DNA of 64,000 nt from Chloroflexus sp. (lineage in GTDB: Bacteria > Chloroflexota > Anaerolineae > Anaerolineales > Villigracilaceae): the NCBI GenBank assembly GCA_020723995.1, contig DYHT01000008.1:1-64000 (forward strand), in the 5' to 3' direction. The notes beneath the pieces were generated by a model that searched no databases, was not told where the DNA came from, and saw nothing but the letters and a program-made list of their open reading frames with translations. The position numbers were made by a program, and so were the translations under genes. Below are positions 1 to 64,000 of the stretch, piece by piece. Position 1 is the first letter of the stretch. Every line of letters starts with the position of its first letter.

Positions 1-14
1 TCCTTATTCATACC

Positions 15-713
15 ATGAGTGAGACCTTTTGTGTTAATTTACCGGAAACTAAAGACCAGAAGAATCAGGAAAAGATTGGCGTTTTTATAGTCGCATCTGC
101 TTTGATGCCAGATGTTGTTCCTTCGAAGATTGAAGTACTTGGTTGGAAAAAAATTGAGTTTCCTCTGCGATTATTGCTCGTGGGCCGCGATTCTATTCCG
201 CCTCGCAAAGGGTTGAATATCGCAATTGAAGTGGTCCGCCAGTTAAATGCATCAGGTATTCCAACAGAATTGAAAATATGCGGAACAAGGGGAGAATCTG
301 ATGAATTTGTCAAGTTTGTGGGTCCCTTCAAGAAAAGCGATCAAGAACAATTGCTTCAATATGTGGATCTATATCGGTGGGCGCACCTGCTAATTCATCC
401 GGCGCTATTTGAGGCATCCGGGATTGTCCTTAGCGAGGCGGCTGCGTTTGGAACGCCCACGATCACCAATGATGTTGGCGGATTGGCAACAACGGTAGCG
501 AACGGCGCGTCAGGAATTGTATTGCCAAAGTGGAGTCCACCAGAAGCATATGTGGAGGCGATTATGCGCTTGATTCAAAATCCTGACGAATACTATGCCC
601 TGTGCCAGAAAGCGCGCCAACGCTATGAGCATGAGTTGAACTGGGATGTGACTGGAAAATGGCTTGCAGGTGTGATGCGCAAGGTTGCTGAATATGACAG
701 AAAGTTGGGGTAA
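15..713 (+). CDS. Glycosyltransferase, GT4/GT1-type C-terminal part (possibly 5' truncated by window edge)
   Basis: Protein has the GT-B C-terminal pattern ...HPALFEASGIVLSEAAAFGTPTITNDVGG... Confidence 0.75.
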   Translation: MSETFCVNLPETKDQKNQEKIGVFIVASALMPDVVPSKIEVLGWKKIEFPLRLLLVGRDSIPPRKGLNIAIEVVRQLNASGIPTELKICGTRGESDEFVKFVGPFKKSDQEQLLQYVDLYRWAHLLIHPALFEASGIVLSEAAAFGTPTITNDVGGLATTVANGASGIVLPKWSPPEAYVEAIMRLIQNPDEYYALCQKARQRYEHELNWDVTGKWLAGVMRKVAEYDRKLG

Positions 714-773
714 TTCTATGAAGTAATTATTTGTATTTGCAGGGATTGCGGCCTGGTTTACCAATCGCCGCGC

Positions 774-1514
774 ATGACGGAGGCCGAATCGGCCGCGTTT
801 TATGCCGATGAATACCGGCTGCTCCAGGAAGGCAGCGCCGATCCGACGGCTCGAAACGTGGCCGCTCAGAAGAAGCGCGCCGAGGCATTGCTTGATTTTG
901 CCCGGCCGGTGCTCCCTTCCATTTCCCGTCATCTGGATATCGGCTGTTCATTGGGCATCCTGCTCCAGCATTTTCAGGGTGCTTATCATACCCAGACCGT
1001 GGGAGTGGAGCCCGGCGAGGCACATCGCGCCCAGGCCCGCGAGAATGGCGTGACGGCCTATGCCTCGCTGGAAGAATTGGAAAAAACCGAAGAGGCGCGC
1101 TTCGATCTGGTTTCGATGTCGCACGTCCTCGAGCACCTGCCAGACCCGGTTGGTTATCTCCTCCACTTGCGTGAAACGCTCCTGGACCCGGCTGGCTGGT
1201 TGCTGCTCGAAGTGCCCAATCTCTATGCTCACGACTCCTTCGAGACGGCTCATCTGGTCTCATACAGCTCCCACACCCTGGCGCAGACGGTGGAAAAGGC
1301 TGGATATGAAATCGTGAGGCTGGAGAAGCATGGGCGTCCACGTTCGGAGGTGTTGTCGCTTTACATTACTTTGCTGGCCCGCCCTCGGTCCGGCATGCAG
1401 CGGACTTTCGTCCTGCGTTCCGAAAGATGCGTGGCGTTCAAGCGCCAAGCCGGGATGTTGCGCCGCCGGATTCTTGAAAAAATATTCCCAGCGCGTGCTT
1501 GGCTGAGAGAATGA
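774..1514 (+). CDS. Class I SAM-dependent methyltransferase (N-terminally truncated zinc-ribbon type)
   Basis: LDIGCSLGILLQHF, SHVLEHLPDP and LLLEVPN motifs; upstream in-frame codons encode CRDCGLVYQSPR with no start codon. Confidence 0.8.
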   Translation: MTEAESAAFYADEYRLLQEGSADPTARNVAAQKKRAEALLDFARPVLPSISRHLDIGCSLGILLQHFQGAYHTQTVGVEPGEAHRAQARENGVTAYASLEELEKTEEARFDLVSMSHVLEHLPDPVGYLLHLRETLLDPAGWLLLEVPNLYAHDSFETAHLVSYSSHTLAQTVEKAGYEIVRLEKHGRPRSEVLSLYITLLARPRSGMQRTFVLRSERCVAFKRQAGMLRRRILEKIFPARAWLRE

Positions 1515-1518
1515 ATTA

Positions 1519-2958
1519 ATGACCAAACGTATTTTCATTATTGCCGATCATGGCCTGGCGCTGATCTACTTCCTCCAGTCCGATGTCATCTCGACACTGC
1601 TGAATGCGGGCGTGGAAGTCGTCTTCTTCACCGACGACGAGTCGCTCCCGGCCATCGAGGCGCGCTTCCAGCAACCGGGGCTTATTTTCGAAGGTATCCG
1701 CACCAAGGAGTGCGAACGCTACTTCCAGACGGTCGACCCCTTCCTCCAGCGCTGTTTGCAAATGCTGCGCTGGGTGGGAGGCTCCAAAGGTATTAACATC
1801 ACGGCCCTGGACGGCAATTACCACTTGCAGGCCAAAAGTTTTACCGGCCGCGGGCGGTTTGCCCTGCCCATTCTGCGCGGCATCATCTGGTTGATGCGCC
1901 GTTCGCGACTTTTGCGGCGATTGATTGTGCGATCCCAGAACCGCTACACCCCGCACATTTACGCCAACCTGTTCGAGAAATACCAGCCCGACCTGGTCGT
2001 GGCGCGTACTCCCGGCTGGCGCACAGACCGTTACATCCTGCGCGCAGCCGCCCGGCGCGGCATCCGCACCGCCGCCGTCACGGTTGGGTGGGATAATCCC
2101 TCCTCCTACGCCATGAACGGCGCGCCGGTGGACTACATCACCTGCTGGTCGGAGATCCAGAAAGAGGAACTCGTGCTCGGTTCCGATTGGCGCCCCGCGC
2201 GGGTCCATATCGGCGGCGTCCCGGCCTACGATGGCTACTTCCGCCGCGAATGGCTCATCCCGCGCGAGGCGTACTTTCGCCAGCACAGCCTGGACCCGCA
2301 GCGCAAGCTGCTCTCATATGCCTGCAGTTTCGAAACCCTGCACCCCAATTTCCCCAACATGAAAGCCATCGCTGATCTTGTGCATAATGAAGAACTGGTC
2401 GAGCCGTGTCAGTTGCTCATCCGCTTCCATCCCAATCATTTCATCGCAGGCTCGCGGTTCGAAGAGGAGAGAAAGCGCACCATCGAGTACGTTAAAGACA
2501 TGCCGCATGTCCACGTGGTGGATCCGGTCTCGCTGGGGGCGGGGTTGGCGCATTACTCCGGCGAAGATATGCCCGAAAAGGCCTCCATGATGGCCTGGTC
2601 CGACGTGTTCTTGACCGTCTATTCCACCATGGTGGTCGAGACCGCCATCCACAACCGGCCTATCGTCAGCGTGACGATTGACACACCCGGTGGCTGGAAC
2701 AGGAAAGATGTCTATTCTCTGCCCCTAACCGCCATCGGCGACTGGCCCACTCATCAGCGCTTCCGCCTGGCCGGTGCCGGGCGGGTGGCCGATACCCAGG
2801 AGAAAGTGAAGGAGACCGTCAACTTCTATCTCAAGAATCCCACCGCCGACAGTGACAAACGCCGCAAATTCATTCAGGAGGAATGTACCTTCACCGATGG
2901 CAGCGCGGGCAGGCGAACAGGTGAATACCTGCTTACTCTGATCGAGGAATCCAAATAA
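1519..2958 (+). CDS. Surface carbohydrate biosynthesis / GT-B-like hypothetical protein
   Basis: Long ORF in the polysaccharide cluster; resembles CDP-glycerol transferase/epimerase-fold proteins (RFHPNHF, SDVFLTVYSTMVVETAIHNRPIV). Confidence 0.5.
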   Translation: MTKRIFIIADHGLALIYFLQSDVISTLLNAGVEVVFFTDDESLPAIEARFQQPGLIFEGIRTKECERYFQTVDPFLQRCLQMLRWVGGSKGINITALDGNYHLQAKSFTGRGRFALPILRGIIWLMRRSRLLRRLIVRSQNRYTPHIYANLFEKYQPDLVVARTPGWRTDRYILRAAARRGIRTAAVTVGWDNPSSYAMNGAPVDYITCWSEIQKEELVLGSDWRPARVHIGGVPAYDGYFRREWLIPREAYFRQHSLDPQRKLLSYACSFETLHPNFPNMKAIADLVHNEELVEPCQLLIRFHPNHFIAGSRFEEERKRTIEYVKDMPHVHVVDPVSLGAGLAHYSGEDMPEKASMMAWSDVFLTVYSTMVVETAIHNRPIVSVTIDTPGGWNRKDVYSLPLTAIGDWPTHQRFRLAGAGRVADTQEKVKETVNFYLKNPTADSDKRRKFIQEECTFTDGSAGRRTGEYLLTLIEESK

Positions 2959-2968
2959 AAGGTACAGA

Positions 2969-3715
2969 ATGACCAAACCCGAAATCCTCGCCATCATACC
3001 GGCGCGCGGCGGCTCGAAGGGCATCCCGCGCAAGAATATCCGCCCCTTCGCCGGGCATCCGCTGATCGCTTTTAGCATTGCCGCGGCCCTGCAGGCCGGG
3101 ACGGTGACGCGCCTGATCGTGACCACCGACGACGAAGAAATTGCGGCTGTGGCCAAGCAATATGGTGCCGAGGCCCCCTTCCTGCGTCCTGCCGAACTGG
3201 CCCAGGACCGCACGACCGATCTGCCTGTTTTCCAGCACGCCCTGACCTGGTTGGCGGAACATGAGAATTATCGTCCCGAAATTGTCATTCACCTGCATCC
3301 TACTTCTCCGGTTCGTCCGCGAGGTCTTGTGGATCAGGCAGTCCGCCTGCTGCTGGATCACCCGCAGGCAGATTGCGTGCGCGGCGTGGTGGAACCCAGT
3401 CAGAATCCCTATAAAATGTGGCGCATTGACGGGCAAACCGGCCACATGATCCCGCTGCTGACTGTCCCTGGCATCGCCGAGTCATACAACGTTCCGCGTC
3501 AAATGCTCCCGCCGGTTTATTTGCAAACTGGGCACGTTAACGCCATTCGCCCGGCGGCCATCCTGGGCGGCTTGATGACCGGTCGGGTCATCCTGCCACT
3601 GGTCCTCGACCCACACTACGAGGTGGACCTGGACACGCTGGCAGACTGGGAACGCGGTGAATGGCTGGTCGCCAAAGGTGAGCTGGAAATGGTCTGGCCG
3701 GAGGAAAGAAAATGA
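2969..3715 (+). CDS. neuA: CMP-N-acylneuraminate (nonulosonate) cytidylyltransferase
   Basis: IIPARGGSKGIPRKNIRPFAGHPLIAFSI N-terminal motif, HLHPTSPVRP. Confidence 0.85.
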   Translation: MTKPEILAIIPARGGSKGIPRKNIRPFAGHPLIAFSIAAALQAGTVTRLIVTTDDEEIAAVAKQYGAEAPFLRPAELAQDRTTDLPVFQHALTWLAEHENYRPEIVIHLHPTSPVRPRGLVDQAVRLLLDHPQADCVRGVVEPSQNPYKMWRIDGQTGHMIPLLTVPGIAESYNVPRQMLPPVYLQTGHVNAIRPAAILGGLMTGRVILPLVLDPHYEVDLDTLADWERGEWLVAKGELEMVWPEERK

Positions 3716-4968
3716 CGACACCCGAAGTTCTCGCGATTATCCCAGCCCGCGGCGGCTCGAAGGGCATCCCGCGCAAAAATATCCGCCCATTTGCCGGCTA
3801 CCCGCTGATTGCCTACAGCATCGCGGCCGGCTTGCAGGCCGGGACGGTGACGCGCGTTATCGTGACAACCGACGACCAGGAAATTGCGGCTGTGGCCCGG
3901 CAATACGGGGCCGAGACCCCTTTCCTGCGTCCCGCCGAACTGGCCGGCGATCACACCCTCGACCTGCCCGTTTTCCAGCATGCCCTGACGTGGCTGGCCG
4001 AAAACGAAGATTATCATCCTGACATCGTCATCCATCTGCGGCCCACCACCCCGCTCCGCCCGCAAGATCTGGTGGATAGGAGCGTCCGCCTGTTGCTAAC
4101 ACATCCCGAAGCGGATTCGGTGCGCGGTCTGACCCCGGCGCACCAGAATCCCTTCAAGATGTGGCTGCTGGACGGCGAGGAGAAACCCATCCGTCCGCTG
4201 GTCGCCGTCCCCGGCATCGAAGAGCCATATAACGCCCCGCGTCAGGTTCTGCCGACTGCCTATACACACACCGGCCTGATTGACGCCATCCGCCCGGCGA
4301 CTATCCTGAAACTGAATTCGATGACCGGTAAAACCATCCTACCCATCCTCTTTGACCCCGGTTATGATGCCGACCTGGATACTCCCGAAGACTGGAGACG
4401 CGCCGAGCAGGCCATTGTGCGCGGTGGACCAAAGATGGTCTGGCCGGGGCGCCCACGCCGGACCATGCCCGAAAAAGTCCGATTGCTGGTTCTTGACTTC
4501 GACGGCGTGCTGACCGACAACCGCGTCTGGGTGGACCAGGACGGGCGCGAGATGGTGGCCGCCAACCGCAGCGACAGCCTCGGCATCAATCTGCTCCGCC
4601 AGGCCGGGGTGGAGACGGTGGTCATCTCGAAGGAGACCAATCCGGTGGTGGCGGCGCGCTGCCGCAAGTTGAATGTCCCCTACATTCAAGGCGAGGACGA
4701 TAAAGGCTTTGCATTGGTGAGGTTATTGGCAGAACGCAAAATTGACGCTTCCTGCGTAGTCTATTTGGGCAACGATGTCAACGATCTGCCCTGTTTCCCG
4801 CTGGTCGGTTGGGCGGTGGCGGTGGCGGATGCCCTGCCCGAGGTGGCGCGCCAGGCCGATTATATGCTCAGCCGGCGCGGAGGTCGCGGCGCGGTGCGTG
4901 AACTGTGCGATTTGATCCTGATTCAGGAAAATTTGGAGGTTCAAAATGACAGAAATAAAAATTGGTGA
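3712..4968 (+). CDS. Bifunctional nonulosonate cytidylyltransferase fused to KdsC-like HAD phosphatase
   Basis: N-terminal half closely matches the preceding neuA; C-terminal LLVLDFDGVLTDNRVWVDQDGREMV...YLGNDVNDLPCF is a KdsC-type HAD. Confidence 0.85.
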   Translation: MTTPEVLAIIPARGGSKGIPRKNIRPFAGYPLIAYSIAAGLQAGTVTRVIVTTDDQEIAAVARQYGAETPFLRPAELAGDHTLDLPVFQHALTWLAENEDYHPDIVIHLRPTTPLRPQDLVDRSVRLLLTHPEADSVRGLTPAHQNPFKMWLLDGEEKPIRPLVAVPGIEEPYNAPRQVLPTAYTHTGLIDAIRPATILKLNSMTGKTILPILFDPGYDADLDTPEDWRRAEQAIVRGGPKMVWPGRPRRTMPEKVRLLVLDFDGVLTDNRVWVDQDGREMVAANRSDSLGINLLRQAGVETVVISKETNPVVAARCRKLNVPYIQGEDDKGFALVRLLAERKIDASCVVYLGNDVNDLPCFPLVGWAVAVADALPEVARQADYMLSRRGGRGAVRELCDLILIQENLEVQNDRNKNW

Positions 4969-5827
4969 CAAAATGGTAGGCGATGGACATCCTTGCTATG
5001 CTGTCGCGGAGATTGGCATCAATCATAACGGTGATATTGACATTGCCAAGAAGCTGATAGATGTTGCCGCAGCTTCCGGTTGCAGCGCGGTCAAGTTCCA
5101 GAAACGCACGATCGAGGTGGTTTTCTCAGCCGAAGAATTGGCGCGCCCACGTGAAAGTCCTTTTGGCACAACCAACGGCGATTTAAAGTACGGGCTGGAG
5201 TTTGGTCTGGAAGAATACCAGGAGATTGATCGCTATTGCAAAGAAAGAAACATCGCTTGGTTTGCTTCCTGTTGGGATGAACAGTCGGTGGATTTCATCG
5301 CGCAGTTTAATGTGCCTTGTTATAAGATTGCTTCTGCCTCCATTACAGATGATAATTTACTATGCCATACACGCGCCAAAGGACGCCCAATTATGCTGTC
5401 AACCGGCATGAGCACTTTGGAGCAGATTGACCATGCCATTGAGGTGCTGGGAAAAGAGGATTTGATCATTCTACACACCACCAGTACCTATCCGGCGCTC
5501 TATGAAGAACTTAATTTACGCGTGATTCCGATGCTGAAACAGCGTTACAACGTGCCAGTCGGTTATTCCGGGCACGAAACCGGCCTTTCTACCACGATTG
5601 CGTCGGTGGCATTGGGCGCTTGCGTAGTGGAGCGTCATATAACCCTCGACCGGGCCATGTGGGGCTCTGATCAAGCCGCCTCGGTCGAACCGCAAGGCTT
5701 CATGCGGCTCGTACGCGATATCCGCCTGGTCGAGAAAGCCATGGGAGATGGTGTCAAGCGCGTGATCGAGAGAGAAGTGCCGGTTATGAAAAAACTCCGC
5801 CGCGTTGATAGTATGGGAAGTGGATGA
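4946..5827 (+). CDS. neuB: N-acetylneuraminate/nonulosonate synthase, copy 1
   Basis: AEIGINHNGDIDIAKKLIDVAAASGCSAVKFQKRT; YSGHETG; ERHITLDRAMWGSDQAASVEP. Confidence 0.9.
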   Translation: MTEIKIGDKMVGDGHPCYAVAEIGINHNGDIDIAKKLIDVAAASGCSAVKFQKRTIEVVFSAEELARPRESPFGTTNGDLKYGLEFGLEEYQEIDRYCKERNIAWFASCWDEQSVDFIAQFNVPCYKIASASITDDNLLCHTRAKGRPIMLSTGMSTLEQIDHAIEVLGKEDLIILHTTSTYPALYEELNLRVIPMLKQRYNVPVGYSGHETGLSTTIASVALGACVVERHITLDRAMWGSDQAASVEPQGFMRLVRDIRLVEKAMGDGVKRVIEREVPVMKKLRRVDSMGSG

Positions 5828-5831
5828 CCGA

Positions 5832-6707
5832 ATGACACGGATTGGCATTATGCAAGGGCGCCTCTTACCGCCCGTGGATAACCGGATTCAGTGTTTTCCG
5901 CGTGAGCATTGGGCTGAGGAGTTTGAGTTGGCTGCCCAGGCTGATCTTGATTGCATCGAGTGGATCTATGACCTGTATGGGGCAGACGTAAACCCGCTCG
6001 CAACGGATGATGGCATTGAACAAATGAAATCGCTCTCCAGGCGATATAATGTTCAAGTCTTGTCCGTATGCGCCGACTATTTCATGGATAAGCCACTTGT
6101 GCGCGCAAACGTGTCCGAAATGGCTGAGCGCCTGGCGACCCTCGAATGGCTGATCGGCCGCTGCCAGTTGCTGGGCATGAACCCCCGCACTTCGGGGGTG
6201 AACCCCCGCACTTCGGGGGTGGACCGCATCGTTTTGCCATTCGTGGACGCCTCCCGTATCGAGACAGAGGCCGAGTTTGACAGTGTCTGTGCTACCCTGA
6301 CCCGCATCCTGCCGGCCGCTGAAAAAACCGGCCTCGAAATCCATCTCGAAACATCCCTGACCCCCGAGCGGTTTGCCAAATTGCTTGCGCGGCTTTCGCA
6401 TCCCATGCTCAAGGCCAATTACGATTCGGGTAACAGTTCTTCCCTTGGCTACAATCCACGCGAGGAGTTTGCAGCTTATGGAACAAGGGTAGGTAGTGTG
6501 CATATCAAGGATCGCATTCTGGGAGGCAGCACAGTGCCGCTGGGAACCGGCGATGCAGATTTTCAAGCATTGGCTGACAGCCTAAAAACAATCGCATATG
6601 CTGGTGACTTCATTCTCCAGGTAGCGCGGGGTACCAGCGGGGATGAAGTGGCCTGGGCAAGACAAAATCGCGATTTCGTCTTGAAACATTTTATTATTGA
6701 GAGATAG
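5832..6707 (+). CDS. Sugar phosphate isomerase/epimerase (TIM barrel, AP endonuclease-2-like)
   Basis: MTRIGIMQGRLLPP...EIHLETSLTPERF...VHIKDRILGGSTVPLGTGDADF; start chosen at the ATG at 5832. Confidence 0.75.
   Translation: MTRIGIMQGRLLPPVDNRIQCFPREHWAEEFELAAQADLDCIEWIYDLYGADVNPLATDDGIEQMKSLSRRYNVQVLSVCADYFMDKPLVRANVSEMAERLATLEWLIGRCQLLGMNPRTSGVNPRTSGVDRIVLPFVDASRIETEAEFDSVCATLTRILPAAEKTGLEIHLETSLTPERFAKLLARLSHPMLKANYDSGNSSSLGYNPREEFAAYGTRVGSVHIKDRILGGSTVPLGTGDADFQALADSLKTIAYAGDFILQVARGTSGDEVAWARQNRDFVLKHFIIER
6180..6221. repeat. 21-nt palindromic unit repeated twice inside a CDS
   Basis: (AACCCCCGCACTTCGGGGGTG)x2; CCCCCG-CACTT-CGGGGG hairpin; encodes NPRTSGV twice. Confidence 0.97.
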
Positions 6708-6709
6708 GA

Positions 6710-7771
6710 TTGCTTCACAAGGACATGACCATGAAAGTTCTGATGGTAGGCCTCGGCGGAATCGGACAACGCCATGTTCGAAATCTGCGAACGTTGATGG
6801 GTTCTGAAATTGAGATCCTGGCTTTTCGATTCCGCAATAATTCCCAGGTGCTCACTGATCAATTGAAAATTGGAGAGGGAAGTAGCCTGGAGGAGAAATA
6901 TGCCATTCGAGCCTACGCAGATCTTGACCAGGCTCTCGCCCAGAAACCGGAGGCCGTATTTGTCTGTAACCCGAGCAGTCTGCATATCCCGGTCGCTATA
7001 CGGGCAGCGCAGGCGGATTGCCATCTGTTCATCGAGAAGCCGCTTGCTCACAATTTCGAGCAGGTTGATGAGTTGATCAACCTGGTCGAGAGTCGAAATA
7101 TTAAAGCAGTGGTAGGTTATCAGATGCGTTTTCATCCCTGCCTGCAACGCCTCCACGCGCTCATTCAGGAGAGGAAGGTTGGTCGAATCTTGAGCGTGCG
7201 CGCGGAAGTCGGGGAATATCTGCCGGGATGGCATACGTATGAAGATTACCGTCAGATGTATGCTGCGAAGCAAGAGCTGGGAGGTGGTGTTATTCTCTCA
7301 CAGATTCACGAGTTGGATTATCTCTACTGGCTTTTTGGCTTGCCCAGGCGTGTATATGCGCTGGGAGGCCACCTCAGCAGTCTGGATATTGATGTCGAAG
7401 ATACGGCTGACATCCTGATGGAATGTGTGCTAGACGGCTGTTCGGTTCCCGTAAGCCTGCATCAGGACTACGTACAACGTCCACCTAGCCGCACCTGTCA
7501 GGTCATTGGTGATACTGGCAAGATTCTGGTAGATCTTCTAGCCCTCACTGTGAATGTTTTCGACGACTTGGGCAATCATATTGAAGCCAGTTCTTACGAA
7601 GGCTTCCAGCGTAACCAACTTTTTCTGGATGAATTGAAGTGTTTCCTGGAATGCTTACAGGGGAAACCAACGCCGCTGGTGGATATCCGTGCTGGAGCGC
7701 AAAGCCTGCGGATGGCGCTGGCAGCGAAAGAGTCGCTGGCGACGGGTCAAGTTGTGGATTTGACGAGGTAA
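6710..7771 (+). CDS. Gfo/Idh/MocA family oxidoreductase
   Basis: VLMVGLGGIGQRHVRNL Rossmann motif, VFVCNPSSLH, FIEKPLAHN; likely start at 6731. Confidence 0.85.
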   Translation: MLHKDMTMKVLMVGLGGIGQRHVRNLRTLMGSEIEILAFRFRNNSQVLTDQLKIGEGSSLEEKYAIRAYADLDQALAQKPEAVFVCNPSSLHIPVAIRAAQADCHLFIEKPLAHNFEQVDELINLVESRNIKAVVGYQMRFHPCLQRLHALIQERKVGRILSVRAEVGEYLPGWHTYEDYRQMYAAKQELGGGVILSQIHELDYLYWLFGLPRRVYALGGHLSSLDIDVEDTADILMECVLDGCSVPVSLHQDYVQRPPSRTCQVIGDTGKILVDLLALTVNVFDDLGNHIEASSYEGFQRNQLFLDELKCFLECLQGKPTPLVDIRAGAQSLRMALAAKESLATGQVVDLTR

Positions 7772-7776
7772 TTGGT

Positions 7777-8610
7777 ATGGAGAACTTGAAAAAAGATTTG
7801 TTCGACCTCAGCGGCCGCGTGGCCATCATCACGGGTGGTACGGGGCTGCTGGGCCAGCAACACGCCGAGGCGATTGCCAATGCCGGCGGGATTCCCGTGC
7901 TGGCCGACATCCGCGTGGACAGTGTTGATCAGAAGAGCCACACATGGAAGGAACGCTTTGGCGATTTGGCCTGTGCGATAAAGGTTGATATCACCCAGCC
8001 CGATAGCATCAAAGCACTGCTTGCGGAGGTGCTGGCCCGCTACGGACGGGTGGATATTCTCATCAACAATGCCGCCAACAACCCCAAGATGGAAAAGGCT
8101 TCGCAGGTGGAGTTCTCGCGTCTAGAGTTTTTTCCTTTGAAACAATGGGGAGCCGATTTAGCGGTGGGCCTGACGGGCGCTTTTCTCTGCTCTCAAATCA
8201 TTGGCAGTGAAATGGCAAAGCATAAACGTGGCGTGATCGTGAACGTCGCATCCGACCTGGCAGTGATTGCCCCCGACCAGCGTTTGTATCGCCAGCCCGG
8301 GCTACCGGCTGAGCAACAACCTGTCAAGCCGGTTACTTACTCTGTTGTGAAGACCGGGCTGATTGGACTGACGCGCTATCTGGCAACCTACTGGGCAGAG
8401 GAGGGGATCCGGGTCAATGCGATCTCGCCCGGGGGCGTTTACAACAACCAGCCCGACGACTTCGTCCAGCGGCTCACCAATCTGATTCCTTTGGGTCGCA
8501 TGGCGAATGTGGATGAGTACCAGGCCGCAATTATCTATCTGTGCTCTGATGCATCCTCTTACATGACTGGCACAAACCTGGTAATTGATGGTGGTAGAAG
8601 TTGCTGGTAA
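7777..8610 (+). CDS. Short-chain dehydrogenase/reductase
   Basis: VAIITGGTGLLG, LINNAANNP, YSVVKTGLIGLTRYLA; ATG at 7777. Confidence 0.85.
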   Translation: MENLKKDLFDLSGRVAIITGGTGLLGQQHAEAIANAGGIPVLADIRVDSVDQKSHTWKERFGDLACAIKVDITQPDSIKALLAEVLARYGRVDILINNAANNPKMEKASQVEFSRLEFFPLKQWGADLAVGLTGAFLCSQIIGSEMAKHKRGVIVNVASDLAVIAPDQRLYRQPGLPAEQQPVKPVTYSVVKTGLIGLTRYLATYWAEEGIRVNAISPGGVYNNQPDDFVQRLTNLIPLGRMANVDEYQAAIIYLCSDASSYMTGTNLVIDGGRSCW

Positions 8611-8614
8611 ATCT

Positions 8615-9193
8615 ATGAATTCGTTAACACTTCAAGTAGAGTTACATTCGCATCAGCGAATCCTGGAGCAGACCGTCGAGCAGTCATCCAGATTAATCGG
8701 CGAGATTGCAGAGAGCATCGTCCGCTGCTTTCAGCAGGGCAATAAATTGTTGCTGTGCGGCAATGGCGGCAGTGCAGCCGATGCTCAACATGTGGCGGCT
8801 GAGTTCGTCAACCGCTTCCGGTTTGACCGCGCGGCATTACCGGCAATTGCGCTCACGACGGATACTTCGATCCTTACCTGCATTGGAAATGATTCGGCCT
8901 TTGAAAATATCTTCTCGCGCCAGGTGGAAGCCCTCGCCAAGCCGGGGGATATTTTGGTGGGTATCAGCACCAGCGGAGGCTCTGCCAACGTCCTAAAGGC
9001 TTTGGATGCCGGTCGAGCGCGTGGCGCAATAACGATAGGGTTCACTGGTGAAAAGGGACGAGAAAGGATGGCATCCAAATGCGATTTTTGTCTGATCATC
9101 CCATCCGCCGACACCGCCCGAATCCAGGAATGCCATGAATTTGCCTGGCATGTGATTTGCGCAATAGTGGAACAGACGCTGTTCATCAAATAG
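8615..9193 (+). CDS. gmhA: SIS-domain phosphoheptose isomerase-like protein
   Basis: LLLCGNGGSAADAQHVAAEFVNRF; GISTSGGSANVLKAL. Confidence 0.8.
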   Translation: MNSLTLQVELHSHQRILEQTVEQSSRLIGEIAESIVRCFQQGNKLLLCGNGGSAADAQHVAAEFVNRFRFDRAALPAIALTTDTSILTCIGNDSAFENIFSRQVEALAKPGDILVGISTSGGSANVLKALDAGRARGAITIGFTGEKGRERMASKCDFCLIIPSADTARIQECHEFAWHVICAIVEQTLFIK

Positions 9194-9224
9194 AGAAAAA
9201 CCTCTCCTGAAAAACCCTTTTGTC

Positions 9225-9646
9225 ATGCTGAGCGCAGCGGTAATCGTCCTCATCAGTATCATCGGTGGTGTAATCGCCATCTACAGCACGGCGAACGGCC
9301 CCTGGGGATACACCGATCCGGTGGAATATATTGCCACAGCCCGCAGCCTGCTCCGCGGAGGAGGGTTGGGCTACTACGAAGCCGATGCTGAATTCACGCC
9401 GATAACCATTCACCCACCCTTTTACCCGATCGTATTGGGAGCTATCGGCCTTTTGAGCGTTGACCTGGTCGTTGCAGCTCGCTGGTTGAACATTCTCTCC
9501 TTCGTCGCGTCCATTTTCATTGCCGGATGAATCTTTTTTCGTTTCAGCCGCGCACCGGCGTTGGGGATCATCGCCAGCGCTTTGATGTGCGCTTGGCTTC
9601 AACTTCTGCACATTAGTGAAGCGGAGTACGTCTATGGCTGGCCTTG
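9225..9646 (+). pseudogene. Truncated glycosyltransferase (GT39/PMT-like) remnant with internal TGA
   Basis: ORF 9225..9530 ends at TGA 9528-9530, but the same frame continues IFFRFSRAPALGIIASALMCAWLQLLHISEAEYVYGWP to about 9646. Confidence 0.65.
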
Positions 9647-9686
9647 ATTCGGTAGAATCTCTGATGAGGAAAGGAAAACAAACAAT

Positions 9687-10568
9687 ATGAAACGCGAAGT
9701 CAAAATTGGTAACCGCATGGTCGGCGACGGGCATCCTGCCTACATCATCGCCGAGATTGGTATCAACCACAATGGTGATATTGCAATCGCCAAACAGATG
9801 ATTAACGCGGCTGTCCACGCCGGTGTGGACGCGGTCAAGTTCCAGAAGCGCACGCCCGAAATTTGCACCCCGCCCGAACAGCAGGAACAGATGCGCGAGA
9901 CGCCCTGGGGCTACATCACCTACCTGGATTATCGTTATAAAGTCGAATTCGACGAGCCCCAATATCGTGAGATCGAGCGCCACTGTAAGGAAAAAGGCGT
10001 AACCTGGTTCGCCTCGGTCTGGGACGAGCAGGCGGTGGACTTCATGGAGAAGTTCGACACCCCGGCTTACAAAATCCCCTCCGCATCATTGACCGACCAC
10101 AACCTGCTGCGCTATGCCCGCAAGACCGGCAAGCCGCTGGTGATCTCGACTGGCATGTCCACGATGGAGGAAATCAGGGCGGCGGTGGAGATTGTCGGCA
10201 CCGAGAACCTGGTCATCACCCACTGCACCAGTGCCTACCCGTGCGAGCCGGAGGAGCTCAACCTGCGCATGATCCAGACGCTGCGCGATGAATTCCCCTG
10301 CCCGATTGGTTATTCCGGCCACGAAGTGGGCCTGATTCCCCCGATAGTGGCGGCGGCATTCGGCGCCTGTATGGTGGAACGTCACCTGACTCTCGACCGC
10401 GCCATGTGGGGTTCCGACCAGGCCGCCTCGGTGGAACCGGGCGGGTTCGAACGGCTGGTCATGTATCTGCGAGTCGCCGAAGCCTCGCTGGGCGATGGCG
10501 TCAAGCGCGTCTACGAGAGCGAGAAACCCTCGCTCAAGAAACTCAGAAGGGTAAATTCTCAGGAATAA
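9687..10568 (+). CDS. neuB: N-acetylneuraminate/nonulosonate synthase, copy 2
   Basis: Paralogue of 4946..5827 along its whole length (VGDGHPAYIIAEIGINHNGDIAIAK...). Confidence 0.9.
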   Translation: MKREVKIGNRMVGDGHPAYIIAEIGINHNGDIAIAKQMINAAVHAGVDAVKFQKRTPEICTPPEQQEQMRETPWGYITYLDYRYKVEFDEPQYREIERHCKEKGVTWFASVWDEQAVDFMEKFDTPAYKIPSASLTDHNLLRYARKTGKPLVISTGMSTMEEIRAAVEIVGTENLVITHCTSAYPCEPEELNLRMIQTLRDEFPCPIGYSGHEVGLIPPIVAAAFGACMVERHLTLDRAMWGSDQAASVEPGGFERLVMYLRVAEASLGDGVKRVYESEKPSLKKLRRVNSQE

Positions 10569-12200
10569 ATGGCTAATCTTTCTACTGGGCTCTCCCGGCG
10601 CGCCGGCCGTCTCGGCGAACTGCTCCACCTTGCTTGGATGGCGCGGCAGGTGGCGGCTCAGGCGCGCCCCGTCCCGGACCTCGCGCTGGTCGTCTTTTTC
10701 AACGCCTCGACTCGTATCTCCGGTCTCAGCCAGAACGCGGCCTTTTCGCTGCTGACCTCCTGGGCTGTGCGGCTGGCGGGCCTGCCGGTCGTCCACTTCG
10801 TCTGCCAGCGGGGGATGAGCCGCTGCGTGCTTGGCACGGACGAGGGCCGTCCCAACCAGCCCATGCCGTGCGGGATGTGCGTCCGCCAGTCACGCGCCAA
10901 CTATACCGGCGCGGATGCACGTTATTTCACCTATCAGCGCGACGAGGCACTTGCTGCCTCGCTCAAAGATTTAAGCCTCGATGCACTCCTGCGCAACAAG
11001 CACCCATTGCACCCACTGAACACTGACCACTTGCCTCTCGGTGCTCTGGTTCTGCCTTCATTGCGCTGGAGATTAAGACTCCAAACCCTGACCGACGACG
11101 AGCCAACCCGTTTCCTGTGTCGTGAGTTCATCCTTTCGGCCTGGAACGTGGCGCGCCAGTTCAGCGTTCTGCTGGATAGAGTTAAACCACAAGTGGCTGT
11201 CTTGTTCAACGGGATGCACTTCCCCGAAGCGACCGCGGCCTGGCTGTGCCGTCAGCGCGGCGTGCGCGTGGTCACGCACGAGTCGGGCTTCCAACCTTTC
11301 AGCGGCTACTTCGTCGAGGGGCAGGCCACCATGTACCCCATCGTCATCCCGGATGTGGACCTGACAGCGGAGCAGAACGCCCGTCTGGATGCCGACCTGG
11401 AGAAACGCCAGCAAGGCGATTTCAGCATGGCGGGCGTCAAATTCTGGAGCGAGATGCGCGGCCTGCCGGAGGGATTGCTGCAAAAGGCGGCCGGATTCGA
11501 GCAGGCGGTGACGGTCTTTACCAACGTCATCTTTGATACCACCCAACTGCATGCCAATGCGGCCTTCGCGAACATGTTCGCCTGGCTGGATGCCCTGCTG
11601 GAAGTCTTCCGCGCCCACCCGGAGACGCTCTTCGTGCTGCGCGCCCATCCCGACGAGGCCCGCCGTGGCAAAGCCAGCCGCGAGAGCGTGGCGATGTGGT
11701 TCGAACAGAGCGGCGCGGCGGCGCTGCCCAACCTGGTCTTCATCCTACCGCAGGAGCGCATCAGTTCCTACGAGCTCATCCGGCTTTCCAAGTTCGTCCT
11801 GATCTACAATTCGACCATTGGCCTGGAAGCCACCCTGCTGGGCGTGCCAGCCCTGGCTGCCGCCCGCGCCCCGTTCACAGACTACGAGACGATTTTCTTC
11901 GAGCCGGAGCGCGAGTCCTACCTGCGGCGGCTGGAGGCCTTTTTAACGGTGGATAGCCTAAAGGCCGCAGGCAGGATACAGGTCCCGCAAGTAGCAGTCC
12001 GGCGGACGCGGCGCTTCCTCTACTACCGGACATACCGGTTCTCCCTCCCGTTCGGCGTGTTCATCGAGTCCAGCCTCCTGACCGGCTACGTGCGGCTGAA
12101 AAAGTTCTCCTGGCGCGATTTGTTCCCGGAGAAGTCGTCCACCCTGCGCGCCTTGCTGGAGGGGCTGTTGCATGGCAAGCGGTTTGAACTGGATGTCTAG
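10569..12200 (+). CDS. Capsule/surface polysaccharide biosynthesis-type protein
   Basis: Cluster context; GT-B-like C-terminal half (LFVLRAHPDEARRG...FVLIYNSTIGLEATLLGVPALAA). Confidence 0.6.
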   Translation: MANLSTGLSRRAGRLGELLHLAWMARQVAAQARPVPDLALVVFFNASTRISGLSQNAAFSLLTSWAVRLAGLPVVHFVCQRGMSRCVLGTDEGRPNQPMPCGMCVRQSRANYTGADARYFTYQRDEALAASLKDLSLDALLRNKHPLHPLNTDHLPLGALVLPSLRWRLRLQTLTDDEPTRFLCREFILSAWNVARQFSVLLDRVKPQVAVLFNGMHFPEATAAWLCRQRGVRVVTHESGFQPFSGYFVEGQATMYPIVIPDVDLTAEQNARLDADLEKRQQGDFSMAGVKFWSEMRGLPEGLLQKAAGFEQAVTVFTNVIFDTTQLHANAAFANMFAWLDALLEVFRAHPETLFVLRAHPDEARRGKASRESVAMWFEQSGAAALPNLVFILPQERISSYELIRLSKFVLIYNSTIGLEATLLGVPALAAARAPFTDYETIFFEPERESYLRRLEAFLTVDSLKAAGRIQVPQVAVRRTRRFLYYRTYRFSLPFGVFIESSLLTGYVRLKKFSWRDLFPEKSSTLRALLEGLLHGKRFELDV

Positions 12201-13134
12201 TTGCTCGCTCGTCATCCGCGCCTATAACGAGGAAAAGCACATTGGCCGCCTGCTGGAGGGTACTTCCCACCAGACCATGCGGGATGTGGAAGTGATCCTG
12301 GTCGACTCCGGCTCGAGCGATGCCACGACCTCTATCGCCGCACATTACGGCGCGAAAGTCGTCCACATCCCCCCGGCGGAGTTCACCTTCGGGCGCTCGC
12401 TGAACCTGGGCATCGCCGCCGCCTCTGGTGAATTCATCGTTATCGCCAGCGCGCATGTCTACCCGGTCTATCCCGACTGGCTGGAGCGCCTGCTCGCACC
12501 CTTCGCCGACCCGCAGGTGGCACTGACCTATGGTAAACAGCGCGGCAATGCCAGCTCGAAATTTTCCGAGCGGCAGGTTTTCGCCCGCTGGTTCCCCGAC
12601 CAGTCCGACCCGCGCCAGGATCATCCATTTTGCAACAACGCTAACGCTGCCATCCGGCGTAGTGTATGGCAAGTGCACCCTTACGACGAATCCCTGACCG
12701 GCCTGGAAGACCTGGCCTGGGCAAAAGAGGTTCGGGGTGCGGGGTGCGAGGTGTCTTACGTTGCCGAAGCGGAAATCATCCATGTTCACGAGGAGACGCC
12801 GCGCGGCGTTTATAACCGTTACCGGCGCGAGGCGATGGCCTTCAAGCGTTTATACGCGGAGGCGCATTTCAGCCTGTATGATTTTTCTCGCATGGCCTCG
12901 GCCAACATTGCCAGCGACCTGTGGCATGCCGCCAGACAGCAAGTTTTTTGGAAAAACGCCGGCAGCATCTTCTGGTTCCGCGCCATGCAGTTCTGGGGCA
13001 CCTACCGGGGCTACCGCCAGTCACTGGAGTGGAACTGGCAACTGCGGCAAACCTTTTACTATCCACACGGCATGGAGATGCCGGAAAAATCCGCACCGCG
13101 CGAGGTCAAGCCGATTCGGTATAATAAGAAGTAA
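12193..13134 (+). CDS. Glycosyltransferase family 2
   Basis: SLVIRAYNEEKHIGRLLEGTSHQTMRDVEVILVDSGSSDAT. Confidence 0.85.
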   Translation: MSSCSLVIRAYNEEKHIGRLLEGTSHQTMRDVEVILVDSGSSDATTSIAAHYGAKVVHIPPAEFTFGRSLNLGIAAASGEFIVIASAHVYPVYPDWLERLLAPFADPQVALTYGKQRGNASSKFSERQVFARWFPDQSDPRQDHPFCNNANAAIRRSVWQVHPYDESLTGLEDLAWAKEVRGAGCEVSYVAEAEIIHVHEETPRGVYNRYRREAMAFKRLYAEAHFSLYDFSRMASANIASDLWHAARQQVFWKNAGSIFWFRAMQFWGTYRGYRQSLEWNWQLRQTFYYPHGMEMPEKSAPREVKPIRYNKK

Positions 13135-13334
13135 TGGCAAACTACAAACGAAAAAGACATCATCCTTTGCGAGCCTGCCGCCTGTGTAAGTTTCACAAGT
13201 ACATGGGCAATTCCGAGGCTGCCAAGAAGCCGCGCTATCGCAGGATTCGAGAGCGACAAGATGTTGAATTCAAGACAACCATTCTTGTTCCAACTGGCTC
13301 CAACCTCGAGGAGGAGCAAAATGATAACGGTTAA
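13134..13334 (+). CDS. Small basic CxxC protein, conserved-hypothetical type
   Basis: MANYKRKRHHPLRACRLCKFHKYMGNSEAAKKPRYRRIRERQD; small ORF immediately upstream of the TA region. Confidence 0.45.
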   Translation: MANYKRKRHHPLRACRLCKFHKYMGNSEAAKKPRYRRIRERQDVEFKTTILVPTGSNLEEEQNDNG

Positions 13335-13509
13335 GAAACTCATCGAAATATTGCAGAGTCTTCCTGAAGACGCGCTCGCTTACGCGTATGAGGGTGAAGT
13401 TGTTGCAATTGTGATTCGTACATCTGATAATAAGAATGAATTGGGTTATATTCCAGCTACATCAAACGAACAAGAAGACGTCTCGTTCGTGAAATGCAAA
13501 TATTCGTAA
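13321..13509 (+). CDS. Small hypothetical protein
   Basis: ORF MITVKKLIEILQSLPEDALAYAYEGEVVAIVIRT... overlapping the previous ORF. Confidence 0.45.
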   Translation: MITVKKLIEILQSLPEDALAYAYEGEVVAIVIRTSDNKNELGYIPATSNEQEDVSFVKCKYS

Positions 13510-13527
13510 TGCTTTCAGAAGGCTGCC

Positions 13528-13833
13528 ATGGTCACATCTGTAATGACTCACGACCTTGAAACCGTCCGCAAGATTGTGCTTATGTACTTGAAGGGCTACC
13601 GCGCCAAAGTCTATTTGTTTGGTTCGCAGGCGGTGGGCAAAAGCCGCCCCACGTCCGACATTGATGTTGCAATTCTTCCGCTCCAACCGTTGCCCGAATT
13701 GACATTTTTCAATATTCGCGAGTCTTTGGAAGAAAGTGATGTAGTCCGCAATGTGGATGTTGTTGATCTTTCTGAAACTGACGAAAAGTTCCGTCAGCGG
13801 GTTATGGAAGAAGGTGTGTTATGGAAAGAGTGA
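13528..13833 (+). CDS. MNT-family nucleotidyltransferase (module 1, first)
   Basis: VYLFGSQAVGKSRPTSDIDVAI nucleotidyltransferase core. Confidence 0.8.
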   Translation: MVTSVMTHDLETVRKIVLMYLKGYRAKVYLFGSQAVGKSRPTSDIDVAILPLQPLPELTFFNIRESLEESDVVRNVDVVDLSETDEKFRQRVMEEGVLWKE

Positions 13834-14147
13834 CCCAAAAGACAATCTCCGCATTTGCCCGCCAGATTGCCCGGCAGTTTAATCCGCACAAGATCATTCT
13901 GTTCGGCTCTTACGCCTATGGCAAGCCAACGGCAGATTCTGACGTGGATATGCTGGTTATCATGCCTTTTGAAGGTAAGAGCGCTTACAAGGCGACTGAG
14001 ATCTTACTTGCTACAGACCCGCGCTTTCCAATTGATCTGCTTGTTCGTACACCCGAACAAATCAAAACCCGCGTCGAATTGGGTGACTTCTTTATTCGCG
14101 AAATTACCAAAAAAGGCAAGGTGCTTTATGAATCCGCTGACGTGTGA
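13821..14147 (+). CDS. MNT-family nucleotidyltransferase (module 1, second)
   Basis: IILFGSYAYGKPTADSDVDMLVI core; overlaps both neighbours. Confidence 0.85.
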   Translation: MERVTQKTISAFARQIARQFNPHKIILFGSYAYGKPTADSDVDMLVIMPFEGKSAYKATEILLATDPRFPIDLLVRTPEQIKTRVELGDFFIREITKKGKVLYESADV

Positions 14148-14514
14148 ATGGATAGAAAAAGCAGAAGAAGATTATCTTTCGGCTCAACGCGAATATCGGG
14201 CGCGAAAATTACCCAATTACAATGCCACATGTTTTTTTGCACAACAGTGCATCGAAAAATACATCAAAGCACGTCTACAAGAGGCTAATATCGAGTTTGG
14301 TAAAATTCACGATTTGGTAAAACTGCTAGACTTGGTTGCGCTCGTCGAACCCATGTGGGTTACTTATCGCCCCACATTTCGTCCTATCTTGGCTTATGCA
14401 GCAAATTTCCGTTACCCTGGTGACAAGGCCGATAAGGAAGAGGCGCGAGAGGCCATTAAGATTTGCCGCGAATTTCGTCAAGTTGCCCGGCGTTGTTTAG
14501 GGTTGCCTGAATGA
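14128..14514 (+). CDS. HEPN domain protein (toxin-type partner)
   Basis: WIEKAEEDYLSAQ...CFFAQQCIEKYIKARL HEPN pattern; ATG at 14128 overlaps the MNT end. Confidence 0.85.
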   Translation: MNPLTCEWIEKAEEDYLSAQREYRARKLPNYNATCFFAQQCIEKYIKARLQEANIEFGKIHDLVKLLDLVALVEPMWVTYRPTFRPILAYAANFRYPGDKADKEEAREAIKICREFRQVARRCLGLPE

Positions 14515-14579
14515 CCCGCCTCCTCGCCCTCGTCCCCATGCGCCATCACAGCCAGGGCGTGCCAGCCAATCCGGTATAA
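14511..14579 (+). pseudogene. Vestigial 5' end of the cytidylyltransferase gene found at 15291
   Basis: MTRLLALVPMRHHSQGVPANPV* vs MTLAALVPMRHHSQRVPGKNY at 15291; similarity also at DNA level. Confidence 0.75.
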
Positions 14580-14597
14580 TGAGTTTAGAAGGCTGCC

Positions 14598-14903
14598 ATG
14601 GCCACATCTGTAATGACACACGACCTTGAAACCGTCCGCAAGATTGTTTCCAAACGATTTAAGGGTTACAAAGTGAAAGTGTATCTCTTCGGCTCACGTG
14701 CTACAGGGAAAGCGCGTCGCTTTTCCGACATTGACGTGGCTGTCATGCCGCTTGATCCTGTCCCTGGCTGGATATTTTCTGAAACACGTGAAGATCTCGA
14801 AGAAAGCGACATTTTGTATTCTGTGGATTTGGTTAACCTTTCCGAAACCGATGCCAAGTTTCGTGAAAGAGTCCTGAAGGAGGGCATTTTATGGAAAGAG
14901 TAA
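14598..14903 (+). CDS. MNT-family nucleotidyltransferase (module 2)
   Basis: VYLFGSRATGKARRFSDIDVAV; paralogue of 13528..13833 with a near-identical first ~60 nt. Confidence 0.85.
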   Translation: MATSVMTHDLETVRKIVSKRFKGYKVKVYLFGSRATGKARRFSDIDVAVMPLDPVPGWIFSETREDLEESDILYSVDLVNLSETDAKFRERVLKEGILWKE

Positions 14904-15289
14904 AAGAACGTTTGTCTGTTGCCAAGAAAGCGCTGACTGCTTTGAAAGAAGCGGTTAATCGCAAGGATCTGACTGAACTAGAGAGGGATGGAGCAATTCA
15001 GCGATTCGAATTCACTTACGAAGCGGTTTGGAAAGCGGTTCAAGCCTATCTAAACGATGTTGAGAAGATAAATGTATCTTCTCCCAGAGGCATCGTACGA
15101 GAATCTTTCAAGGAGGGATTACTAAATGAGGACGAAGCCAAGAAAGTCATGGATATGGTGGCTGAACGCAACCTCACTGTGCACACGTATAACGAAGAAC
15201 TTGCGCAAGCGATATTCAATCGTCTAACGGGTCACGAAGCAGTGATGGAAAAATGGCTGAAAGCGGTCGAGAGCCATTTGGAGGAATAG
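14891..15289 (+). CDS. Nucleotidyltransferase substrate-binding (HI0074/HEPN-like) partner
   Basis: RFEFTYEAVWKAVQAYL...ERNLTVHTYNEELAQAIF pattern of the HI0074 family. Confidence 0.85.
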   Translation: MERVKERLSVAKKALTALKEAVNRKDLTELERDGAIQRFEFTYEAVWKAVQAYLNDVEKINVSSPRGIVRESFKEGLLNEDEAKKVMDMVAERNLTVHTYNEELAQAIFNRLTGHEAVMEKWLKAVESHLEE

Positions 15290-15290
15290 A

Positions 15291-15950
15291 TTGACCCTCG
15301 CCGCCCTCGTCCCCATGCGCCACCACTCCCAGCGCGTGCCCGGCAAGAACTACCGTCCGCTGGCGGGCAAGCCGCTCTACCAGCACATCATCGAGACTTT
15401 GCTGACCGTGCCTGAGATCGGCCAGGTGGCCGTGGATACCGACTCCGAGCCGGTCATGGACGGCCTGCGCCGGGACTTTCCGCAGGTCAAGATCATCGAG
15501 CGTCCCGAGTCCTTGCGCGCCGATACCGTCCCAATGAACGAGATTTTGCTTTACGACACCTCCCTGGCCGAAGCGGATTTCTACCTGCAAACCCACAGCA
15601 CCAACCCACTGCTCGAGCCCGCCACCATCTCGCGCGCCATCCAGACCTTCCTGGCTGATTATCCCGCCCACGACTCGCTCTTCTCGGTGACGCGCCTGCA
15701 GACCCGCCTGTATGACCATAACGGCCGCGCGCTCAACCACGACCCGGCGGTGCTGCTCCAGACCCAGGACCTGCCGCCGGTTTACGAAGAAAATTCCTGC
15801 ATCTACATCTTCACCCGTCAAAACCTGTTGGCGCGCCGCAACCGTCTCGGCGAACGGCCGCTGATGTTCGAAATGGAGGCCGCTGAAGCCTGGGATATTG
15901 ACGAGGAACTGGATTTCGAGATCGTGAATTTTTTGATGAGAAGAGAGTAG
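15291..15950 (+). CDS. Cytidylyltransferase (acylneuraminate/Kdn-type), TTG start
   Basis: LAALVPMRHHSQRVPGKNYRPLAGKPLYQHIIETLL; third neuA-like gene of the window. Confidence 0.8.
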   Translation: MTLAALVPMRHHSQRVPGKNYRPLAGKPLYQHIIETLLTVPEIGQVAVDTDSEPVMDGLRRDFPQVKIIERPESLRADTVPMNEILLYDTSLAEADFYLQTHSTNPLLEPATISRAIQTFLADYPAHDSLFSVTRLQTRLYDHNGRALNHDPAVLLQTQDLPPVYEENSCIYIFTRQNLLARRNRLGERPLMFEMEAAEAWDIDEELDFEIVNFLMRRE

Positions 15951-15958
15951 AGATTCGT

Positions 15959-16954
15959 ATGCCTGCCTCACTGTTCACTGATCGCTATTCACGGTTCACA
16001 GTATTGCTCTCCGCCCCCTACATGCTCCCCATCCTCGACCGTTTCCGCCCGGCCTTCGAGAAACATGGTATTAACCTGATCCTGCCAGAAGTCCACGAGC
16101 GGCTCGAAGAGGCCGATTTGCTGAAATACGCCGGTCAGTTTGACGGCGCCATTTGCGGCGACGATCGCTATACCGCCCGCGCCCTGGAGGCTTGCGCCTC
16201 GCGCCTGAAAGTGATTTCCAAGTGGGGCACGGGTATTGATTCGATTGACGGCGAAGCTGCCGCCCGGCTCGGTATCAAAGTCTGCCGCACACCCAATGCC
16301 TTCACCCTGCCGGTCGCCGATACAGTCATCGGTTACATGCTGGCCTTCGCCCGCCGCCAGCCGTGGATGGACAGGGAGATGAAATCCGGCCAGTGGGAGA
16401 AACTGCTCGGCCAGTCGCTCAGCGAGTGCACGCTGGGAGTGGTTGGCGTGGGCGTCATCGGTAAGGCCGTCATCCGCCGGGCACGCGCCTTCGGCATGAA
16501 GCTCCTCGGCAACGACATCATCGAGATTGACCACGTCTTTCTGGCTGAGACCGGTGTACAAATGACTACTCTCTACTCTCTACTCTCTGACTCTGATTTC
16601 GTCAGCCTGAACTGCGACCTCAACCCGACCAGTTATCATCTCATCAATGCGAAGACCCTTGCCTGCATGAAACCGGCTGCGATCCTCATTAATACTGCGC
16701 GCGGCGCGGTGGTGGACGAACCGGCGCTCATTACTGCACTAAACGAAGGTACAATTGGCGGCGCGGCCCTGGATGTGTTCGAGGTCGAGCCGCTTCCGCT
16801 CGACAGTCCGCTGCTAAAAATGGATAACGTGCTGCTCGCCCCGCACAACGCCAATTCCAGCCCGGCCGCCTGGGAGCGGGTGCATTGGAATACGATCAAG
16901 AATCTATTGGATGGACTTGGGATTGCTTACAATGACCTGGAACGATGGAGATAA
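15959..16954 (+). CDS. D-isomer-specific 2-hydroxyacid dehydrogenase (SerA-like)
   Basis: GVVGVGVIGKAVIRRARAFGMKLLGND; ILINTARGAVVDEPALITAL; LAPHNANSS. Confidence 0.85.
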   Translation: MPASLFTDRYSRFTVLLSAPYMLPILDRFRPAFEKHGINLILPEVHERLEEADLLKYAGQFDGAICGDDRYTARALEACASRLKVISKWGTGIDSIDGEAAARLGIKVCRTPNAFTLPVADTVIGYMLAFARRQPWMDREMKSGQWEKLLGQSLSECTLGVVGVGVIGKAVIRRARAFGMKLLGNDIIEIDHVFLAETGVQMTTLYSLLSDSDFVSLNCDLNPTSYHLINAKTLACMKPAAILINTARGAVVDEPALITALNEGTIGGAALDVFEVEPLPLDSPLLKMDNVLLAPHNANSSPAAWERVHWNTIKNLLDGLGIAYNDLERWR

Positions 16955-17010
16955 AACAGGGACGCAAAATGGCACATTTCGTAGTATAACCACTTTGAGA
17001 GGAGGTACGT

Positions 17011-17412
17011 ATGCCTGTTATTCAAGTTGAAGCCCAGGTACCCACTGCTGAATTGTTGAAAGCGGTAGGACAATTAAGCCAACCTGATTTGGAGCAGTTC
17101 GTGTCTCAGGTCATCGCTTTGCGCGCAAAGCGAAATGCGCCAAGTCTTCCGCGAGTTGAATCTGAATTACTACTCAAAATCAATGAAGGGGTGCCACCTG
17201 ATATTCAGAAGCGATATAACGAATTGATTGCAAAACGACAAGCAGAAATATTAACGCCCGGCGAATACGAAGAATTGCTACGGTTGACACAGCAGGTCGA
17301 AAAGTTGGAAGTGCGCCGTGTCGAATATTTGGCAGAACTCGCGCGTCTACGTGGAACTTCGTTGACTGCGCTGATGGAAAATCTGGGAATTCGACCGCCT
17401 GCCTATGCCTGA
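17011..17412 (+). CDS. Hypothetical protein paired with HNH endonuclease
   Basis: 133-aa ORF, 8-nt overlap with the following HNH gene. Confidence 0.6.
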   Translation: MPVIQVEAQVPTAELLKAVGQLSQPDLEQFVSQVIALRAKRNAPSLPRVESELLLKINEGVPPDIQKRYNELIAKRQAEILTPGEYEELLRLTQQVEKLEVRRVEYLAELARLRGTSLTALMENLGIRPPAYA

Positions 17413-17839
17413 AAAACGCGTCACTGCCGAACAAAAACAAGCCGTACTTGAACGCGCACGCGGTTGTTGTGAATACTGCAAAAGTCAGGCACGTTTTGCG
17501 ACTCAGTCTTTCTCCACTGAGCATATCGTTCCGCGCCATTTGGGCGGAGAAACCACTCTCGATAATCTGGCGCTCGCGTGTCAGGGATGTAACAACCATA
17601 AGTACACCAAGACGGAATCACGCGACCCTGTTTGGGATAAAATTGTGCCACTCTATCATCCACGACGACAGCGGTGGAATGACCATTTTGCATGGAACGA
17701 TGATTTTTATCTCGTTATCGGATTGACACCCATAGGACGAGCAACAATCAGCGCGTTACAATTGAATCGAGAGGAACTCATCAACATGCGCCGCCTGTTG
17801 TATGCAATGGGAGAGCATCCGCCAGCAGAGATTGACTGA
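17405..17839 (+). CDS. HNH endonuclease
   Basis: CCEYCKSQ...STEHIVPRHLGGETTLDNLALACQGCNNHK. Confidence 0.85.
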   Translation: MPEKRVTAEQKQAVLERARGCCEYCKSQARFATQSFSTEHIVPRHLGGETTLDNLALACQGCNNHKYTKTESRDPVWDKIVPLYHPRRQRWNDHFAWNDDFYLVIGLTPIGRATISALQLNREELINMRRLLYAMGEHPPAEID

Positions 17840-17845
17840 AATCGA

Positions 17846-18018
17846 ATGGCAGATAGCAGATAGCAAATGGCAGGTAGCAGGTGGCGGATGGTCGCGTGGT
17901 CGCGTAGTCGGGTGTGCAGATGGTGGACTTGCCCTGCCTGCGCCAGTGCCGCAGGCACAGGTGAGCCTGTCGAAGGGTGGCAGATGGCGGATGGCGTATA
18001 GTGGATGGCGGATGACAA
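17846..18018. repeat. Two heptanucleotide tracts (RTRGCRG units, 17846-17894 and 17977-18018) flanking an inserted repeat segment
   Basis: ATGGCAG ATAGCAG ATAGCAA ATGGCAG GTAGCAG GTGGCGG ATGGTCG ... GTGGCAG ATGGCGG ATGGCGT ATAGTGG ATGGCGG ATGACAA. Confidence 0.9.
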
Positions 18019-18083
18019 AGGTAAATCAACAATCCGTAATTCGTAACCCTTCGACTTCGAACAGGGCAAGTCAGCAATCGAAA

Positions 18084-18830
18084 ATTGTCCTTATCACTGG
18101 CGCGGCGGGGGGAATTGGCCGCGCTACTGTTCAACTATTTGCCGAATACGGCTGGCGGGTCATCGGCGTGGACCGCGCCCCCTTTGGCGAGAATTTTCCT
18201 GCCAACGGCTTGTTCATCCAGTCGGACATCTCCGACCCAGCTGCGCTGGAGGCCATCTTCCGGCAGGCGCACGCCTTCACCGACCGCCTGGACGCGCTGG
18301 TCAACAATGCAGCCCTGCAGATTGCCAAGCCGCTGCTGGATACCAGCGTGGGCGAATGGGACGCGGTCATGGCCTCCAACCTGCGCTCGGTCTTTTTGAG
18401 CGCCAAACTGGCTTACCCGCTTTTCAAGGCCGCCGGCGGCGGGGCCATCGTCAACGTCTCCTCCGTCCATGCGGTGCAGACTTCGGCCAACATCGCCGCC
18501 TATGCCGCCAGCAAAGGCGGCCTGCTGGCGCTGACGCGCGCCATGGCGATTGAATTCGCGCCGGATGACATCCGCGTCAACGCGATCCTGCCCGGCGCGG
18601 TGGATACGCCCATGCTGCGCGCCGGCCTGGGTCGCGGCCATGTTGGAGGCAGCGACATACAGGAGCGGCTGGATAATCTCGCCCGCAAAACCGTCAGTGG
18701 AAAAGTGGGCAAACCCGAAGAAATTGCCCACGCCATCTATTTCCTCGCTGACGATACACAATCGTCTTTCATGACCGGCCAGGCCATGATCGTGGACGGT
18801 GGCGCGACGGCGCGGTTAAGTACAGAATGA
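18084..18830 (+). CDS. Short-chain dehydrogenase/reductase (start uncertain; longer ORF from 17802 runs through repeats)
   Basis: IVLITGAAGGIGRATVQLFAEYGWRVIGVDRAPFG...YAASKGGLLALTRAMA. Confidence 0.8.
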   Translation: MVLITGAAGGIGRATVQLFAEYGWRVIGVDRAPFGENFPANGLFIQSDISDPAALEAIFRQAHAFTDRLDALVNNAALQIAKPLLDTSVGEWDAVMASNLRSVFLSAKLAYPLFKAAGGGAIVNVSSVHAVQTSANIAAYAASKGGLLALTRAMAIEFAPDDIRVNAILPGAVDTPMLRAGLGRGHVGGSDIQERLDNLARKTVSGKVGKPEEIAHAIYFLADDTQSSFMTGQAMIVDGGATARLSTE

Positions 18831-18868
18831 CGTGAGGCGTGCGACGAGTGACATGCACGGATACTTGC

Positions 18869-19705
18869 ATGAGCATTAAACAGACAGCCAAACAGATCAT
18901 TCCTGCTCCCCTTTGGAACGCCGCCCGCGCCTCGTTCGATGCGTTGGTGCGCATCCCCGAACTGCCGGCGGCCTACCTGCATCCCTGGCGGCGTGCCAGC
19001 ATGGAGCGATTAGCTGCACTGAAAGACATCCATCGCGGCCAGCGTTGCTTCATCATCGGCAACGGCCCGTCCCTGCGCCAGACCGACTTGAGCAAGCTGC
19101 GCGGCGAATGCACCTTCGGCGTGAATCGCATCTACCTGCTCTTCCCGGAACTGGGGTTCACAACGACCTATTATCTCTCGATGAATGACCTGGTCATCAA
19201 GCAATGCGCCGAAGAGATGCTTGCCCTGCCGATGCCCAAATTCCTGACCTGGCGCTCCCACCATTTTTTCCGGCGTGAAACGTTCAACGTTCAACATTCA
19301 ACGCCAGATATGCCGACATTCTTGTATACAACTTACACCGGCCCTAAGTTCGCTCGGGATGTCACCGGACGACTGTGGGAAGGCGCCACCGTGACCTATG
19401 TTGCCCTGCAACTGGCCTTCCACATGGGCTTCGAGCAGGCCATCTTGATCGGCGTTGACCATAACTTTGTCACCCAAGGCGCTGCCAACCAGACCGTCAC
19501 ATCCGAGGGCGACGACCCGAATCATTTTGCACCCAATTACTTTGATAAAGGCTTCAAGTGGCAACTGCCCGACCTGGAAACCTCCGAGCGCGCCTATCGC
19601 ATGGCAAAGGCCGCTTACGAGGCCGCTGGCCGCCAAGTGTTGGACGCCACCCTCGGCGGAAAACTGACCGTTTTTCAGAAGGCCGATTACCCGTCTCTTT
19701 TCTAA
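18869..19705 (+). CDS. DUF115/Maf-like putative glycosyltransferase-associated protein
   Basis: RCFIIGNGPSLRQTDLSKLRGECTFGVNRIYL; FEQAILIGVDHNF. Confidence 0.55.
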   Translation: MSIKQTAKQIIPAPLWNAARASFDALVRIPELPAAYLHPWRRASMERLAALKDIHRGQRCFIIGNGPSLRQTDLSKLRGECTFGVNRIYLLFPELGFTTTYYLSMNDLVIKQCAEEMLALPMPKFLTWRSHHFFRRETFNVQHSTPDMPTFLYTTYTGPKFARDVTGRLWEGATVTYVALQLAFHMGFEQAILIGVDHNFVTQGAANQTVTSEGDDPNHFAPNYFDKGFKWQLPDLETSERAYRMAKAAYEAAGRQVLDATLGGKLTVFQKADYPSLF

Positions 19706-19747
19706 TCCTTTCAACCTTCCAACCCTTCGTTCCCTCAGGGCAAGCTC

Positions 19748-20698
19748 TTGAACCTTGAACCTTCAACTTCTCTTCCCCTCGTCACCATCGTCACTCCGTC
19801 CTTTAATCAGGCCCGATTTCTGGAAGCCACCCTGCGTTCGGTGCTGGAACAGGATTATCCGCACATCGAATACATCATCGTGGATGGCGGTTCCACGGAC
19901 GGCAGCGTGGATATCATTCGTCGCTACGCGGAACGTCTGTCCTGGTGGATCTCCGAAAAGGATTCCGGCCAATCTGAGGCGGTCAACAAAGGTCTGCAGC
20001 GGGCGCGCGGCGAGATCATCGGCTGGCTGAACTCGGACGACGTATACCTGCCCGGGGCATTCTCGGCGGCGGTGGCGGCCTTCCACTCCCACCCCGAAGC
20101 GGGCCTCGTCTACGGCGACGCCTTGGCGATAAATGCGCATGGCCAGCCGTTCAATCGGATGCGCGCCCGGCAGTACACGCTGGCTGACCTGCTGGCTTTC
20201 AATATTATCTGCCAGCCGGCGGCCTTCATGCGCCGCTCCGTGCTGGAACAAGTCAATTACCTCGACCCACGTTATCATCTTTTGATGGATAACCTGCTGT
20301 GGATGTACATGGCACGCATCGCCCCGATTGTTTATATTCCTCAGACCTGGGCGGCGGCGCGCTACCACGAGCAGGCCAAGAACCGCACGCGCGGCGCGGC
20401 CTACGGACGCGAAGCCAAAGTGCTGATTGACGACCTGAAATCCCGCCCGGAGTTTGCGGCAATCATCGCCGCGGACGAGAAGCGCATCATGGCCGGCGTC
20501 AACCGTTTCGATGCCTTCTACCTGACCGACGCTGGTCAGCCGCGCTCCGCTCTGCGCGCTTACTGGAGCGCCCTCCACCTGCATCCAGCCACCGCCCTCG
20601 GCGATTGGAAACACATCCTGCTGGCCATTTTCTCGCTGCTGGGATTGCACAAACTGCGCGGCATTTATGATCGTCTGCGTACTCGTCGCCTGGGATAA
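19748..20698 (+). CDS. Glycosyltransferase family 2
   Basis: LVTIVTPSFNQARFLEATLRSVLEQDYPHIEYIIVDGGSTDGSVDII; WLNSDDVYLPGAF. Confidence 0.85.
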   Translation: MNLEPSTSLPLVTIVTPSFNQARFLEATLRSVLEQDYPHIEYIIVDGGSTDGSVDIIRRYAERLSWWISEKDSGQSEAVNKGLQRARGEIIGWLNSDDVYLPGAFSAAVAAFHSHPEAGLVYGDALAINAHGQPFNRMRARQYTLADLLAFNIICQPAAFMRRSVLEQVNYLDPRYHLLMDNLLWMYMARIAPIVYIPQTWAAARYHEQAKNRTRGAAYGREAKVLIDDLKSRPEFAAIIAADEKRIMAGVNRFDAFYLTDAGQPRSALRAYWSALHLHPATALGDWKHILLAIFSLLGLHKLRGIYDRLRTRRLG

Positions 20699-20708
20699 GA
20701 AATAGGCT

Positions 20709-20879
20709 ATGCCGCGCCGCATTTGGCTTCCCTGCCTTCTTGCTGCGCTACCGGCCGCGGCAGGCTTGTTCCTGATCGCTGTGGCCTTACTTCCCTTTGG
20801 GAGCATAAAGGCTTTGGCTCTTCGCTCTTGCGTATGGCATTTACAATTCACTGTATACATGGAATGCGGTGTTCATTGA
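20709..20879 (+). pseudogene. Truncated membrane-protein 5' end (56 codons)
   Basis: MPRRIWLPCLLAALPAAAGLFLIAVALLPFGSIKALALR then loss of hydrophobic pattern and composition change. Confidence 0.45.
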
Positions 20880-20910
20880 GCACAGCTTTGGTTAGGAGAG
20901 AGGTGAAGTA

Positions 20911-21624
20911 ATGAATCCGGATCCAAGAGTTTCAATTATCCTTGCTACTTACAATGAATGTGAAAACATTCTTGATACTATTCAAGGAATACTCGAACAT
21001 GTAAAAGTCTCCGTTGAGGTCATTGTGGTGGATGATGATTCGCCGGATGGCACCTGGCATATTGCTGGTAGCCTTAACGATCCGCGCATCAAAGTAATCC
21101 GGCGGGTTGACACCCGAGGACTGGCTTCTGCCATCAATCGGGGCATCATAGAATCGCGTGGCGAGATCGTGGGGTGGATGGATGCCGATATGTGCATGCC
21201 GCCCGCCATGCTGACTTCCATGCTCGAGAAATTGAACGAATATGACATCGTTATCGGCTCGCGATATGTGCCGGGTGGCAAAGATGATCGTGCTCCGCTG
21301 CGGGTCATTAGCAGTTGGCTGATCAATAGATTTGCTGAATTCATGCTGGGTTTTGGCATCAAGGACTACGATAGCGGTTTCATAATGCTGCGTCGCACCG
21401 TCTTTGACAAGGCCTCAATCTTTCCTACCGGCTATGGTGCGTACTTTATGGAATTTATCTACATATGCCGCAAGAAGGGGTTGACAGTGTACGAAATGCC
21501 ATATATCTTTCGCAATCGGGTAAAAGGTGTCTCCAAGTCAGCGCCCAGCCAACTCCGGTTTTTTATAACAGGCATTGGCTACGTGGTCCGTGTTTTCACG
21601 GCTCGTTTGCGGAGGATTGAATGA
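20911..21624 (+). CDS. Glycosyltransferase family 2 (polyprenol-phosphate mannosyltransferase-like)
   Basis: VSIILATYNECENILDTIQGI...VIVVDDDSPDGTW; IGSRYVPGG. Confidence 0.85.
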   Translation: MNPDPRVSIILATYNECENILDTIQGILEHVKVSVEVIVVDDDSPDGTWHIAGSLNDPRIKVIRRVDTRGLASAINRGIIESRGEIVGWMDADMCMPPAMLTSMLEKLNEYDIVIGSRYVPGGKDDRAPLRVISSWLINRFAEFMLGFGIKDYDSGFIMLRRTVFDKASIFPTGYGAYFMEFIYICRKKGLTVYEMPYIFRNRVKGVSKSAPSQLRFFITGIGYVVRVFTARLRRIE

Positions 21625-21636
21625 TTGATCACTAAA

Positions 21637-21785
21637 AATGTTGCTTTTCCTCATGTCAGCATGTCATTCTGAGCACACTGGTGCTTTTCCAGGGTGCGAA
21701 GAATCTCACATTTGCCAGGCGGAGACCCTTCGGGCGCAAAGAACACGCCCTCAGGGTGACAGGCCAGAGGAACATTGCGCTGTAA
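21637..21785. mobile_element. MITE-like repeat family A, copy 1 (left end degraded)
   Basis: Near-identical to 35873-36042; right end AACATTGCGCTGTAA, core GTCATTCTGAGC...CGAAGAATCTCACATTTGCC. Confidence 0.8.
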
Positions 21786-21815
21786 TACTAATTTCGTATT
21801 CCTAGGAGAAGCAAC

Positions 21816-22229
21816 ATGAGAGGCCAAACTAACTTGATAGACACTATTACTTACAAAAACCAGCAACTTGCTTATATTATTCAGGCTAGCTACCTGCCTG
21901 AACGCACTACCTTTCTTACTCCAGCGGAGTTCAAGCAACAAGTTGGCTTCGTGGTTTACCCAGCCAGCGGTGAGATCCACCGTCATGTGCATCGCCCGTT
22001 GGAGCGTCATCTTGTTGGTACATCCGAGGTCTTGATCGTTAAAAAAGGTCGTTGCTTAATTGATATCTATAGTGATGATCGCGAACTCATCGCCACGAAA
22101 GAACTTTGTGAAGGCGATATCATGTTGATGGTCGGCGGCGGCCACGGGTTCCGTATGTTAGAAGACACGGTCTTCCTAGAAATTAAGCAAGGACCTTATA
22201 CGGGCATTGATGAGAAGGAGCGCTTTTAA
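21816..22229 (+). CDS. Cupin-like hypothetical protein
   Basis: IHRHVHRPLERHLVGTSEVLIVKKGRCLIDIYSDD...GGGHGFRMLEDTVFLEIKQGPY. Confidence 0.65.
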   Translation: MRGQTNLIDTITYKNQQLAYIIQASYLPERTTFLTPAEFKQQVGFVVYPASGEIHRHVHRPLERHLVGTSEVLIVKKGRCLIDIYSDDRELIATKELCEGDIMLMVGGGHGFRMLEDTVFLEIKQGPYTGIDEKERF

Positions 22230-23338
22230 TGATCCCGGTAAATGAACCGTTAATTGGTCCGAATGAGATAAAGTACGTGCTTGAATGCCTTCAAACTGGC
22301 TGGATTTCATCTGAAGGGCATTTCATCCGTGAATTTGAAGACCACTGGGCAGCGTATTGCGGAATGCAGTACGGTATAACAGTGAGCAACGGTACCGTTG
22401 CCTTACAAATTGCTGTTGCTTGCTTGGATCTCGATTCGGGCGATGAAGTCATTATGCCCACCTTCACAATTATCTCCTGCGCTCAAGCAATCACAATGAT
22501 TGGTGCCAAACCCGTGCTAGTTGATGCAGATCCAGGTACCTGGTGTATGGATGTTGAGCAGGTAAAAAGTAAAATTTCATCACGAACACGTGCAATCATG
22601 CCTGTCCATATTTATGGTCACCCGGTGGATATGGATCCAATATTGGCGTTGGCGCGCAAGCACAATTTGATAGTTATTGAAGATGCAGCCGAGGCGCACG
22701 GCGCAGAATACAAAGGCCGGAAATGCGGCGGCTTGGGCGACTTGAACTGCTTCAGCTTTTATGCCAACAAGATTATCACAACCGGTGAAGGCGGTATGGT
22801 TCTTACCAACAATGCAGCTTATGCGGAGCGAATGCGCTCCTTACGCAATCTTTGCTTTCAAAAAGAACGCAGGTTTTATCATACTGAACTTGGGAATAAT
22901 TTCCGGCTTACTAACTTACAGGCGGCAATCGGTTTGGCGCAGCTCGAGCGTATCGAGGATTCTGTCCGAAAGAAACGTTTGATGGGCCATGCCTATACTG
23001 ATCGTTTGAAGGGAATTCCAGTGTTGCAGCTTCCCGCCGAGGAGTCTTGGGCAAAAAATGTATATTGGATGTATGGTATTGTATTGGATGATGGCACAGG
23101 AATGGACGCGGTCGAATTCGCCCGCCGCTTATATGCGAAAGGCGTTATGACCCGGCCTTTCTTCCTTGGCATGCACGAGCAACCTGTTTTCCAAAAAAAG
23201 AGGTTGTTCCATGGTGAGCGTTATCCTGTGGCAGAGCGCATTGCTCGTCAGGGACTTTATCTGCCCTCGGGAATAGCGATCACAGAAGACCAAATTGACC
23301 AATCCTGCGCTGCAGTAAAACAGGTGTTGGGATATTAG
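22229..23338 (+). CDS. DegT/DnrJ/EryC1/StrS aminotransferase
   Basis: IPVNEPLIGPNE...VIEDAAEAHGAEYKGRKCGGLGDLNCFSFYANKIITTGEGG. Confidence 0.9.
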   Translation: MIPVNEPLIGPNEIKYVLECLQTGWISSEGHFIREFEDHWAAYCGMQYGITVSNGTVALQIAVACLDLDSGDEVIMPTFTIISCAQAITMIGAKPVLVDADPGTWCMDVEQVKSKISSRTRAIMPVHIYGHPVDMDPILALARKHNLIVIEDAAEAHGAEYKGRKCGGLGDLNCFSFYANKIITTGEGGMVLTNNAAYAERMRSLRNLCFQKERRFYHTELGNNFRLTNLQAAIGLAQLERIEDSVRKKRLMGHAYTDRLKGIPVLQLPAEESWAKNVYWMYGIVLDDGTGMDAVEFARRLYAKGVMTRPFFLGMHEQPVFQKKRLFHGERYPVAERIARQGLYLPSGIAITEDQIDQSCAAVKQVLGY

Positions 23339-23346
23339 GAGAAACA

Positions 23347-24117
23347 ATGTCTGTTTTTGTCGACTACGCTCAATTCTACGATGTTCTTTATCAGGAAAAA
23401 AATTACGAGGCCGAGTGTGATTCCCTTGAGCAAATTTTTAGCCGATATGCTAAAGGGACGATTATGAGCATCCTCGACCTAGGTTGCGGCACTGGTGGTC
23501 ATGTCATTCCTCTAACCCGGCGAGGTTATCGGGTTACAGGTGTAGATCTCTCGGAGGAAATGTTATCAAAGGCCCAAATCAAATCAAATGCGGCCTGCCA
23601 ATCTCTCGATAAACCAACTTTCCAACGGGGGGACATTCGAAACCTCGCCTTAAATAAGACTTTCGATGCTGTGGTCTCCATGTTCGCTGTCATCGGTTAC
23701 TTAACTACCAATGATGACCTGCAAGCGGCTTTACGAGTAGCACGGAAACACTTGCAGTCGGGAGGTCTTTTTATCTTCGATGTCTGGCACGGACCAGCAG
23801 TTCTGACTGAGCGGCCGATGGACCGATATAAAATTATCGAAGCCGATGGTGAGCGAATCGTCCGTTTCGTCCACCCAGAGTTGGATATTTTACACCATAC
23901 TGTAGATGTGCAATATCGGATTCTTCGTCTAAAAGATGATCTAGTCCTTGACGAAGTAAGCGAGGTCCACACCATGCGGTTTTTCTTTCCTCAAGAAATT
24001 GTATTTCATCTGGAGTGTGCTGGATTCCGAGCATTACATCTCTCCCCCTTTTTACACCTGGAAGAGAGCCTAAACGAACGAGACTGGAATCTGGCGGTAG
24101 TTGCGGAAGCTTGTTAG
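23347..24117 (+). CDS. Class I SAM-dependent methyltransferase
   Basis: ILDLGCGTGGHVIPLTRRGYRVTGVDLSEEML. Confidence 0.88.
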   Translation: MSVFVDYAQFYDVLYQEKNYEAECDSLEQIFSRYAKGTIMSILDLGCGTGGHVIPLTRRGYRVTGVDLSEEMLSKAQIKSNAACQSLDKPTFQRGDIRNLALNKTFDAVVSMFAVIGYLTTNDDLQAALRVARKHLQSGGLFIFDVWHGPAVLTERPMDRYKIIEADGERIVRFVHPELDILHHTVDVQYRILRLKDDLVLDEVSEVHTMRFFFPQEIVFHLECAGFRALHLSPFLHLEESLNERDWNLAVVAEAC

Positions 24118-24127
24118 TATCGGTACT

Positions 24128-24203
24128 TCACGAAAAGGCTTCGTAGTGGCGACTTTAGTCGCTTTTTAGCCGAACGACTGAAGTCGTCACTACGGTTTCG
24201 TGA
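24128..24203. repeat. Long palindromic element
   Basis: TCACGAAAAGGCTTCGTAGTGGCGACTTTAGTCG ... CGACTGAAGTCGTCACTACGGTTTCGTGA inverted arms. Confidence 0.8.
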
Positions 24204-24388
24204 TCTACTGAGTATCTTAACTGGACTCCGGATTACATCCGTAATTGCAATAGGTGTCACAACTGTTTATGAAGTTCAATCCATGCGCTGATTATGGCAT
24301 TTCGCTATGGTCTTCCGGGCGAAGTTGCTTTTCATATAGCCCACACCCAGTTGGACTTTGAATCTCAACCACCGCGCAAGCAGGAGAA

Positions 24389-25918
24389 TTGATGAAAAAC
24401 TTCCTCATTGAGAAGATTATCTTTCGCGAGCGCCCCTGGATGTGGAAGGCCGCGCTGGCGCTGATGCTTTTGGCGGGCTTCGCCTTGCGCATGTACGACC
24501 TTAGCGACCCGCCGCTCGATTTCCATCCCACGCGCCAGTTGTTCTCGGCCATCAAAGCGCGCGGCATGTACTACCAGTACGTGACCGACGCGCCGGCCTG
24601 GCAGCGTGAAGTCGCCATTACCTTGGGTAACAGCCTGCAAATCATCGAACCTCCGGTGCTGGAGACCATAGTCTCGCAAACCTACCGTTTGACCGGCGAA
24701 CACCTGTGGATTGCCCGTATTTATTCATCCCTATTCTGGATATTGGGCGGACTGGCGCTCTTTATGCTCATCCGTGAACTGGCCTCTTCGACCGGCGCGG
24801 CGGTCATTGGGACGCTCGTTTATCTCTTTGCCCCTTACGGCGTCATCGCCAGCCGCGCCTTCCAGCCCGACCCGCTGATGGTAGCGCTGCTCGTTTTCGC
24901 CATTTGGGCGCTCTTCCGCTGGCAGAATACCTCAAAATGGAAGTGGGCGATCCTGTTTGGCCTTTTCAGCGGGTCGGCAATCTTTGTCAAGAACGTGGCC
25001 GTTTTCATGGTCGTCGGGGCGTTTGTGGGCGTGATCTTCGGCGCATGCGGGCTGAAACGCTCGCTGCGCAACCCGCAGGCCTGGGTCATGGGCGCGCTGC
25101 TTGTCCTCCCGACCGCGATCTACACAATCTACGGTACAATCAGCGGCGATTTGGAAGGGCAATTTGCCTTGCGCTTCTTCCCGAAGATGTGGCTCGACCC
25201 GGCCTTCTATTTCAGTTGGCAGAACCTGATGAGCAGTGCGGTCGGTTTTGGGGTGTGGGTGTTGGGCGTGACGGGCGTTTTCCTGGCGGAGGCGCGCCGC
25301 GAACGGCCCCTGCTCCTGGGATTATGGATTGGCTATATCGCCTTTGGGATGACCTTCTCCTATCATTTCACCACGCATGATTATTACCATCTGCCAGTCA
25401 TCCCGATTGCCGCCCTGTCCATCGCCCCGGTCGTAAAAGTGATTTTCGAGCGTTTCTTCGAGCGCAATGCGGGCCTGTTCCCACGCCTGGCGCTGGTTGC
25501 GCTGGTGTTGTTTGGAACGGCAGTGCAAGCCTGGTACGGGCGCGCCTGGCTGGCCTCCAGAGATTACCGCCACGAGGCGCCTTTCTGGGCTGAAATTGGC
25601 GCTAAACTCGGCCATACAGCCTCGGTCATCGGCCTGACGCAGGACTACGGCTATCGCCTGGCTTACTGGGGCTGGCAAAACTCCAGCGCCTGGTTTACCA
25701 GCGCCGATATTCAGGTGCGTTATATGGCCGGGCAGGATTTGGATATTGCGCAAAAATTCGCCGAAGACACAGCCGGGAGAGGATACTTCCTCGTTACGAT
25801 GTTCGGCGAATTGGACAAACAACCGGTGATCAAAGACCTGCTCTATTCCCACTATCCAATCTATGCCGAGACGGATGAGTATGTCATCTTTGCTCTCCAG
25901 CATCCCGCTTCACCTTAA
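24389..25918 (+). CDS. GT39/ArnT-like integral membrane glycosyltransferase
   Basis: Multi-TM; LRMYDLSDPPLDFHPTRQLFSAIKARGMYYQ; IASRAFQPDPLMVALLVFAIWAL; paralogue of 28843..30369. Confidence 0.7.
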   Translation: MMKNFLIEKIIFRERPWMWKAALALMLLAGFALRMYDLSDPPLDFHPTRQLFSAIKARGMYYQYVTDAPAWQREVAITLGNSLQIIEPPVLETIVSQTYRLTGEHLWIARIYSSLFWILGGLALFMLIRELASSTGAAVIGTLVYLFAPYGVIASRAFQPDPLMVALLVFAIWALFRWQNTSKWKWAILFGLFSGSAIFVKNVAVFMVVGAFVGVIFGACGLKRSLRNPQAWVMGALLVLPTAIYTIYGTISGDLEGQFALRFFPKMWLDPAFYFSWQNLMSSAVGFGVWVLGVTGVFLAEARRERPLLLGLWIGYIAFGMTFSYHFTTHDYYHLPVIPIAALSIAPVVKVIFERFFERNAGLFPRLALVALVLFGTAVQAWYGRAWLASRDYRHEAPFWAEIGAKLGHTASVIGLTQDYGYRLAYWGWQNSSAWFTSADIQVRYMAGQDLDIAQKFAEDTAGRGYFLVTMFGELDKQPVIKDLLYSHYPIYAETDEYVIFALQHPASP

Positions 25919-25971
25919 TTTGACAATATACTCTTTCCCCATCGTAGAGAACGAAACGCGGACTTTGCATT

Positions 25972-26730
25972 ATGCTCTATTCATCCTCATCTGCGCACAA
26001 CGCGCCATTTCTTTCAGTCATTCTGCCGGCCTTTAATGAGGGTGACACTATCGAGACTAGCCTTGTCACCCTGTCAGCATTTTTGAACGCTCTTGGACAT
26101 TCCTATGAGATCGTTGTGTCGGATGATGGCAGTGCAGATTAGACTCCCCATCTTCCATGGGAGCATTATCATCGGCTCTATCATGCTCGCTATTTATCCA
26201 ATCCCAATAATACTGGAAAAGGACAAGCATTAAAGCGAGGCATTCTGGCAAGTCGGGGAAAGTATGTATTTTTTACTGATGCGGATTTACCGATTGATTT
26301 GGAAGCCATCAGGATTGGGCTCGAAATTTTAGAACATGGAAAAGCTGATATCGTTATCGGAGATCGTCGTCTAAAAAATTCGGTCATTGAGGGTACTACT
26401 GTTGCATTGCGACAAGCGGGTAGCCGAGTGTTCAACTTTGTGGTTCAGTTATTGGTATTGCCGGGCTATAAAGATACACAATGCTGTCTGAAGGGTTTCC
26501 AAGGAGACCTCTTAAAGAAAATAGTCCAACGGTCTATTGTTGACTCTTATGCAATTGATGTAGAACTAATCTACTTGGCTCAGCGCAATGGGTATACCAT
26601 TGAAAGAATTCCCGTCAAATGGAAAGATGTGCGTTCTGCTATGCTATCGGGTGTTGGCTTGCGAATTTTATTACGAGAGATTCGTCAATTGATTAAAATT
26701 CGGTATAGTCACCATTCAAATTGTTTGTAA
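25972..26730 (+). pseudogene. Glycosyltransferase family 2 interrupted by an in-frame TAG
   Basis: FLSVILPAFNEGDTIETSL...EIVVSDDGSAD*TPHLPW...NTGKGQALKRGILASRGKYVFFTDADLPID, same frame either side of TAG 26140-26142. Confidence 0.75.
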
Positions 26731-26774
26731 CCAATCGCTTTAATCTACTGGGTCTCTACGAATAAACATCCGAA

Positions 26775-28802
26775 ATGAAAAATCGTTTTCTGATCACAAC
26801 CATCATCTTACTAAATATCCTGACGGTTGGCTTTTTTATCGTCCAGTACCTCAATGCAACCTATCCGGCAGTCGGTCATGATTACGCTTATTTCATGCCA
26901 CGCCTGGTGGATACGCACCTCCACTACAAAGTCAATGGGCTGAGCATCCAATGGTATACACCCAGTTTCGGCGGGGGCTTGCCGGCGTATCCCAATCCGC
27001 AGCATTTGCAATTCTCGCTTGTCCAACTGCTGACCTGGTTTGTCAATCCATGGTGGGCTATTCTGGCCTCCATCGTCATCTACACGGCGATTGGTTTTGT
27101 CGCCGCCTATTATTTCCTGAAGCAACTTTTAGGATTGCAATCGTTGGCAAGCATATTGGGTGCGGTATTTTTTACGGTCAATGGTTTCTATTTTCAACAT
27201 ATCGCGGTCGGGCATTTAGCCTTTGAGACCTTCCCTCTGTTTGCGGTTATCGTGGTCATTATCGCTAATCCCAGGCTTCCGGGCCGGCTGGCTGGCATCT
27301 TTCTTTCGCTGATATACGCCCTGCTGATATATTCCGGCAGTTTCCACGTTGCCTTCATCTCTTTACTCGCGCTGCTCGTCGTTATCCCTTTGATCTATCT
27401 GCTCAAACCCTCTTTGTTATCCGGCCGGCGCTTGCTGGCCATCGCCGTGTGGGGAGGCATGCTGACGGTCTTACTGTGCGGTTCGAAAATCTGGGCTGTT
27501 TCTGCCCTGATGCGTTTTTTCCCCAGGGCAATTCATGACCAATATCCCACTAACTGGCTGACAGGCGTGGGCGGGATAATATTTCAGCTCATCGGAACAA
27601 TGACGATCGCCCCGTTTCTTGAGTTAATTGGAAAAAGCCCGCTCGTTTTTGTCGTCCGGTTGGCAGAATGGACCGGCTCTCCCTATAGTTTTTGGGAATT
27701 GGAGGCGGGTTTGTCGCCGGCGCTGCTCTTACTCTTGGCCGGAGGCGCAATCGCCTTTTTATTCCACAAACCCAGGATTCACTACCGGACACTTTTTGCG
27801 CAGCACCCTTCGACAAGCTCAGGGCATCGCCTACTCGGCAACGCGAATGCCACGAATGAGCGAATATCGCGAATATTTTTCAAAAAAATTAGCGCCATTC
27901 GCCTATTCGCGCAATTCGCGTTAAAAAACCTACTGTCTCGTAAAAACTGTCCGGTAGCAAGACCCAGCATAAAATCGCCCATCACAATAAAAAGGCTGCT
28001 GGCGGTTGTGTGCCTGGTCATCGCCATACTGCTCGTGATCGAATTTATCCTAGCGAGTGGGGTAGTGTACCCTCAAATTCGTGGTTTACCATTTCTCAGA
28101 TCCATGCGGGTCAATTCTCGTTGGACCTCCGCTTTTATTTTCCCTCTGGCGGTCACCGGAGCCGTTATTTTCAATAGCTGGACACAAAACTGGAACTCGA
28201 AGCGAAAAACCCTGATTGTCTTTCTCCTGCTGAATGGGATTGCCCTGGCCGCCATGTGGGCGTACTACCTGATCCCGATGAAATACCAGGTGCGCAATTT
28301 CGGGGTTGATTATTCGATAACCGCTTATGAAAAAATCCAGCGCCAAGGCGAAACCTTTGTCATGGACAGGATCATTCCCGACATCAACGACTGGGAGGTG
28401 TTTCAGGCATCCGCCAGCGGGCTGCGCCCGCTCGAGAGCTTGTTCGGTGACCTTAATGCTTTCCGCATTTACCTGCGCGAAGGCTCGGTCTACAATATTG
28501 AGGACGGCTATTTCAACATGCACAATCCGACCGGTTTTGTCTTTCCAGAAGACAACCAGTCCGCTCCCTTCGAGCGCATCCCGGTGACGGACAGGGATAA
28601 GCTGACCGATTTCATCCATCACCGCCAGCCAAAGTGGAACCTGCCGGTTGCCCAACAACTCCTGAATTGGGCTGCTTTGATCACGCTCATAGCGGAATTG
28701 GGCAGCGTGGGCATTTATTTGGCAAAAACCAAGAATCCACGAAGGTCACGAAGGCTTGCCCTGAGCGAAGCCGAAGGGCACACGAAGGGGATAAATAGAT
28801 AA
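26775..28802 (+). CDS. Large multi-TM membrane protein (GT-C/YfhO-like) carrying an in-frame repeat insertion
   Basis: TM-rich 675-aa ORF; residues from about 27782-27957 are encoded by an inverted-repeat-bounded element. Confidence 0.6.
   Translation: MKNRFLITTIILLNILTVGFFIVQYLNATYPAVGHDYAYFMPRLVDTHLHYKVNGLSIQWYTPSFGGGLPAYPNPQHLQFSLVQLLTWFVNPWWAILASIVIYTAIGFVAAYYFLKQLLGLQSLASILGAVFFTVNGFYFQHIAVGHLAFETFPLFAVIVVIIANPRLPGRLAGIFLSLIYALLIYSGSFHVAFISLLALLVVIPLIYLLKPSLLSGRRLLAIAVWGGMLTVLLCGSKIWAVSALMRFFPRAIHDQYPTNWLTGVGGIIFQLIGTMTIAPFLELIGKSPLVFVVRLAEWTGSPYSFWELEAGLSPALLLLLAGGAIAFLFHKPRIHYRTLFAQHPSTSSGHRLLGNANATNERISRIFFKKISAIRLFAQFALKNLLSRKNCPVARPSIKSPITIKRLLAVVCLVIAILLVIEFILASGVVYPQIRGLPFLRSMRVNSRWTSAFIFPLAVTGAVIFNSWTQNWNSKRKTLIVFLLLNGIALAAMWAYYLIPMKYQVRNFGVDYSITAYEKIQRQGETFVMDRIIPDINDWEVFQASASGLRPLESLFGDLNAFRIYLREGSVYNIEDGYFNMHNPTGFVFPEDNQSAPFERIPVTDRDKLTDFIHHRQPKWNLPVAQQLLNWAALITLIAELGSVGIYLAKTKNPRRSRRLALSEAEGHTKGINR
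27782..27957. mobile_element. Inverted-repeat-bounded element inside a CDS, with nested palindromic repeats
   Basis: CTACCGGACACTTTTT ... AAAAACTGTCCGGTAG termini (15/16 complementary); contains CCTTCGACAAGCTCAGGGCA and ACGCGAAT..ATTCGCGT palindrome. Confidence 0.7.
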
Positions 28803-28842
28803 ACTTCGTGAACTTCGTGTCCTTCGTTGAAGAGAAATCCTT

Positions 28843-30369
28843 ATGAACCTGAGCAATCAACATCCCTCCTTTTTCCCTTGGCGCTGGGCCATGCCGGCTG
28901 TGATCGGCGTCCTGTTCGTGATGGCGCTCGGCATCCGGCTGTTTGACCTGACCGATCCGCCCAATGATTTTTACATGGTGCGCCAATACCGCTCGGCTCT
29001 GATGGCGCGCGGCATGTACTACCAGTCTTTGACGGATGTGCCGGAATGGAAGCGCGCGGCGGCTGTTGCCCAATGGAAATCTGAATCGCTGATCGAACCA
29101 CCGCTGATGGAGAGCCTGGTGGCGCTCACCTATCGCCTGACCGGAGAACGCCTGTGGATTGGTCGTATCCTTTCATCTGTTTTTTGGCTGCTGGGAGGCC
29201 TGGCCTTGTTTTGGCTGGCCGGCGAGATGAACCTGCGCGAGGCCGGGGTGGTTGCCCTGGCTTATTATCTCTTCCTGCCATTCGGTGTGATCGCCAGCCG
29301 GGCATTCCTGCCCGATCCTTTGATGACCGCCGCGATTGTCTGGGCCTTGTGGGCGCTTAACCGCTGGGAAGTACGCAGGACATGGCGCGCAGCCCTCTGG
29401 GCCGGCGTTTTGACCGGCATTGCGATCCTGATCAAATCGGTGGCCATTTTTCCCTTGCTGGGCGCCGCCGCCGGCCTAGTTCTCAGCCGGGGGGCGCTCA
29501 AACGGATCATCCTCGACAAGCAGGTTTGGGTCGTCGCCGGGCTGACTGCTCTGCCCAATGTACTTTTTTATATTTACGGCGTCTTCATCCTGGGGACGCT
29601 GGGGGATCAATTCGCTTTCCGCTTCTTTCCCAACCTGCTGCGCGACCCGGGCTTCTATGTCAGTTGGGTATTTACAGCCAGCGGGCGGGTCGGTTTTGAA
29701 GTGCTGCTGATCGCGCTGGCAGGTGCACTGGTATCTCAGAGCAAGGCTCACCGTGGCATCTTGATCGGTTTATGGATCAGCTACCTGATCTATGGCCTGG
29801 CTTTTCCCTACCATTTCATCACGCATGATTATTACCACCTGCCGCTCGTCCCGATCGTCGCCATCGGCTTGCTGCCCATCACCAGCCTGGTCATGGGGCA
29901 ACTGGCGGCGCAAAAAGGCTGGTTATTGCGAGCCGGATTTTTGGGCATTCTGTTCTTTGGCATCCTGATCAGCCTGTGGGAGGTGCGCGTCACTCTGGTG
30001 CGGGATGATTACCGGCATGAGATCAAATACTGGCAGGAACTCGGTGATAAAATCGGTCGCGACAAAAATGTCATCGCGCTTTCCGGCGATTATGGCCTGC
30101 GGCTGGCTTATTTCGGCTGGATCAACGGCAGCCAGTGGCTGAACACAGCCGACATATACTTGCGCGCACTGGCCGGGCAGACCCCACCCGATTTTGCGAC
30201 CACGTTCCGCGAACAAACCGCCGGCAAGGACATTTTTTTGGTCACCTCGCCTCCCGAATGGGAAAAACAGGCCGAATTGCGCGCCTACCTCACCACTCAT
30301 TACATGTTGATCGAACAGGGCGATGACGGTTACTGGATCTTCGACCTGCACCAGCCTCTTTCTCCGTGA
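28843..30369 (+). CDS. GT39/ArnT-like integral membrane glycosyltransferase, paralogue
   Basis: LFDLTDPPNDFYMVRQYRSALMARGMYYQ; YHFITHDYYHLPLVPIVAI. Confidence 0.7.
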   Translation: MNLSNQHPSFFPWRWAMPAVIGVLFVMALGIRLFDLTDPPNDFYMVRQYRSALMARGMYYQSLTDVPEWKRAAAVAQWKSESLIEPPLMESLVALTYRLTGERLWIGRILSSVFWLLGGLALFWLAGEMNLREAGVVALAYYLFLPFGVIASRAFLPDPLMTAAIVWALWALNRWEVRRTWRAALWAGVLTGIAILIKSVAIFPLLGAAAGLVLSRGALKRIILDKQVWVVAGLTALPNVLFYIYGVFILGTLGDQFAFRFFPNLLRDPGFYVSWVFTASGRVGFEVLLIALAGALVSQSKAHRGILIGLWISYLIYGLAFPYHFITHDYYHLPLVPIVAIGLLPITSLVMGQLAAQKGWLLRAGFLGILFFGILISLWEVRVTLVRDDYRHEIKYWQELGDKIGRDKNVIALSGDYGLRLAYFGWINGSQWLNTADIYLRALAGQTPPDFATTFREQTAGKDIFLVTSPPEWEKQAELRAYLTTHYMLIEQGDDGYWIFDLHQPLSP

Positions 30370-31166
30370 ATCCGATGAACCCACCCAAGTTTCCCCTTGT
30401 TTCCATCGTCACCCCCTCGTTCAATCAGGCCCGCTTTTTAGAGGCCACCATCCGCTCGGTGCTGGAGCAGGATTACCCACGTATCGAATACATCCTCGTG
30501 GACGGCGGCTCCACTGACGGCAGCGTGGACATTATCCACCGCTACTCGGAGCGATTGGCCTGGTGGGTTTCGGAACGTGACAAGGGCCAGACCGACGCGA
30601 TCAACAAAGGCTTTGCGCGCGCCAATGGCGAAATCCTGGCCTGGCTCAACTCGGACGACACGTACCAGCCCGGCGCGGTGGCCGAGGCGGTGGCATTTTT
30701 GCGCGGCCGGCCCGAGGTCGGGCTGGTATACGGCGATGCCAATTTCATTGACGAAAACGGCGAACTCATCGGTCGTTTCCCCGCCGCGCAGACCGATTAC
30801 CGTCGCCTGCGGCGCGGCTACGTCCACATCCCCCAGCAGGCCTCCTTCTGGCGCGCCGACTTGTGGAAAAAGGTCGCCCCACTCGATCCCTCGTTCTACT
30901 TCGCCATGGACTATGACCTGTGGGTGCGCATAGCCGCGCTGGCCCCAGTTCGATACACGCCGCGCACGTGGGCCAATTTCCGCCTGCACACGCAGGGTAA
31001 GACCATCGCCGCCGATGACCGCTGCTGGCCGGAGATGCTGCGGGTGCATTACCGGGACGGGGGTTCGTGGTTTGGGATTTTGCCGGTCAAGTACCTGGTT
31101 AGAAAAATTATCTCGCCGTTTTGGCGTCTCCGTTTACAACGGAAAATGAGAAGTGGACAGACATGA
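30366..31166 (+). CDS. Glycosyltransferase family 2 (paralogue of 19748..20698)
   Basis: PLVSIVTPSFNQARFLEATIRSVLEQDYPRIEYILVDGGSTDGSVDIIHRYSERLAWWVSE. Confidence 0.88.
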   Translation: MNPMNPPKFPLVSIVTPSFNQARFLEATIRSVLEQDYPRIEYILVDGGSTDGSVDIIHRYSERLAWWVSERDKGQTDAINKGFARANGEILAWLNSDDTYQPGAVAEAVAFLRGRPEVGLVYGDANFIDENGELIGRFPAAQTDYRRLRRGYVHIPQQASFWRADLWKKVAPLDPSFYFAMDYDLWVRIAALAPVRYTPRTWANFRLHTQGKTIAADDRCWPEMLRVHYRDGGSWFGILPVKYLVRKIISPFWRLRLQRKMRSGQT

Positions 31167-31777
31167 AAAAACGGTTACTTAGACGCCCATCCCCACAGCA
31201 CATTGCCGGCTTATTGCAGGCCTGGCGTTTCTGGTTTCTCAGTGCAATATTGGGCGCGTTACTCGGCGGGTTAGCTTACTTTGTTTTTCCGCCCTCTTTC
31301 CGCGCCCAAGCCACGCTGCTCGTGGATCAAAACGTGGAGCAGGTTATCCCGCAAGAGCGCTCCGATTTGTTGATTTATACTTATCTCCAGCGCGAGACAG
31401 ACAAACTGGTTGAATTGGCCTGGTCGGATCAAACGCTTGCAGATGTCTCCAGCCAGACCGGGATCCCGGTTGCCGATCTACGGGATGGACGCTTGCACCT
31501 GAGTCAGCCCAGCGACGGTGGTTGGCACTTTCTCGCCGACGCCCCGGACCCGGCGACTGCTTCTGCGATTGCCTCGGTCTGGGCGCAGGTTTTTGTGGAT
31601 CAGGTCCAATCCAAACCAGCCGGGATCAGCACCTTGTTGGAAATTAATCTCACCCAGGGACAGGATTTGCCGGTGAAACGGGCCGTCTCAATGGGTGTGT
31701 ACGTATTTAGCGGGGCATTGCTGGGGACTGTCCTCCTGGCGTTCGGGATGCTGTTCTTCGACCGTAAGGAAGCCTAG
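31163..31777 (+). CDS. Wzz-like polysaccharide chain-length/co-polymerase protein
   Basis: Two hydrophobic segments flanking a periplasmic-type region; FRAQATLLVDQNVEQ. Confidence 0.65.
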   Translation: MKKRLLRRPSPQHIAGLLQAWRFWFLSAILGALLGGLAYFVFPPSFRAQATLLVDQNVEQVIPQERSDLLIYTYLQRETDKLVELAWSDQTLADVSSQTGIPVADLRDGRLHLSQPSDGGWHFLADAPDPATASAIASVWAQVFVDQVQSKPAGISTLLEINLTQGQDLPVKRAVSMGVYVFSGALLGTVLLAFGMLFFDRKEA

Positions 31778-31778
31778 C

Positions 31779-33254
31779 ATGAAACTGCTCGCGCCTGAAA
31801 ACCTGAATCGGATTGAGCGCTTCTTGTGGGCGCTTACGCTGGTAACCATACCGGTGACCAGCTTCCGGTTCATGCCTTTCATGGGGTCCGATTCACAAGT
31901 CCGTCCGCTTTCACTCATTCCGGCTGTATTGCTCTTGTTTGTGCTGGTCATACGTTGTTTACAGCAGCGCCGCTTACTTTTCTGGAGTAGCAGTCTCCTC
32001 CCTTTGATGGCGTTTGCACTCGCTGCGCTCCTGTCCAGTGCGGTCGGGTTCTTTCTGGCCCCCGTGGATTTGTATCATTATAATTACGCGAGTCGCCTGT
32101 TGCGGGCGTGGATCACTTTTGGAGTGGGGTTGATATTCTTTTTCGTCCCTATGAGCATGAATCATGATGAACAAGATTTGAAATTTACCCTCAAATGGTT
32201 GTTTGTAGGTTTAATAGCGCAGGTGACATGGGCAGGAATCCAGTTATTCAGTTTTTATATTCCTGAAGTGTATTTGGGATACGCTCTTGATAAGATCCAG
32301 AAAACAGTCATGATGGCAGGCCTTGCGCCTAATCGGCGTATTTCTGGTCTGACTTTGGAACCTTCCTGGCTTGCCGCACAGGTGATGACGGTCTATTTGC
32401 CATGGGCTTTTGCTTCTTTGCTAAAAGCCTATCACTGGGACAAGCGTCGCTGGCTGGCGCCTGTCAGCTTGGCGGCATGTGGCGCGCTTATTCTCTTCAC
32501 CTATTCCCGCAGCGGCATTTTGACGGCTGCCGCGGCATCGCTCTTGACTTTCTTGTTCATCGGTTGGGGCTGGATGAGACAAACCTGGGAATGGTTTTTG
32601 CGGCCTTTCCGCCGCATGAATCCGGTTTTGGCGCGGCGGATGTTGGAGGTGAGCGTGAGAATCGCAATGATTGCCGTCATCCTGGCGGGACTGGCGGGCG
32701 GGTCTTATATTCTTACGCGCAATACATATTTTGCCCAGATTTGGCAGTCTGACAAGAAAAATCTGGTGGATTATTTTGTGGATATCTACGCCGGGCCGCG
32801 CCTTGCCTACGCCTGGGCTGGGTGGACTATTTTCGAACAGCATCCTTGGAGCGGAGTCGGCCTTGGTGCAACCGGGCTATATTTTTATCAGGCTGTGCCA
32901 GATTGGTCACGCTTCAACATTACCGAGATTGCCCAACTCTTGTCGCCGGATAACCTCACTTACCCGAATACTAAAAACTTGTATATCCGCTTGCTAGCTG
33001 AGACGGGAATTGCAGGATTCTGGTTGTTTATTTCTTTTTACTTGCTCGTGCTGGGAAAAGTGCTTACCCTTATGCGTTCACGGCGCAAAGAACTTGTCTT
33101 TGTAGGAGTGGCCAGCCTGCTGGCTTGGTTTGCAATTGTCGCGCTCGGTTTTACCCAGGATTCGCTGGCCATGCCAAATATGTGGATTAATATCGGCATC
33201 CTATTGGGAATGGCTGCCAGCATCCCGGAATCCGAAGCCAATATCCAAGCATAA
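31779..33254 (+). CDS. O-antigen ligase/polymerase-like membrane protein
   Basis: Multi-TM; FTYSRSGILTAAAASLLTFLFIG and HPWSGVGLGATGLYF motifs. Confidence 0.75.
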   Translation: MKLLAPENLNRIERFLWALTLVTIPVTSFRFMPFMGSDSQVRPLSLIPAVLLLFVLVIRCLQQRRLLFWSSSLLPLMAFALAALLSSAVGFFLAPVDLYHYNYASRLLRAWITFGVGLIFFFVPMSMNHDEQDLKFTLKWLFVGLIAQVTWAGIQLFSFYIPEVYLGYALDKIQKTVMMAGLAPNRRISGLTLEPSWLAAQVMTVYLPWAFASLLKAYHWDKRRWLAPVSLAACGALILFTYSRSGILTAAAASLLTFLFIGWGWMRQTWEWFLRPFRRMNPVLARRMLEVSVRIAMIAVILAGLAGGSYILTRNTYFAQIWQSDKKNLVDYFVDIYAGPRLAYAWAGWTIFEQHPWSGVGLGATGLYFYQAVPDWSRFNITEIAQLLSPDNLTYPNTKNLYIRLLAETGIAGFWLFISFYLLVLGKVLTLMRSRRKELVFVGVASLLAWFAIVALGFTQDSLAMPNMWINIGILLGMAASIPESEANIQA

Positions 33255-33257
33255 TTC

Positions 33258-35030
33258 TTGTTTTTGCATTATCATATACTCGTGCGTAACTCCGCCTCCT
33301 CCCCCACTGGCTGGTTCGTGGTCTCCGTGCGCTGGCTGACCATCCTGGGATTGACGGTATCATTGTCCCTGCATGGCAGCCTGGGGAGCGCGCCGATTTT
33401 GCTGCTGCTCGGTCTGGCCGCTTGGAATATTGCCATGACCCTGATGGCGGGGGCGAATCGCTGCCGGCCGCCTCACCGCAGGATGAGCGTCGTCCTGGAT
33501 CTGGCCGTCGCCCTGGCTCTTTTCTGGCAGCAGGGCGGCTTTAGCAGCCCGGCATATTGGGCCGGCTTGCTGCCAATCTTCACGGCGGTTGTCTCCTTCC
33601 AGATCGGCAGCGCTTTGATCGTCGCCATCCTGGTCTCCCTGGCCAAAGTGGGGCTGGCCTGGCTACTTATGCCCTCATTGTTGGAGCTACCGGTGGCGGG
33701 GATGGCGGCGATTGTCCTGTTGATTATTGCCCTTTTGCTTGGTTTTCTGGGGCGAGGGTTGGCGAAAGACCGGACTCCCGTGCAACCTGAAACGTCGGAG
33801 AAAGTTGAAAAAGGCGTGGAGGGTGAACGCCTGCGCGCCATCTCCACCCTGATCTCCACACTGACTGCGACGTTGAACTATCAGCGCGTGATCGATTCGG
33901 CTCTCGACCTCAGCCTGAGCGCGCTGAATTCCGATCCGAACGCCCAACCGGACGACCGCTTGATCGGCGCGGTGTTGCTGTTTTCAAAAGAGGAAACGCT
34001 CAAGATCGCCTCCGCCCGGCGCTTTACGCCCGCGGATCTAAGCATCATCTTGCCGGGCGCAGAAGGCGCGTTTGCCAAGACCATTGAAGATGGCCATCCG
34101 CTCCTCGTTACCAACGTGGCTGAAGATCCGGAACTGAATCGCATTGTCGCCTTGCGGGTGTGCAGCCAGGTATATTGTTTCCCCTTGCGCAGCGGATTCA
34201 GCGTCTACGGCTTATTGGTCTTCGGTCATCCGGATGCCAATTATTTCACACCCGACCGGATGGAGGTCTTGGATATCCTCGGTCAGCAGACGGTGATCGC
34301 CATACAGAACGCCCGCCTGTACCAAGACCTGGCTAACGAGCGTGACCGCATTATCGAGGCGCAGGAGGAGGCCAGGAAGAAACTGGCGCGTGACCTGCAC
34401 GACGGCCCAACCCAATCGGTCTCCGCCATTGCGATGCGCGTCAATTTGGCTCAACGAACGATGGTCAAAGACCCGAAAGCGGCCTATGAGGAATTGAGCC
34501 GCATCGAGGACCTGGCCCGCCGCACGACCAAAGAGATCCGTCACATGCTCTTCACGCTGCGCCCGCTGACGCTCGAAACCCAGGGTTTGGTCGCCGCCCT
34601 GCAGGCGATGGCCGGAAAAATGAAAGAAACTTATTCGCAGAACGTGCTCATCAACATTGATGAGGGCTTGCTCGACCAGTTGGAATTAAGCAAGCAAGGC
34701 GTCATCTTTTACATCGTCGAAGAGGCGGTCAACAACGCCCGCAAACATGCCAAGGCGGCCCACATCGGGGTACGCCTGCGCTCACTCGAAGAGGGACTGG
34801 CCCTGCTCGAAATCCTGGACGACGGCGTCGGCTTCGACATGGAAGCTGTCAACCGCACCTATGATAACCGCGGCAGCCTGGGCATGGTCAACCTGCGCGA
34901 GCGCACCGAACTGGTGAACGGTCTGCTGCATATCCAATCGGCCCCCGGGAAGGGCACTCGAGTCCAGGTTTTCATTCCCCTGACCGAAGAGGCTGCCGAC
35001 CGGCTGCATCACGCGGCGGGTATCGGCTAG
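33258..35030 (+). CDS. GAF-domain sensor histidine kinase, HisKA_3 (NarL-type)
   Basis: EEARKKLARDLHDGPTQSVSAIAMRVNLAQ; YIVEEAVNNARKHAKA; ILDDGVGFD. Confidence 0.88.
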   Translation: MFLHYHILVRNSASSPTGWFVVSVRWLTILGLTVSLSLHGSLGSAPILLLLGLAAWNIAMTLMAGANRCRPPHRRMSVVLDLAVALALFWQQGGFSSPAYWAGLLPIFTAVVSFQIGSALIVAILVSLAKVGLAWLLMPSLLELPVAGMAAIVLLIIALLLGFLGRGLAKDRTPVQPETSEKVEKGVEGERLRAISTLISTLTATLNYQRVIDSALDLSLSALNSDPNAQPDDRLIGAVLLFSKEETLKIASARRFTPADLSIILPGAEGAFAKTIEDGHPLLVTNVAEDPELNRIVALRVCSQVYCFPLRSGFSVYGLLVFGHPDANYFTPDRMEVLDILGQQTVIAIQNARLYQDLANERDRIIEAQEEARKKLARDLHDGPTQSVSAIAMRVNLAQRTMVKDPKAAYEELSRIEDLARRTTKEIRHMLFTLRPLTLETQGLVAALQAMAGKMKETYSQNVLINIDEGLLDQLELSKQGVIFYIVEEAVNNARKHAKAAHIGVRLRSLEEGLALLEILDDGVGFDMEAVNRTYDNRGSLGMVNLRERTELVNGLLHIQSAPGKGTRVQVFIPLTEEAADRLHHAAGIG

Positions 35031-35057
35031 ATTCCACCTATCAAAACCTGAGGTGCT

Positions 35058-35855
35058 ATGCCATTCGCCGCCGGGATGCATTATTTCATCCATGACTCCC
35101 AAACATCGGGGGCAGGAGGGGGCGACGTTTTCAGGCCGCCTGTGATCCTGATCCACGGAGCGGGAGGCAATTATCTCTATTGGCCGCCCGAAATTCGGCG
35201 GCTGAGTGGTTTTCGCGTCTTGGCGCTCGACCTGCCCGGGCACGGCAAATCCAGCGGCATGGGATTGCAGTCTGTGTGTGACTATGCCCGCAGCGTAGTG
35301 GATTTCATGGATACCGTCGGACTCTGGCGGGCGGTCGTCCTCGGGCATTCGATGGGCGGCGCTATCGCGCTGACCCTGGCGCTCGACCACGCGGAACGCG
35401 TCGCCGGACTTGGCCTGCTCGGGACGGGAGCGCGTTTGCGCGTCGCCCAGATTATGCTCACCAACACCGCCAATGCGGCCACCTTTTCGCTGGCCGTCCA
35501 GATGATCAACGAATGGGCCTTTGGGCCGCAAGCCGACCCTCACCTAAAAGCGCTGGCCGCCAAACGCATGGCGGAAACACGTCCGGCTGTATTGCACGGC
35601 GATTTACTGGCTTGCGATTCCTTTGATGTCATGGATCGCCTGAGCGAGATGCGTGTTCCTACCCTGATCATTTGCGGTACGGAAGATAAACTGACCCCCC
35701 TTACCTATTCCAAAACCCTGGCCTCCCGAATCCCAGGCGCCGCGCTCCAGACTGTAGACGGCGCCGGTCACATGGTCATGCTCGAGGAACCTCGCCGCGT
35801 GGCTGGAGCCTTGACGGTTTTCTTGAAGACGGTACCATATCAACCTGGAATGTAG
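35058..35855 (+). CDS. Alpha/beta hydrolase
   Basis: VILIHGAGGNYLYW; VVLGHSMGGAIAL; GAGHMVMLEEPRRV. Confidence 0.88.
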   Translation: MPFAAGMHYFIHDSQTSGAGGGDVFRPPVILIHGAGGNYLYWPPEIRRLSGFRVLALDLPGHGKSSGMGLQSVCDYARSVVDFMDTVGLWRAVVLGHSMGGAIALTLALDHAERVAGLGLLGTGARLRVAQIMLTNTANAATFSLAVQMINEWAFGPQADPHLKALAAKRMAETRPAVLHGDLLACDSFDVMDRLSEMRVPTLIICGTEDKLTPLTYSKTLASRIPGAALQTVDGAGHMVMLEEPRRVAGALTVFLKTVPYQPGM

Positions 35856-35872
35856 TTTATTCCCCCGCAGGC

Positions 35873-36042
35873 CTAATATTACAGCGCAATGTTGCTTTTC
35901 CTCATGTCAGCATGTCATTCTGAGCACCCTGGTGCTTTTCCAGGGTACGAAGAATCTCACATTTGCCAGGCGGAGACCCTTCGGGCGTAAAGAACACGCC
36001 CTCAGGGTGACAGGCCAGAGGAACATTGCGCTGTAATGCTAA
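35873..36042. mobile_element. MITE-like repeat family A, copy 2
   Basis: TTACAGCGCAATGTTGC...GAGGAACATTGCGCTGTAA perfect 15-bp terminal inverted repeats; near-identical to 21637-21785. Confidence 0.85.
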
Positions 36043-36177
36043 GCAACTATCTCAAAAGAGGCCGGCCGGGCTCCCATGCCCGGCAATTCAACCGCCGCCG
36101 TACCGAGACCCGACGAAGCAACCCCCTGCAACCTGCAAACAATCCAAGGGAGGTGCCATGAAACTGCTTCGTCGCGG

Positions 36178-36328
36178 GTAACTATTCAGCCAGCGCTGAG
36201 TACACCGATTTGTCACTCTGAGCGGAGCGAAGAGTCCCCTCCAGCGTGGGGGATGCTTCGTCGCACACCGTCCTGGCGGTCGGTGCCAGGGAAAAACGCT
36301 CCTCAGCATGACAGGCCTGAATAGTTAC
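36178..36328. mobile_element. MITE-like repeat family B, copy 1, flanked by 8-bp direct repeat CGTCGCGG
   Basis: GTAACTATTCAG ... CTGAATAGTTAC perfect 12-bp TIR; CGTCGCGG at 36170-36177 and 36329-36336. Confidence 0.9.
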
Positions 36329-36383
36329 CGTCGCGGAGCTTATACTGAGCATAGCGAAGTGCTCCTCGCAGCGACATGATTTG

Positions 36384-36983
36384 TTAAACTCCAAGCCACT
36401 CTTTTAAAATTTGGCTCGCGTTCTGGATTGCCCGCGCCCGGTGGCTCAGGCGGTTTTTTTCGTGCATAGCCAGTTCGGCCATCGTTCGCCCCAGGGATGG
36501 GATGAGAAAGATAGGATCGTAGCCGAAACCACCCGTCCCACGCTCGTCGGGGATGATTTGACCCTCACATTCGCCCAGCGCATAACGCACATCGCCCCCC
36601 GGCGTGGCGACAGCAACTGTTGCCCGGAAGCGCGCCGTCCAGGGACGCGGCTTGCCTTGCAATTGCTGCAACAGGTAAGCTCGCCGGTCGGCGTCAGTGG
36701 CATCTGGCCAGGGGGCGAAACGATGGGAATGCAGGCCCGGTTTGCCATCCAGCACATCCACTTCCAGGCCGGAGTCATCGCCCAGGGCGATCATCCCGCT
36801 GGCACGCGCGAAAGCCAGCGCCTTGCGCGCCGCATTCTCGGCATAGGTCTGGCCGTCTTCGGTGACGTGGAGGTGCAGGCCGAGGTCGGCCGGGAGATAC
36901 AGTTGCACGCCCAGGTCGTCCAGCAGGGCCTGCATCTCGCGGACTTTGCCGGGGTTGTTGGTGGCTAATAGTAACTTCGGCAT
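36384..36983 (-). CDS. rdgB: Non-canonical purine NTP pyrophosphatase (RdgB/HAM1)
   Basis: LLLATNNPGKVREMQALL; ALGDDSGLEVDVLDGKPGLHSHRFA; GTGGFGYDPIFLIP. Confidence 0.92.
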   Translation of the reverse strand: MPKLLLATNNPGKVREMQALLDDLGVQLYLPADLGLHLHVTEDGQTYAENAARKALAFARASGMIALGDDSGLEVDVLDGKPGLHSHRFAPWPDATDADRRAYLLQQLQGKPRPWTARFRATVAVATPGGDVRYALGECEGQIIPDERGTGGFGYDPIFLIPSLGRTMAELAMHEKNRLSHRARAIQNASQILKEWLGV

Positions 36984-37020
36984 AATCTCCTGGTCACGGG
37001 TCAGAGCGGATACTGGTTTT

Positions 37021-37128
37021 GTAACTGCTCAGCCGCGCAGTGGAACGTGTCAACGAATATCCAACGAACACCTGCCCCACCGCAGGTGTTCGTTGGATAT
37101 TCGTTGACAGCAGTGGTTGAGCAATTAC
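37021..37128. mobile_element. MITE-like repeat family C, copy 1, flanked by 8-bp direct repeat CTGGTTTT
   Basis: GTAACTGCTCAGCC...GGTTGAGCAATTAC ends; 26-bp perfect inner palindrome GTCAACGAATATCCAACGAACACCTG; CTGGTTTT at 37013-37020 and 37129-37136. Confidence 0.9.
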
Positions 37129-38288
37129 CTGGTTTTTATGTGTTCGATCGCCCAGGCAGCAGAGGCGCGCACCAGCGGTTCAGGGTCAAGCAAAGCTTCT
37201 CGAAGCGCCGGAATGGCCGCCGGTTCACGCGCGTTGCCGAGTGCGATAGCCACATTGCGCAAGTAGCCGCGCCGCTTGGCGCGTTTGATCGGACTGTCTT
37301 TGAACTTTTCATTGAACACCTGTGACGTCAGTTGCATTTCCTGGATCAGGTCTGGAGAGGCAACACCCGGACGGGGCGCAAAGGCCGGATCGCCAACGGC
37401 CTCCGCGACATCGTACCCGAAGGGTAAGCGGTTCCACGGGCAGACCATCTGGCAGACATCACAGCCAAAAACCCATACGCCCATGCGGGCGCGCAATTCA
37501 GGTGGGATTTCTTCTTTCAACTCAATGGTCAGGTACGAGATGCAGCGGCGGGCATCCAGAGTGCGGTCGGGCAGGATGCAGGCGGTCGGGCAGGCGTCAA
37601 TGCAGCGCGTACAGGTTCCGCAACGATCGGCCTCGAAGGGAGGATCGGGTTCAAGTTCAATGCCGAGCAATATCTCGGCCAGCAAAAAATATGAACCCAG
37701 ATGGGGATTGATGAGGCAGGTGTTCTTCCCGATCCAGCCCAAGCCGGCGCGCTGGGCCAGGTCGCGTTCCAGGATAGGGCCGCTATCGGTGTAGCCGCGG
37801 TTGGGGACATGAAGCCCAATGTGGTTCTCGATGAACGCCGCCAAAGCGCGCAGTCGCTCAGGCAGGAAGAGGTGGTAATCCATGCCCCAGGCATAGGCCG
37901 CGATGCGCCCGTGAGGCGATTTTCCCACCCCCACCCTGCCCTCCCCCATTCTGGCCCCCCTCTGTCCCCCCATTTCTGAACTTCGAAATGGGGGGAGGTA
38001 AGGGGGGCGGGGAGGGTTGGGGAGGGGGTCAGGGGTGAGGGTCGGATTTGGGTAGCGCACGCCGAGCACGAGGATGGAACGACATTCGGGCAGGATGCGG
38101 CGCGGGTCGCGACGGCGCGCCCGGGCGCGTTCGTCCGCCAGATAAGCCATATGACCATGCCGCCCCAAGGCCAGCCAATTCTCATAGGCGGACCAGTGGG
38201 GCGGTGGATCGGGCGTGGTGATACCGGCGAGATCGAACCCCAGCCGGCGGGCTTCATCCTTGATGGATTGGGCTAACGATTCAGCCAC
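37125..38288 (-). CDS. queG: Epoxyqueuosine reductase
   Basis: CGTCTRCIDACPTACILPDRTLDARRCISYLTIELK...CDVCQMVCPWN; C-terminal HEAT-like repeat. Confidence 0.92.
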   Translation of the reverse strand: MAESLAQSIKDEARRLGFDLAGITTPDPPPHWSAYENWLALGRHGHMAYLADERARARRRDPRRILPECRSILVLGVRYPNPTLTPDPLPNPPRPPYLPPFRSSEMGGQRGARMGEGRVGVGKSPHGRIAAYAWGMDYHLFLPERLRALAAFIENHIGLHVPNRGYTDSGPILERDLAQRAGLGWIGKNTCLINPHLGSYFLLAEILLGIELEPDPPFEADRCGTCTRCIDACPTACILPDRTLDARRCISYLTIELKEEIPPELRARMGVWVFGCDVCQMVCPWNRLPFGYDVAEAVGDPAFAPRPGVASPDLIQEMQLTSQVFNEKFKDSPIKRAKRRGYLRNVAIALGNAREPAAIPALREALLDPEPLVRASAAWAIEHIKTR

Positions 38289-38290
38289 TG

Positions 38291-38965
38291 TCAGGGTGCC
38301 GGCGTACCGCTTACTTTGATAATGAGGGTCAGATAAGTGCCGAAGTAGTAACCTTTATCGTTCTGCATTCTGAAGTGGGCGCCAAACTGGCCGCTGTTGA
38401 CCGGCGCGGTGAGCGTCACAGAAACGTCAATTTCCTCGCCGGGGTTGACCGCCCGAGTCAGATAAGCCGGCGGGGTGGTTTTCCAATTGGTTCCTTCGCC
38501 TCCAAAGCCAAAAGCCAGCCGGTAGTTGCTGTTCCAGATGCAGGCGCCATTGTTCTTTATCCTCCAAGTCTTGACGAACTGGGCGCCAGGAGCGATTTCG
38601 CTATAATCAGGAATGGTTTTGTCGTCTATATATGCAGAGTTGTCGCAGGATTGCTGATCGGTAGGCAGAGGTGTATCAATGCTGAACGGCGTGGCAGTTA
38701 TTCCCCCAGGGGGCGTATCCGTGATCAAAGGCGTTTTGGTGGCTCCCAAGGTGGATATCGCTTCGGGGATGAGCGTGGCCGTCGGCGTTTTGGTCATGGC
38801 TGCGGCGGTTTGGGAAATGATGGCGAAGGCCGTTTCCACCGCGGCGGTGTAGACTGCATCCGGGCTAATGGTGGGGGTGGCTTTCCCGCCACAAGCGCTC
38901 AGCATGAGCAAGATCAGCATTGGGAAAATCCAGAAAGGTTTCGTGAGGCGCATCATATCCTCCAT
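38291..38965 (-). CDS. Lipoprotein with NBR1-Ig-like domain
   Basis: LMLSACGGKATP lipobox; IPDYSEIAPGAQFVKTWRIKNNGACIWNSNYRLAFGFGG. Confidence 0.75.
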   Translation of the reverse strand: MEDMMRLTKPFWIFPMLILLMLSACGGKATPTISPDAVYTAAVETAFAIISQTAAAMTKTPTATLIPEAISTLGATKTPLITDTPPGGITATPFSIDTPLPTDQQSCDNSAYIDDKTIPDYSEIAPGAQFVKTWRIKNNGACIWNSNYRLAFGFGGEGTNWKTTPPAYLTRAVNPGEEIDVSVTLTAPVNSGQFGAHFRMQNDKGYYFGTYLTLIIKVSGTPAP

Positions 38966-39052
38966 TTCGACAAATAGGTCGGCGATACCAGCATAAGGAT
39001 ACTTTCATTATAACTTAATCGGACTGGCGCAAAAGAGTTTCACTCAATTTAA

Positions 39053-39175
39053 GTAACTGCTCAACCAACGCAGTCAACGAATGACGAAACGAATAAACGA
39101 ATTGACCGCGATCGCCACGCCATTCGTTTATTCGTTGGATATTCGTTGACAGAACTGCGTTGGCTGGGCAGTTAC
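39053..39175. mobile_element. MITE-like repeat family C, copy 2
   Basis: GTAACTGCTCAACCAACGCAGT ... ACTGCGTTGGCTGGGCAGTTAC termini; flanks CAATTTAA/CGATTAAA resemble a degraded 8-bp duplication. Confidence 0.8.
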
Positions 39176-39278
39176 CGATTAAACATCAATCGAGCGGACA
39201 AGTTGCACTGGTGTCCGCCCGACTGAGTGAGGATGAGAGGCCTCAAGAGGCTTCATCCATAGGTGGTGTCATTCACAC

Positions 39279-41306
39279 TCAATTAACTATATGGCTCTTG
39301 GTGTCCAAACTACCTGTATAGTTTGCATCACCGCTGTACGTAGCCGTGAGGGTGAAGGTGCCAATGGCACTGAAGACCACATTACAACTACCGCTTCCAC
39401 CTATGAGCGTGATGGTGCAGGGGGCATCCGCGCCGGTGATGGTTACTGTGCCAGTCGGAGTAGCACCCGCCCCGCTCACAGTAACGCTCACTGTAACCGT
39501 TCCGCCTGCTGCAGAAGGATCGGGTAAGTCAGCCGTGATGGTTGTCGTACTTGGACCCTGGCTCACGGTATGGCTCTCGGTGTCCGAACTACCCGCATAG
39601 TTCATATCACCGCTATAGGCAGCCGTGAGGGTCTTTGCGCCCACTGTATTGAATACCACATTACAACTGCCACTTCCACTAACGAGCGTGATGGTGCAAT
39701 TGGTATCCGCGCCGGTGATGATAACCGTGCCAGTTGGTGTAATGCCTGCCCCACTCACGGTAACGCTCACCGCAACCGATTGGCCGGGTGTGGATGGATC
39801 AGGTGCATCCGCCGTGATGGTCGTTGTGCTGGGACCCTGGATCACGGTATGGCTCTCAGTGTCTGAACTAGCCATATAGTTCACATCGCCGCTGTACGCA
39901 GCCGTAAGGGTCTTGGCGCCAGTGGTGTTGAAGACCACATTACAACTGCCACTTCCGCCTGCGAGCGTAATGGTGCAATTGGTATCCGCGCCAGTGATGG
40001 TCACCGTGCCGGTCGGGGTAGCACCAGTTCCGCTCACGGTAACGCCCACCACGACCGATTGACCAGGTGTGGATGAATCTGGCACATCGCCAGTGATGGT
40101 CGTAGTACTGGTGTTTTTCACCGTATGGCTTGCAGTGCCCGAACTGCCTGTATAGTTGGCATCACCGCCATATGTGGCCGTGAGGGTCTTTGCGCCAATG
40201 GTATTGAAGACCGCATTACAACTGCCGATTCCGCTCGATAGTGTAATCGAGCAATTTGTATCCGCACCGGTGATGGCCACGGTTCCGGTGGGAGTGATGC
40301 CAAGTCCAAGCACCGAGACGCTAACGGCGACCGCTTGACCGGGTACAGACGGATCGGGTGTATCCGCAGTGATGGACGTCAAGGCGACACCTTTATCCAC
40401 TGTATGGCTCGCAGTACCCGAACTGCTTGCAAAGTTCACATCACTGCTGTATGTAGCCGTGAGGGTTTTGGAGCCGGCTGTATTGAAGACTACATTACAA
40501 CTGCCGCTGCCGCTGGCAAGCGTGATGGTGCAATTGGTATCCGCACCGGTGATGGCTACCGTTCCGGTTGGTGTGCCGCCTGTACCACTCACCGTGACAC
40601 TTACCGCTACCGTCTGGCCAGGCGTGGATGGATCAGGCGTATCCGCAGTGATGGTTGTCGTGGTCACCTTTGGGCCAGCCACGTTTATATCCACCCAGAA
40701 AGCTTTATTAGCGAGGGAACCATAACCAAACTTCACGCCACTGGGATTTTGAAGCATCCAATAACCACGATAGCGACCGGGCGCGGCGGGGGCTGTCAGA
40801 TTGACCGAAATGTCCACCATTTGACCGGGGGCGACGTTGCCCAGCAAATTGACCGCCGCCGGGCCGCCCATTTGCTGGCCAGAAGAATAGACCAGCGCGT
40901 ATGAGCTTGTCCAGGTGCAGGTACCGATGTTCTTCAAACGCCAGGTCTTGGTAAAGGCCGTGGAGGGGGCGAAAACGCTGCCGTCTGGTACGCTGACATC
41001 GCCGACGAATCCGACCCAATCACAACGGGTCACTGGGACAGGTGTGTGCGGGACAGGTGTGGGCAGGGATGGTCGTGTGGGTGTCGGAAGAGAAGGGAGT
41101 AAAGCCGGTGTTGGCGCTGTTGTGGGAGGCACAATTGGGGTTAACGCCACCTGAGTAGTAAGTGCCTGCAAGGTCTGCGCGGCGGCAGTATACATCGGGG
41201 CCAGGGTGGCGGCGGTGTCCGGCGTGCCGCGTCCTCCGCAAGCCGAAAACAGGACGAGAATCATCATACTGAGGGTTACAACGAGGCTGTTCTTTCGCAT
41301 CAACAT
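39279..41306 (-). CDS. Lipoprotein: NBR1-Ig-like domain followed by five tandem bacterial Ig-like repeats
   Basis: LFSACGGRG lipobox; FTKTWRLKNIGTCTWTSSYALVYSSG; five TTITADxPDPSxPG...GTVxITGADTNCTITL...SCNVVFNT units. Confidence 0.85.
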   Translation of the reverse strand: MLMRKNSLVVTLSMMILVLFSACGGRGTPDTAATLAPMYTAAAQTLQALTTQVALTPIVPPTTAPTPALLPSLPTPTRPSLPTPVPHTPVPVTRCDWVGFVGDVSVPDGSVFAPSTAFTKTWRLKNIGTCTWTSSYALVYSSGQQMGGPAAVNLLGNVAPGQMVDISVNLTAPAAPGRYRGYWMLQNPSGVKFGYGSLANKAFWVDINVAGPKVTTTTITADTPDPSTPGQTVAVSVTVSGTGGTPTGTVAITGADTNCTITLASGSGSCNVVFNTAGSKTLTATYSSDVNFASSSGTASHTVDKGVALTSITADTPDPSVPGQAVAVSVSVLGLGITPTGTVAITGADTNCSITLSSGIGSCNAVFNTIGAKTLTATYGGDANYTGSSGTASHTVKNTSTTTITGDVPDSSTPGQSVVVGVTVSGTGATPTGTVTITGADTNCTITLAGGSGSCNVVFNTTGAKTLTAAYSGDVNYMASSDTESHTVIQGPSTTTITADAPDPSTPGQSVAVSVTVSGAGITPTGTVIITGADTNCTITLVSGSGSCNVVFNTVGAKTLTAAYSGDMNYAGSSDTESHTVSQGPSTTTITADLPDPSAAGGTVTVSVTVSGAGATPTGTVTITGADAPCTITLIGGSGSCNVVFSAIGTFTLTATYSGDANYTGSLDTKSHIVN

Positions 41307-41329
41307 GGCATTCCTCCTATAAGAAAAAG

Positions 41330-41480
41330 GTAACTATTCAGCCAGCGCTGAGTACACCGATTTGTCACTCTGAGCGGAGCGAAGAGTCCCCTCCAGCGTG
41401 GGGGATGCTTCGTCGCACACCGTCCTGGCGGTCGGTGCCAGGGAAAAACGCTCCTCAGCATGACAGGCCTGAATAGATAC
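41330..41480. mobile_element. MITE-like repeat family B, copy 2
   Basis: Near-identical to 36178-36328; flanked by GAAAAAG direct repeats. Confidence 0.88.
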
Positions 41481-41620
41481 GAAAAAGGCCACTTTATTGA
41501 CGTTCCCCATGCCGAGAGAGTTCCCGACCGGTGATTTGTCTTGCCTTGTTTGATGAGCGCAAACGCATGGCTGTATTATAACGCAACAGGGGCGACCGTG
41601 CAGCCGCCCCGGTGAGAAAT

Positions 41621-43153
41621 TTATGTATGTGGGTGTGATAACCCCTCCGGGTGCGCCCCGGCCATCCACAGGCCGAGTTGTTCGCGAGTGACTTTCCCGG
41701 CTTCCGCAATGGTGACAATCTGGCCGCGATACATGACCGCGATGCGATCGGAAAGGGCCATGATCTCGTCCAATTCGGCAGAAACCAGCAGGACGCCGAG
41801 GCCGCGGTCGCGCATGGCAACGATTTCCTTGTGGATGTACTCAATCGAGCCGACATCCAGGCCGCGTGTCGGTTGGTTGGCGATGAGCAGTTTTACTTCG
41901 CGGCTGAGTTCACGCGCCACGATCACCTTTTGCTGGTTGCCTCCTGAAAGTTTGGAGGTTGGCACATACGGTGAGGGCGTGCGCACGTCGAATTCCTGCA
42001 CCAATTTGCGGGCGTTGGCGTCAATCGCCTTGGGCTGCAATATACCACCCACACCGAAGGGCGGCAGGTAATAGGTGTTCAGCACCATGTTATCGGCTAC
42101 CGCGTAAGAAAGCACCAGGCCATGCCGTAGGCGGTCTTCGGGGATGTGCGCCATGCCGGTCTCGGTGATGGTGCGCGGCATGCGGTTGGTCACATCGCTG
42201 CCGGCAAACCAAACCTGGCCACCGGGCGAGTGGGTCAGGCCGGTTAGCGCTTCGACCAGTTCGGTCTGGCCGTTACCCTGCACACCGGCGATGCCTAGCA
42301 CCTCGCCAGCGCGCACACTGAACGAGACACCGCTCACGCTCTCCAGGCCGCGCTTGTCGTGAACTTTTAATCCATCCACTTTCAGCACTTCCGCACCGGG
42401 TTTGGCCCTGCCTTTCTCGACTTTGAGGATGACCTCGCGGCCGACCATCAATGCGGCCAGTTTCTTCTCGCTGGTCTCTTTTGGCTTGACTGTGCCGACC
42501 ACTTTCCCAGCGCGCATCACGGTGATGCGGTCAGCCACGGCCAGCACTTCCTTTAGTTTGTGGGTGATGAAGATAATGGAGACGCCTTTTTCTGTCAGTT
42601 CGCGCATGATGCGGAACAGGTCTTCCGCTTCCTGCGGCGTCAACACGGCGGTTGGCTCATCAAGGATGAGGATTTTGGCATCCCGGTAGAGGGTCTTGAT
42701 GATCTCGACGCGCTGCTGCAAACCGACCGGCAGTTGGCCGACCAGCGCATGCGGGTCCACATCCAGGCCGTATTGATGAGAAAGCTCACGCACACGCTGT
42801 GCGACGGTTTTACGGTCGAGCGCGCCATAGCGCGTGGTCTCATCGCCCAGCATGATGTTCTCGGCCACGCTGAAGACCGGGATGAGCATGAAGTGCTGAT
42901 GCACCATGCCGATGCCATGCTGGATGGAATCCTTCGGCGAGTGGATGACAATTGGCTGGCCATCCACGCTGACCTGGCCTGCATCCGGGCGGTAGAGGCC
43001 GTAGATGATGTTCATCAGCGTGGTCTTGCCGGCGCCGTTTTCACCCAGCATGGCGTGGATCTCACCCTGGCGCAGGTCAAAGTCCACATTGTCGTTGGCC
43101 AGGACGCCGGGGAATTGCTTAGTGATGTTTTTTGCTTCGAGTACGATGGTCAT
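41621..43153 (-). CDS. ABC transporter ATP-binding protein (BMP/simple sugar-nucleoside type, duplicated ATPase)
   Basis: GENGAGKTTLMNIIYG; GVQGNGQTELVEALTG; LSGGNQQKVIVARELSRE. Confidence 0.9.
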   Translation of the reverse strand: MTIVLEAKNITKQFPGVLANDNVDFDLRQGEIHAMLGENGAGKTTLMNIIYGLYRPDAGQVSVDGQPIVIHSPKDSIQHGIGMVHQHFMLIPVFSVAENIMLGDETTRYGALDRKTVAQRVRELSHQYGLDVDPHALVGQLPVGLQQRVEIIKTLYRDAKILILDEPTAVLTPQEAEDLFRIMRELTEKGVSIIFITHKLKEVLAVADRITVMRAGKVVGTVKPKETSEKKLAALMVGREVILKVEKGRAKPGAEVLKVDGLKVHDKRGLESVSGVSFSVRAGEVLGIAGVQGNGQTELVEALTGLTHSPGGQVWFAGSDVTNRMPRTITETGMAHIPEDRLRHGLVLSYAVADNMVLNTYYLPPFGVGGILQPKAIDANARKLVQEFDVRTPSPYVPTSKLSGGNQQKVIVARELSREVKLLIANQPTRGLDVGSIEYIHKEIVAMRDRGLGVLLVSAELDEIMALSDRIAVMYRGQIVTIAEAGKVTREQLGLWMAGAHPEGLSHPHT

Positions 43154-43162
43154 GGCATGCTC

Positions 43163-44233
43163 TTACTTCTCATAAGGTTGCCCATCCGCAGCCGGGGGGA
43201 TGTTCTTGCCGATGATACCGGTCAGGATGAGCATGGTGAGAATGTATGGGGTCAGGCCGACCACATAAGAAATTTGCAGGATAGCCAATTGAGGCGGGAT
43301 CGCCTCACGGAAGAATTGCATGTTGATCTGCAGCGCCTGGGCTGCGCCGAAGACCAGCGCGGCGGCCCACGCCCCAAAGGGCGTCCAGTTGCCGAAGATC
43401 ATCGCTGCCAGTGCAATGAAGCCGCGCCCGTTGGTCATCAGCGGTTCAAAGGAAGGCACCGATTCGAGTGTGAAGTATGCGCCGCCCAGCCCGGCCATCA
43501 TACCGCCGATGATGACGTTGGCGTAGCGCATGTAGAACACATTGATACCAACCGTATCTGCAGCGCGGGGATGTTCGCCGACTGCCCGCGTGCGCAATCC
43601 CCAGCGCGTGTAGAACAGGACAATATGGGTCACAAACACCAGCAGAATGGCCGCCCAGGTGATCGGCTGCTGGTCGAAGATGCGCCCGATGACAGGAATA
43701 TCGGCCAGGATGGGAATGTCAATGCGCGGTAAAACGCCCGGCGCATGCGGCACATTGCCGCCGAAGATGCTGCCCTTCTCGAAAAACAATTGGCGATTCA
43801 GGAAGCCGGTGATGCCAACAGCCAGGATGTTGATGACCGTACCGCCGATGATCTGATCCACTTTGAAAGTGACCGAGAGCGCAGCGTGCAGCAGGGCGAA
43901 CAGGCCGCCGGTCAGAATGGCGGCGATCACGCCGACGATCAGACTGGGCATCGGCGCAAAAAGAAAAATCGTGTTCATGTAAATGGCGGCCAGCCAGCCG
44001 AAGAAAGCCGCCGCCAGCATCATGCCTTCGATGCCGATGTTGACCACGCCAGCGCGCTCACAATAGAGGCCAGAAAGTGCGCCGAGTGTCAGAGGCGTGG
44101 CAACGGCAATCGTGGTTGCCATCATGCTGGTGATGATAATCAGCGGCGAAATCTGCGCCTTGCCGATCAGTACCACCACGCTGAATAGAATTGCAATGAT
44201 GAGAGCGATGAAGCCAAAACGTCGCCAGTCCAT
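43163..44233 (-). CDS. ABC transporter permease (nucleoside/simple sugar)
   Basis: TPLTLGALSGLYCERAGVVNIGIEGMMLAAAFFGW. Confidence 0.88.
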   Translation of the reverse strand: MDWRRFGFIALIIAILFSVVVLIGKAQISPLIIITSMMATTIAVATPLTLGALSGLYCERAGVVNIGIEGMMLAAAFFGWLAAIYMNTIFLFAPMPSLIVGVIAAILTGGLFALLHAALSVTFKVDQIIGGTVINILAVGITGFLNRQLFFEKGSIFGGNVPHAPGVLPRIDIPILADIPVIGRIFDQQPITWAAILLVFVTHIVLFYTRWGLRTRAVGEHPRAADTVGINVFYMRYANVIIGGMMAGLGGAYFTLESVPSFEPLMTNGRGFIALAAMIFGNWTPFGAWAAALVFGAAQALQINMQFFREAIPPQLAILQISYVVGLTPYILTMLILTGIIGKNIPPAADGQPYEK

Positions 44234-44242
44234 GCTGTCCTC

Positions 44243-45385
44243 CTAGCCGCCCCAGCCGCGCGTCAACACCACGCGTTCTTCGCGGGCGCGGATGCGGTAA
44301 ATATAGCGAATAATGGCATCGGCGGCCACGAAGAGCAGGATGAGCGCCTGGATGACCGAGATGACATCCACCGGGATCTGGGTCAGGAACTGCATCCGCG
44401 TCGCGCCGTTGCGCATGGCGGCAAACAGAATCGCGGCCAGCACCACCCCCGCCGGATGGGTCTTGCCTAACAGGGCAATGGCAATGGCGTCAAAACCATA
44501 GCCGATTGAAAACCCCAACTCATGGCGATAATTCAGACCCGTGACTTCGATCGCGCCGGCCAGGCCTGCCAGCAGGCCAGAAAGGGCCATCGTCAAGACA
44601 ATGGTGCGTTTGACGTTGATGCCGGCGTACTTGGCTGCATCCGGGTTGGCGCCCACGGTGCGAATCTCATATCCCATGGTTGTCTTCCACAGCAGCAACC
44701 AGATCAGGAACGCCACCCCCAGCGCCAGCAAAAATCCCCAGTGGAGGCGGAAGCCCTCGAAAATTATCGGCATGCGGGCGCTTTCTGCGATGAGGGGCGT
44801 GCGCGCAATGACGTTGTCTGGATTCGGGTCCTTCATGGGGGCATTGAGCAGAAAACTGGTCAGGTTCAGGGCTATGTAGTTCATCATAATGGTGTTGATG
44901 ACCTCGTGGCCGCCCGTATAGGCCTTCAGAAAACCTGGGATGGCCGCCCACAATGCGCCTGTCAGGGCGCCCAGGCCAACAGCCAAAGGAATATGGATAA
45001 TTGCAGGCAGGTCAATACCGAGCACGCCTGGCAGGGCATAACCGATCCAGGCGGCCATGACCGCGCCGAAGGCTAATTGTCCCTCCGCGCCGATGTTGAA
45101 CAGGCCGCCTTTGAAGGCCAGCGCTACAGCCAGGCCGGCGAAGATATAGGGCGTCGCCCAGACGGCTGTTTCACTCAGGGCTTTCGGGGAACCGAAAGCG
45201 CCCTGAAAGAGGCCGACATAGGCATAGAATGGATCGCCTTTCGCCAGGGCAATGACGATGCCGCCGATAATCATTGCGGTCAGGACCGCCAGCAGCGGCA
45301 CCAGCAGCGCATTCGCCGCCGCGCGCAGCAATCCCAGGATGGGGTTGGAAAACCGCTCTTCAGAACTTTGCATAGTTTTTGTCAT
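44243..45385 (-). CDS. ABC transporter permease (nucleoside/simple sugar)
   Basis: ALAFKGGLFNIGAEGQLAFGAVMAAWIG; AINVKRTIV-type permease motif GINVKRTIVLTMALSGLLAGLAGA. Confidence 0.88.
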   Translation of the reverse strand: MTKTMQSSEERFSNPILGLLRAAANALLVPLLAVLTAMIIGGIVIALAKGDPFYAYVGLFQGAFGSPKALSETAVWATPYIFAGLAVALAFKGGLFNIGAEGQLAFGAVMAAWIGYALPGVLGIDLPAIIHIPLAVGLGALTGALWAAIPGFLKAYTGGHEVINTIMMNYIALNLTSFLLNAPMKDPNPDNVIARTPLIAESARMPIIFEGFRLHWGFLLALGVAFLIWLLLWKTTMGYEIRTVGANPDAAKYAGINVKRTIVLTMALSGLLAGLAGAIEVTGLNYRHELGFSIGYGFDAIAIALLGKTHPAGVVLAAILFAAMRNGATRMQFLTQIPVDVISVIQALILLFVAADAIIRYIYRIRAREERVVLTRGWGG

Positions 45386-45427
45386 TATTCATTACGATTC
45401 GAGGCCTGGAGTGCCACCTCTGGGTAA

Positions 45428-45465
45428 GTGAAGGGGAAAGAGAGACCATCCTCTTTCCCCTTCAC
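45428..45465 (-). terminator. Hairpin between BMP substrate-binding gene and permease genes
   Basis: GTGAAGGGGAAAGAG / CTCTTTCCCCTTCAC perfect 15-bp stem. Confidence 0.65.
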
Positions 45466-45495
45466 GTTTACGTATTTACGTACTTGAAAGAAATC

Positions 45496-46542
45496 TTACG
45501 GCTTGACAGGCGAAACGCCGGTTTGGAGCGAGCCATCCAACAGGGCCGTGTTGATCTCTTCCATCTTGGCCTTGACTTCGGCAGGAACTTCCTTCTCCAG
45601 GTCGTGATACGGCGCGTAGCCGCCCTTGCCCAAGTAGTTGCCGCTGGGGAAGGCGCCATCCTTGGCCAGTTTGATCAGGTCGAAGGTGCCGGGGGTGAGC
45701 AGTTTCAATGCGCTCGAGAGCAGGCGGGGAGCCGCCTCAGGCAGGGTGTAGTACTGGTCGGTATCCACGCCGATGGCATAGACGCCGCGCTGCGCTGCGG
45801 CGATGACCGCGCCGTTGCCGGTCTTGCCGCCGCCGCCGAAGATCACATCCGCGCCCTTATCAATCATCGAGTTGGCCGTCGCCGCGCCCCATTCGGGATC
45901 GGTGAAAGTTTTGTCGAAGCCGACGTCACTGTGATAGACAATGAACATCTCGATGTTGGGATCGATGTAGAGCGCGCCGGCGCGGTAGCCTTCGCCAAAG
46001 CGCCAAACGGGCGGGACGACATCCGTACCAAACACGCCGCCTAGCTTGCCGGTCTTGGTCATCTGGGCCGCCAGGGCACCGACCAGGAAGCCAGCCTGAT
46101 CCTCAGGAAAGACGAGACCAGCCACGTTGGCGCGATCATTGGTGGCGTCATCGTCATACTGCCAGGCCTGGAACTGGTCCACGCCAACAAAATAGACTTT
46201 CGGATACGTCGCGGCAGCGGCATAGGTCGCCTCGCCCAGGGCGAAGCCAACGGTGACGATGACATCGTAACCGGCATCTGCGAAGGTGGCAATGTTCTTG
46301 GCATAGTCCTTCGCGTCGGTGGTTTCAATGTACTGGACGTGAGCGCCCAGTTCGGACTCAGCCAGCTTCACGCCTTCCCAGGTGGACTGGTTGAAAGATT
46401 TGTCGTCAATTTTGCCGACATCCGTCACCATGCCAACGCAAAAGACATCCGCCTTGGTGCAATCGGGGGCCTTGGGGGCGCAGGCTGGAATGAGCATCGC
46501 TGCCACGAGCAAGGCAACAATTACTCCATATAGCTTTTTCAT
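45496..46542 (-). CDS. BMP family ABC transporter substrate-binding lipoprotein
   Basis: ADVFCVGMVTDVGKIDDKSFNQSTWEGVKLAESELGAHVQYIETTD. Confidence 0.9.
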   Translation of the reverse strand: MKKLYGVIVALLVAAMLIPACAPKAPDCTKADVFCVGMVTDVGKIDDKSFNQSTWEGVKLAESELGAHVQYIETTDAKDYAKNIATFADAGYDVIVTVGFALGEATYAAAATYPKVYFVGVDQFQAWQYDDDATNDRANVAGLVFPEDQAGFLVGALAAQMTKTGKLGGVFGTDVVPPVWRFGEGYRAGALYIDPNIEMFIVYHSDVGFDKTFTDPEWGAATANSMIDKGADVIFGGGGKTGNGAVIAAAQRGVYAIGVDTDQYYTLPEAAPRLLSSALKLLTPGTFDLIKLAKDGAFPSGNYLGKGGYAPYHDLEKEVPAEVKAKMEEINTALLDGSLQTGVSPVKP

Positions 46543-46787
46543 GGTTCTTCTCCTCTTATGCTGTAATACTATTTAGGAATCGAGTGAAAGGGACAACGTG
46601 CTTGAAGTAGGATCAACTTATCGCAGACATCCACCTCCTCATAAGTAAAACGAATATTCGCAAAACCCTTGTGAAATTTCACAACAAGTATACAGCGACT
46701 CTAATCTTATGGCAAGCCCATTCCGTCTTGCCGTCTTGCCGCCAGCGCGTCTGACCTCGCGCTGGCGTGCCCGGACCGTAACTAACT

Positions 46788-48032
46788 CTACGCTTTCTGC
46801 GCTTCGCCGCGCCGGACGCCGAGCATCAGCCACCAGGCTACAGCCATAAAGACCGGTGCGATGAGCATGATCATATTATAGTTATTGCCGCTCAACTGGA
46901 TGACCAGGCCGTTGACGTTCGGTCCAACAATGGCCGAGAGCGTGGAGAACAGGTAATACAGACCGGTGTAAGTTCCCAGGCGGGCATGGGTGGTCATATC
47001 CACCACCATCGGCAGGGAGTTGATATTGATGAACGCCCAGGCGATGCCGGCCACCATCAGGAACAGGCTGATGACCGGTATCGTGCCCAGCACTGGCAGT
47101 TTTGTGATCACAGTTGTCAGCATCGCAGGCGGCAGGAAAAAGATTGTCAGGATGATCGCGCCGAGGAGCGTGATGCCGGCCATGATGGTCACGCGGCGTC
47201 CGACCTTCCCACCCACAAAACCGGAGACCAGGGCGAACAGGACGAAGAACAGCGAGAGGTGACCAAGCAGGCGCGCGCCATCGGCCTCGCCTATCCCCAG
47301 ATGATTCTTGGCATACAAGGTAAAAAAGGCTTCTATGGCTGTAAAACCCAGGAACCAGAAGAAGATCGCCAGGAACAAGCGGATGGCGCTCTTTTCTTTA
47401 TCGGCCAGCACCTGGCGCAGGCTCTCGATCATGCCGGGAAGTTTTCCGGTTTCTTCGTACACTTTTGGCTCACGAATGAACGCCAATACCAACAGGCCTG
47501 CCAGCACGACCAGCCCTGAACCCATCCAGAACGGAAAAGCCGGGTTCAGTTTATACAGCGCGCCGCCGCCGATGAACGAGATAATCGCGCCCACGCCGCC
47601 CATGAAGTTGATGATGCCGTTGGCCTGCGAGCGATATTGCGAGGGGGTAATATCCGGCATCAAGGCCACCACCGGCGTGCGCCAGAAGGCCATGCTCAAA
47701 ATCAGCGTGCTGGTGCAGGCCACAAAGAGTGGCAGGATGGCAGCCATGGGAATCAAGCCGAAGGCCAGCGCGCCGATGGGCGCGCCAATCAGCACGAACG
47801 GCAGGCGGCGGCCAATGGGTGTGCGCAGCCGGTCCGACCAGGCGCCCACAGGCGGCTGGATGAAAAGCGCTGCGATATTATCCAGCGTCATGAAGAAGCC
47901 GACCAGGGCCGGCGCAAGGCCGAACTTCTCAGAGAGATAGATCGGCACGAAGGCGTTATACACGCCCCAGATGACGCTCACGCCGAAGAAGCCGAGTCCG
48001 AGCAGGAAGATCTTGAAGATATTGAATTTCAT
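46788..48032 (-). CDS. MFS transporter (SLC45/sugar-type)
   Basis: [26 protein letters not shown]; 12-TM-type hydrophobicity. Confidence 0.8.
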
Positions 48033-48847
48033 TGAGAGTCTCCTTTGTCTTTTTCGATTTGGTTGAGAATTGTCAAGTCAGCCTCGCTGAGCAGTGCGTT
48101 TTTCAACAAATCTGGCCTGCGTTTCAACGTTCGTAAAAGTGATTGCTCACGCCGCCATTTGGCTATTTTGGCATGGTCGCCGGAGAGCAAAATATCTGGC
48201 ACGCGCCAGCCGCGGAATTCGGGCGGGCGGGTGTAGTGTGGGTATTCGAGCAGCCCCGCCGCGTGGGAGTCATCGGCCGCACCGTCCGGGTCGCCCAGCA
48301 CGCCGGGGAGCAGGCGCGCAATGGCGTCAATTAAAACCAGCGCGGGCAGCTCGCCGCCGGTCAGGACGTAATCGCCAATGGAAATCTCGTCAGTGACGAG
48401 ATATTCACGGATGCGTTCGTCCATGCCCTCGTAACGGCCACAGATGAGCGCCAGGTGGGGATGGGCGGCCAGTTGCAGGGCGATCTTCTGGTTGAAGACG
48501 CGTCCCTGGGGAGTCAGCAAAATGACCGGGCAGCCTGCCCCGCCTGCCCTGGCGGTCAGGCCAGGGAGCGAAGACGAGGGGACAGGTTCAGGCATCGTGC
48601 CGAGGCGTTTATCGAGGGAGGCGCGCAGGCTTTCGACCGCTGCGAAGACAGGTTCTGGTTTCATGACCATGCCGCCGCCGCCGCCGTAGGGTTCGTCGTC
48701 GGTAACGTGATGGCGGTCGGTCGCCCAGTCGCGGATATTGTGGATGCGCACGTCAATCAGCCCGCGCTGGCGGGCACGCTGGAGGATGCTGCTTTCCAAG
48801 TAAGGGGGGAATACGTCGGGTAAGAGCGTGAATACATCAAACCGCAT
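48029..48847 (-). CDS. trmD: tRNA (guanine-N1)-methyltransferase, with in-frame repeat insertion
   Basis: [72 protein letters not shown]. Confidence 0.93.
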
Positions 48848-48964
48848 GCCTACATTCTAGCATAAGAAAAAATAATCGCAATACCCCTAGACAAAGTAAT
48901 CTTGACGCGCCTTAACAGGCAATGGTAAGATGAACCCATGTATCTACGAGGTTCGAAATGGAGC

Positions 48965-50212
48965 ATGAAGCGCCGGCGGCAGCCAATTAACATTTTTCGT
49001 ATCCTCCTGTTGCTGCTGTTGGTTGTGATTGCCATTTATATCAACCGAGTCGTGATACCGACTGTGCCGCCGCCTTTCGTCCCAACTGCCACCGCCACCC
49101 GCCAGTCTGAATCGTACATTATCGAGGCAGAGGAACTTTTCAACCAGGGCAAACTGCTGCAAGCCATCGAGTTATATCAGGAAGCTATCCGCATCAAACC
49201 GGATGAACCGGCGACATTCGTCGCCCTGGCGCGTGTCCAGGTTTTTGCCGGGCAGTATAAGGAAGCCCAAACCAACACCGAGAATGCGCTGCTGCTAAAT
49301 CCCAACAATTCGATGGCTCACGCAGTGCGCGGCTGGGCGCTGACGCAGGACAAAGATTATCTTGCCGCCGAGGCGGCCATCAAACGCGCCTTGGAACTCG
49401 ATCCCAACAACGGCATCGCCCACGCCTATTACGCTGAATTGTTGGGGGACATGTTTCTCGATAACAGCGGGCCGTTCGACGCCATCGTCTTGGCTGGCGA
49501 AGAATCGCGCGTCGCAACGACGCTGGCACCCAATTCACTGGAAGCGCACCGCGCCCGCGCGTTTATCCTGGAAATCACCGACAATCGCGAACAGGCCGTG
49601 CAGGAATATAAAAATGCGATCGCCATCAATGGCAACATCGCAGACCTGCATCTAGCGCTCGGACGCACCTATCGGGCCATGGGAGTGATAGATAAGGCCA
49701 TCCAGGAGTTCACCCTGGCCAATACCCTCAACCCGTCTGATCCAACCTCGGCACTGTATACCTCGCGCACTTACGCCTCCGTCCGCGAGGATGCCAAGGC
49801 CGCGCAGTATGCCGAACAGGCCGTCAAAGTCGCGCCCACCGATCCTTACTTGCGCGGCAATTGGGGTGTGATGCTTTACCGCAACCTTCAATGGCCGAAG
49901 GCGGTCGTGCAGTTATCCCTGGCCATCAACGGCGGCCTGGCCGAAGAAGGGCAGGCCATTCAACCGCTAACCTTGACCGGGGGTGATGCGCGCCTGGTTG
50001 AATACTTCACCACCTATGCCCTCCTGCTGGCGCGCATGAACCGCTGCAGTGAGGTCTTGCCGGTAACGCAGTTGATTCTGGACAAAGTCCATGCAGACGA
50101 GATCGCGGTTTATAACGCCAATGAAAGCCTGCGCATCTGCCAAAATAACCTGCTCACGCCCTCCCCAATTCCGCCGGCCTCGCCGACCCCAGGAATAACC
50201 CCTACGCCATGA
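48965..50212 (+). CDS. TPR-repeat protein with N-terminal TM
   Basis: AEELFNQGKLLQAIELYQEAIRIKPDEP TPR units. Confidence 0.8.
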   Translation: MKRRRQPINIFRILLLLLLVVIAIYINRVVIPTVPPPFVPTATATRQSESYIIEAEELFNQGKLLQAIELYQEAIRIKPDEPATFVALARVQVFAGQYKEAQTNTENALLLNPNNSMAHAVRGWALTQDKDYLAAEAAIKRALELDPNNGIAHAYYAELLGDMFLDNSGPFDAIVLAGEESRVATTLAPNSLEAHRARAFILEITDNREQAVQEYKNAIAINGNIADLHLALGRTYRAMGVIDKAIQEFTLANTLNPSDPTSALYTSRTYASVREDAKAAQYAEQAVKVAPTDPYLRGNWGVMLYRNLQWPKAVVQLSLAINGGLAEEGQAIQPLTLTGGDARLVEYFTTYALLLARMNRCSEVLPVTQLILDKVHADEIAVYNANESLRICQNNLLTPSPIPPASPTPGITPTP

Positions 50213-50217
50213 ATGTG

Positions 50218-51627
50218 ATGTCACGCCGCCCGCTCTTCCACCAAAAGCGGCGCTCCAACCTCTACCGGGTGTTCGTTTTAGTCCTCTTTATCCTGGTTGG
50301 CGCCTGGTTTACCAATCAAGTCAACAAGGGGGCGATCACACATCCTTTCTTGCCGACCCCCACGCCCACGCGCACGGTACGTTCCTTCGCCCTGGAAGGG
50401 GAGGCCTCCTTCGCGGTCGGCAAACTCGAAGATGCCATCACCGCCTACCAGGAAGCGGTCAGGGTTGATGCGACCAACCCCGAGGCCTGGGCGAAATTGG
50501 CTCGCATCCAGACCTATTCCTCCAACCTGTTGACCACCGATGCCCAGCGCCAGAAACGCCTACAGGAAGCGTTGGATTCGATCAATCAAGCCATCGCCCT
50601 CGCCCCGGATGACAGCACGGTTCACGCCATACGCGCCTTCGTGCTGGATTGGAACGCCAGCGCGGTGACCACTGAAGATGAAAAACAATCTTTGCTCATC
50701 CAGGCCGAGCAAGCGGCCGTGCGCGCTCTCACGTTGGATCCCCATAATGTCCTGGCGCAGGCTTTCTACGCCGAAATCCTGGTGGACCAGCAGAAATGGT
50801 CGCAGGCCGAGCAGGTCATCCTGCAGGCCGTCCAGCGCGACCCAAGCCTGATGGACGTGCATCGCGTCCATGCCTACGTGCTTGAATCCACCGGAAGTTA
50901 CCTGCAGGCTATCGAGGCATATAAGCAGGCCATCCGCATCAACCCCAACCTGACTTTCCTGTACATCTCCGTAGGTGTTAATTACCGCCGTCTCGCATTC
51001 GAAAGCACGGTCAAGAGTGAGCGGGATGACCTTTATGAAACCGCCATGGAATATTTCGCCCAGGCCGCCAAATTGAATAAACAATTGGAAATCAAGGATC
51101 CGATCCCATACATCGCCATCGCCAAAACCTACTCCCAACAAGGCGATTTCTTTGCCGCCGCGCTGAACATCAAGAAAGCGCTCGAGTTTGACCCCGCCAA
51201 CGCGGATATCCACGGCCAATTGGGCATCATTTATTTTAAATCCCGCAACTATGAAGGCTCCATCCCGGCCCTGAAATGCGCCGTGCGCGGCTGCACGGCC
51301 AATGAATCCTGCCAGGCGCGCTTCGGCAGTGATTGCGGCGCAAATCAAATCGGTGTGGATGTGCAAGCCCAGGCGCTCTCGCCGCGTACGGTCGTCTACT
51401 ACTATACCTACGGCTCGGTGCTGGCAGCCCTCAGCCGCCCGCAGCAGAACTATTGCCCAGAAGCGGTAGTTGTCCTCGGCCAGGTGCGCGCCGACTTCGG
51501 TGGCGACCCGACCATTGCCAGCATCGTTGACGCCGGCGAGCAGATTTGCTTTTCAGTGGCGCAAGCCCTGGCCCAAACGCCGACGCCCTACTTTACCCCA
51601 ACGCCGCTCCCGACGCCGCGTCCGTAA
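50218..51627 (+). CDS. TPR-repeat protein, paralogue of upstream gene
   Basis: Tandem TPR units, same N-terminal TM layout (GEASFAVGKLEDAITAYQEAVRVDATNPEAW). Confidence 0.8.
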   Translation: MSRRPLFHQKRRSNLYRVFVLVLFILVGAWFTNQVNKGAITHPFLPTPTPTRTVRSFALEGEASFAVGKLEDAITAYQEAVRVDATNPEAWAKLARIQTYSSNLLTTDAQRQKRLQEALDSINQAIALAPDDSTVHAIRAFVLDWNASAVTTEDEKQSLLIQAEQAAVRALTLDPHNVLAQAFYAEILVDQQKWSQAEQVILQAVQRDPSLMDVHRVHAYVLESTGSYLQAIEAYKQAIRINPNLTFLYISVGVNYRRLAFESTVKSERDDLYETAMEYFAQAAKLNKQLEIKDPIPYIAIAKTYSQQGDFFAAALNIKKALEFDPANADIHGQLGIIYFKSRNYEGSIPALKCAVRGCTANESCQARFGSDCGANQIGVDVQAQALSPRTVVYYYTYGSVLAALSRPQQNYCPEAVVVLGQVRADFGGDPTIASIVDAGEQICFSVAQALAQTPTPYFTPTPLPTPRP

Positions 51628-51705
51628 GGTAAAACTCAGTAAATCACAGGTTCAATATTCGCATGATATGTATATCAGAGTTTTGTTAAAATTCGTTTTT
51701 CTCCC

Positions 51706-51734
51706 TTGACGTCTATCTTGAAGACAAGTATGAT
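51706..51734 (+). promoter_or_regulatory. Sigma-A-type promoter of groES-groEL
   Basis: TTGACG (51706-51711), 17-bp spacer, TATGAT (51729-51734). Confidence 0.75.
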
Positions 51735-51739
51735 AGCGT

Positions 51740-51766
51740 TTAGCACTCTGTAAGCACGAGTGCTAA
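51740..51766 (+). promoter_or_regulatory. CIRCE element (HrcA operator)
   Basis: TTAGCACTC-TGTAAGCAC-GAGTGCTAA, exact consensus with N9 spacer. Confidence 0.97.
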
Positions 51767-51820
51767 ATTGCTGAAACCCTTTATTCTACGAAGTATGCTG
51801 CGCACAGGAGGCGAATGATT

Positions 51821-52120
51821 ATGGCACTATCTCTTAAACCACTCGGCAACCGCGTCGTGGTTGAACCCCTCGAGCAGGAAGAAATCACTGCGGGAGGCAT
51901 CGTAATACCCGAAACGGCCAAGGAAAAGCCCCAACAGGGCCTCGTCCTGTCCGTCGGTCCCGGCGACCGCGACGAAGACGGCAAGCGCATCCCTATGGAT
52001 GTGGCCGCCGGCGACAAAGTTCTCTTCGCCAAGTACTCTGGCACCGAGTTCAAAATTGACGGCAAGAAGCTGCTCATCCTACGTGAGAGCGACCTGCTGG
52101 CTATTATCGAGGGCAAGTAA
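51821..52120 (+). CDS. groES: Co-chaperonin GroES
   Basis: [44 protein letters not shown]. Confidence 0.97.
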
Positions 52121-52173
52121 CCCCCAAATGGCAGCCAGCAGGCTACCAAAAATGTAACTGGAGGAATTGAATT

Positions 52174-53814
52174 ATGGCAGCAAAACAACTTGTTTTTTCC
52201 GAAGACGCCCGCCGGCGGCTCAAGAATGGTATTGACATCCTGGCGAGCGCTGTCGCCACCACCCTCGGCCCCAAAGGCCGCAATGTAGCGGTGGATCGCA
52301 AGTTCGGCTCCCCCACCATCACCCATGATGGTGTGACTGTCGCCAAGGAAATCGAACTCGCGGACCAATTCGAGAATATGGGTGCGCAACTGCTCAAGGA
52401 AGCCGCCACCAAGACCAATGACATCGCCGGCGACGGCACCACCACCTCGACCATCCTGGCGCACGCCATCGTGACCGAAGGCCTGAAGAACCTGGCCGCC
52501 GGCTCCAACCCGATGCGCCTCAAGCTGGGCATCGAGCAGGGCACGGATGCGGTCGTCGAGGTGCTGCGCAAGATGTCGCAGAAGATCGAGACCAAGGAAG
52601 AGATCGCTTCAGTGGCGACCAACTCGGCCGCCGACACCGAAATCGGCAACCTGATTGCCGATGTGATGGACAAAGTCGGCAAAGACGGCGTCATCACGGT
52701 TGAAGAATCCAAGTCCCTGCAATTCGAGACCGAATACGTTGAGGGTATGCAGTTCGACCGCGGCTACATCTCGCCCTATTTCATCACCGATCCCGAACAC
52801 ATGGAAACATCCATCGCGGAACCTTATGTCCTGGTCTACGACAAGAAAATTTCCGCCGCCCAGGATATCGTCCCGCTGCTCGAGAAGCTCGTCCAGATCG
52901 GCAAGCGCGAACTGGTCATCATCGCCGAGGACGTGGACGGCGAAGCCCTGGCGACGCTCGTCCTTAACAAACTGCGCGGCATGTTGAACGTGCTGGCCAT
53001 CAAAGCCCCCGGCTTTGGCGACCGCCGCAAGGCCATGATGCAGGACATTGCCGTCCTGACCGGCGGACAGGTCATCTCCGAAGAGACCGGCCGCAAGCTG
53101 GAGACCGCCACCGTCCAGGACCTGGGCCGCGCCGAGAAGGTTGTCGCTGATAAGGATAACACCACCATCATCGGCGGCAAGGGCGATCCGACCGCCATCA
53201 AAGGCCGCATTGACCAGATCCGCGTCGAGATTGACAAGTCCACCAGCGACTACGACAAGGAGAAACTCCAGGAGCGCCTGGCCAAACTCTCCGGCGGCGT
53301 AGCCATCATCCGCGTCGGCGCGGCGACCGAGACCGAGCTGAAAGAGAAGAAGCATCGCGTCGAAGACGCCCTCTCCGCCACGCGTGCCGCCATCGAGGAA
53401 GGTATCGTCCCCGGCGGCGAGATTGTCTTCATCAACGCTGTCTCCGCTCTGGATAAAGTGAAGATGACCGGCGAAGACGAATCCATCGGGGTCGCCATCG
53501 TCCGCAAGGCGCTCGAAGCCCCCATCCGCAAACTGGCTGAAAACGCCGGCCAGGATGGCGCGGTCATCATCGAGAACGTCCGCAGCAGGGCCAAAGAAAA
53601 AGACAACAAGAACATCGGCTACAACGTCATCAGCGGCGAATACGTGGACATGATCAAGGACGGCATCATTGACCCGCTCAAGGTCGTGCGCGGCGCGCTC
53701 GAAAATGCCGCCTCGATCGCAGCCATGATCCTGACCACCGAGTGCTTGATCACCGACGTGCCTGAAAAAGAAAAGATGCCCGCCATGCCACCCGGCGGCG
53801 GTATGGATTACTAA
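52174..53814 (+). CDS. groEL: Chaperonin GroEL
   Basis: [36 protein letters not shown]; ends GGGMDY. Confidence 0.98.
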
Positions 53815-53827
53815 AAGCAGATAGTCA

Positions 53828-53865
53828 GAAACCCGATTTCTTCAAGAAATCGGGTTTCTTCTTTT
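53828..53865 (+). terminator. Rho-independent terminator downstream of groEL
   Basis: GAAACCCGATTTCTTCAAGAAATCGGGTTTCTTCTTTT. Confidence 0.9.
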
Positions 53866-53900
53866 GCGCAGCACTCTTCGAGCAGGTATAATCATCACCA

Positions 53901-54794
53901 ATGTCCGCCTCAACGTCGAAACTCTACCCAACATTCCTGATGCTCGTTGTCGCCCTGAGCCTATCCGCCTGTGCGCAGCATACTTCGTCCAGCCCGGCAA
54001 CGCCAACTGCCATGCCCTCCCCAACGCTGCTTCCGCCGACGCCGATCTCATTGGCGGCTACCGTCAACGGCGAGGGCATCACCGCCGCCGAATTCGAGGC
54101 CGGTTTGGCTCGTTTCCAGTCCGCGCAGATCGCACTGGGCAACAATATCTCGCTCGAAGAGGCCGCCCAACGTGTGATGGACGACCTGATTGATCAAATA
54201 CTCCTGGCGCAAGGCGCCCAGGCTGAAGGTTTTAGCGTGGATGAGGCCATGCTCCAGAATCGCATCGCTCGTTTATCCGAGCAAGTCGGCGGTGTGGAAA
54301 AGCTGGCCGCCTGGCAGTCCGCGCATGGCTACTCCGCTGAGACCTTCCGCCAGGAATTGCGCCGCCAGATGGCTGCCGCCTGGATGCGGGATAAGGTCAT
54401 CGCCGCCGTGCCCAATACCGCCGAGCAGGTACATGTCCGGCAGATTTTGCTCTATAATGCGGACACAGCGCAGAAAGTACTGGCTCAACTAAAATCCGGC
54501 GCCGATTTCAATACGCTGGCTGCGCAATACGACCCTGCCACGCAAGGCGAACTGGGCTGGTTCCCGCGCGGGTACCTGCTCCAGCCGCAAATTGAAAAAG
54601 CCGCTTTCGCCCTCCAGCCTGGCCAGACCAGCGACGTCATCCAGAGTTCGGTGGGCTACCACATCCTGATGCTGCTCGAACGCGACTCCAGCCGCCTGCT
54701 GTCCCCCGATGCCCGCTTGACGCTCCAGAACCAGGCGCTGGAGAATTGGCTCCAGGAACAGCGCGCCAAAAGTATGATCAGGCTGGCACCGTGA
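53901..54794 (+). CDS. PpiC/SurA-type peptidyl-prolyl isomerase lipoprotein
   Basis: VHVRQILLYNADTAQKVLAQLKSGADFNTLAAQYDPATQGELGWFPRGYL. Confidence 0.85.
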   Translation: MSASTSKLYPTFLMLVVALSLSACAQHTSSSPATPTAMPSPTLLPPTPISLAATVNGEGITAAEFEAGLARFQSAQIALGNNISLEEAAQRVMDDLIDQILLAQGAQAEGFSVDEAMLQNRIARLSEQVGGVEKLAAWQSAHGYSAETFRQELRRQMAAAWMRDKVIAAVPNTAEQVHVRQILLYNADTAQKVLAQLKSGADFNTLAAQYDPATQGELGWFPRGYLLQPQIEKAAFALQPGQTSDVIQSSVGYHILMLLERDSSRLLSPDARLTLQNQALENWLQEQRAKSMIRLAP

Positions 54795-54940
54795 CGAAGA
54801 CCCTAAAGATTTTATCTGCGCAATCAGTGAGCCAACATCGCCCTTTTCGGCAAGAAACCTGCCCAGACAAGGCAAAAAACCTTTAGGGTCTGGGTTTTCA
54901 GATAGTTTCTTGCGTCCTGGACCAAACAGGAGAATCCGCA

Positions 54941-55743
54941 ATGAAGAATTATGACCTGCAGACCGAAAAACGTTCCGCCAATCCAATTTTTTGGAATGTC
55001 GCCACCCTGCTCGTCTTGATCGGGACCCTTGTCATGGGACTCCTTTTCCTGGACATTTTCCTCAACCCGACCTCCAGCCTGAATCCCTTTCCGCCCCCGC
55101 CCACGCCCACCTTGCTCCAATTTCCGACCGCAACGATCACCCCTCTCTCCCTGCCAGCCACCTGGACCCCCAGCCCGACCGTCCAGCCCAGCAATACCCC
55201 TACCCCACGGCCTACTTATACATTGGAGCCAACATTCACGCCTTTTATCATTCCGCTGAAGACCACTCCCACCGAACAGGCATACCCACCGCTACGCCCG
55301 ATGCCACTCGTACACCAACCCCCACTTCCACGAAACTGGTGACACCCACTAATACCCCTTCCCCGACGGGTATGCCTTTCGCCGCGACGGTTGATTATAT
55401 GGCCAGCACCAGCTACCATCCCGAGGCGGGTTGCAATTGGATGGGCGTGGCCGGCCAGGCCGTGGCTAAGAACAACAGCCCCATCTTGTACCTGACCATC
55501 CACCTGGGTGGGAAGGTAGGCGATCAGTTGGTTGACTATCTCACTCTTAGCGGCACCGCGCCCACTTATGGCCAGAGCGGCTTCGAATTCGTCCTCGGCA
55601 ACAAGCCGGTCGCTTCCACCCAAACGCTATGGATCCAATTGCTCGACCAGCAGAACCTGCCCTTCAGCGATAAGATCTACCTGGATACCTTCGATGACTG
55701 CGCTAAGAATTTGATCATGGTGCGCTTCAAGAAAGTACAATAA
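54941..55743 (+). pseudogene. Proline/threonine-rich membrane-anchored protein split by a frameshift
   Basis: ORF 54941..55342 (TM + PT linker) continues in the frame of ORF 54991..55743 (...GIPTATPDATRTPTPTSTK...) after about 55270-55290. Confidence 0.75.
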
Positions 55744-55755
55744 GCAAAATTGCTC

Positions 55756-55788
55756 AACCTCCCGCAGGTTCACAACCTGCGGGAGGTT
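55756..55788. terminator. Bidirectional hairpin terminator between convergent genes
   Basis: AACCTCCCGCAGGTTCACAACCTGCGGGAGGTT. Confidence 0.85.
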
Positions 55789-55797
55789 TGTTATTTC

Positions 55798-56721
55798 TTA
55801 CACTGCCACATTCCAATGTGCATACTTGGGATTGTCCCCGCGCACCACCTCATTGAAAAGCTTGCGCAACCCCTCAGCGACTGGCCCCATCACCCCTTTG
55901 CCGACCGGCTGGTGATCCACCTGGGTCACTGCCGTCACCTGGGCGGCCGTACCGGTCAGGATCAGCTCGTCACAGATGTAGATCTCGGTGCGGTCGATCG
56001 GACGTTCGACCACAGTGAGGTTTAACTCATCACGCGCCAGTTCGATGACCGTCCGCCGGGTGATGCCCTCCAGGATGTTCTCGGTCACCGATGGAGTGAT
56101 CAGCAGGCCGTCTCGCACGATCAACACATTCATGGCGCTGCCTTCCGAGAGATGCCCATCCTGGGTCAGGACGAGCGCCTCGTCGTAACCGTTCAGCGCC
56201 GCCTCGGTCTTTGCCAGCGCCGAGTTGACATATGCCCCGCTGATCTTGCCGCGCGCCGGGATCATGTTGTCGTCAATCCGCCGCCAGGAAGAAACCATCA
56301 CAGTAGCATTGGTATCGTTCTTGATATATTGGCCGAATGGCAGGGCAAACATGGTCAGTTCGTCGGTCAAGTCGTGCAGGCGCACGCCGATTTGCTCGTC
56401 CGCTTTATAAGCCAGTGGGCGGATGTAGATATTCTGCTGATAGCCCTCTGCGCGTAAGAGTTCCAGCATGATTTCTGTTAGGCTTTCGGGCGTGTAATCG
56501 AACTGCATCAACAGCAGGCGGCACGAGTGCAAGAAGCGCCGGAAATGGTCATGGGGACGAAAAACGAAGAGCTGCTTCTTCTCTTCGTTCCAGTAGCCGC
56601 GCAGGCCGCCGAAGACGGCTGTGCCGTAGTTTAAGGCATGGGTCGCAACCCCCACTTTTGCTTCCGAATAGGAGACGATTTTCCCCTGAAAAAAAGCATG
56701 CTTGGGAAGCGGACTTTCCAC
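55798..56721 (-). CDS. ilvE: Branched-chain amino acid aminotransferase
   Basis: GTAVFGGLRGYWNEEKKQLFVFRPHDHFRRFLHSCRLL; LSEGSAMNVLIVRDGLLITP. Confidence 0.93.
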   Translation of the reverse strand: MESPLPKHAFFQGKIVSYSEAKVGVATHALNYGTAVFGGLRGYWNEEKKQLFVFRPHDHFRRFLHSCRLLLMQFDYTPESLTEIMLELLRAEGYQQNIYIRPLAYKADEQIGVRLHDLTDELTMFALPFGQYIKNDTNATVMVSSWRRIDDNMIPARGKISGAYVNSALAKTEAALNGYDEALVLTQDGHLSEGSAMNVLIVRDGLLITPSVTENILEGITRRTVIELARDELNLTVVERPIDRTEIYICDELILTGTAAQVTAVTQVDHQPVGKGVMGPVAEGLRKLFNEVVRGDNPKYAHWNVAV

Positions 56722-56884
56722 TGATACACCTCCGTATGGGATTGGATGCAGCCCCCTTCTGCGAATTTATTATACTCGAAACACGCCGCCACGTTCCGGA
56801 CGCTGTGCCTGCCGGCCCATCCTGACAGAAACCCGTTTTCTCCGAAATCGCAAACGTGCTATACTTTTCTCGATAGGAGAACAA

Positions 56885-57116
56885 ATGGAAACTCTTACCA
56901 CGTCCAAAGGACAGATTTGTCATCCCCTCCGCCATCCGGCGCAGACTGGGCATCCAACCGGGCACGCGCATCCAGGTGGAACTGGATGAAGAGGCCGGGC
57001 GAATCATATTGACGCCCGTCACACGCGAATACATCCATAGCCTGCGGGGCAAATATAAAGGCAGGAAATTACTGGAGGCGCTGGCAGAAGAAAAACAGCG
57101 CGAGAAGGGGTTCTGA
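56885..57116 (+). pseudogene. AbrB/VapB-type antitoxin with single-nucleotide frameshift
   Basis: METLTTSKGQI then, after one extra T, VIPSAIRRRLGIQPGTRIQVELDEEAGRIILTPVTREYIHSLRGKYKGRKLLEALAEEKQREKGF. Confidence 0.85.
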
Positions 57117-57184
57117 TGACAACCCCCAATTTGATCGTGCTGGAACTGGAACGAATCGGCATCCGCTTTGTAGAGGCGGACTGA
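57116..57184 (+). pseudogene. Remnant of the toxin partner (VapC/PIN-like?), 22 codons
   Basis: ATG overlaps antitoxin stop (TGATG-type overlap); MTTPNLIVLELERIGIRFVEAD*. Confidence 0.4.
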
Positions 57185-57220
57185 CGCCGCGCCCCTTCAT
57201 CGTTTTTCCTCTCTGGGACT

Positions 57221-58991
57221 TTACCACATTACCTGGTTCTGGATTTCCCACATCTGCCGGTACAGCCCCTCGGCCTTGACCAATTCCGCGTGCCGGCCGC
57301 GCTGGAGGATACGGCCTTGATCCATGACCAAAATCTCATCCATCCTCTCCAGCCCAACCAGACGGTGAGTGATCCACAACACGGTCCGGCCTTCCATCAG
57401 ACAGTGCAATGTTGCGATGATCTGCCGTTCAGTGAGGGTATCCAGGTTGGCGGTGGGTTCGTCGCAGAGGAAGATGGGGGCATCTTTCAGCAAGGCGCGG
57501 GCGATGGCGACTCTCTGGCGTTCGCCGCCGCTGATTTGCAGGCCTCGCTCGCCGACGAAGGTCGCCAGTCCCTGCGGCAGGGAGGCGATGAATGTGCTTA
57601 GCTGCGCCTGCTCAACGGCGCGGGCCAGTTCGCCGCCGGTTGCATCAGATTTTGCCAGACGCAGGTTGACGGCCAGGGTGTCGTTGAAGAGAAAGGTGTT
57701 CTGCGAGACCACGCTGAAACAGCCGCGGACAGCCTCCTGCTCATATTGGCGGATGTCGTTGCCCCCGAGGGTGATCTCGCCGGCGCTGAAATCCCAGAAG
57801 CGCAGCAGCAGGTTGACCAGGGTGGATTTCCCCGCTCCGTTCGGACCGAGGATGGCGAGGTGTTTGCCGGTTGGGAGGTCGAAGGTAATATTTTGAAGAA
57901 CACTGCCCTCACCCCTCACCCCTCTCCCCTTGGGAGAGGGGTGAGGGGTGAGGGCAGGATAAGAAAAGCACAGGCCGCGCACCGAGATGGCAATATCGCG
58001 CGGCAGGGGAAGCGGCGCGGGATGGTCGACTACGGCAGGCGCGGCATCCATAATCTCAAAGAGACGCCGGGCGGCTTGCAGGTTGGATTCGAGAAATTGT
58101 GAAGCCTGTGGCAGTCCTTGCACGGCCTCGAAGCTGGCCATGGCTGCCAGGATGATGACCGCCAGGTACATGCCGTCAATCTTCCCGGCGCTGACCAGCG
58201 TGACCGCCAGCGCCAGCGCCAGCCAGACGCCCAGGTTGGTCAGCAAACTGTTCAAGGCGCTTTGTAAAGCGCTGATATGCGCCATCTTACGTTGGGCGCG
58301 GTGCAGGTCCATTTCGGCGGATTGCACGCGGCGCAAGTGGGCTTCGACCCCGCCGTAGGCCAGCAGGTCGGGCAGGCCCTGCAGGCCGTCCACCAGGTCG
58401 GCGCGTAAACGGGCGCGGCTTTCGACCAGAGTCCGCCCGGGAGAGCGCCCCAGGCCCAGGGTCAGGAGGGTGAGTCCGAGGCCGATCAGGAGCAGGAAGG
58501 CCAATAGAACAGCGGCCAGCGCCGGGTCGAAGGCGCGCATAAAGAGCGCCATTCCCACGATGACAACCACAGCCACCAGCGGTGGGGCCAGGACGCGCAC
58601 GTAGAAGTTCTCCAACGTCTCGATATCGGCGATGGCGCGCGCGAGCAGGTCGCCGCTGCGCCCGCCGATCAGCCGCGCCGGAGCGAGCGGCTCGATGGCG
58701 CGGTAGAACCAGACGCGCATGCGCCCCAGCAGGCGGAAGGTGGTGCTGTGGGAGGTCAGGCGTTCGAGGTAGCGGGAGACGCCGCGTGACAGCCCGAAGA
58801 AGCGCACGCCGACGATGGCGACTTGCAGCGCGGCGATGGACGGGTGCAGCGCGGCGGCGGAGATGAGATATGCGGAGGTGGCCAGCAGGCCGACGCTCGC
58901 GCCGACCGTCAGCGCGCCGAGGGCGGTGGCGGCCAACACCCAGCCCCAGAAGGGGAGGACAAAAGCGAGGAGGCGGCGAAATGCAGTCATC
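57221..58991 (-). CDS. cydC: Thiol reductant ABC exporter subunit CydC-like
   Basis: ABC exporter fold; GPNGAGKSTLVNLLLRFWDFSAGEI; natural start MTAFRRLLAFVLPFWGWVLAATALGALTVGASVGLLATSAYLIS. Confidence 0.8.
57903..57957. repeat. Perfect palindrome inside the CydC-like gene
   Basis: CTGCCCTCACCCCTCACCCCTCTCCC-CTT-GGGAGAGGGGTGAGGGGTGAGGGCAG, encoded in frame as ALTPHPSPKGRGVRGEG. Confidence 0.95.
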
Positions 58992-59039
58992 AGTGTCCAG
59001 TAATCAGTGAGCAGTGTTCGGTGAGAGGTGATCAGTGGC
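58984..59039. repeat. Heptanucleotide tract at the CydD/CydC gene junction
   Basis: CAGTCAT CAGTGTC CAGTAAT CAGTGAG CAGTGTT CGGTGAG AGGTGAT CAGTGGC. Confidence 0.92.
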
Positions 59040-60776
59040 TGTGACCAGTTTGGTGTAGGGGCCGTTGCGTTGCAGCAGGTCAGCGTGTTTACCGGTTTCG
59101 ACGAGGCGACCTGCATCCAGCACCACGATCTGGTCGGCCTGGAAGACGGTGCTCAAGCGGTGGGCGATGACCAGCGTCGTGCGCCCACGCATCAACTCAT
59201 GGACGGCCTGGTAAAGACGCGACTCCTGGGCCGGGTCGAGGCTGGAGGTGGGTTCGTCCAGGACGAGCAAGGGCGCGTCCCGCAGGAAGGCGCGTGCCAG
59301 GGCCAGACGTTGGACCTGTCCGCCGCTGAGACGCGCCCCGCGCTCCCCGATGCGTGTCCCGTACCCCTCCGGCAGGGACAAGATGAAATCGTGCAAGTCG
59401 GCGCGCTGGCAGGCTTGGATCAGATCATTGTCACTTGCATCGGGTTTTGCCAGGCGCAGGTTGGCGGACAGGGTGTCATTGAAAAGATAGGGCATTTGCG
59501 GCACCCAGCCGATCTGAGCGCGCCATCCCTCGGGCAGGATGGCGTTCAGGGACCGGCCATCCACGCTGATTTCGCCCGCGCTCGGCGCGACGAAGCGCAG
59601 CAGCAGGCTGGCGAGGGTGCTCTTGCCCGCGCCGGTTGCGCCGACCAGGGCGGTCAGTTGGCCGTCACGAATGTGGAAGGAAATGTCGGAGAGGGCAGGG
59701 AGGTGGCGGGAAGGGTAGGAGAAGGAGACGTTTTCAAAATAAATATCAAATTGTGTGCTGATTACAGAGGATTGCTTGCCACAGGCACGCTGCGCGGTCG
59801 TCGCTACGCTGCTCGCAATGACGCTTGAGAGTGGCATATCCAAAATCTCAAAGATACGGCGGGCGGCGGTCACACCCGACATGCCGGCGTGGAAGCGCTG
59901 TCCCAGCAGGCGCAGGGGCAGGTAGAAATCGGGCGCCAGGACGAGGATGAAAAGCGCCTGCTGGAAGCTCATTTTGGCGTAAAGCAGGCGCAAACCGATT
60001 TCAACGGCAACGACGGCGGTGCTGAGAGTGGCAAGCAGTTCCAGCGCCAGGGCCAAGAGGAAGGTGACGCGCATCACGTTCAAGGTCACGTCGCGAAAGC
60101 GGTTGCTGGCCTTTTGGATATCCATGGCCTGGTTGCGGCTCTGGCCAAGCAGCTTCAAGGTGGTCAACCCCTGCAGCACGTCCAGGAAGTAGGCGGAAAG
60201 GCGGCTGAGGGTCTCCCACTGGCGCCTGGTCAGCGTCTCGCCAGTCTTGCCGATCAGGTACATGAAAAGCGGGATGAGCGGCGCGGTCAACAGGAAGACT
60301 ACGCCGGTCAGCGGGTCGAGGTGAAAGACAAGCAGCAGGATCGAGAGTGGAATGAAGGCCGCCAGTGCCACCTGCGGCAGGTATTGGCTGAAGTAGGCAT
60401 CCAGCGCTTCCACGCCTTCGATGGCCGAGGCCGCCAATTCGCCAGTCTTTTCCCCCTGGGTGAAGGCCGGGCCGAGGGCGGCCAGGTGCTGCATCAACCG
60501 GGCGCGCAGGTCCGATTTGACGCGCAGGGCAACCGCATTGGCGGAAAGCTCCGCCCCCCAGGTGCTGGCGGCGCGCAGCATGAGGATGATCAACAGGATT
60601 TCGAGAATGGGGAAAACGGCCTCCAACGTTTGCTGGCCGAGGAAGACGCCATTAACGACCCGGCTGAGGAACCAGGCCTGCAAAATGATCAGCAGCCCGC
60701 CCGCCCAGCCGAGCAGGATGGTCAAGGCGAGAGCCAGACGGCGCGAGCGCGCCAGGTTGAGCAGGCGGCGAAACAT
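59004..60776 (-). CDS. cydD: Thiol reductant ABC exporter subunit CydD-like
   Basis: LSRVVNGVFLGQQTLEAV...ABC domain VGATGAGKSTLASLLLRFVAPSAGEISVDG, LSGGQVQRLALARAFLRDAPLLVLDEPTSSLD. Confidence 0.85.
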   Translation of the reverse strand: MFRRLLNLARSRRLALALTILLGWAGGLLIILQAWFLSRVVNGVFLGQQTLEAVFPILEILLIILMLRAASTWGAELSANAVALRVKSDLRARLMQHLAALGPAFTQGEKTGELAASAIEGVEALDAYFSQYLPQVALAAFIPLSILLLVFHLDPLTGVVFLLTAPLIPLFMYLIGKTGETLTRRQWETLSRLSAYFLDVLQGLTTLKLLGQSRNQAMDIQKASNRFRDVTLNVMRVTFLLALALELLATLSTAVVAVEIGLRLLYAKMSFQQALFILVLAPDFYLPLRLLGQRFHAGMSGVTAARRIFEILDMPLSSVIASSVATTAQRACGKQSSVISTQFDIYFENVSFSYPSRHLPALSDISFHIRDGQLTALVGATGAGKSTLASLLLRFVAPSAGEISVDGRSLNAILPEGWRAQIGWVPQMPYLFNDTLSANLRLAKPDASDNDLIQACQRADLHDFILSLPEGYGTRIGERGARLSGGQVQRLALARAFLRDAPLLVLDEPTSSLDPAQESRLYQAVHELMRGRTTLVIAHRLSTVFQADQIVVLDAGRLVETGKHADLLQRNGPYTKLVTATDHLSPNTAH

Positions 60777-60893
60777 GCAGTAATTATAAGGCTTCAGGAT
60801 GTTCCTCGCGCCAATTGCCGCGCTTTGTTACTCGATTTTTAATGTTTTCGGAGTATCATATAGTAAAGAGAAAATCCTTATGGAGGAGGAACC

Positions 60894-61766
60894 ATGCGAG
60901 ACTTGACCAATGAAATCCTCGAACTCATTCGCCTCACATCGTCGCACCTGCCGGCGGATGTGGAAAAACGCCTGCGCGCGGCGGTGGAAAAAGAAGCTGC
61001 CGGTTCAGCGGCGCAGGGTGCACTGGAGACCATCCTGAAGAACGTGGAACTCTCGCGCCAGAATTCCACGCCCATCTGCCAGGATACCGGCACGCCAATC
61101 TTTTATGTCAAATATCCGCTGGGCTGGAGCACCATCCAATTGCGCCAGATGATCCGCACGGCGCTGGCCGAGGCTACCAAACGCTCCTACATGCGCCCCA
61201 ACGCCGTGGACGCCATCTACGACAGGAACAGTGGCAATAATCTCGGTGGCGACGACTTCCCCTACATCCATTTTGAGGAAGTCGAAGGCGACGAGTTGAC
61301 CATCGAACTGATGCTCAAGGGTGGCGGCTGCGAGAACGTCGGGGCGCAGTATTCGCTGCCGGATAATCGCCTCGGCGCGGGCCGTGACCTGGCCGGGGTG
61401 CGCAAAGCCGTGCTGGATGCCGTACACAAGGCGCAAGGTCAGGGCTGTGCCCCAAGCATCCTCGGCGTGGCCATCGGCGGCGACCGCGGCTCCGGTTACC
61501 TCAAATCGAAGGAAATCCTGTACCAGAAAATTGGCGAACCCAACGCGGACCCGAAACTGGCTGCCCTGGAAACCCAACTGACCGAGGAAGCCAATAGCAT
61601 GGGCATCGGCCCGATGGGCTTCGGCGGCCAGACGACGGTTATTGACACCAAGATCACCGGCCTCTCGCGCTTGCCAGCCAGCTACTTCGTCTCGGTCTCG
61701 TACATGTGCTGGGCGTATCGCAGGCGTAAGATGACGGTGAGGGGTGACGAGGTCATGTATGAGTAG
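60894..61766 (+). CDS. Fumarate hydratase / tartrate dehydratase alpha subunit
   Basis: TPICQDTGTPIFYVKYPLGWS; SGNNLGGDDFPYIHFEE; GIGPMGFGGQTTVIDTKI. Confidence 0.9.
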   Translation: MRDLTNEILELIRLTSSHLPADVEKRLRAAVEKEAAGSAAQGALETILKNVELSRQNSTPICQDTGTPIFYVKYPLGWSTIQLRQMIRTALAEATKRSYMRPNAVDAIYDRNSGNNLGGDDFPYIHFEEVEGDELTIELMLKGGGCENVGAQYSLPDNRLGAGRDLAGVRKAVLDAVHKAQGQGCAPSILGVAIGGDRGSGYLKSKEILYQKIGEPNADPKLAALETQLTEEANSMGIGPMGFGGQTTVIDTKITGLSRLPASYFVSVSYMCWAYRRRKMTVRGDEVMYE

Positions 61767-61818
61767 ACGATGGACGATAGACGATGGTCTGTCGTCCATC
61801 GTCTGACAGGAGGAACCC

Positions 61819-62439
61819 ATGCGTGAAATTACAATTCCCATTGGCGATGATGTCATTCGCAGCCTGAAGGTCGGCGACCCGGTAGCGCTCTCGGGCGTGA
61901 TGGTCACCGGCCGCGATACGGTGCATAAGTGGCTGATAGAGACCTTTATCAAGCAGACCCGCCCCGCGCAGGGTGATGACTTGCAAGTCTACGAAGCCCT
62001 CAAACCTCTGCTCAAAGGCGGCGTCATCTATCATTGCGGTCCGGTCGTCTCGGGGCTGGATACCAAACAGTATAAATTCGTGGCCGCCGGCCCGACGACC
62101 AGTATCCGCGAGGAGCCGTACCAGTCGGATGTGATGAAGCACTTCGATATCAAAGGCGTGATCGGCAAGGGCGGCATGGGCGCCAAGACGCTGAAAGGCT
62201 GCCAGGAAGTGCCGGGAGTCTATTTCCACGCCATCGGCGGCGCGGCGACCTTCATCGCCCAGTCCGTGACCAAGGTGCTGGGCGTGTACAAGCTGGACTT
62301 CGGCGTGCCGGAGTCGCTGTGGGTCATCGAGGTCAAGGATTTCCCGGCTGTGGTGACGATGGACGCCCATGGGCAGTCGCTGCATGAGGTGGTGGAGGAG
62401 CAATCCGGGAAGGTGTTGGCGGAGTTGCTGGCAAAGTAG
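61819..62439 (+). CDS. Fumarate hydratase / tartrate dehydratase beta subunit
   Basis: LSGVMVTGRDTVHKWLIE; IYHCGPVV; GPTTSIREEPYQSDVMKHFDIKGVIGKGGMG. Confidence 0.92.
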   Translation: MREITIPIGDDVIRSLKVGDPVALSGVMVTGRDTVHKWLIETFIKQTRPAQGDDLQVYEALKPLLKGGVIYHCGPVVSGLDTKQYKFVAAGPTTSIREEPYQSDVMKHFDIKGVIGKGGMGAKTLKGCQEVPGVYFHAIGGAATFIAQSVTKVLGVYKLDFGVPESLWVIEVKDFPAVVTMDAHGQSLHEVVEEQSGKVLAELLAK

Positions 62440-62448
62440 ACTCGCGCG

Positions 62449-62475
62449 CTGGGCGGCAGTCCAACTGCCGCCCAG
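62449..62475 (+). terminator. Terminator-like hairpin after fumarase beta subunit
   Basis: CTGGGCGGCAGT-CCA-ACTGCCGCCCAG followed by AGTTTT. Confidence 0.75.
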
Positions 62476-62540
62476 AGTTTTGAGACCCTCAGCCGTTTCT
62501 CGGCAGTGGTGGAGACCCTCGCCGAGCATGAAAGCAGGAG

Positions 62541-63365
62541 TTATGGCAAGTTGAGACCCTCGGTCGCCTTCTCGGCGGCCTGAGCCATCCTCAACCACCC
62601 TGCCGCCACCCATGGTAACATGGCAAAGATGCCAATCAATCCAAGTTCGCCTGCCCCTCCGACCAGCAAGGCGAGGATCAGCCCCATTGCAGTGATGAGA
62701 TAACTCAGCACGGCTAACCGGTCAAACCCAGCTTCGGTGGATCTCTGCGCTTTGCCCGATAAAAGCATGTATATGGCATATGTGGTGAAAACCGTTAACC
62801 ACCAGCCTGAGTAATTTTGCAGGGGGATACCGTGATAGACGCCATTCACTTCCCATATCCAGTGGCTGTTATAGACCATGATGGGGTCCATAATCAAGTC
62901 CCAGGCGGTCATGACCATGCCGCCCACAGCGGCTACGGTCAGCAGTCGCTGCCAGCGCTTCCAATTTGTCGGCACCAACCAATCGGCAATCACAAACGAG
63001 GGGTAACTCATCATGAACCATGCCACCGGAATGAGATAGGGTACGAGGCCGAGAAATAGCGGACCAAGTTTGTCGGTGTAGTGATACGGGCCGTAGATCA
63101 ACCCTGTTGCCACACCAACCGACTCGAACAGCAGGCTGATACCGAAAACCAGCGCCAGCAGGCGCAGGGCGCGCTCCCAGCCCAGGCGTTGACCGGCGTG
63201 CAGCAGGGCAAAGGCGAAGCCAACCAGGGTGGTGATGGGTGTCAGAATTCCCATCGGCGTCATGCCAAAAGCAAGGCTGATGATCGGATAAACGGTCAAT
63301 AGCGCATAAAAGATGAGCAGGACAATAATGGTGCGACGAATAGCCATACGAGAGTCCTCCTTCAT
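62541..63365 (-). CDS. Carotenoid biosynthesis protein (CruF/DUF422-like membrane protein)
   Basis: FGISLLFESVGVATGLIYGPYHYTDKLGPLFLGLVPYLIPVAWFMMSYPSFVIADWLVP. Confidence 0.75.
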   Translation of the reverse strand: MKEDSRMAIRRTIIVLLIFYALLTVYPIISLAFGMTPMGILTPITTLVGFAFALLHAGQRLGWERALRLLALVFGISLLFESVGVATGLIYGPYHYTDKLGPLFLGLVPYLIPVAWFMMSYPSFVIADWLVPTNWKRWQRLLTVAAVGGMVMTAWDLIMDPIMVYNSHWIWEVNGVYHGIPLQNYSGWWLTVFTTYAIYMLLSGKAQRSTEAGFDRLAVLSYLITAMGLILALLVGGAGELGLIGIFAMLPWVAAGWLRMAQAAEKATEGLNLP

Positions 63366-63501
63366 GTTGATTGTACCTCATGCAAATCCTTTCGTCTCCT
63401 GCAGGGTTAGAACTAGCGGGAGGTTGTTATTTTGCAGTCCATTTTCAGAAATTCCGGAAGGGTGTATACTCGCGTTATATAATCTCGCGAAGGAGAAACC
63501 T

Positions 63502-64000
63502 ATGAAACGAGCAGTCAGCATCAGTCTTGGTTCATCCAAGCGCAACAAGGCCGTTGAGGTCACGCTTTTAGGCGAAAAGGTCAGCATCGAGCGCATCGGC
63601 ACGGATGGTGACATGGAAGCCGCCGCCCGCAAATACCAGGAAATGGATGGCAAAGTGGATGCCTTTGGCGTCGGCGGCGCGGACTTGGGCCTGCTGGTGG
63701 ACAAGAAATGGTATCCGCTCTACTCGGTCCAGCCGATGGTGCGCTTCGTTAAGCAGACGCCCGTGGTGGACGGCACCGGCCTGAAGAATACGCTGGAAAA
63801 CAAAGCCGCGCCTTTCGTCGAGGCCAAACTGGGCGACTATATCCAGAAAGGGGGCGGCAAGAAAGCCTTTATCATGACCGGCGCCGACCGCTGGGGGCTG
63901 GCGCATTCCTTCGTCGAAGCTGGTTACGAGTGTGTCTTCGGCGACCTGATGTTCTCACTCGGCATTCCGATTGCCCTGCACACCGAAAAACAACTCAAGA
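63502..64000 (+). CDS. Quinate 5-dehydrogenase-like protein (3' end outside window)
   Basis: Open reading MKRAVSISLGSSKRNKAVEVTLLGEKVSIERIGTDGDMEAAARKYQEMDGKVDAFGVGGADLGLLVD... to window end. Confidence 0.6.
   Translation, partial: MKRAVSISLGSSKRNKAVEVTLLGEKVSIERIGTDGDMEAAARKYQEMDGKVDAFGVGGADLGLLVDKKWYPLYSVQPMVRFVKQTPVVDGTGLKNTLENKAAPFVEAKLGDYIQKGGGKKAFIMTGADRWGLAHSFVEAGYECVFGDLMFSLGIPIALHTEKQLK

What the first reader, a model, noticed from the sequence alone, without database searches (positions are those of the whole stretch)
36170..36336. MITE-like element with perfect TIR and 8-bp target duplication
GTAACTATTCAG...CTGAATAGTTAC (151 bp) is bounded by CGTCGCGG on both sides. A near-identical copy at 41330-41480 has GAAAAAG flanks. 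GTAA termini with 8-bp duplications match what is established for IS66-family elements, so these may be non-autonomous IS66-type MITEs; that family assignment is inference.
Basis: partly seen in the sequence, partly recalled or inferred. Interest (0 to 1): 0.6.

Follow-up and report, generated by a model that had tools for sequence, protein, structure and literature searches.

The report
IS66-type miniature transposons in a Chloroflexota genome
A 151-base stretch of non-coding DNA, present about 20 times in this bacterial genome, is a miniature transposon that borrows the transposase of IS66-family insertion sequences; it is real and now well supported, but an ordinary kind of mobile DNA.

Summary
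Window 36178-36328 is 151 bp with perfect 12-bp ends (GTAACTATTCAG) between 8-bp duplications (CGTCGCGG). The copy at 41330-41480 differs by one base, in its right end, and has a 7-bp duplication. The genome holds 18 copies of the 151-bp form, 3 of a 125-bp form and at least 7 full copies of a 132-bp sister family (GTAACTACTCAG ends), many with clean 8-bp duplications.
The own assembly has no IS66 transposase. Related genomes carry autonomous one-gene (ISBst12-type) IS66 elements with GTAACT(A/G)(C/T)TCAG ends and 8-bp duplications; three complete ones end in exactly GTAACTATTCAG. In two genomes of the same family the last 16 bp of the IS66 element, including the transposase stop codon, equal one end of the MITE. 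A same-genus genome shows the 41330 site empty. ISDge4, an ISBst12-group element caught transposing in Deinococcus, has the same kind of ends and an 8-bp repeat.
Mechanism: non-autonomous IS66 MITE moved in trans by TnpC. New member of a known kind. Unexplained: about half the 151/125-bp copies lack duplications, and the inner TGTCA...TGACA palindrome also occurs alone and inside other inverted repeats.

The parts
36178..36328 (+). MITE copy 1, 151 bp
   Evidence: 18 such copies in the genome
36178..36189 (+). terminal inverted repeat GTAACTATTCAG (end matching the tnpC 3' side of IS66 relatives: GTAACTATTCAGCCAG)
36317..36328 (-). terminal inverted repeat GTAACTATTCAG (end matching the tnpC 5' side of IS66 relatives: GTAACTATTCAGGC)
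36170..36177 (.). target-site duplication CGTCGCGG, left
36329..36336 (.). target-site duplication CGTCGCGG, right
36211..36313 (+). inner imperfect palindrome, TGTCACTCTGAG...CTCAGCATGACA
   Evidence: both strands of the whole element fold better than all shuffles
41330..41480 (+). MITE copy 2, one base different (right end GATAC for GTTAC)
41323..41329 (.). duplication GAAAAAG, left (7 bp)
   Evidence: orthologous empty site in G002
41481..41487 (.). duplication GAAAAAG, right (7 bp)
37013..37020 (.). duplication CTGGTTTT, left of the third element
37129..37136 (.). duplication CTGGTTTT, right of the third element

Best explanation
The two elements are copies of a non-autonomous miniature transposon (MITE) of the IS66 family, ISBst12-type (single transposase gene, TnpC). 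A TnpC made by a full-length IS66 element binds the shared GTAACTATTCAG ends and inserts the MITE at 8-bp staggered cuts whose repair makes the 8-bp duplications. Shown here: multi-copy family, matching ends in autonomous IS66 elements, 8-bp duplications in both, an empty orthologous site. Inferred: that TnpC acts on the MITE in trans, and that the MITE descends from an IS66 element by internal deletion with a palindromic repeat taking the place of the gene. The source element is missing from this incomplete assembly, so it is either lost or unassembled.
For: 18 copies of 151 bp at 97-100% identity, 3 of 125 bp, a 132-bp sister family with GTAACTACTCAG ends. Exact 8-bp duplications at 7 copies of the 151-bp family, near-exact at 2 more, and at 5 of 7 full copies of the 132-bp family. 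Autonomous IS66 elements, transposase identified by NF033517 and PF03050: L091 (same order) 1505 bp with GTAACTACTCAG at both ends; L093 1617 bp, GTAACCGTTCAG, duplication CTCAATTT; L127 in the same family, 1604 bp, GTAACAACTCAG, duplication GATTTTTA. In a search of one genome per species, 48 of 68 IS66 loci examined gave a pairing of ends; apart from a handful of evident chance pairs these have GTAACTACTCAG-like ends and a length of about 1.5-1.7 kb, 10 with 7-8 of 8 duplicated bases, and three (L298, L303, L308) have exactly GTAACTATTCAG at both ends. IS66 remnants in the same family end in GTAACTATTCAGCCAG just after the transposase codes ...LAE-stop (L109 of G007, L179/L217 of G320), the first 16 bp of the MITE, and in GTAACTATTCAGGC upstream of the TnpC start (L185 of G335). 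Orthologous empty site for 41330 in G002. Independent MITEs with the same ends and 8-bp duplications in other genomes of the family: L173, L175, L178, L186, L199. Literature: ISDge4, ISBst12 group of IS66, TIRs GTGACTACTCAGCA/GTAACTGCTCAGCA, 8-bp DR CCTCGATG, observed transposing (PMC12898284).
Against: No IS66 transposase in the own assembly (85% complete) or in the three same-genus genomes, and I found no complete autonomous element with exactly these ends in the same family. Beyond 14-16 bp, sequence shared by MITE and IS66 is weak, so descent by internal deletion is not proved. About half the 151/125-bp copies have no duplication although they are nearly identical in sequence, and no swap of flanks among copies explains it. 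My end finder was seeded with GTAA-like tetramers, so the first four positions of the end consensus are biased. My transposase searches were aimed at IS66; I made no unbiased survey of other transposases next to such ends.
Confidence: 0.93

Rival explanations
1. A MITE of another transposase family that makes 8-bp duplications and happens to have GTAAC-type ends.
For: 8-bp duplications are made by several IS families (established knowledge), and no transposase with these ends is present in the own assembly. I searched for IS66 only.
Against: IS66 transposases repeatedly lie between such ends, including exact 12-bp identity at both ends in three complete elements and 16-bp identity in the same family; the experimentally mobile ISDge4 has the same kind of ends.
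Confidence: 0.04
2. Not a transposon: a REP-like structural repeat spread by gene conversion or template switching, the flanking repeats being chance.
For: The inner palindrome does occur alone and in clusters without transposon ends.
Against: Exact 8-bp duplications at many unrelated sites, an empty orthologous site, boundaries fixed at GTAAC...GTTAC.
Confidence: 0.01
3. An extinct relic: the family spread in the past and no transposase capable of moving it remains in the species. (A rival about present activity only; compatible with the best explanation as to kind.)
For: No IS66 gene in the own assembly or the three same-genus genomes.
Against: Copies are 97-100% identical, nine of them fully identical, so the spread was recent; the assembly is 85% complete in 82 contigs, and long repeats are what short-read assemblies tend to lose.
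Confidence: 0.35

Closest known systems
ISBst12 group of the IS66 family (e.g. ISDge4, PMC12898284)
   Same: Same kind of ends (GTRACTRCTCAG) and 8-bp direct repeats; relatives here are single-gene elements of about 1.5-1.7 kb.
   Different: The MITE is 151 bp and has no transposase gene; the inside is a palindromic repeat.
Bacterial MITEs in general (e.g. MITECca01 with its parent ISCca4 in Cardinium, PMC9769881)
   Same: Small, non-coding, terminal inverted repeats shared with a parent IS, many copies.
   Different: MITECca01 is tied to ISCca4, not to an IS66 element; in the papers I searched I found no MITE assigned to the ISBst12 group (a gap in my search, not proof of absence).
REP / palindromic intergenic repeats (GTAG- and CGTC-tagged, PMC3733652)
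   Same: The inner palindrome is a short, many-copy, hairpin-forming, mostly intergenic repeat.
   Different: It carries TGTCA...TGACA ends; I did not test it for the GTAG or CGTC tag or for a tyrosine transposase.

Membership tests
IS66 family (ISBst12 group), as a non-autonomous derivative | Terminal inverted repeats matching those of autonomous ISBst12-type elements | tested here: met
   12/12 at both ends with L298, L303, L308; 16/16 with IS66 ends in the same family
IS66 family (ISBst12 group), as a non-autonomous derivative | 8-bp target duplication | tested here: met
   7 exact plus 2 near-exact in the 151-bp family, 5 of 7 full copies in the 132-bp family, also in autonomous relatives; about half the 151/125-bp copies lack it
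IS66 family (ISBst12 group), as a non-autonomous derivative | Transposase (TnpC) encoded within the element | tested here: not met
   151 bp, no coding capacity; expected for a MITE, so it is filed as a derivative and not as an IS66 element
IS66 family (ISBst12 group), as a non-autonomous derivative | Mobilised in trans by an IS66 TnpC | not testable with these tools
   needs a transposition assay
MITE | Short, non-coding, with terminal inverted repeats, multi-copy and dispersed | tested here: met
MITE | Insertion polymorphism (occupied and empty orthologous sites) | tested here: met
   41330 site empty in G002
MITE | Sequence identity to a parent IS beyond the ends | tested here: inconclusive
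   weak gapped similarity of the last ~26 bp to the tnpC 3' end in G320
REP elements | GTAG or CGTC tag and association with tyrosine transposases | not tested
   not searched for

The most novel reading that the evidence does not exclude
The TGTCA...TGACA palindrome inside these MITEs is a module of its own that is repeatedly taken up by unrelated miniature transposons: the same kind of core occurs alone, inside IS66-type ends in several genomes, and inside at least two other inverted-repeat types. If so, it would be a repeat that spreads by riding in other families' MITEs, or that makes them spread better.
Probability: 0.25. Interest if true: 0.5.

Novelty: new member of a known kind. Interest (0 to 1): 0.25.

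Why it matters
It ties an otherwise unannotated multi-copy intergenic repeat of an environmental Chloroflexota lineage to a definite transposase group, and gives the end sequence (GTAACTRYTCAG plus 8-bp duplications) by which such elements can be annotated in related genomes. The shared inner palindrome is a lead on how common intergenic palindromes spread.

Tried and rejected
IS66 transposase in own genome: none. Phage and plasmid records: no match to the element. Rfam: only sub-threshold microRNA hits to hairpins, taken as chance. Swapped flanks among copies as the reason for missing duplications: no convincing match between copies. Own-genome paralogous empty site for 36178 by pattern: none; a related repeat in G001 serves instead. 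Orthologous site for 36178 in G002: the contig ends just past the upstream gene. Synteny of three copies without duplications against G002: L005 lies in a collinear region with extra DNA around it, L007's left flank matches with several gaps and its right flank does not match, L003 too weak; no clear cause (my query held only two and a half of the six loci prepared). Single GTAAC ends at C34:64311/64959, C45:21703 and C13:8539 as candidates for an autonomous copy: no transposase seen in what I read. Literal sequences of the core in the literature: only unrelated papers among those listed.

Full report
Check of the observation. The window reads CGTCGCGG-GTAACTATTCAG...CTGAATAGTTAC-CGTCGCGG at 36170-36336, with a 151-bp element at 36178-36328. 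The second copy, 41330-41480, differs by one base in its right end and is flanked by GAAAAAG. In the whole genome (2.1 Mb, 82 contigs, 85% complete) the element occurs 18 times as the 151-bp form (97-100% identity, two of these cut or altered at the end) and 3 times as a 125-bp form. A sister family of about 132 bp with GTAACTACTCAG ends has at least seven full copies. The reversed control pattern has no match.

Duplications. Of 21 copies of the first family, seven have exact 8-bp duplications, one has 7 of 8 bases and one (41330) has 7 bp; a few lie at contig ends and cannot be judged. In the 132-bp family five of seven full copies (L028, L029, L030, L060, L061) have exact 8-bp duplications. 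About half of the first family therefore lack a duplication although they are nearly identical in sequence. I tested whether flanks had been swapped between copies by recombination or assembly: no convincing partner was found. Comparing three such sites with a same-genus genome gave no clear cause. This is left open.

Empty sites. In G002 (same genus) the gene next to the 41330 copy and its upstream region align on both sides of the insertion, and the site reads ...AGAAAAAGGTCACTTTA... without the element, against AGAAAAAG-[element]-GAAAAAGGCCACTTTA here. That is an orthologous empty site with the duplicated bases present once. The 36178 copy sits inside another palindromic repeat; a copy of that repeat in G001 reads GCTTCGTCGCGGAG uninterrupted, a paralogous empty site.

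The parent. The own assembly has no IS66 transposase, nor do the three same-genus genomes. Relatives do. L091 (same order) is 1505 bp, encodes a 483-aa IS66 transposase (NF033517, PF03050) and has GTAACTACTCAG at both ends. L093 is 1617 bp, GTAACCGTTCAG, with an 8-bp duplication. L127 in the same family is 1604 bp, GTAACAACTCAG, with an 8-bp duplication; what looks like the same element appears as L230, titled Candidatus Desulfolinea nitratireducens, which places the window's genome among the Anaerolineae (inference). A scan of one genome per species with an alignment of seven of these transposases returned 80 loci; of 68 examined, 48 gave a pairing of ends, a handful of them evidently chance, most with GTAACTACTCAG-like ends and 10 with 7-8 of 8 duplicated bases. 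L298 (Ktedonobacter), L303 (Rubrobacter) and L308 (Brocadia) have exactly GTAACTATTCAG at both ends. The end finder was seeded with GTAA-like tetramers, so positions 1-4 of that consensus are biased; the rest is not.

Link within the same family. In G007 and G320 a partial IS66 gene runs out in ...L-A-E-stop within CTGGCTGAATAGTTAC, which is identical over 16 bp to one end of the MITE; the IS66 end thus contains the transposase stop codon. In G335 the other side, upstream of the TnpC start, ends in GTAACTATTCAGGC, as does the other end of the MITE. Sequence shared beyond this is weak, so descent by internal deletion is likely but not shown.

Spread of the kind. Across 152 genomes of the family, 27 have the exact 14-mer, some of these by chance in coding sequence. 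Other genomes hold independent short elements of 142-152 bp with these ends, different insides and 8-bp duplications (L173, L175, L178, L186, L199). The window itself holds a third one at 37021-37128 with duplication CTGGTTTT.

The inside. The inner part begins TGTCACTCTGAG and ends CTCAGCATGACA, an imperfect palindrome. The pattern TGTCAYNCTGAG occurs 110 times in the genome, 0 for the reversed control. Many of these are in the two MITE families; others stand alone or in clusters, and some lie between other inverted repeats: GCCTAATATTACAGCGCAATGTT-type arms at 35871-36044 (also partly at 21662), and GTAATT..CGC..TAC.GCAAAA arms at L150. I do not know whether the core is a mobile unit of its own. 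My literature searches by literal sequence found no description, which is weak evidence.

How it works, most likely. A full-length ISBst12-type IS66 element supplies TnpC, which acts on the MITE's ends in trans; staggered cutting at 8 bp and repair produce the duplications. Direct support for this type of element being mobile comes from ISDge4 of Deinococcus geothermalis, ISBst12 group, TIRs GTGACTACTCAGCA/GTAACTGCTCAGCA, direct repeat CCTCGATG, found newly inserted (PMC12898284). Trans-mobilisation of this MITE itself is inference. My searches for a transposase were aimed at IS66, so another family with such ends is made unlikely but not formally excluded.

Verdict. It is a new member of a known kind. 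The interest lies mainly in the unexplained copies without duplications and in the shared inner palindrome.

Noticed in passing
window 37013-37136: A third element of the same kind (ends GTAACTGCTCAGCC/GTAATTGCTCAACC, duplication CTGGTTTT) with a 28-bp perfect inner hairpin; its right end appears to supply the stop codon of the ORF 37125-38288 (-), which matches QueG domains.
   Followed up: partly
window 35871-36044; also near 21662-21761: The TGTCAT...TGACA core lies between a different inverted repeat (GCCTAATATTACAGCGCAATGTTGCT / AGGAACATTGCGCTGTAATGCTAAGC), possibly another MITE family; further copies of these arms in L154 and L160.
   Followed up: partly
G000 genome, 110 places: The core TGTCAYNCTGAG is a frequent palindromic repeat of this genome, alone, in tandem (L171, 40-bp spacing) and inside MITEs.
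   Followed up: partly
L066 (G000:C59:555-598): An element with a right GTAACTGTTCAG end and an exact 8-bp duplication CATCTTTC, but whose left end is missing right up to the duplication.
   Followed up: no
L003, L005, L007, L014, L015, L017, L020, L021: Near-identical 151/125-bp copies without a target duplication; swapped flanks do not explain them.
   Followed up: partly
window 36140-36380: Copy 1 is inserted into another palindromic repeat related to a TGTCATTGCGAG-type repeat in G001 (L216).
   Followed up: yes
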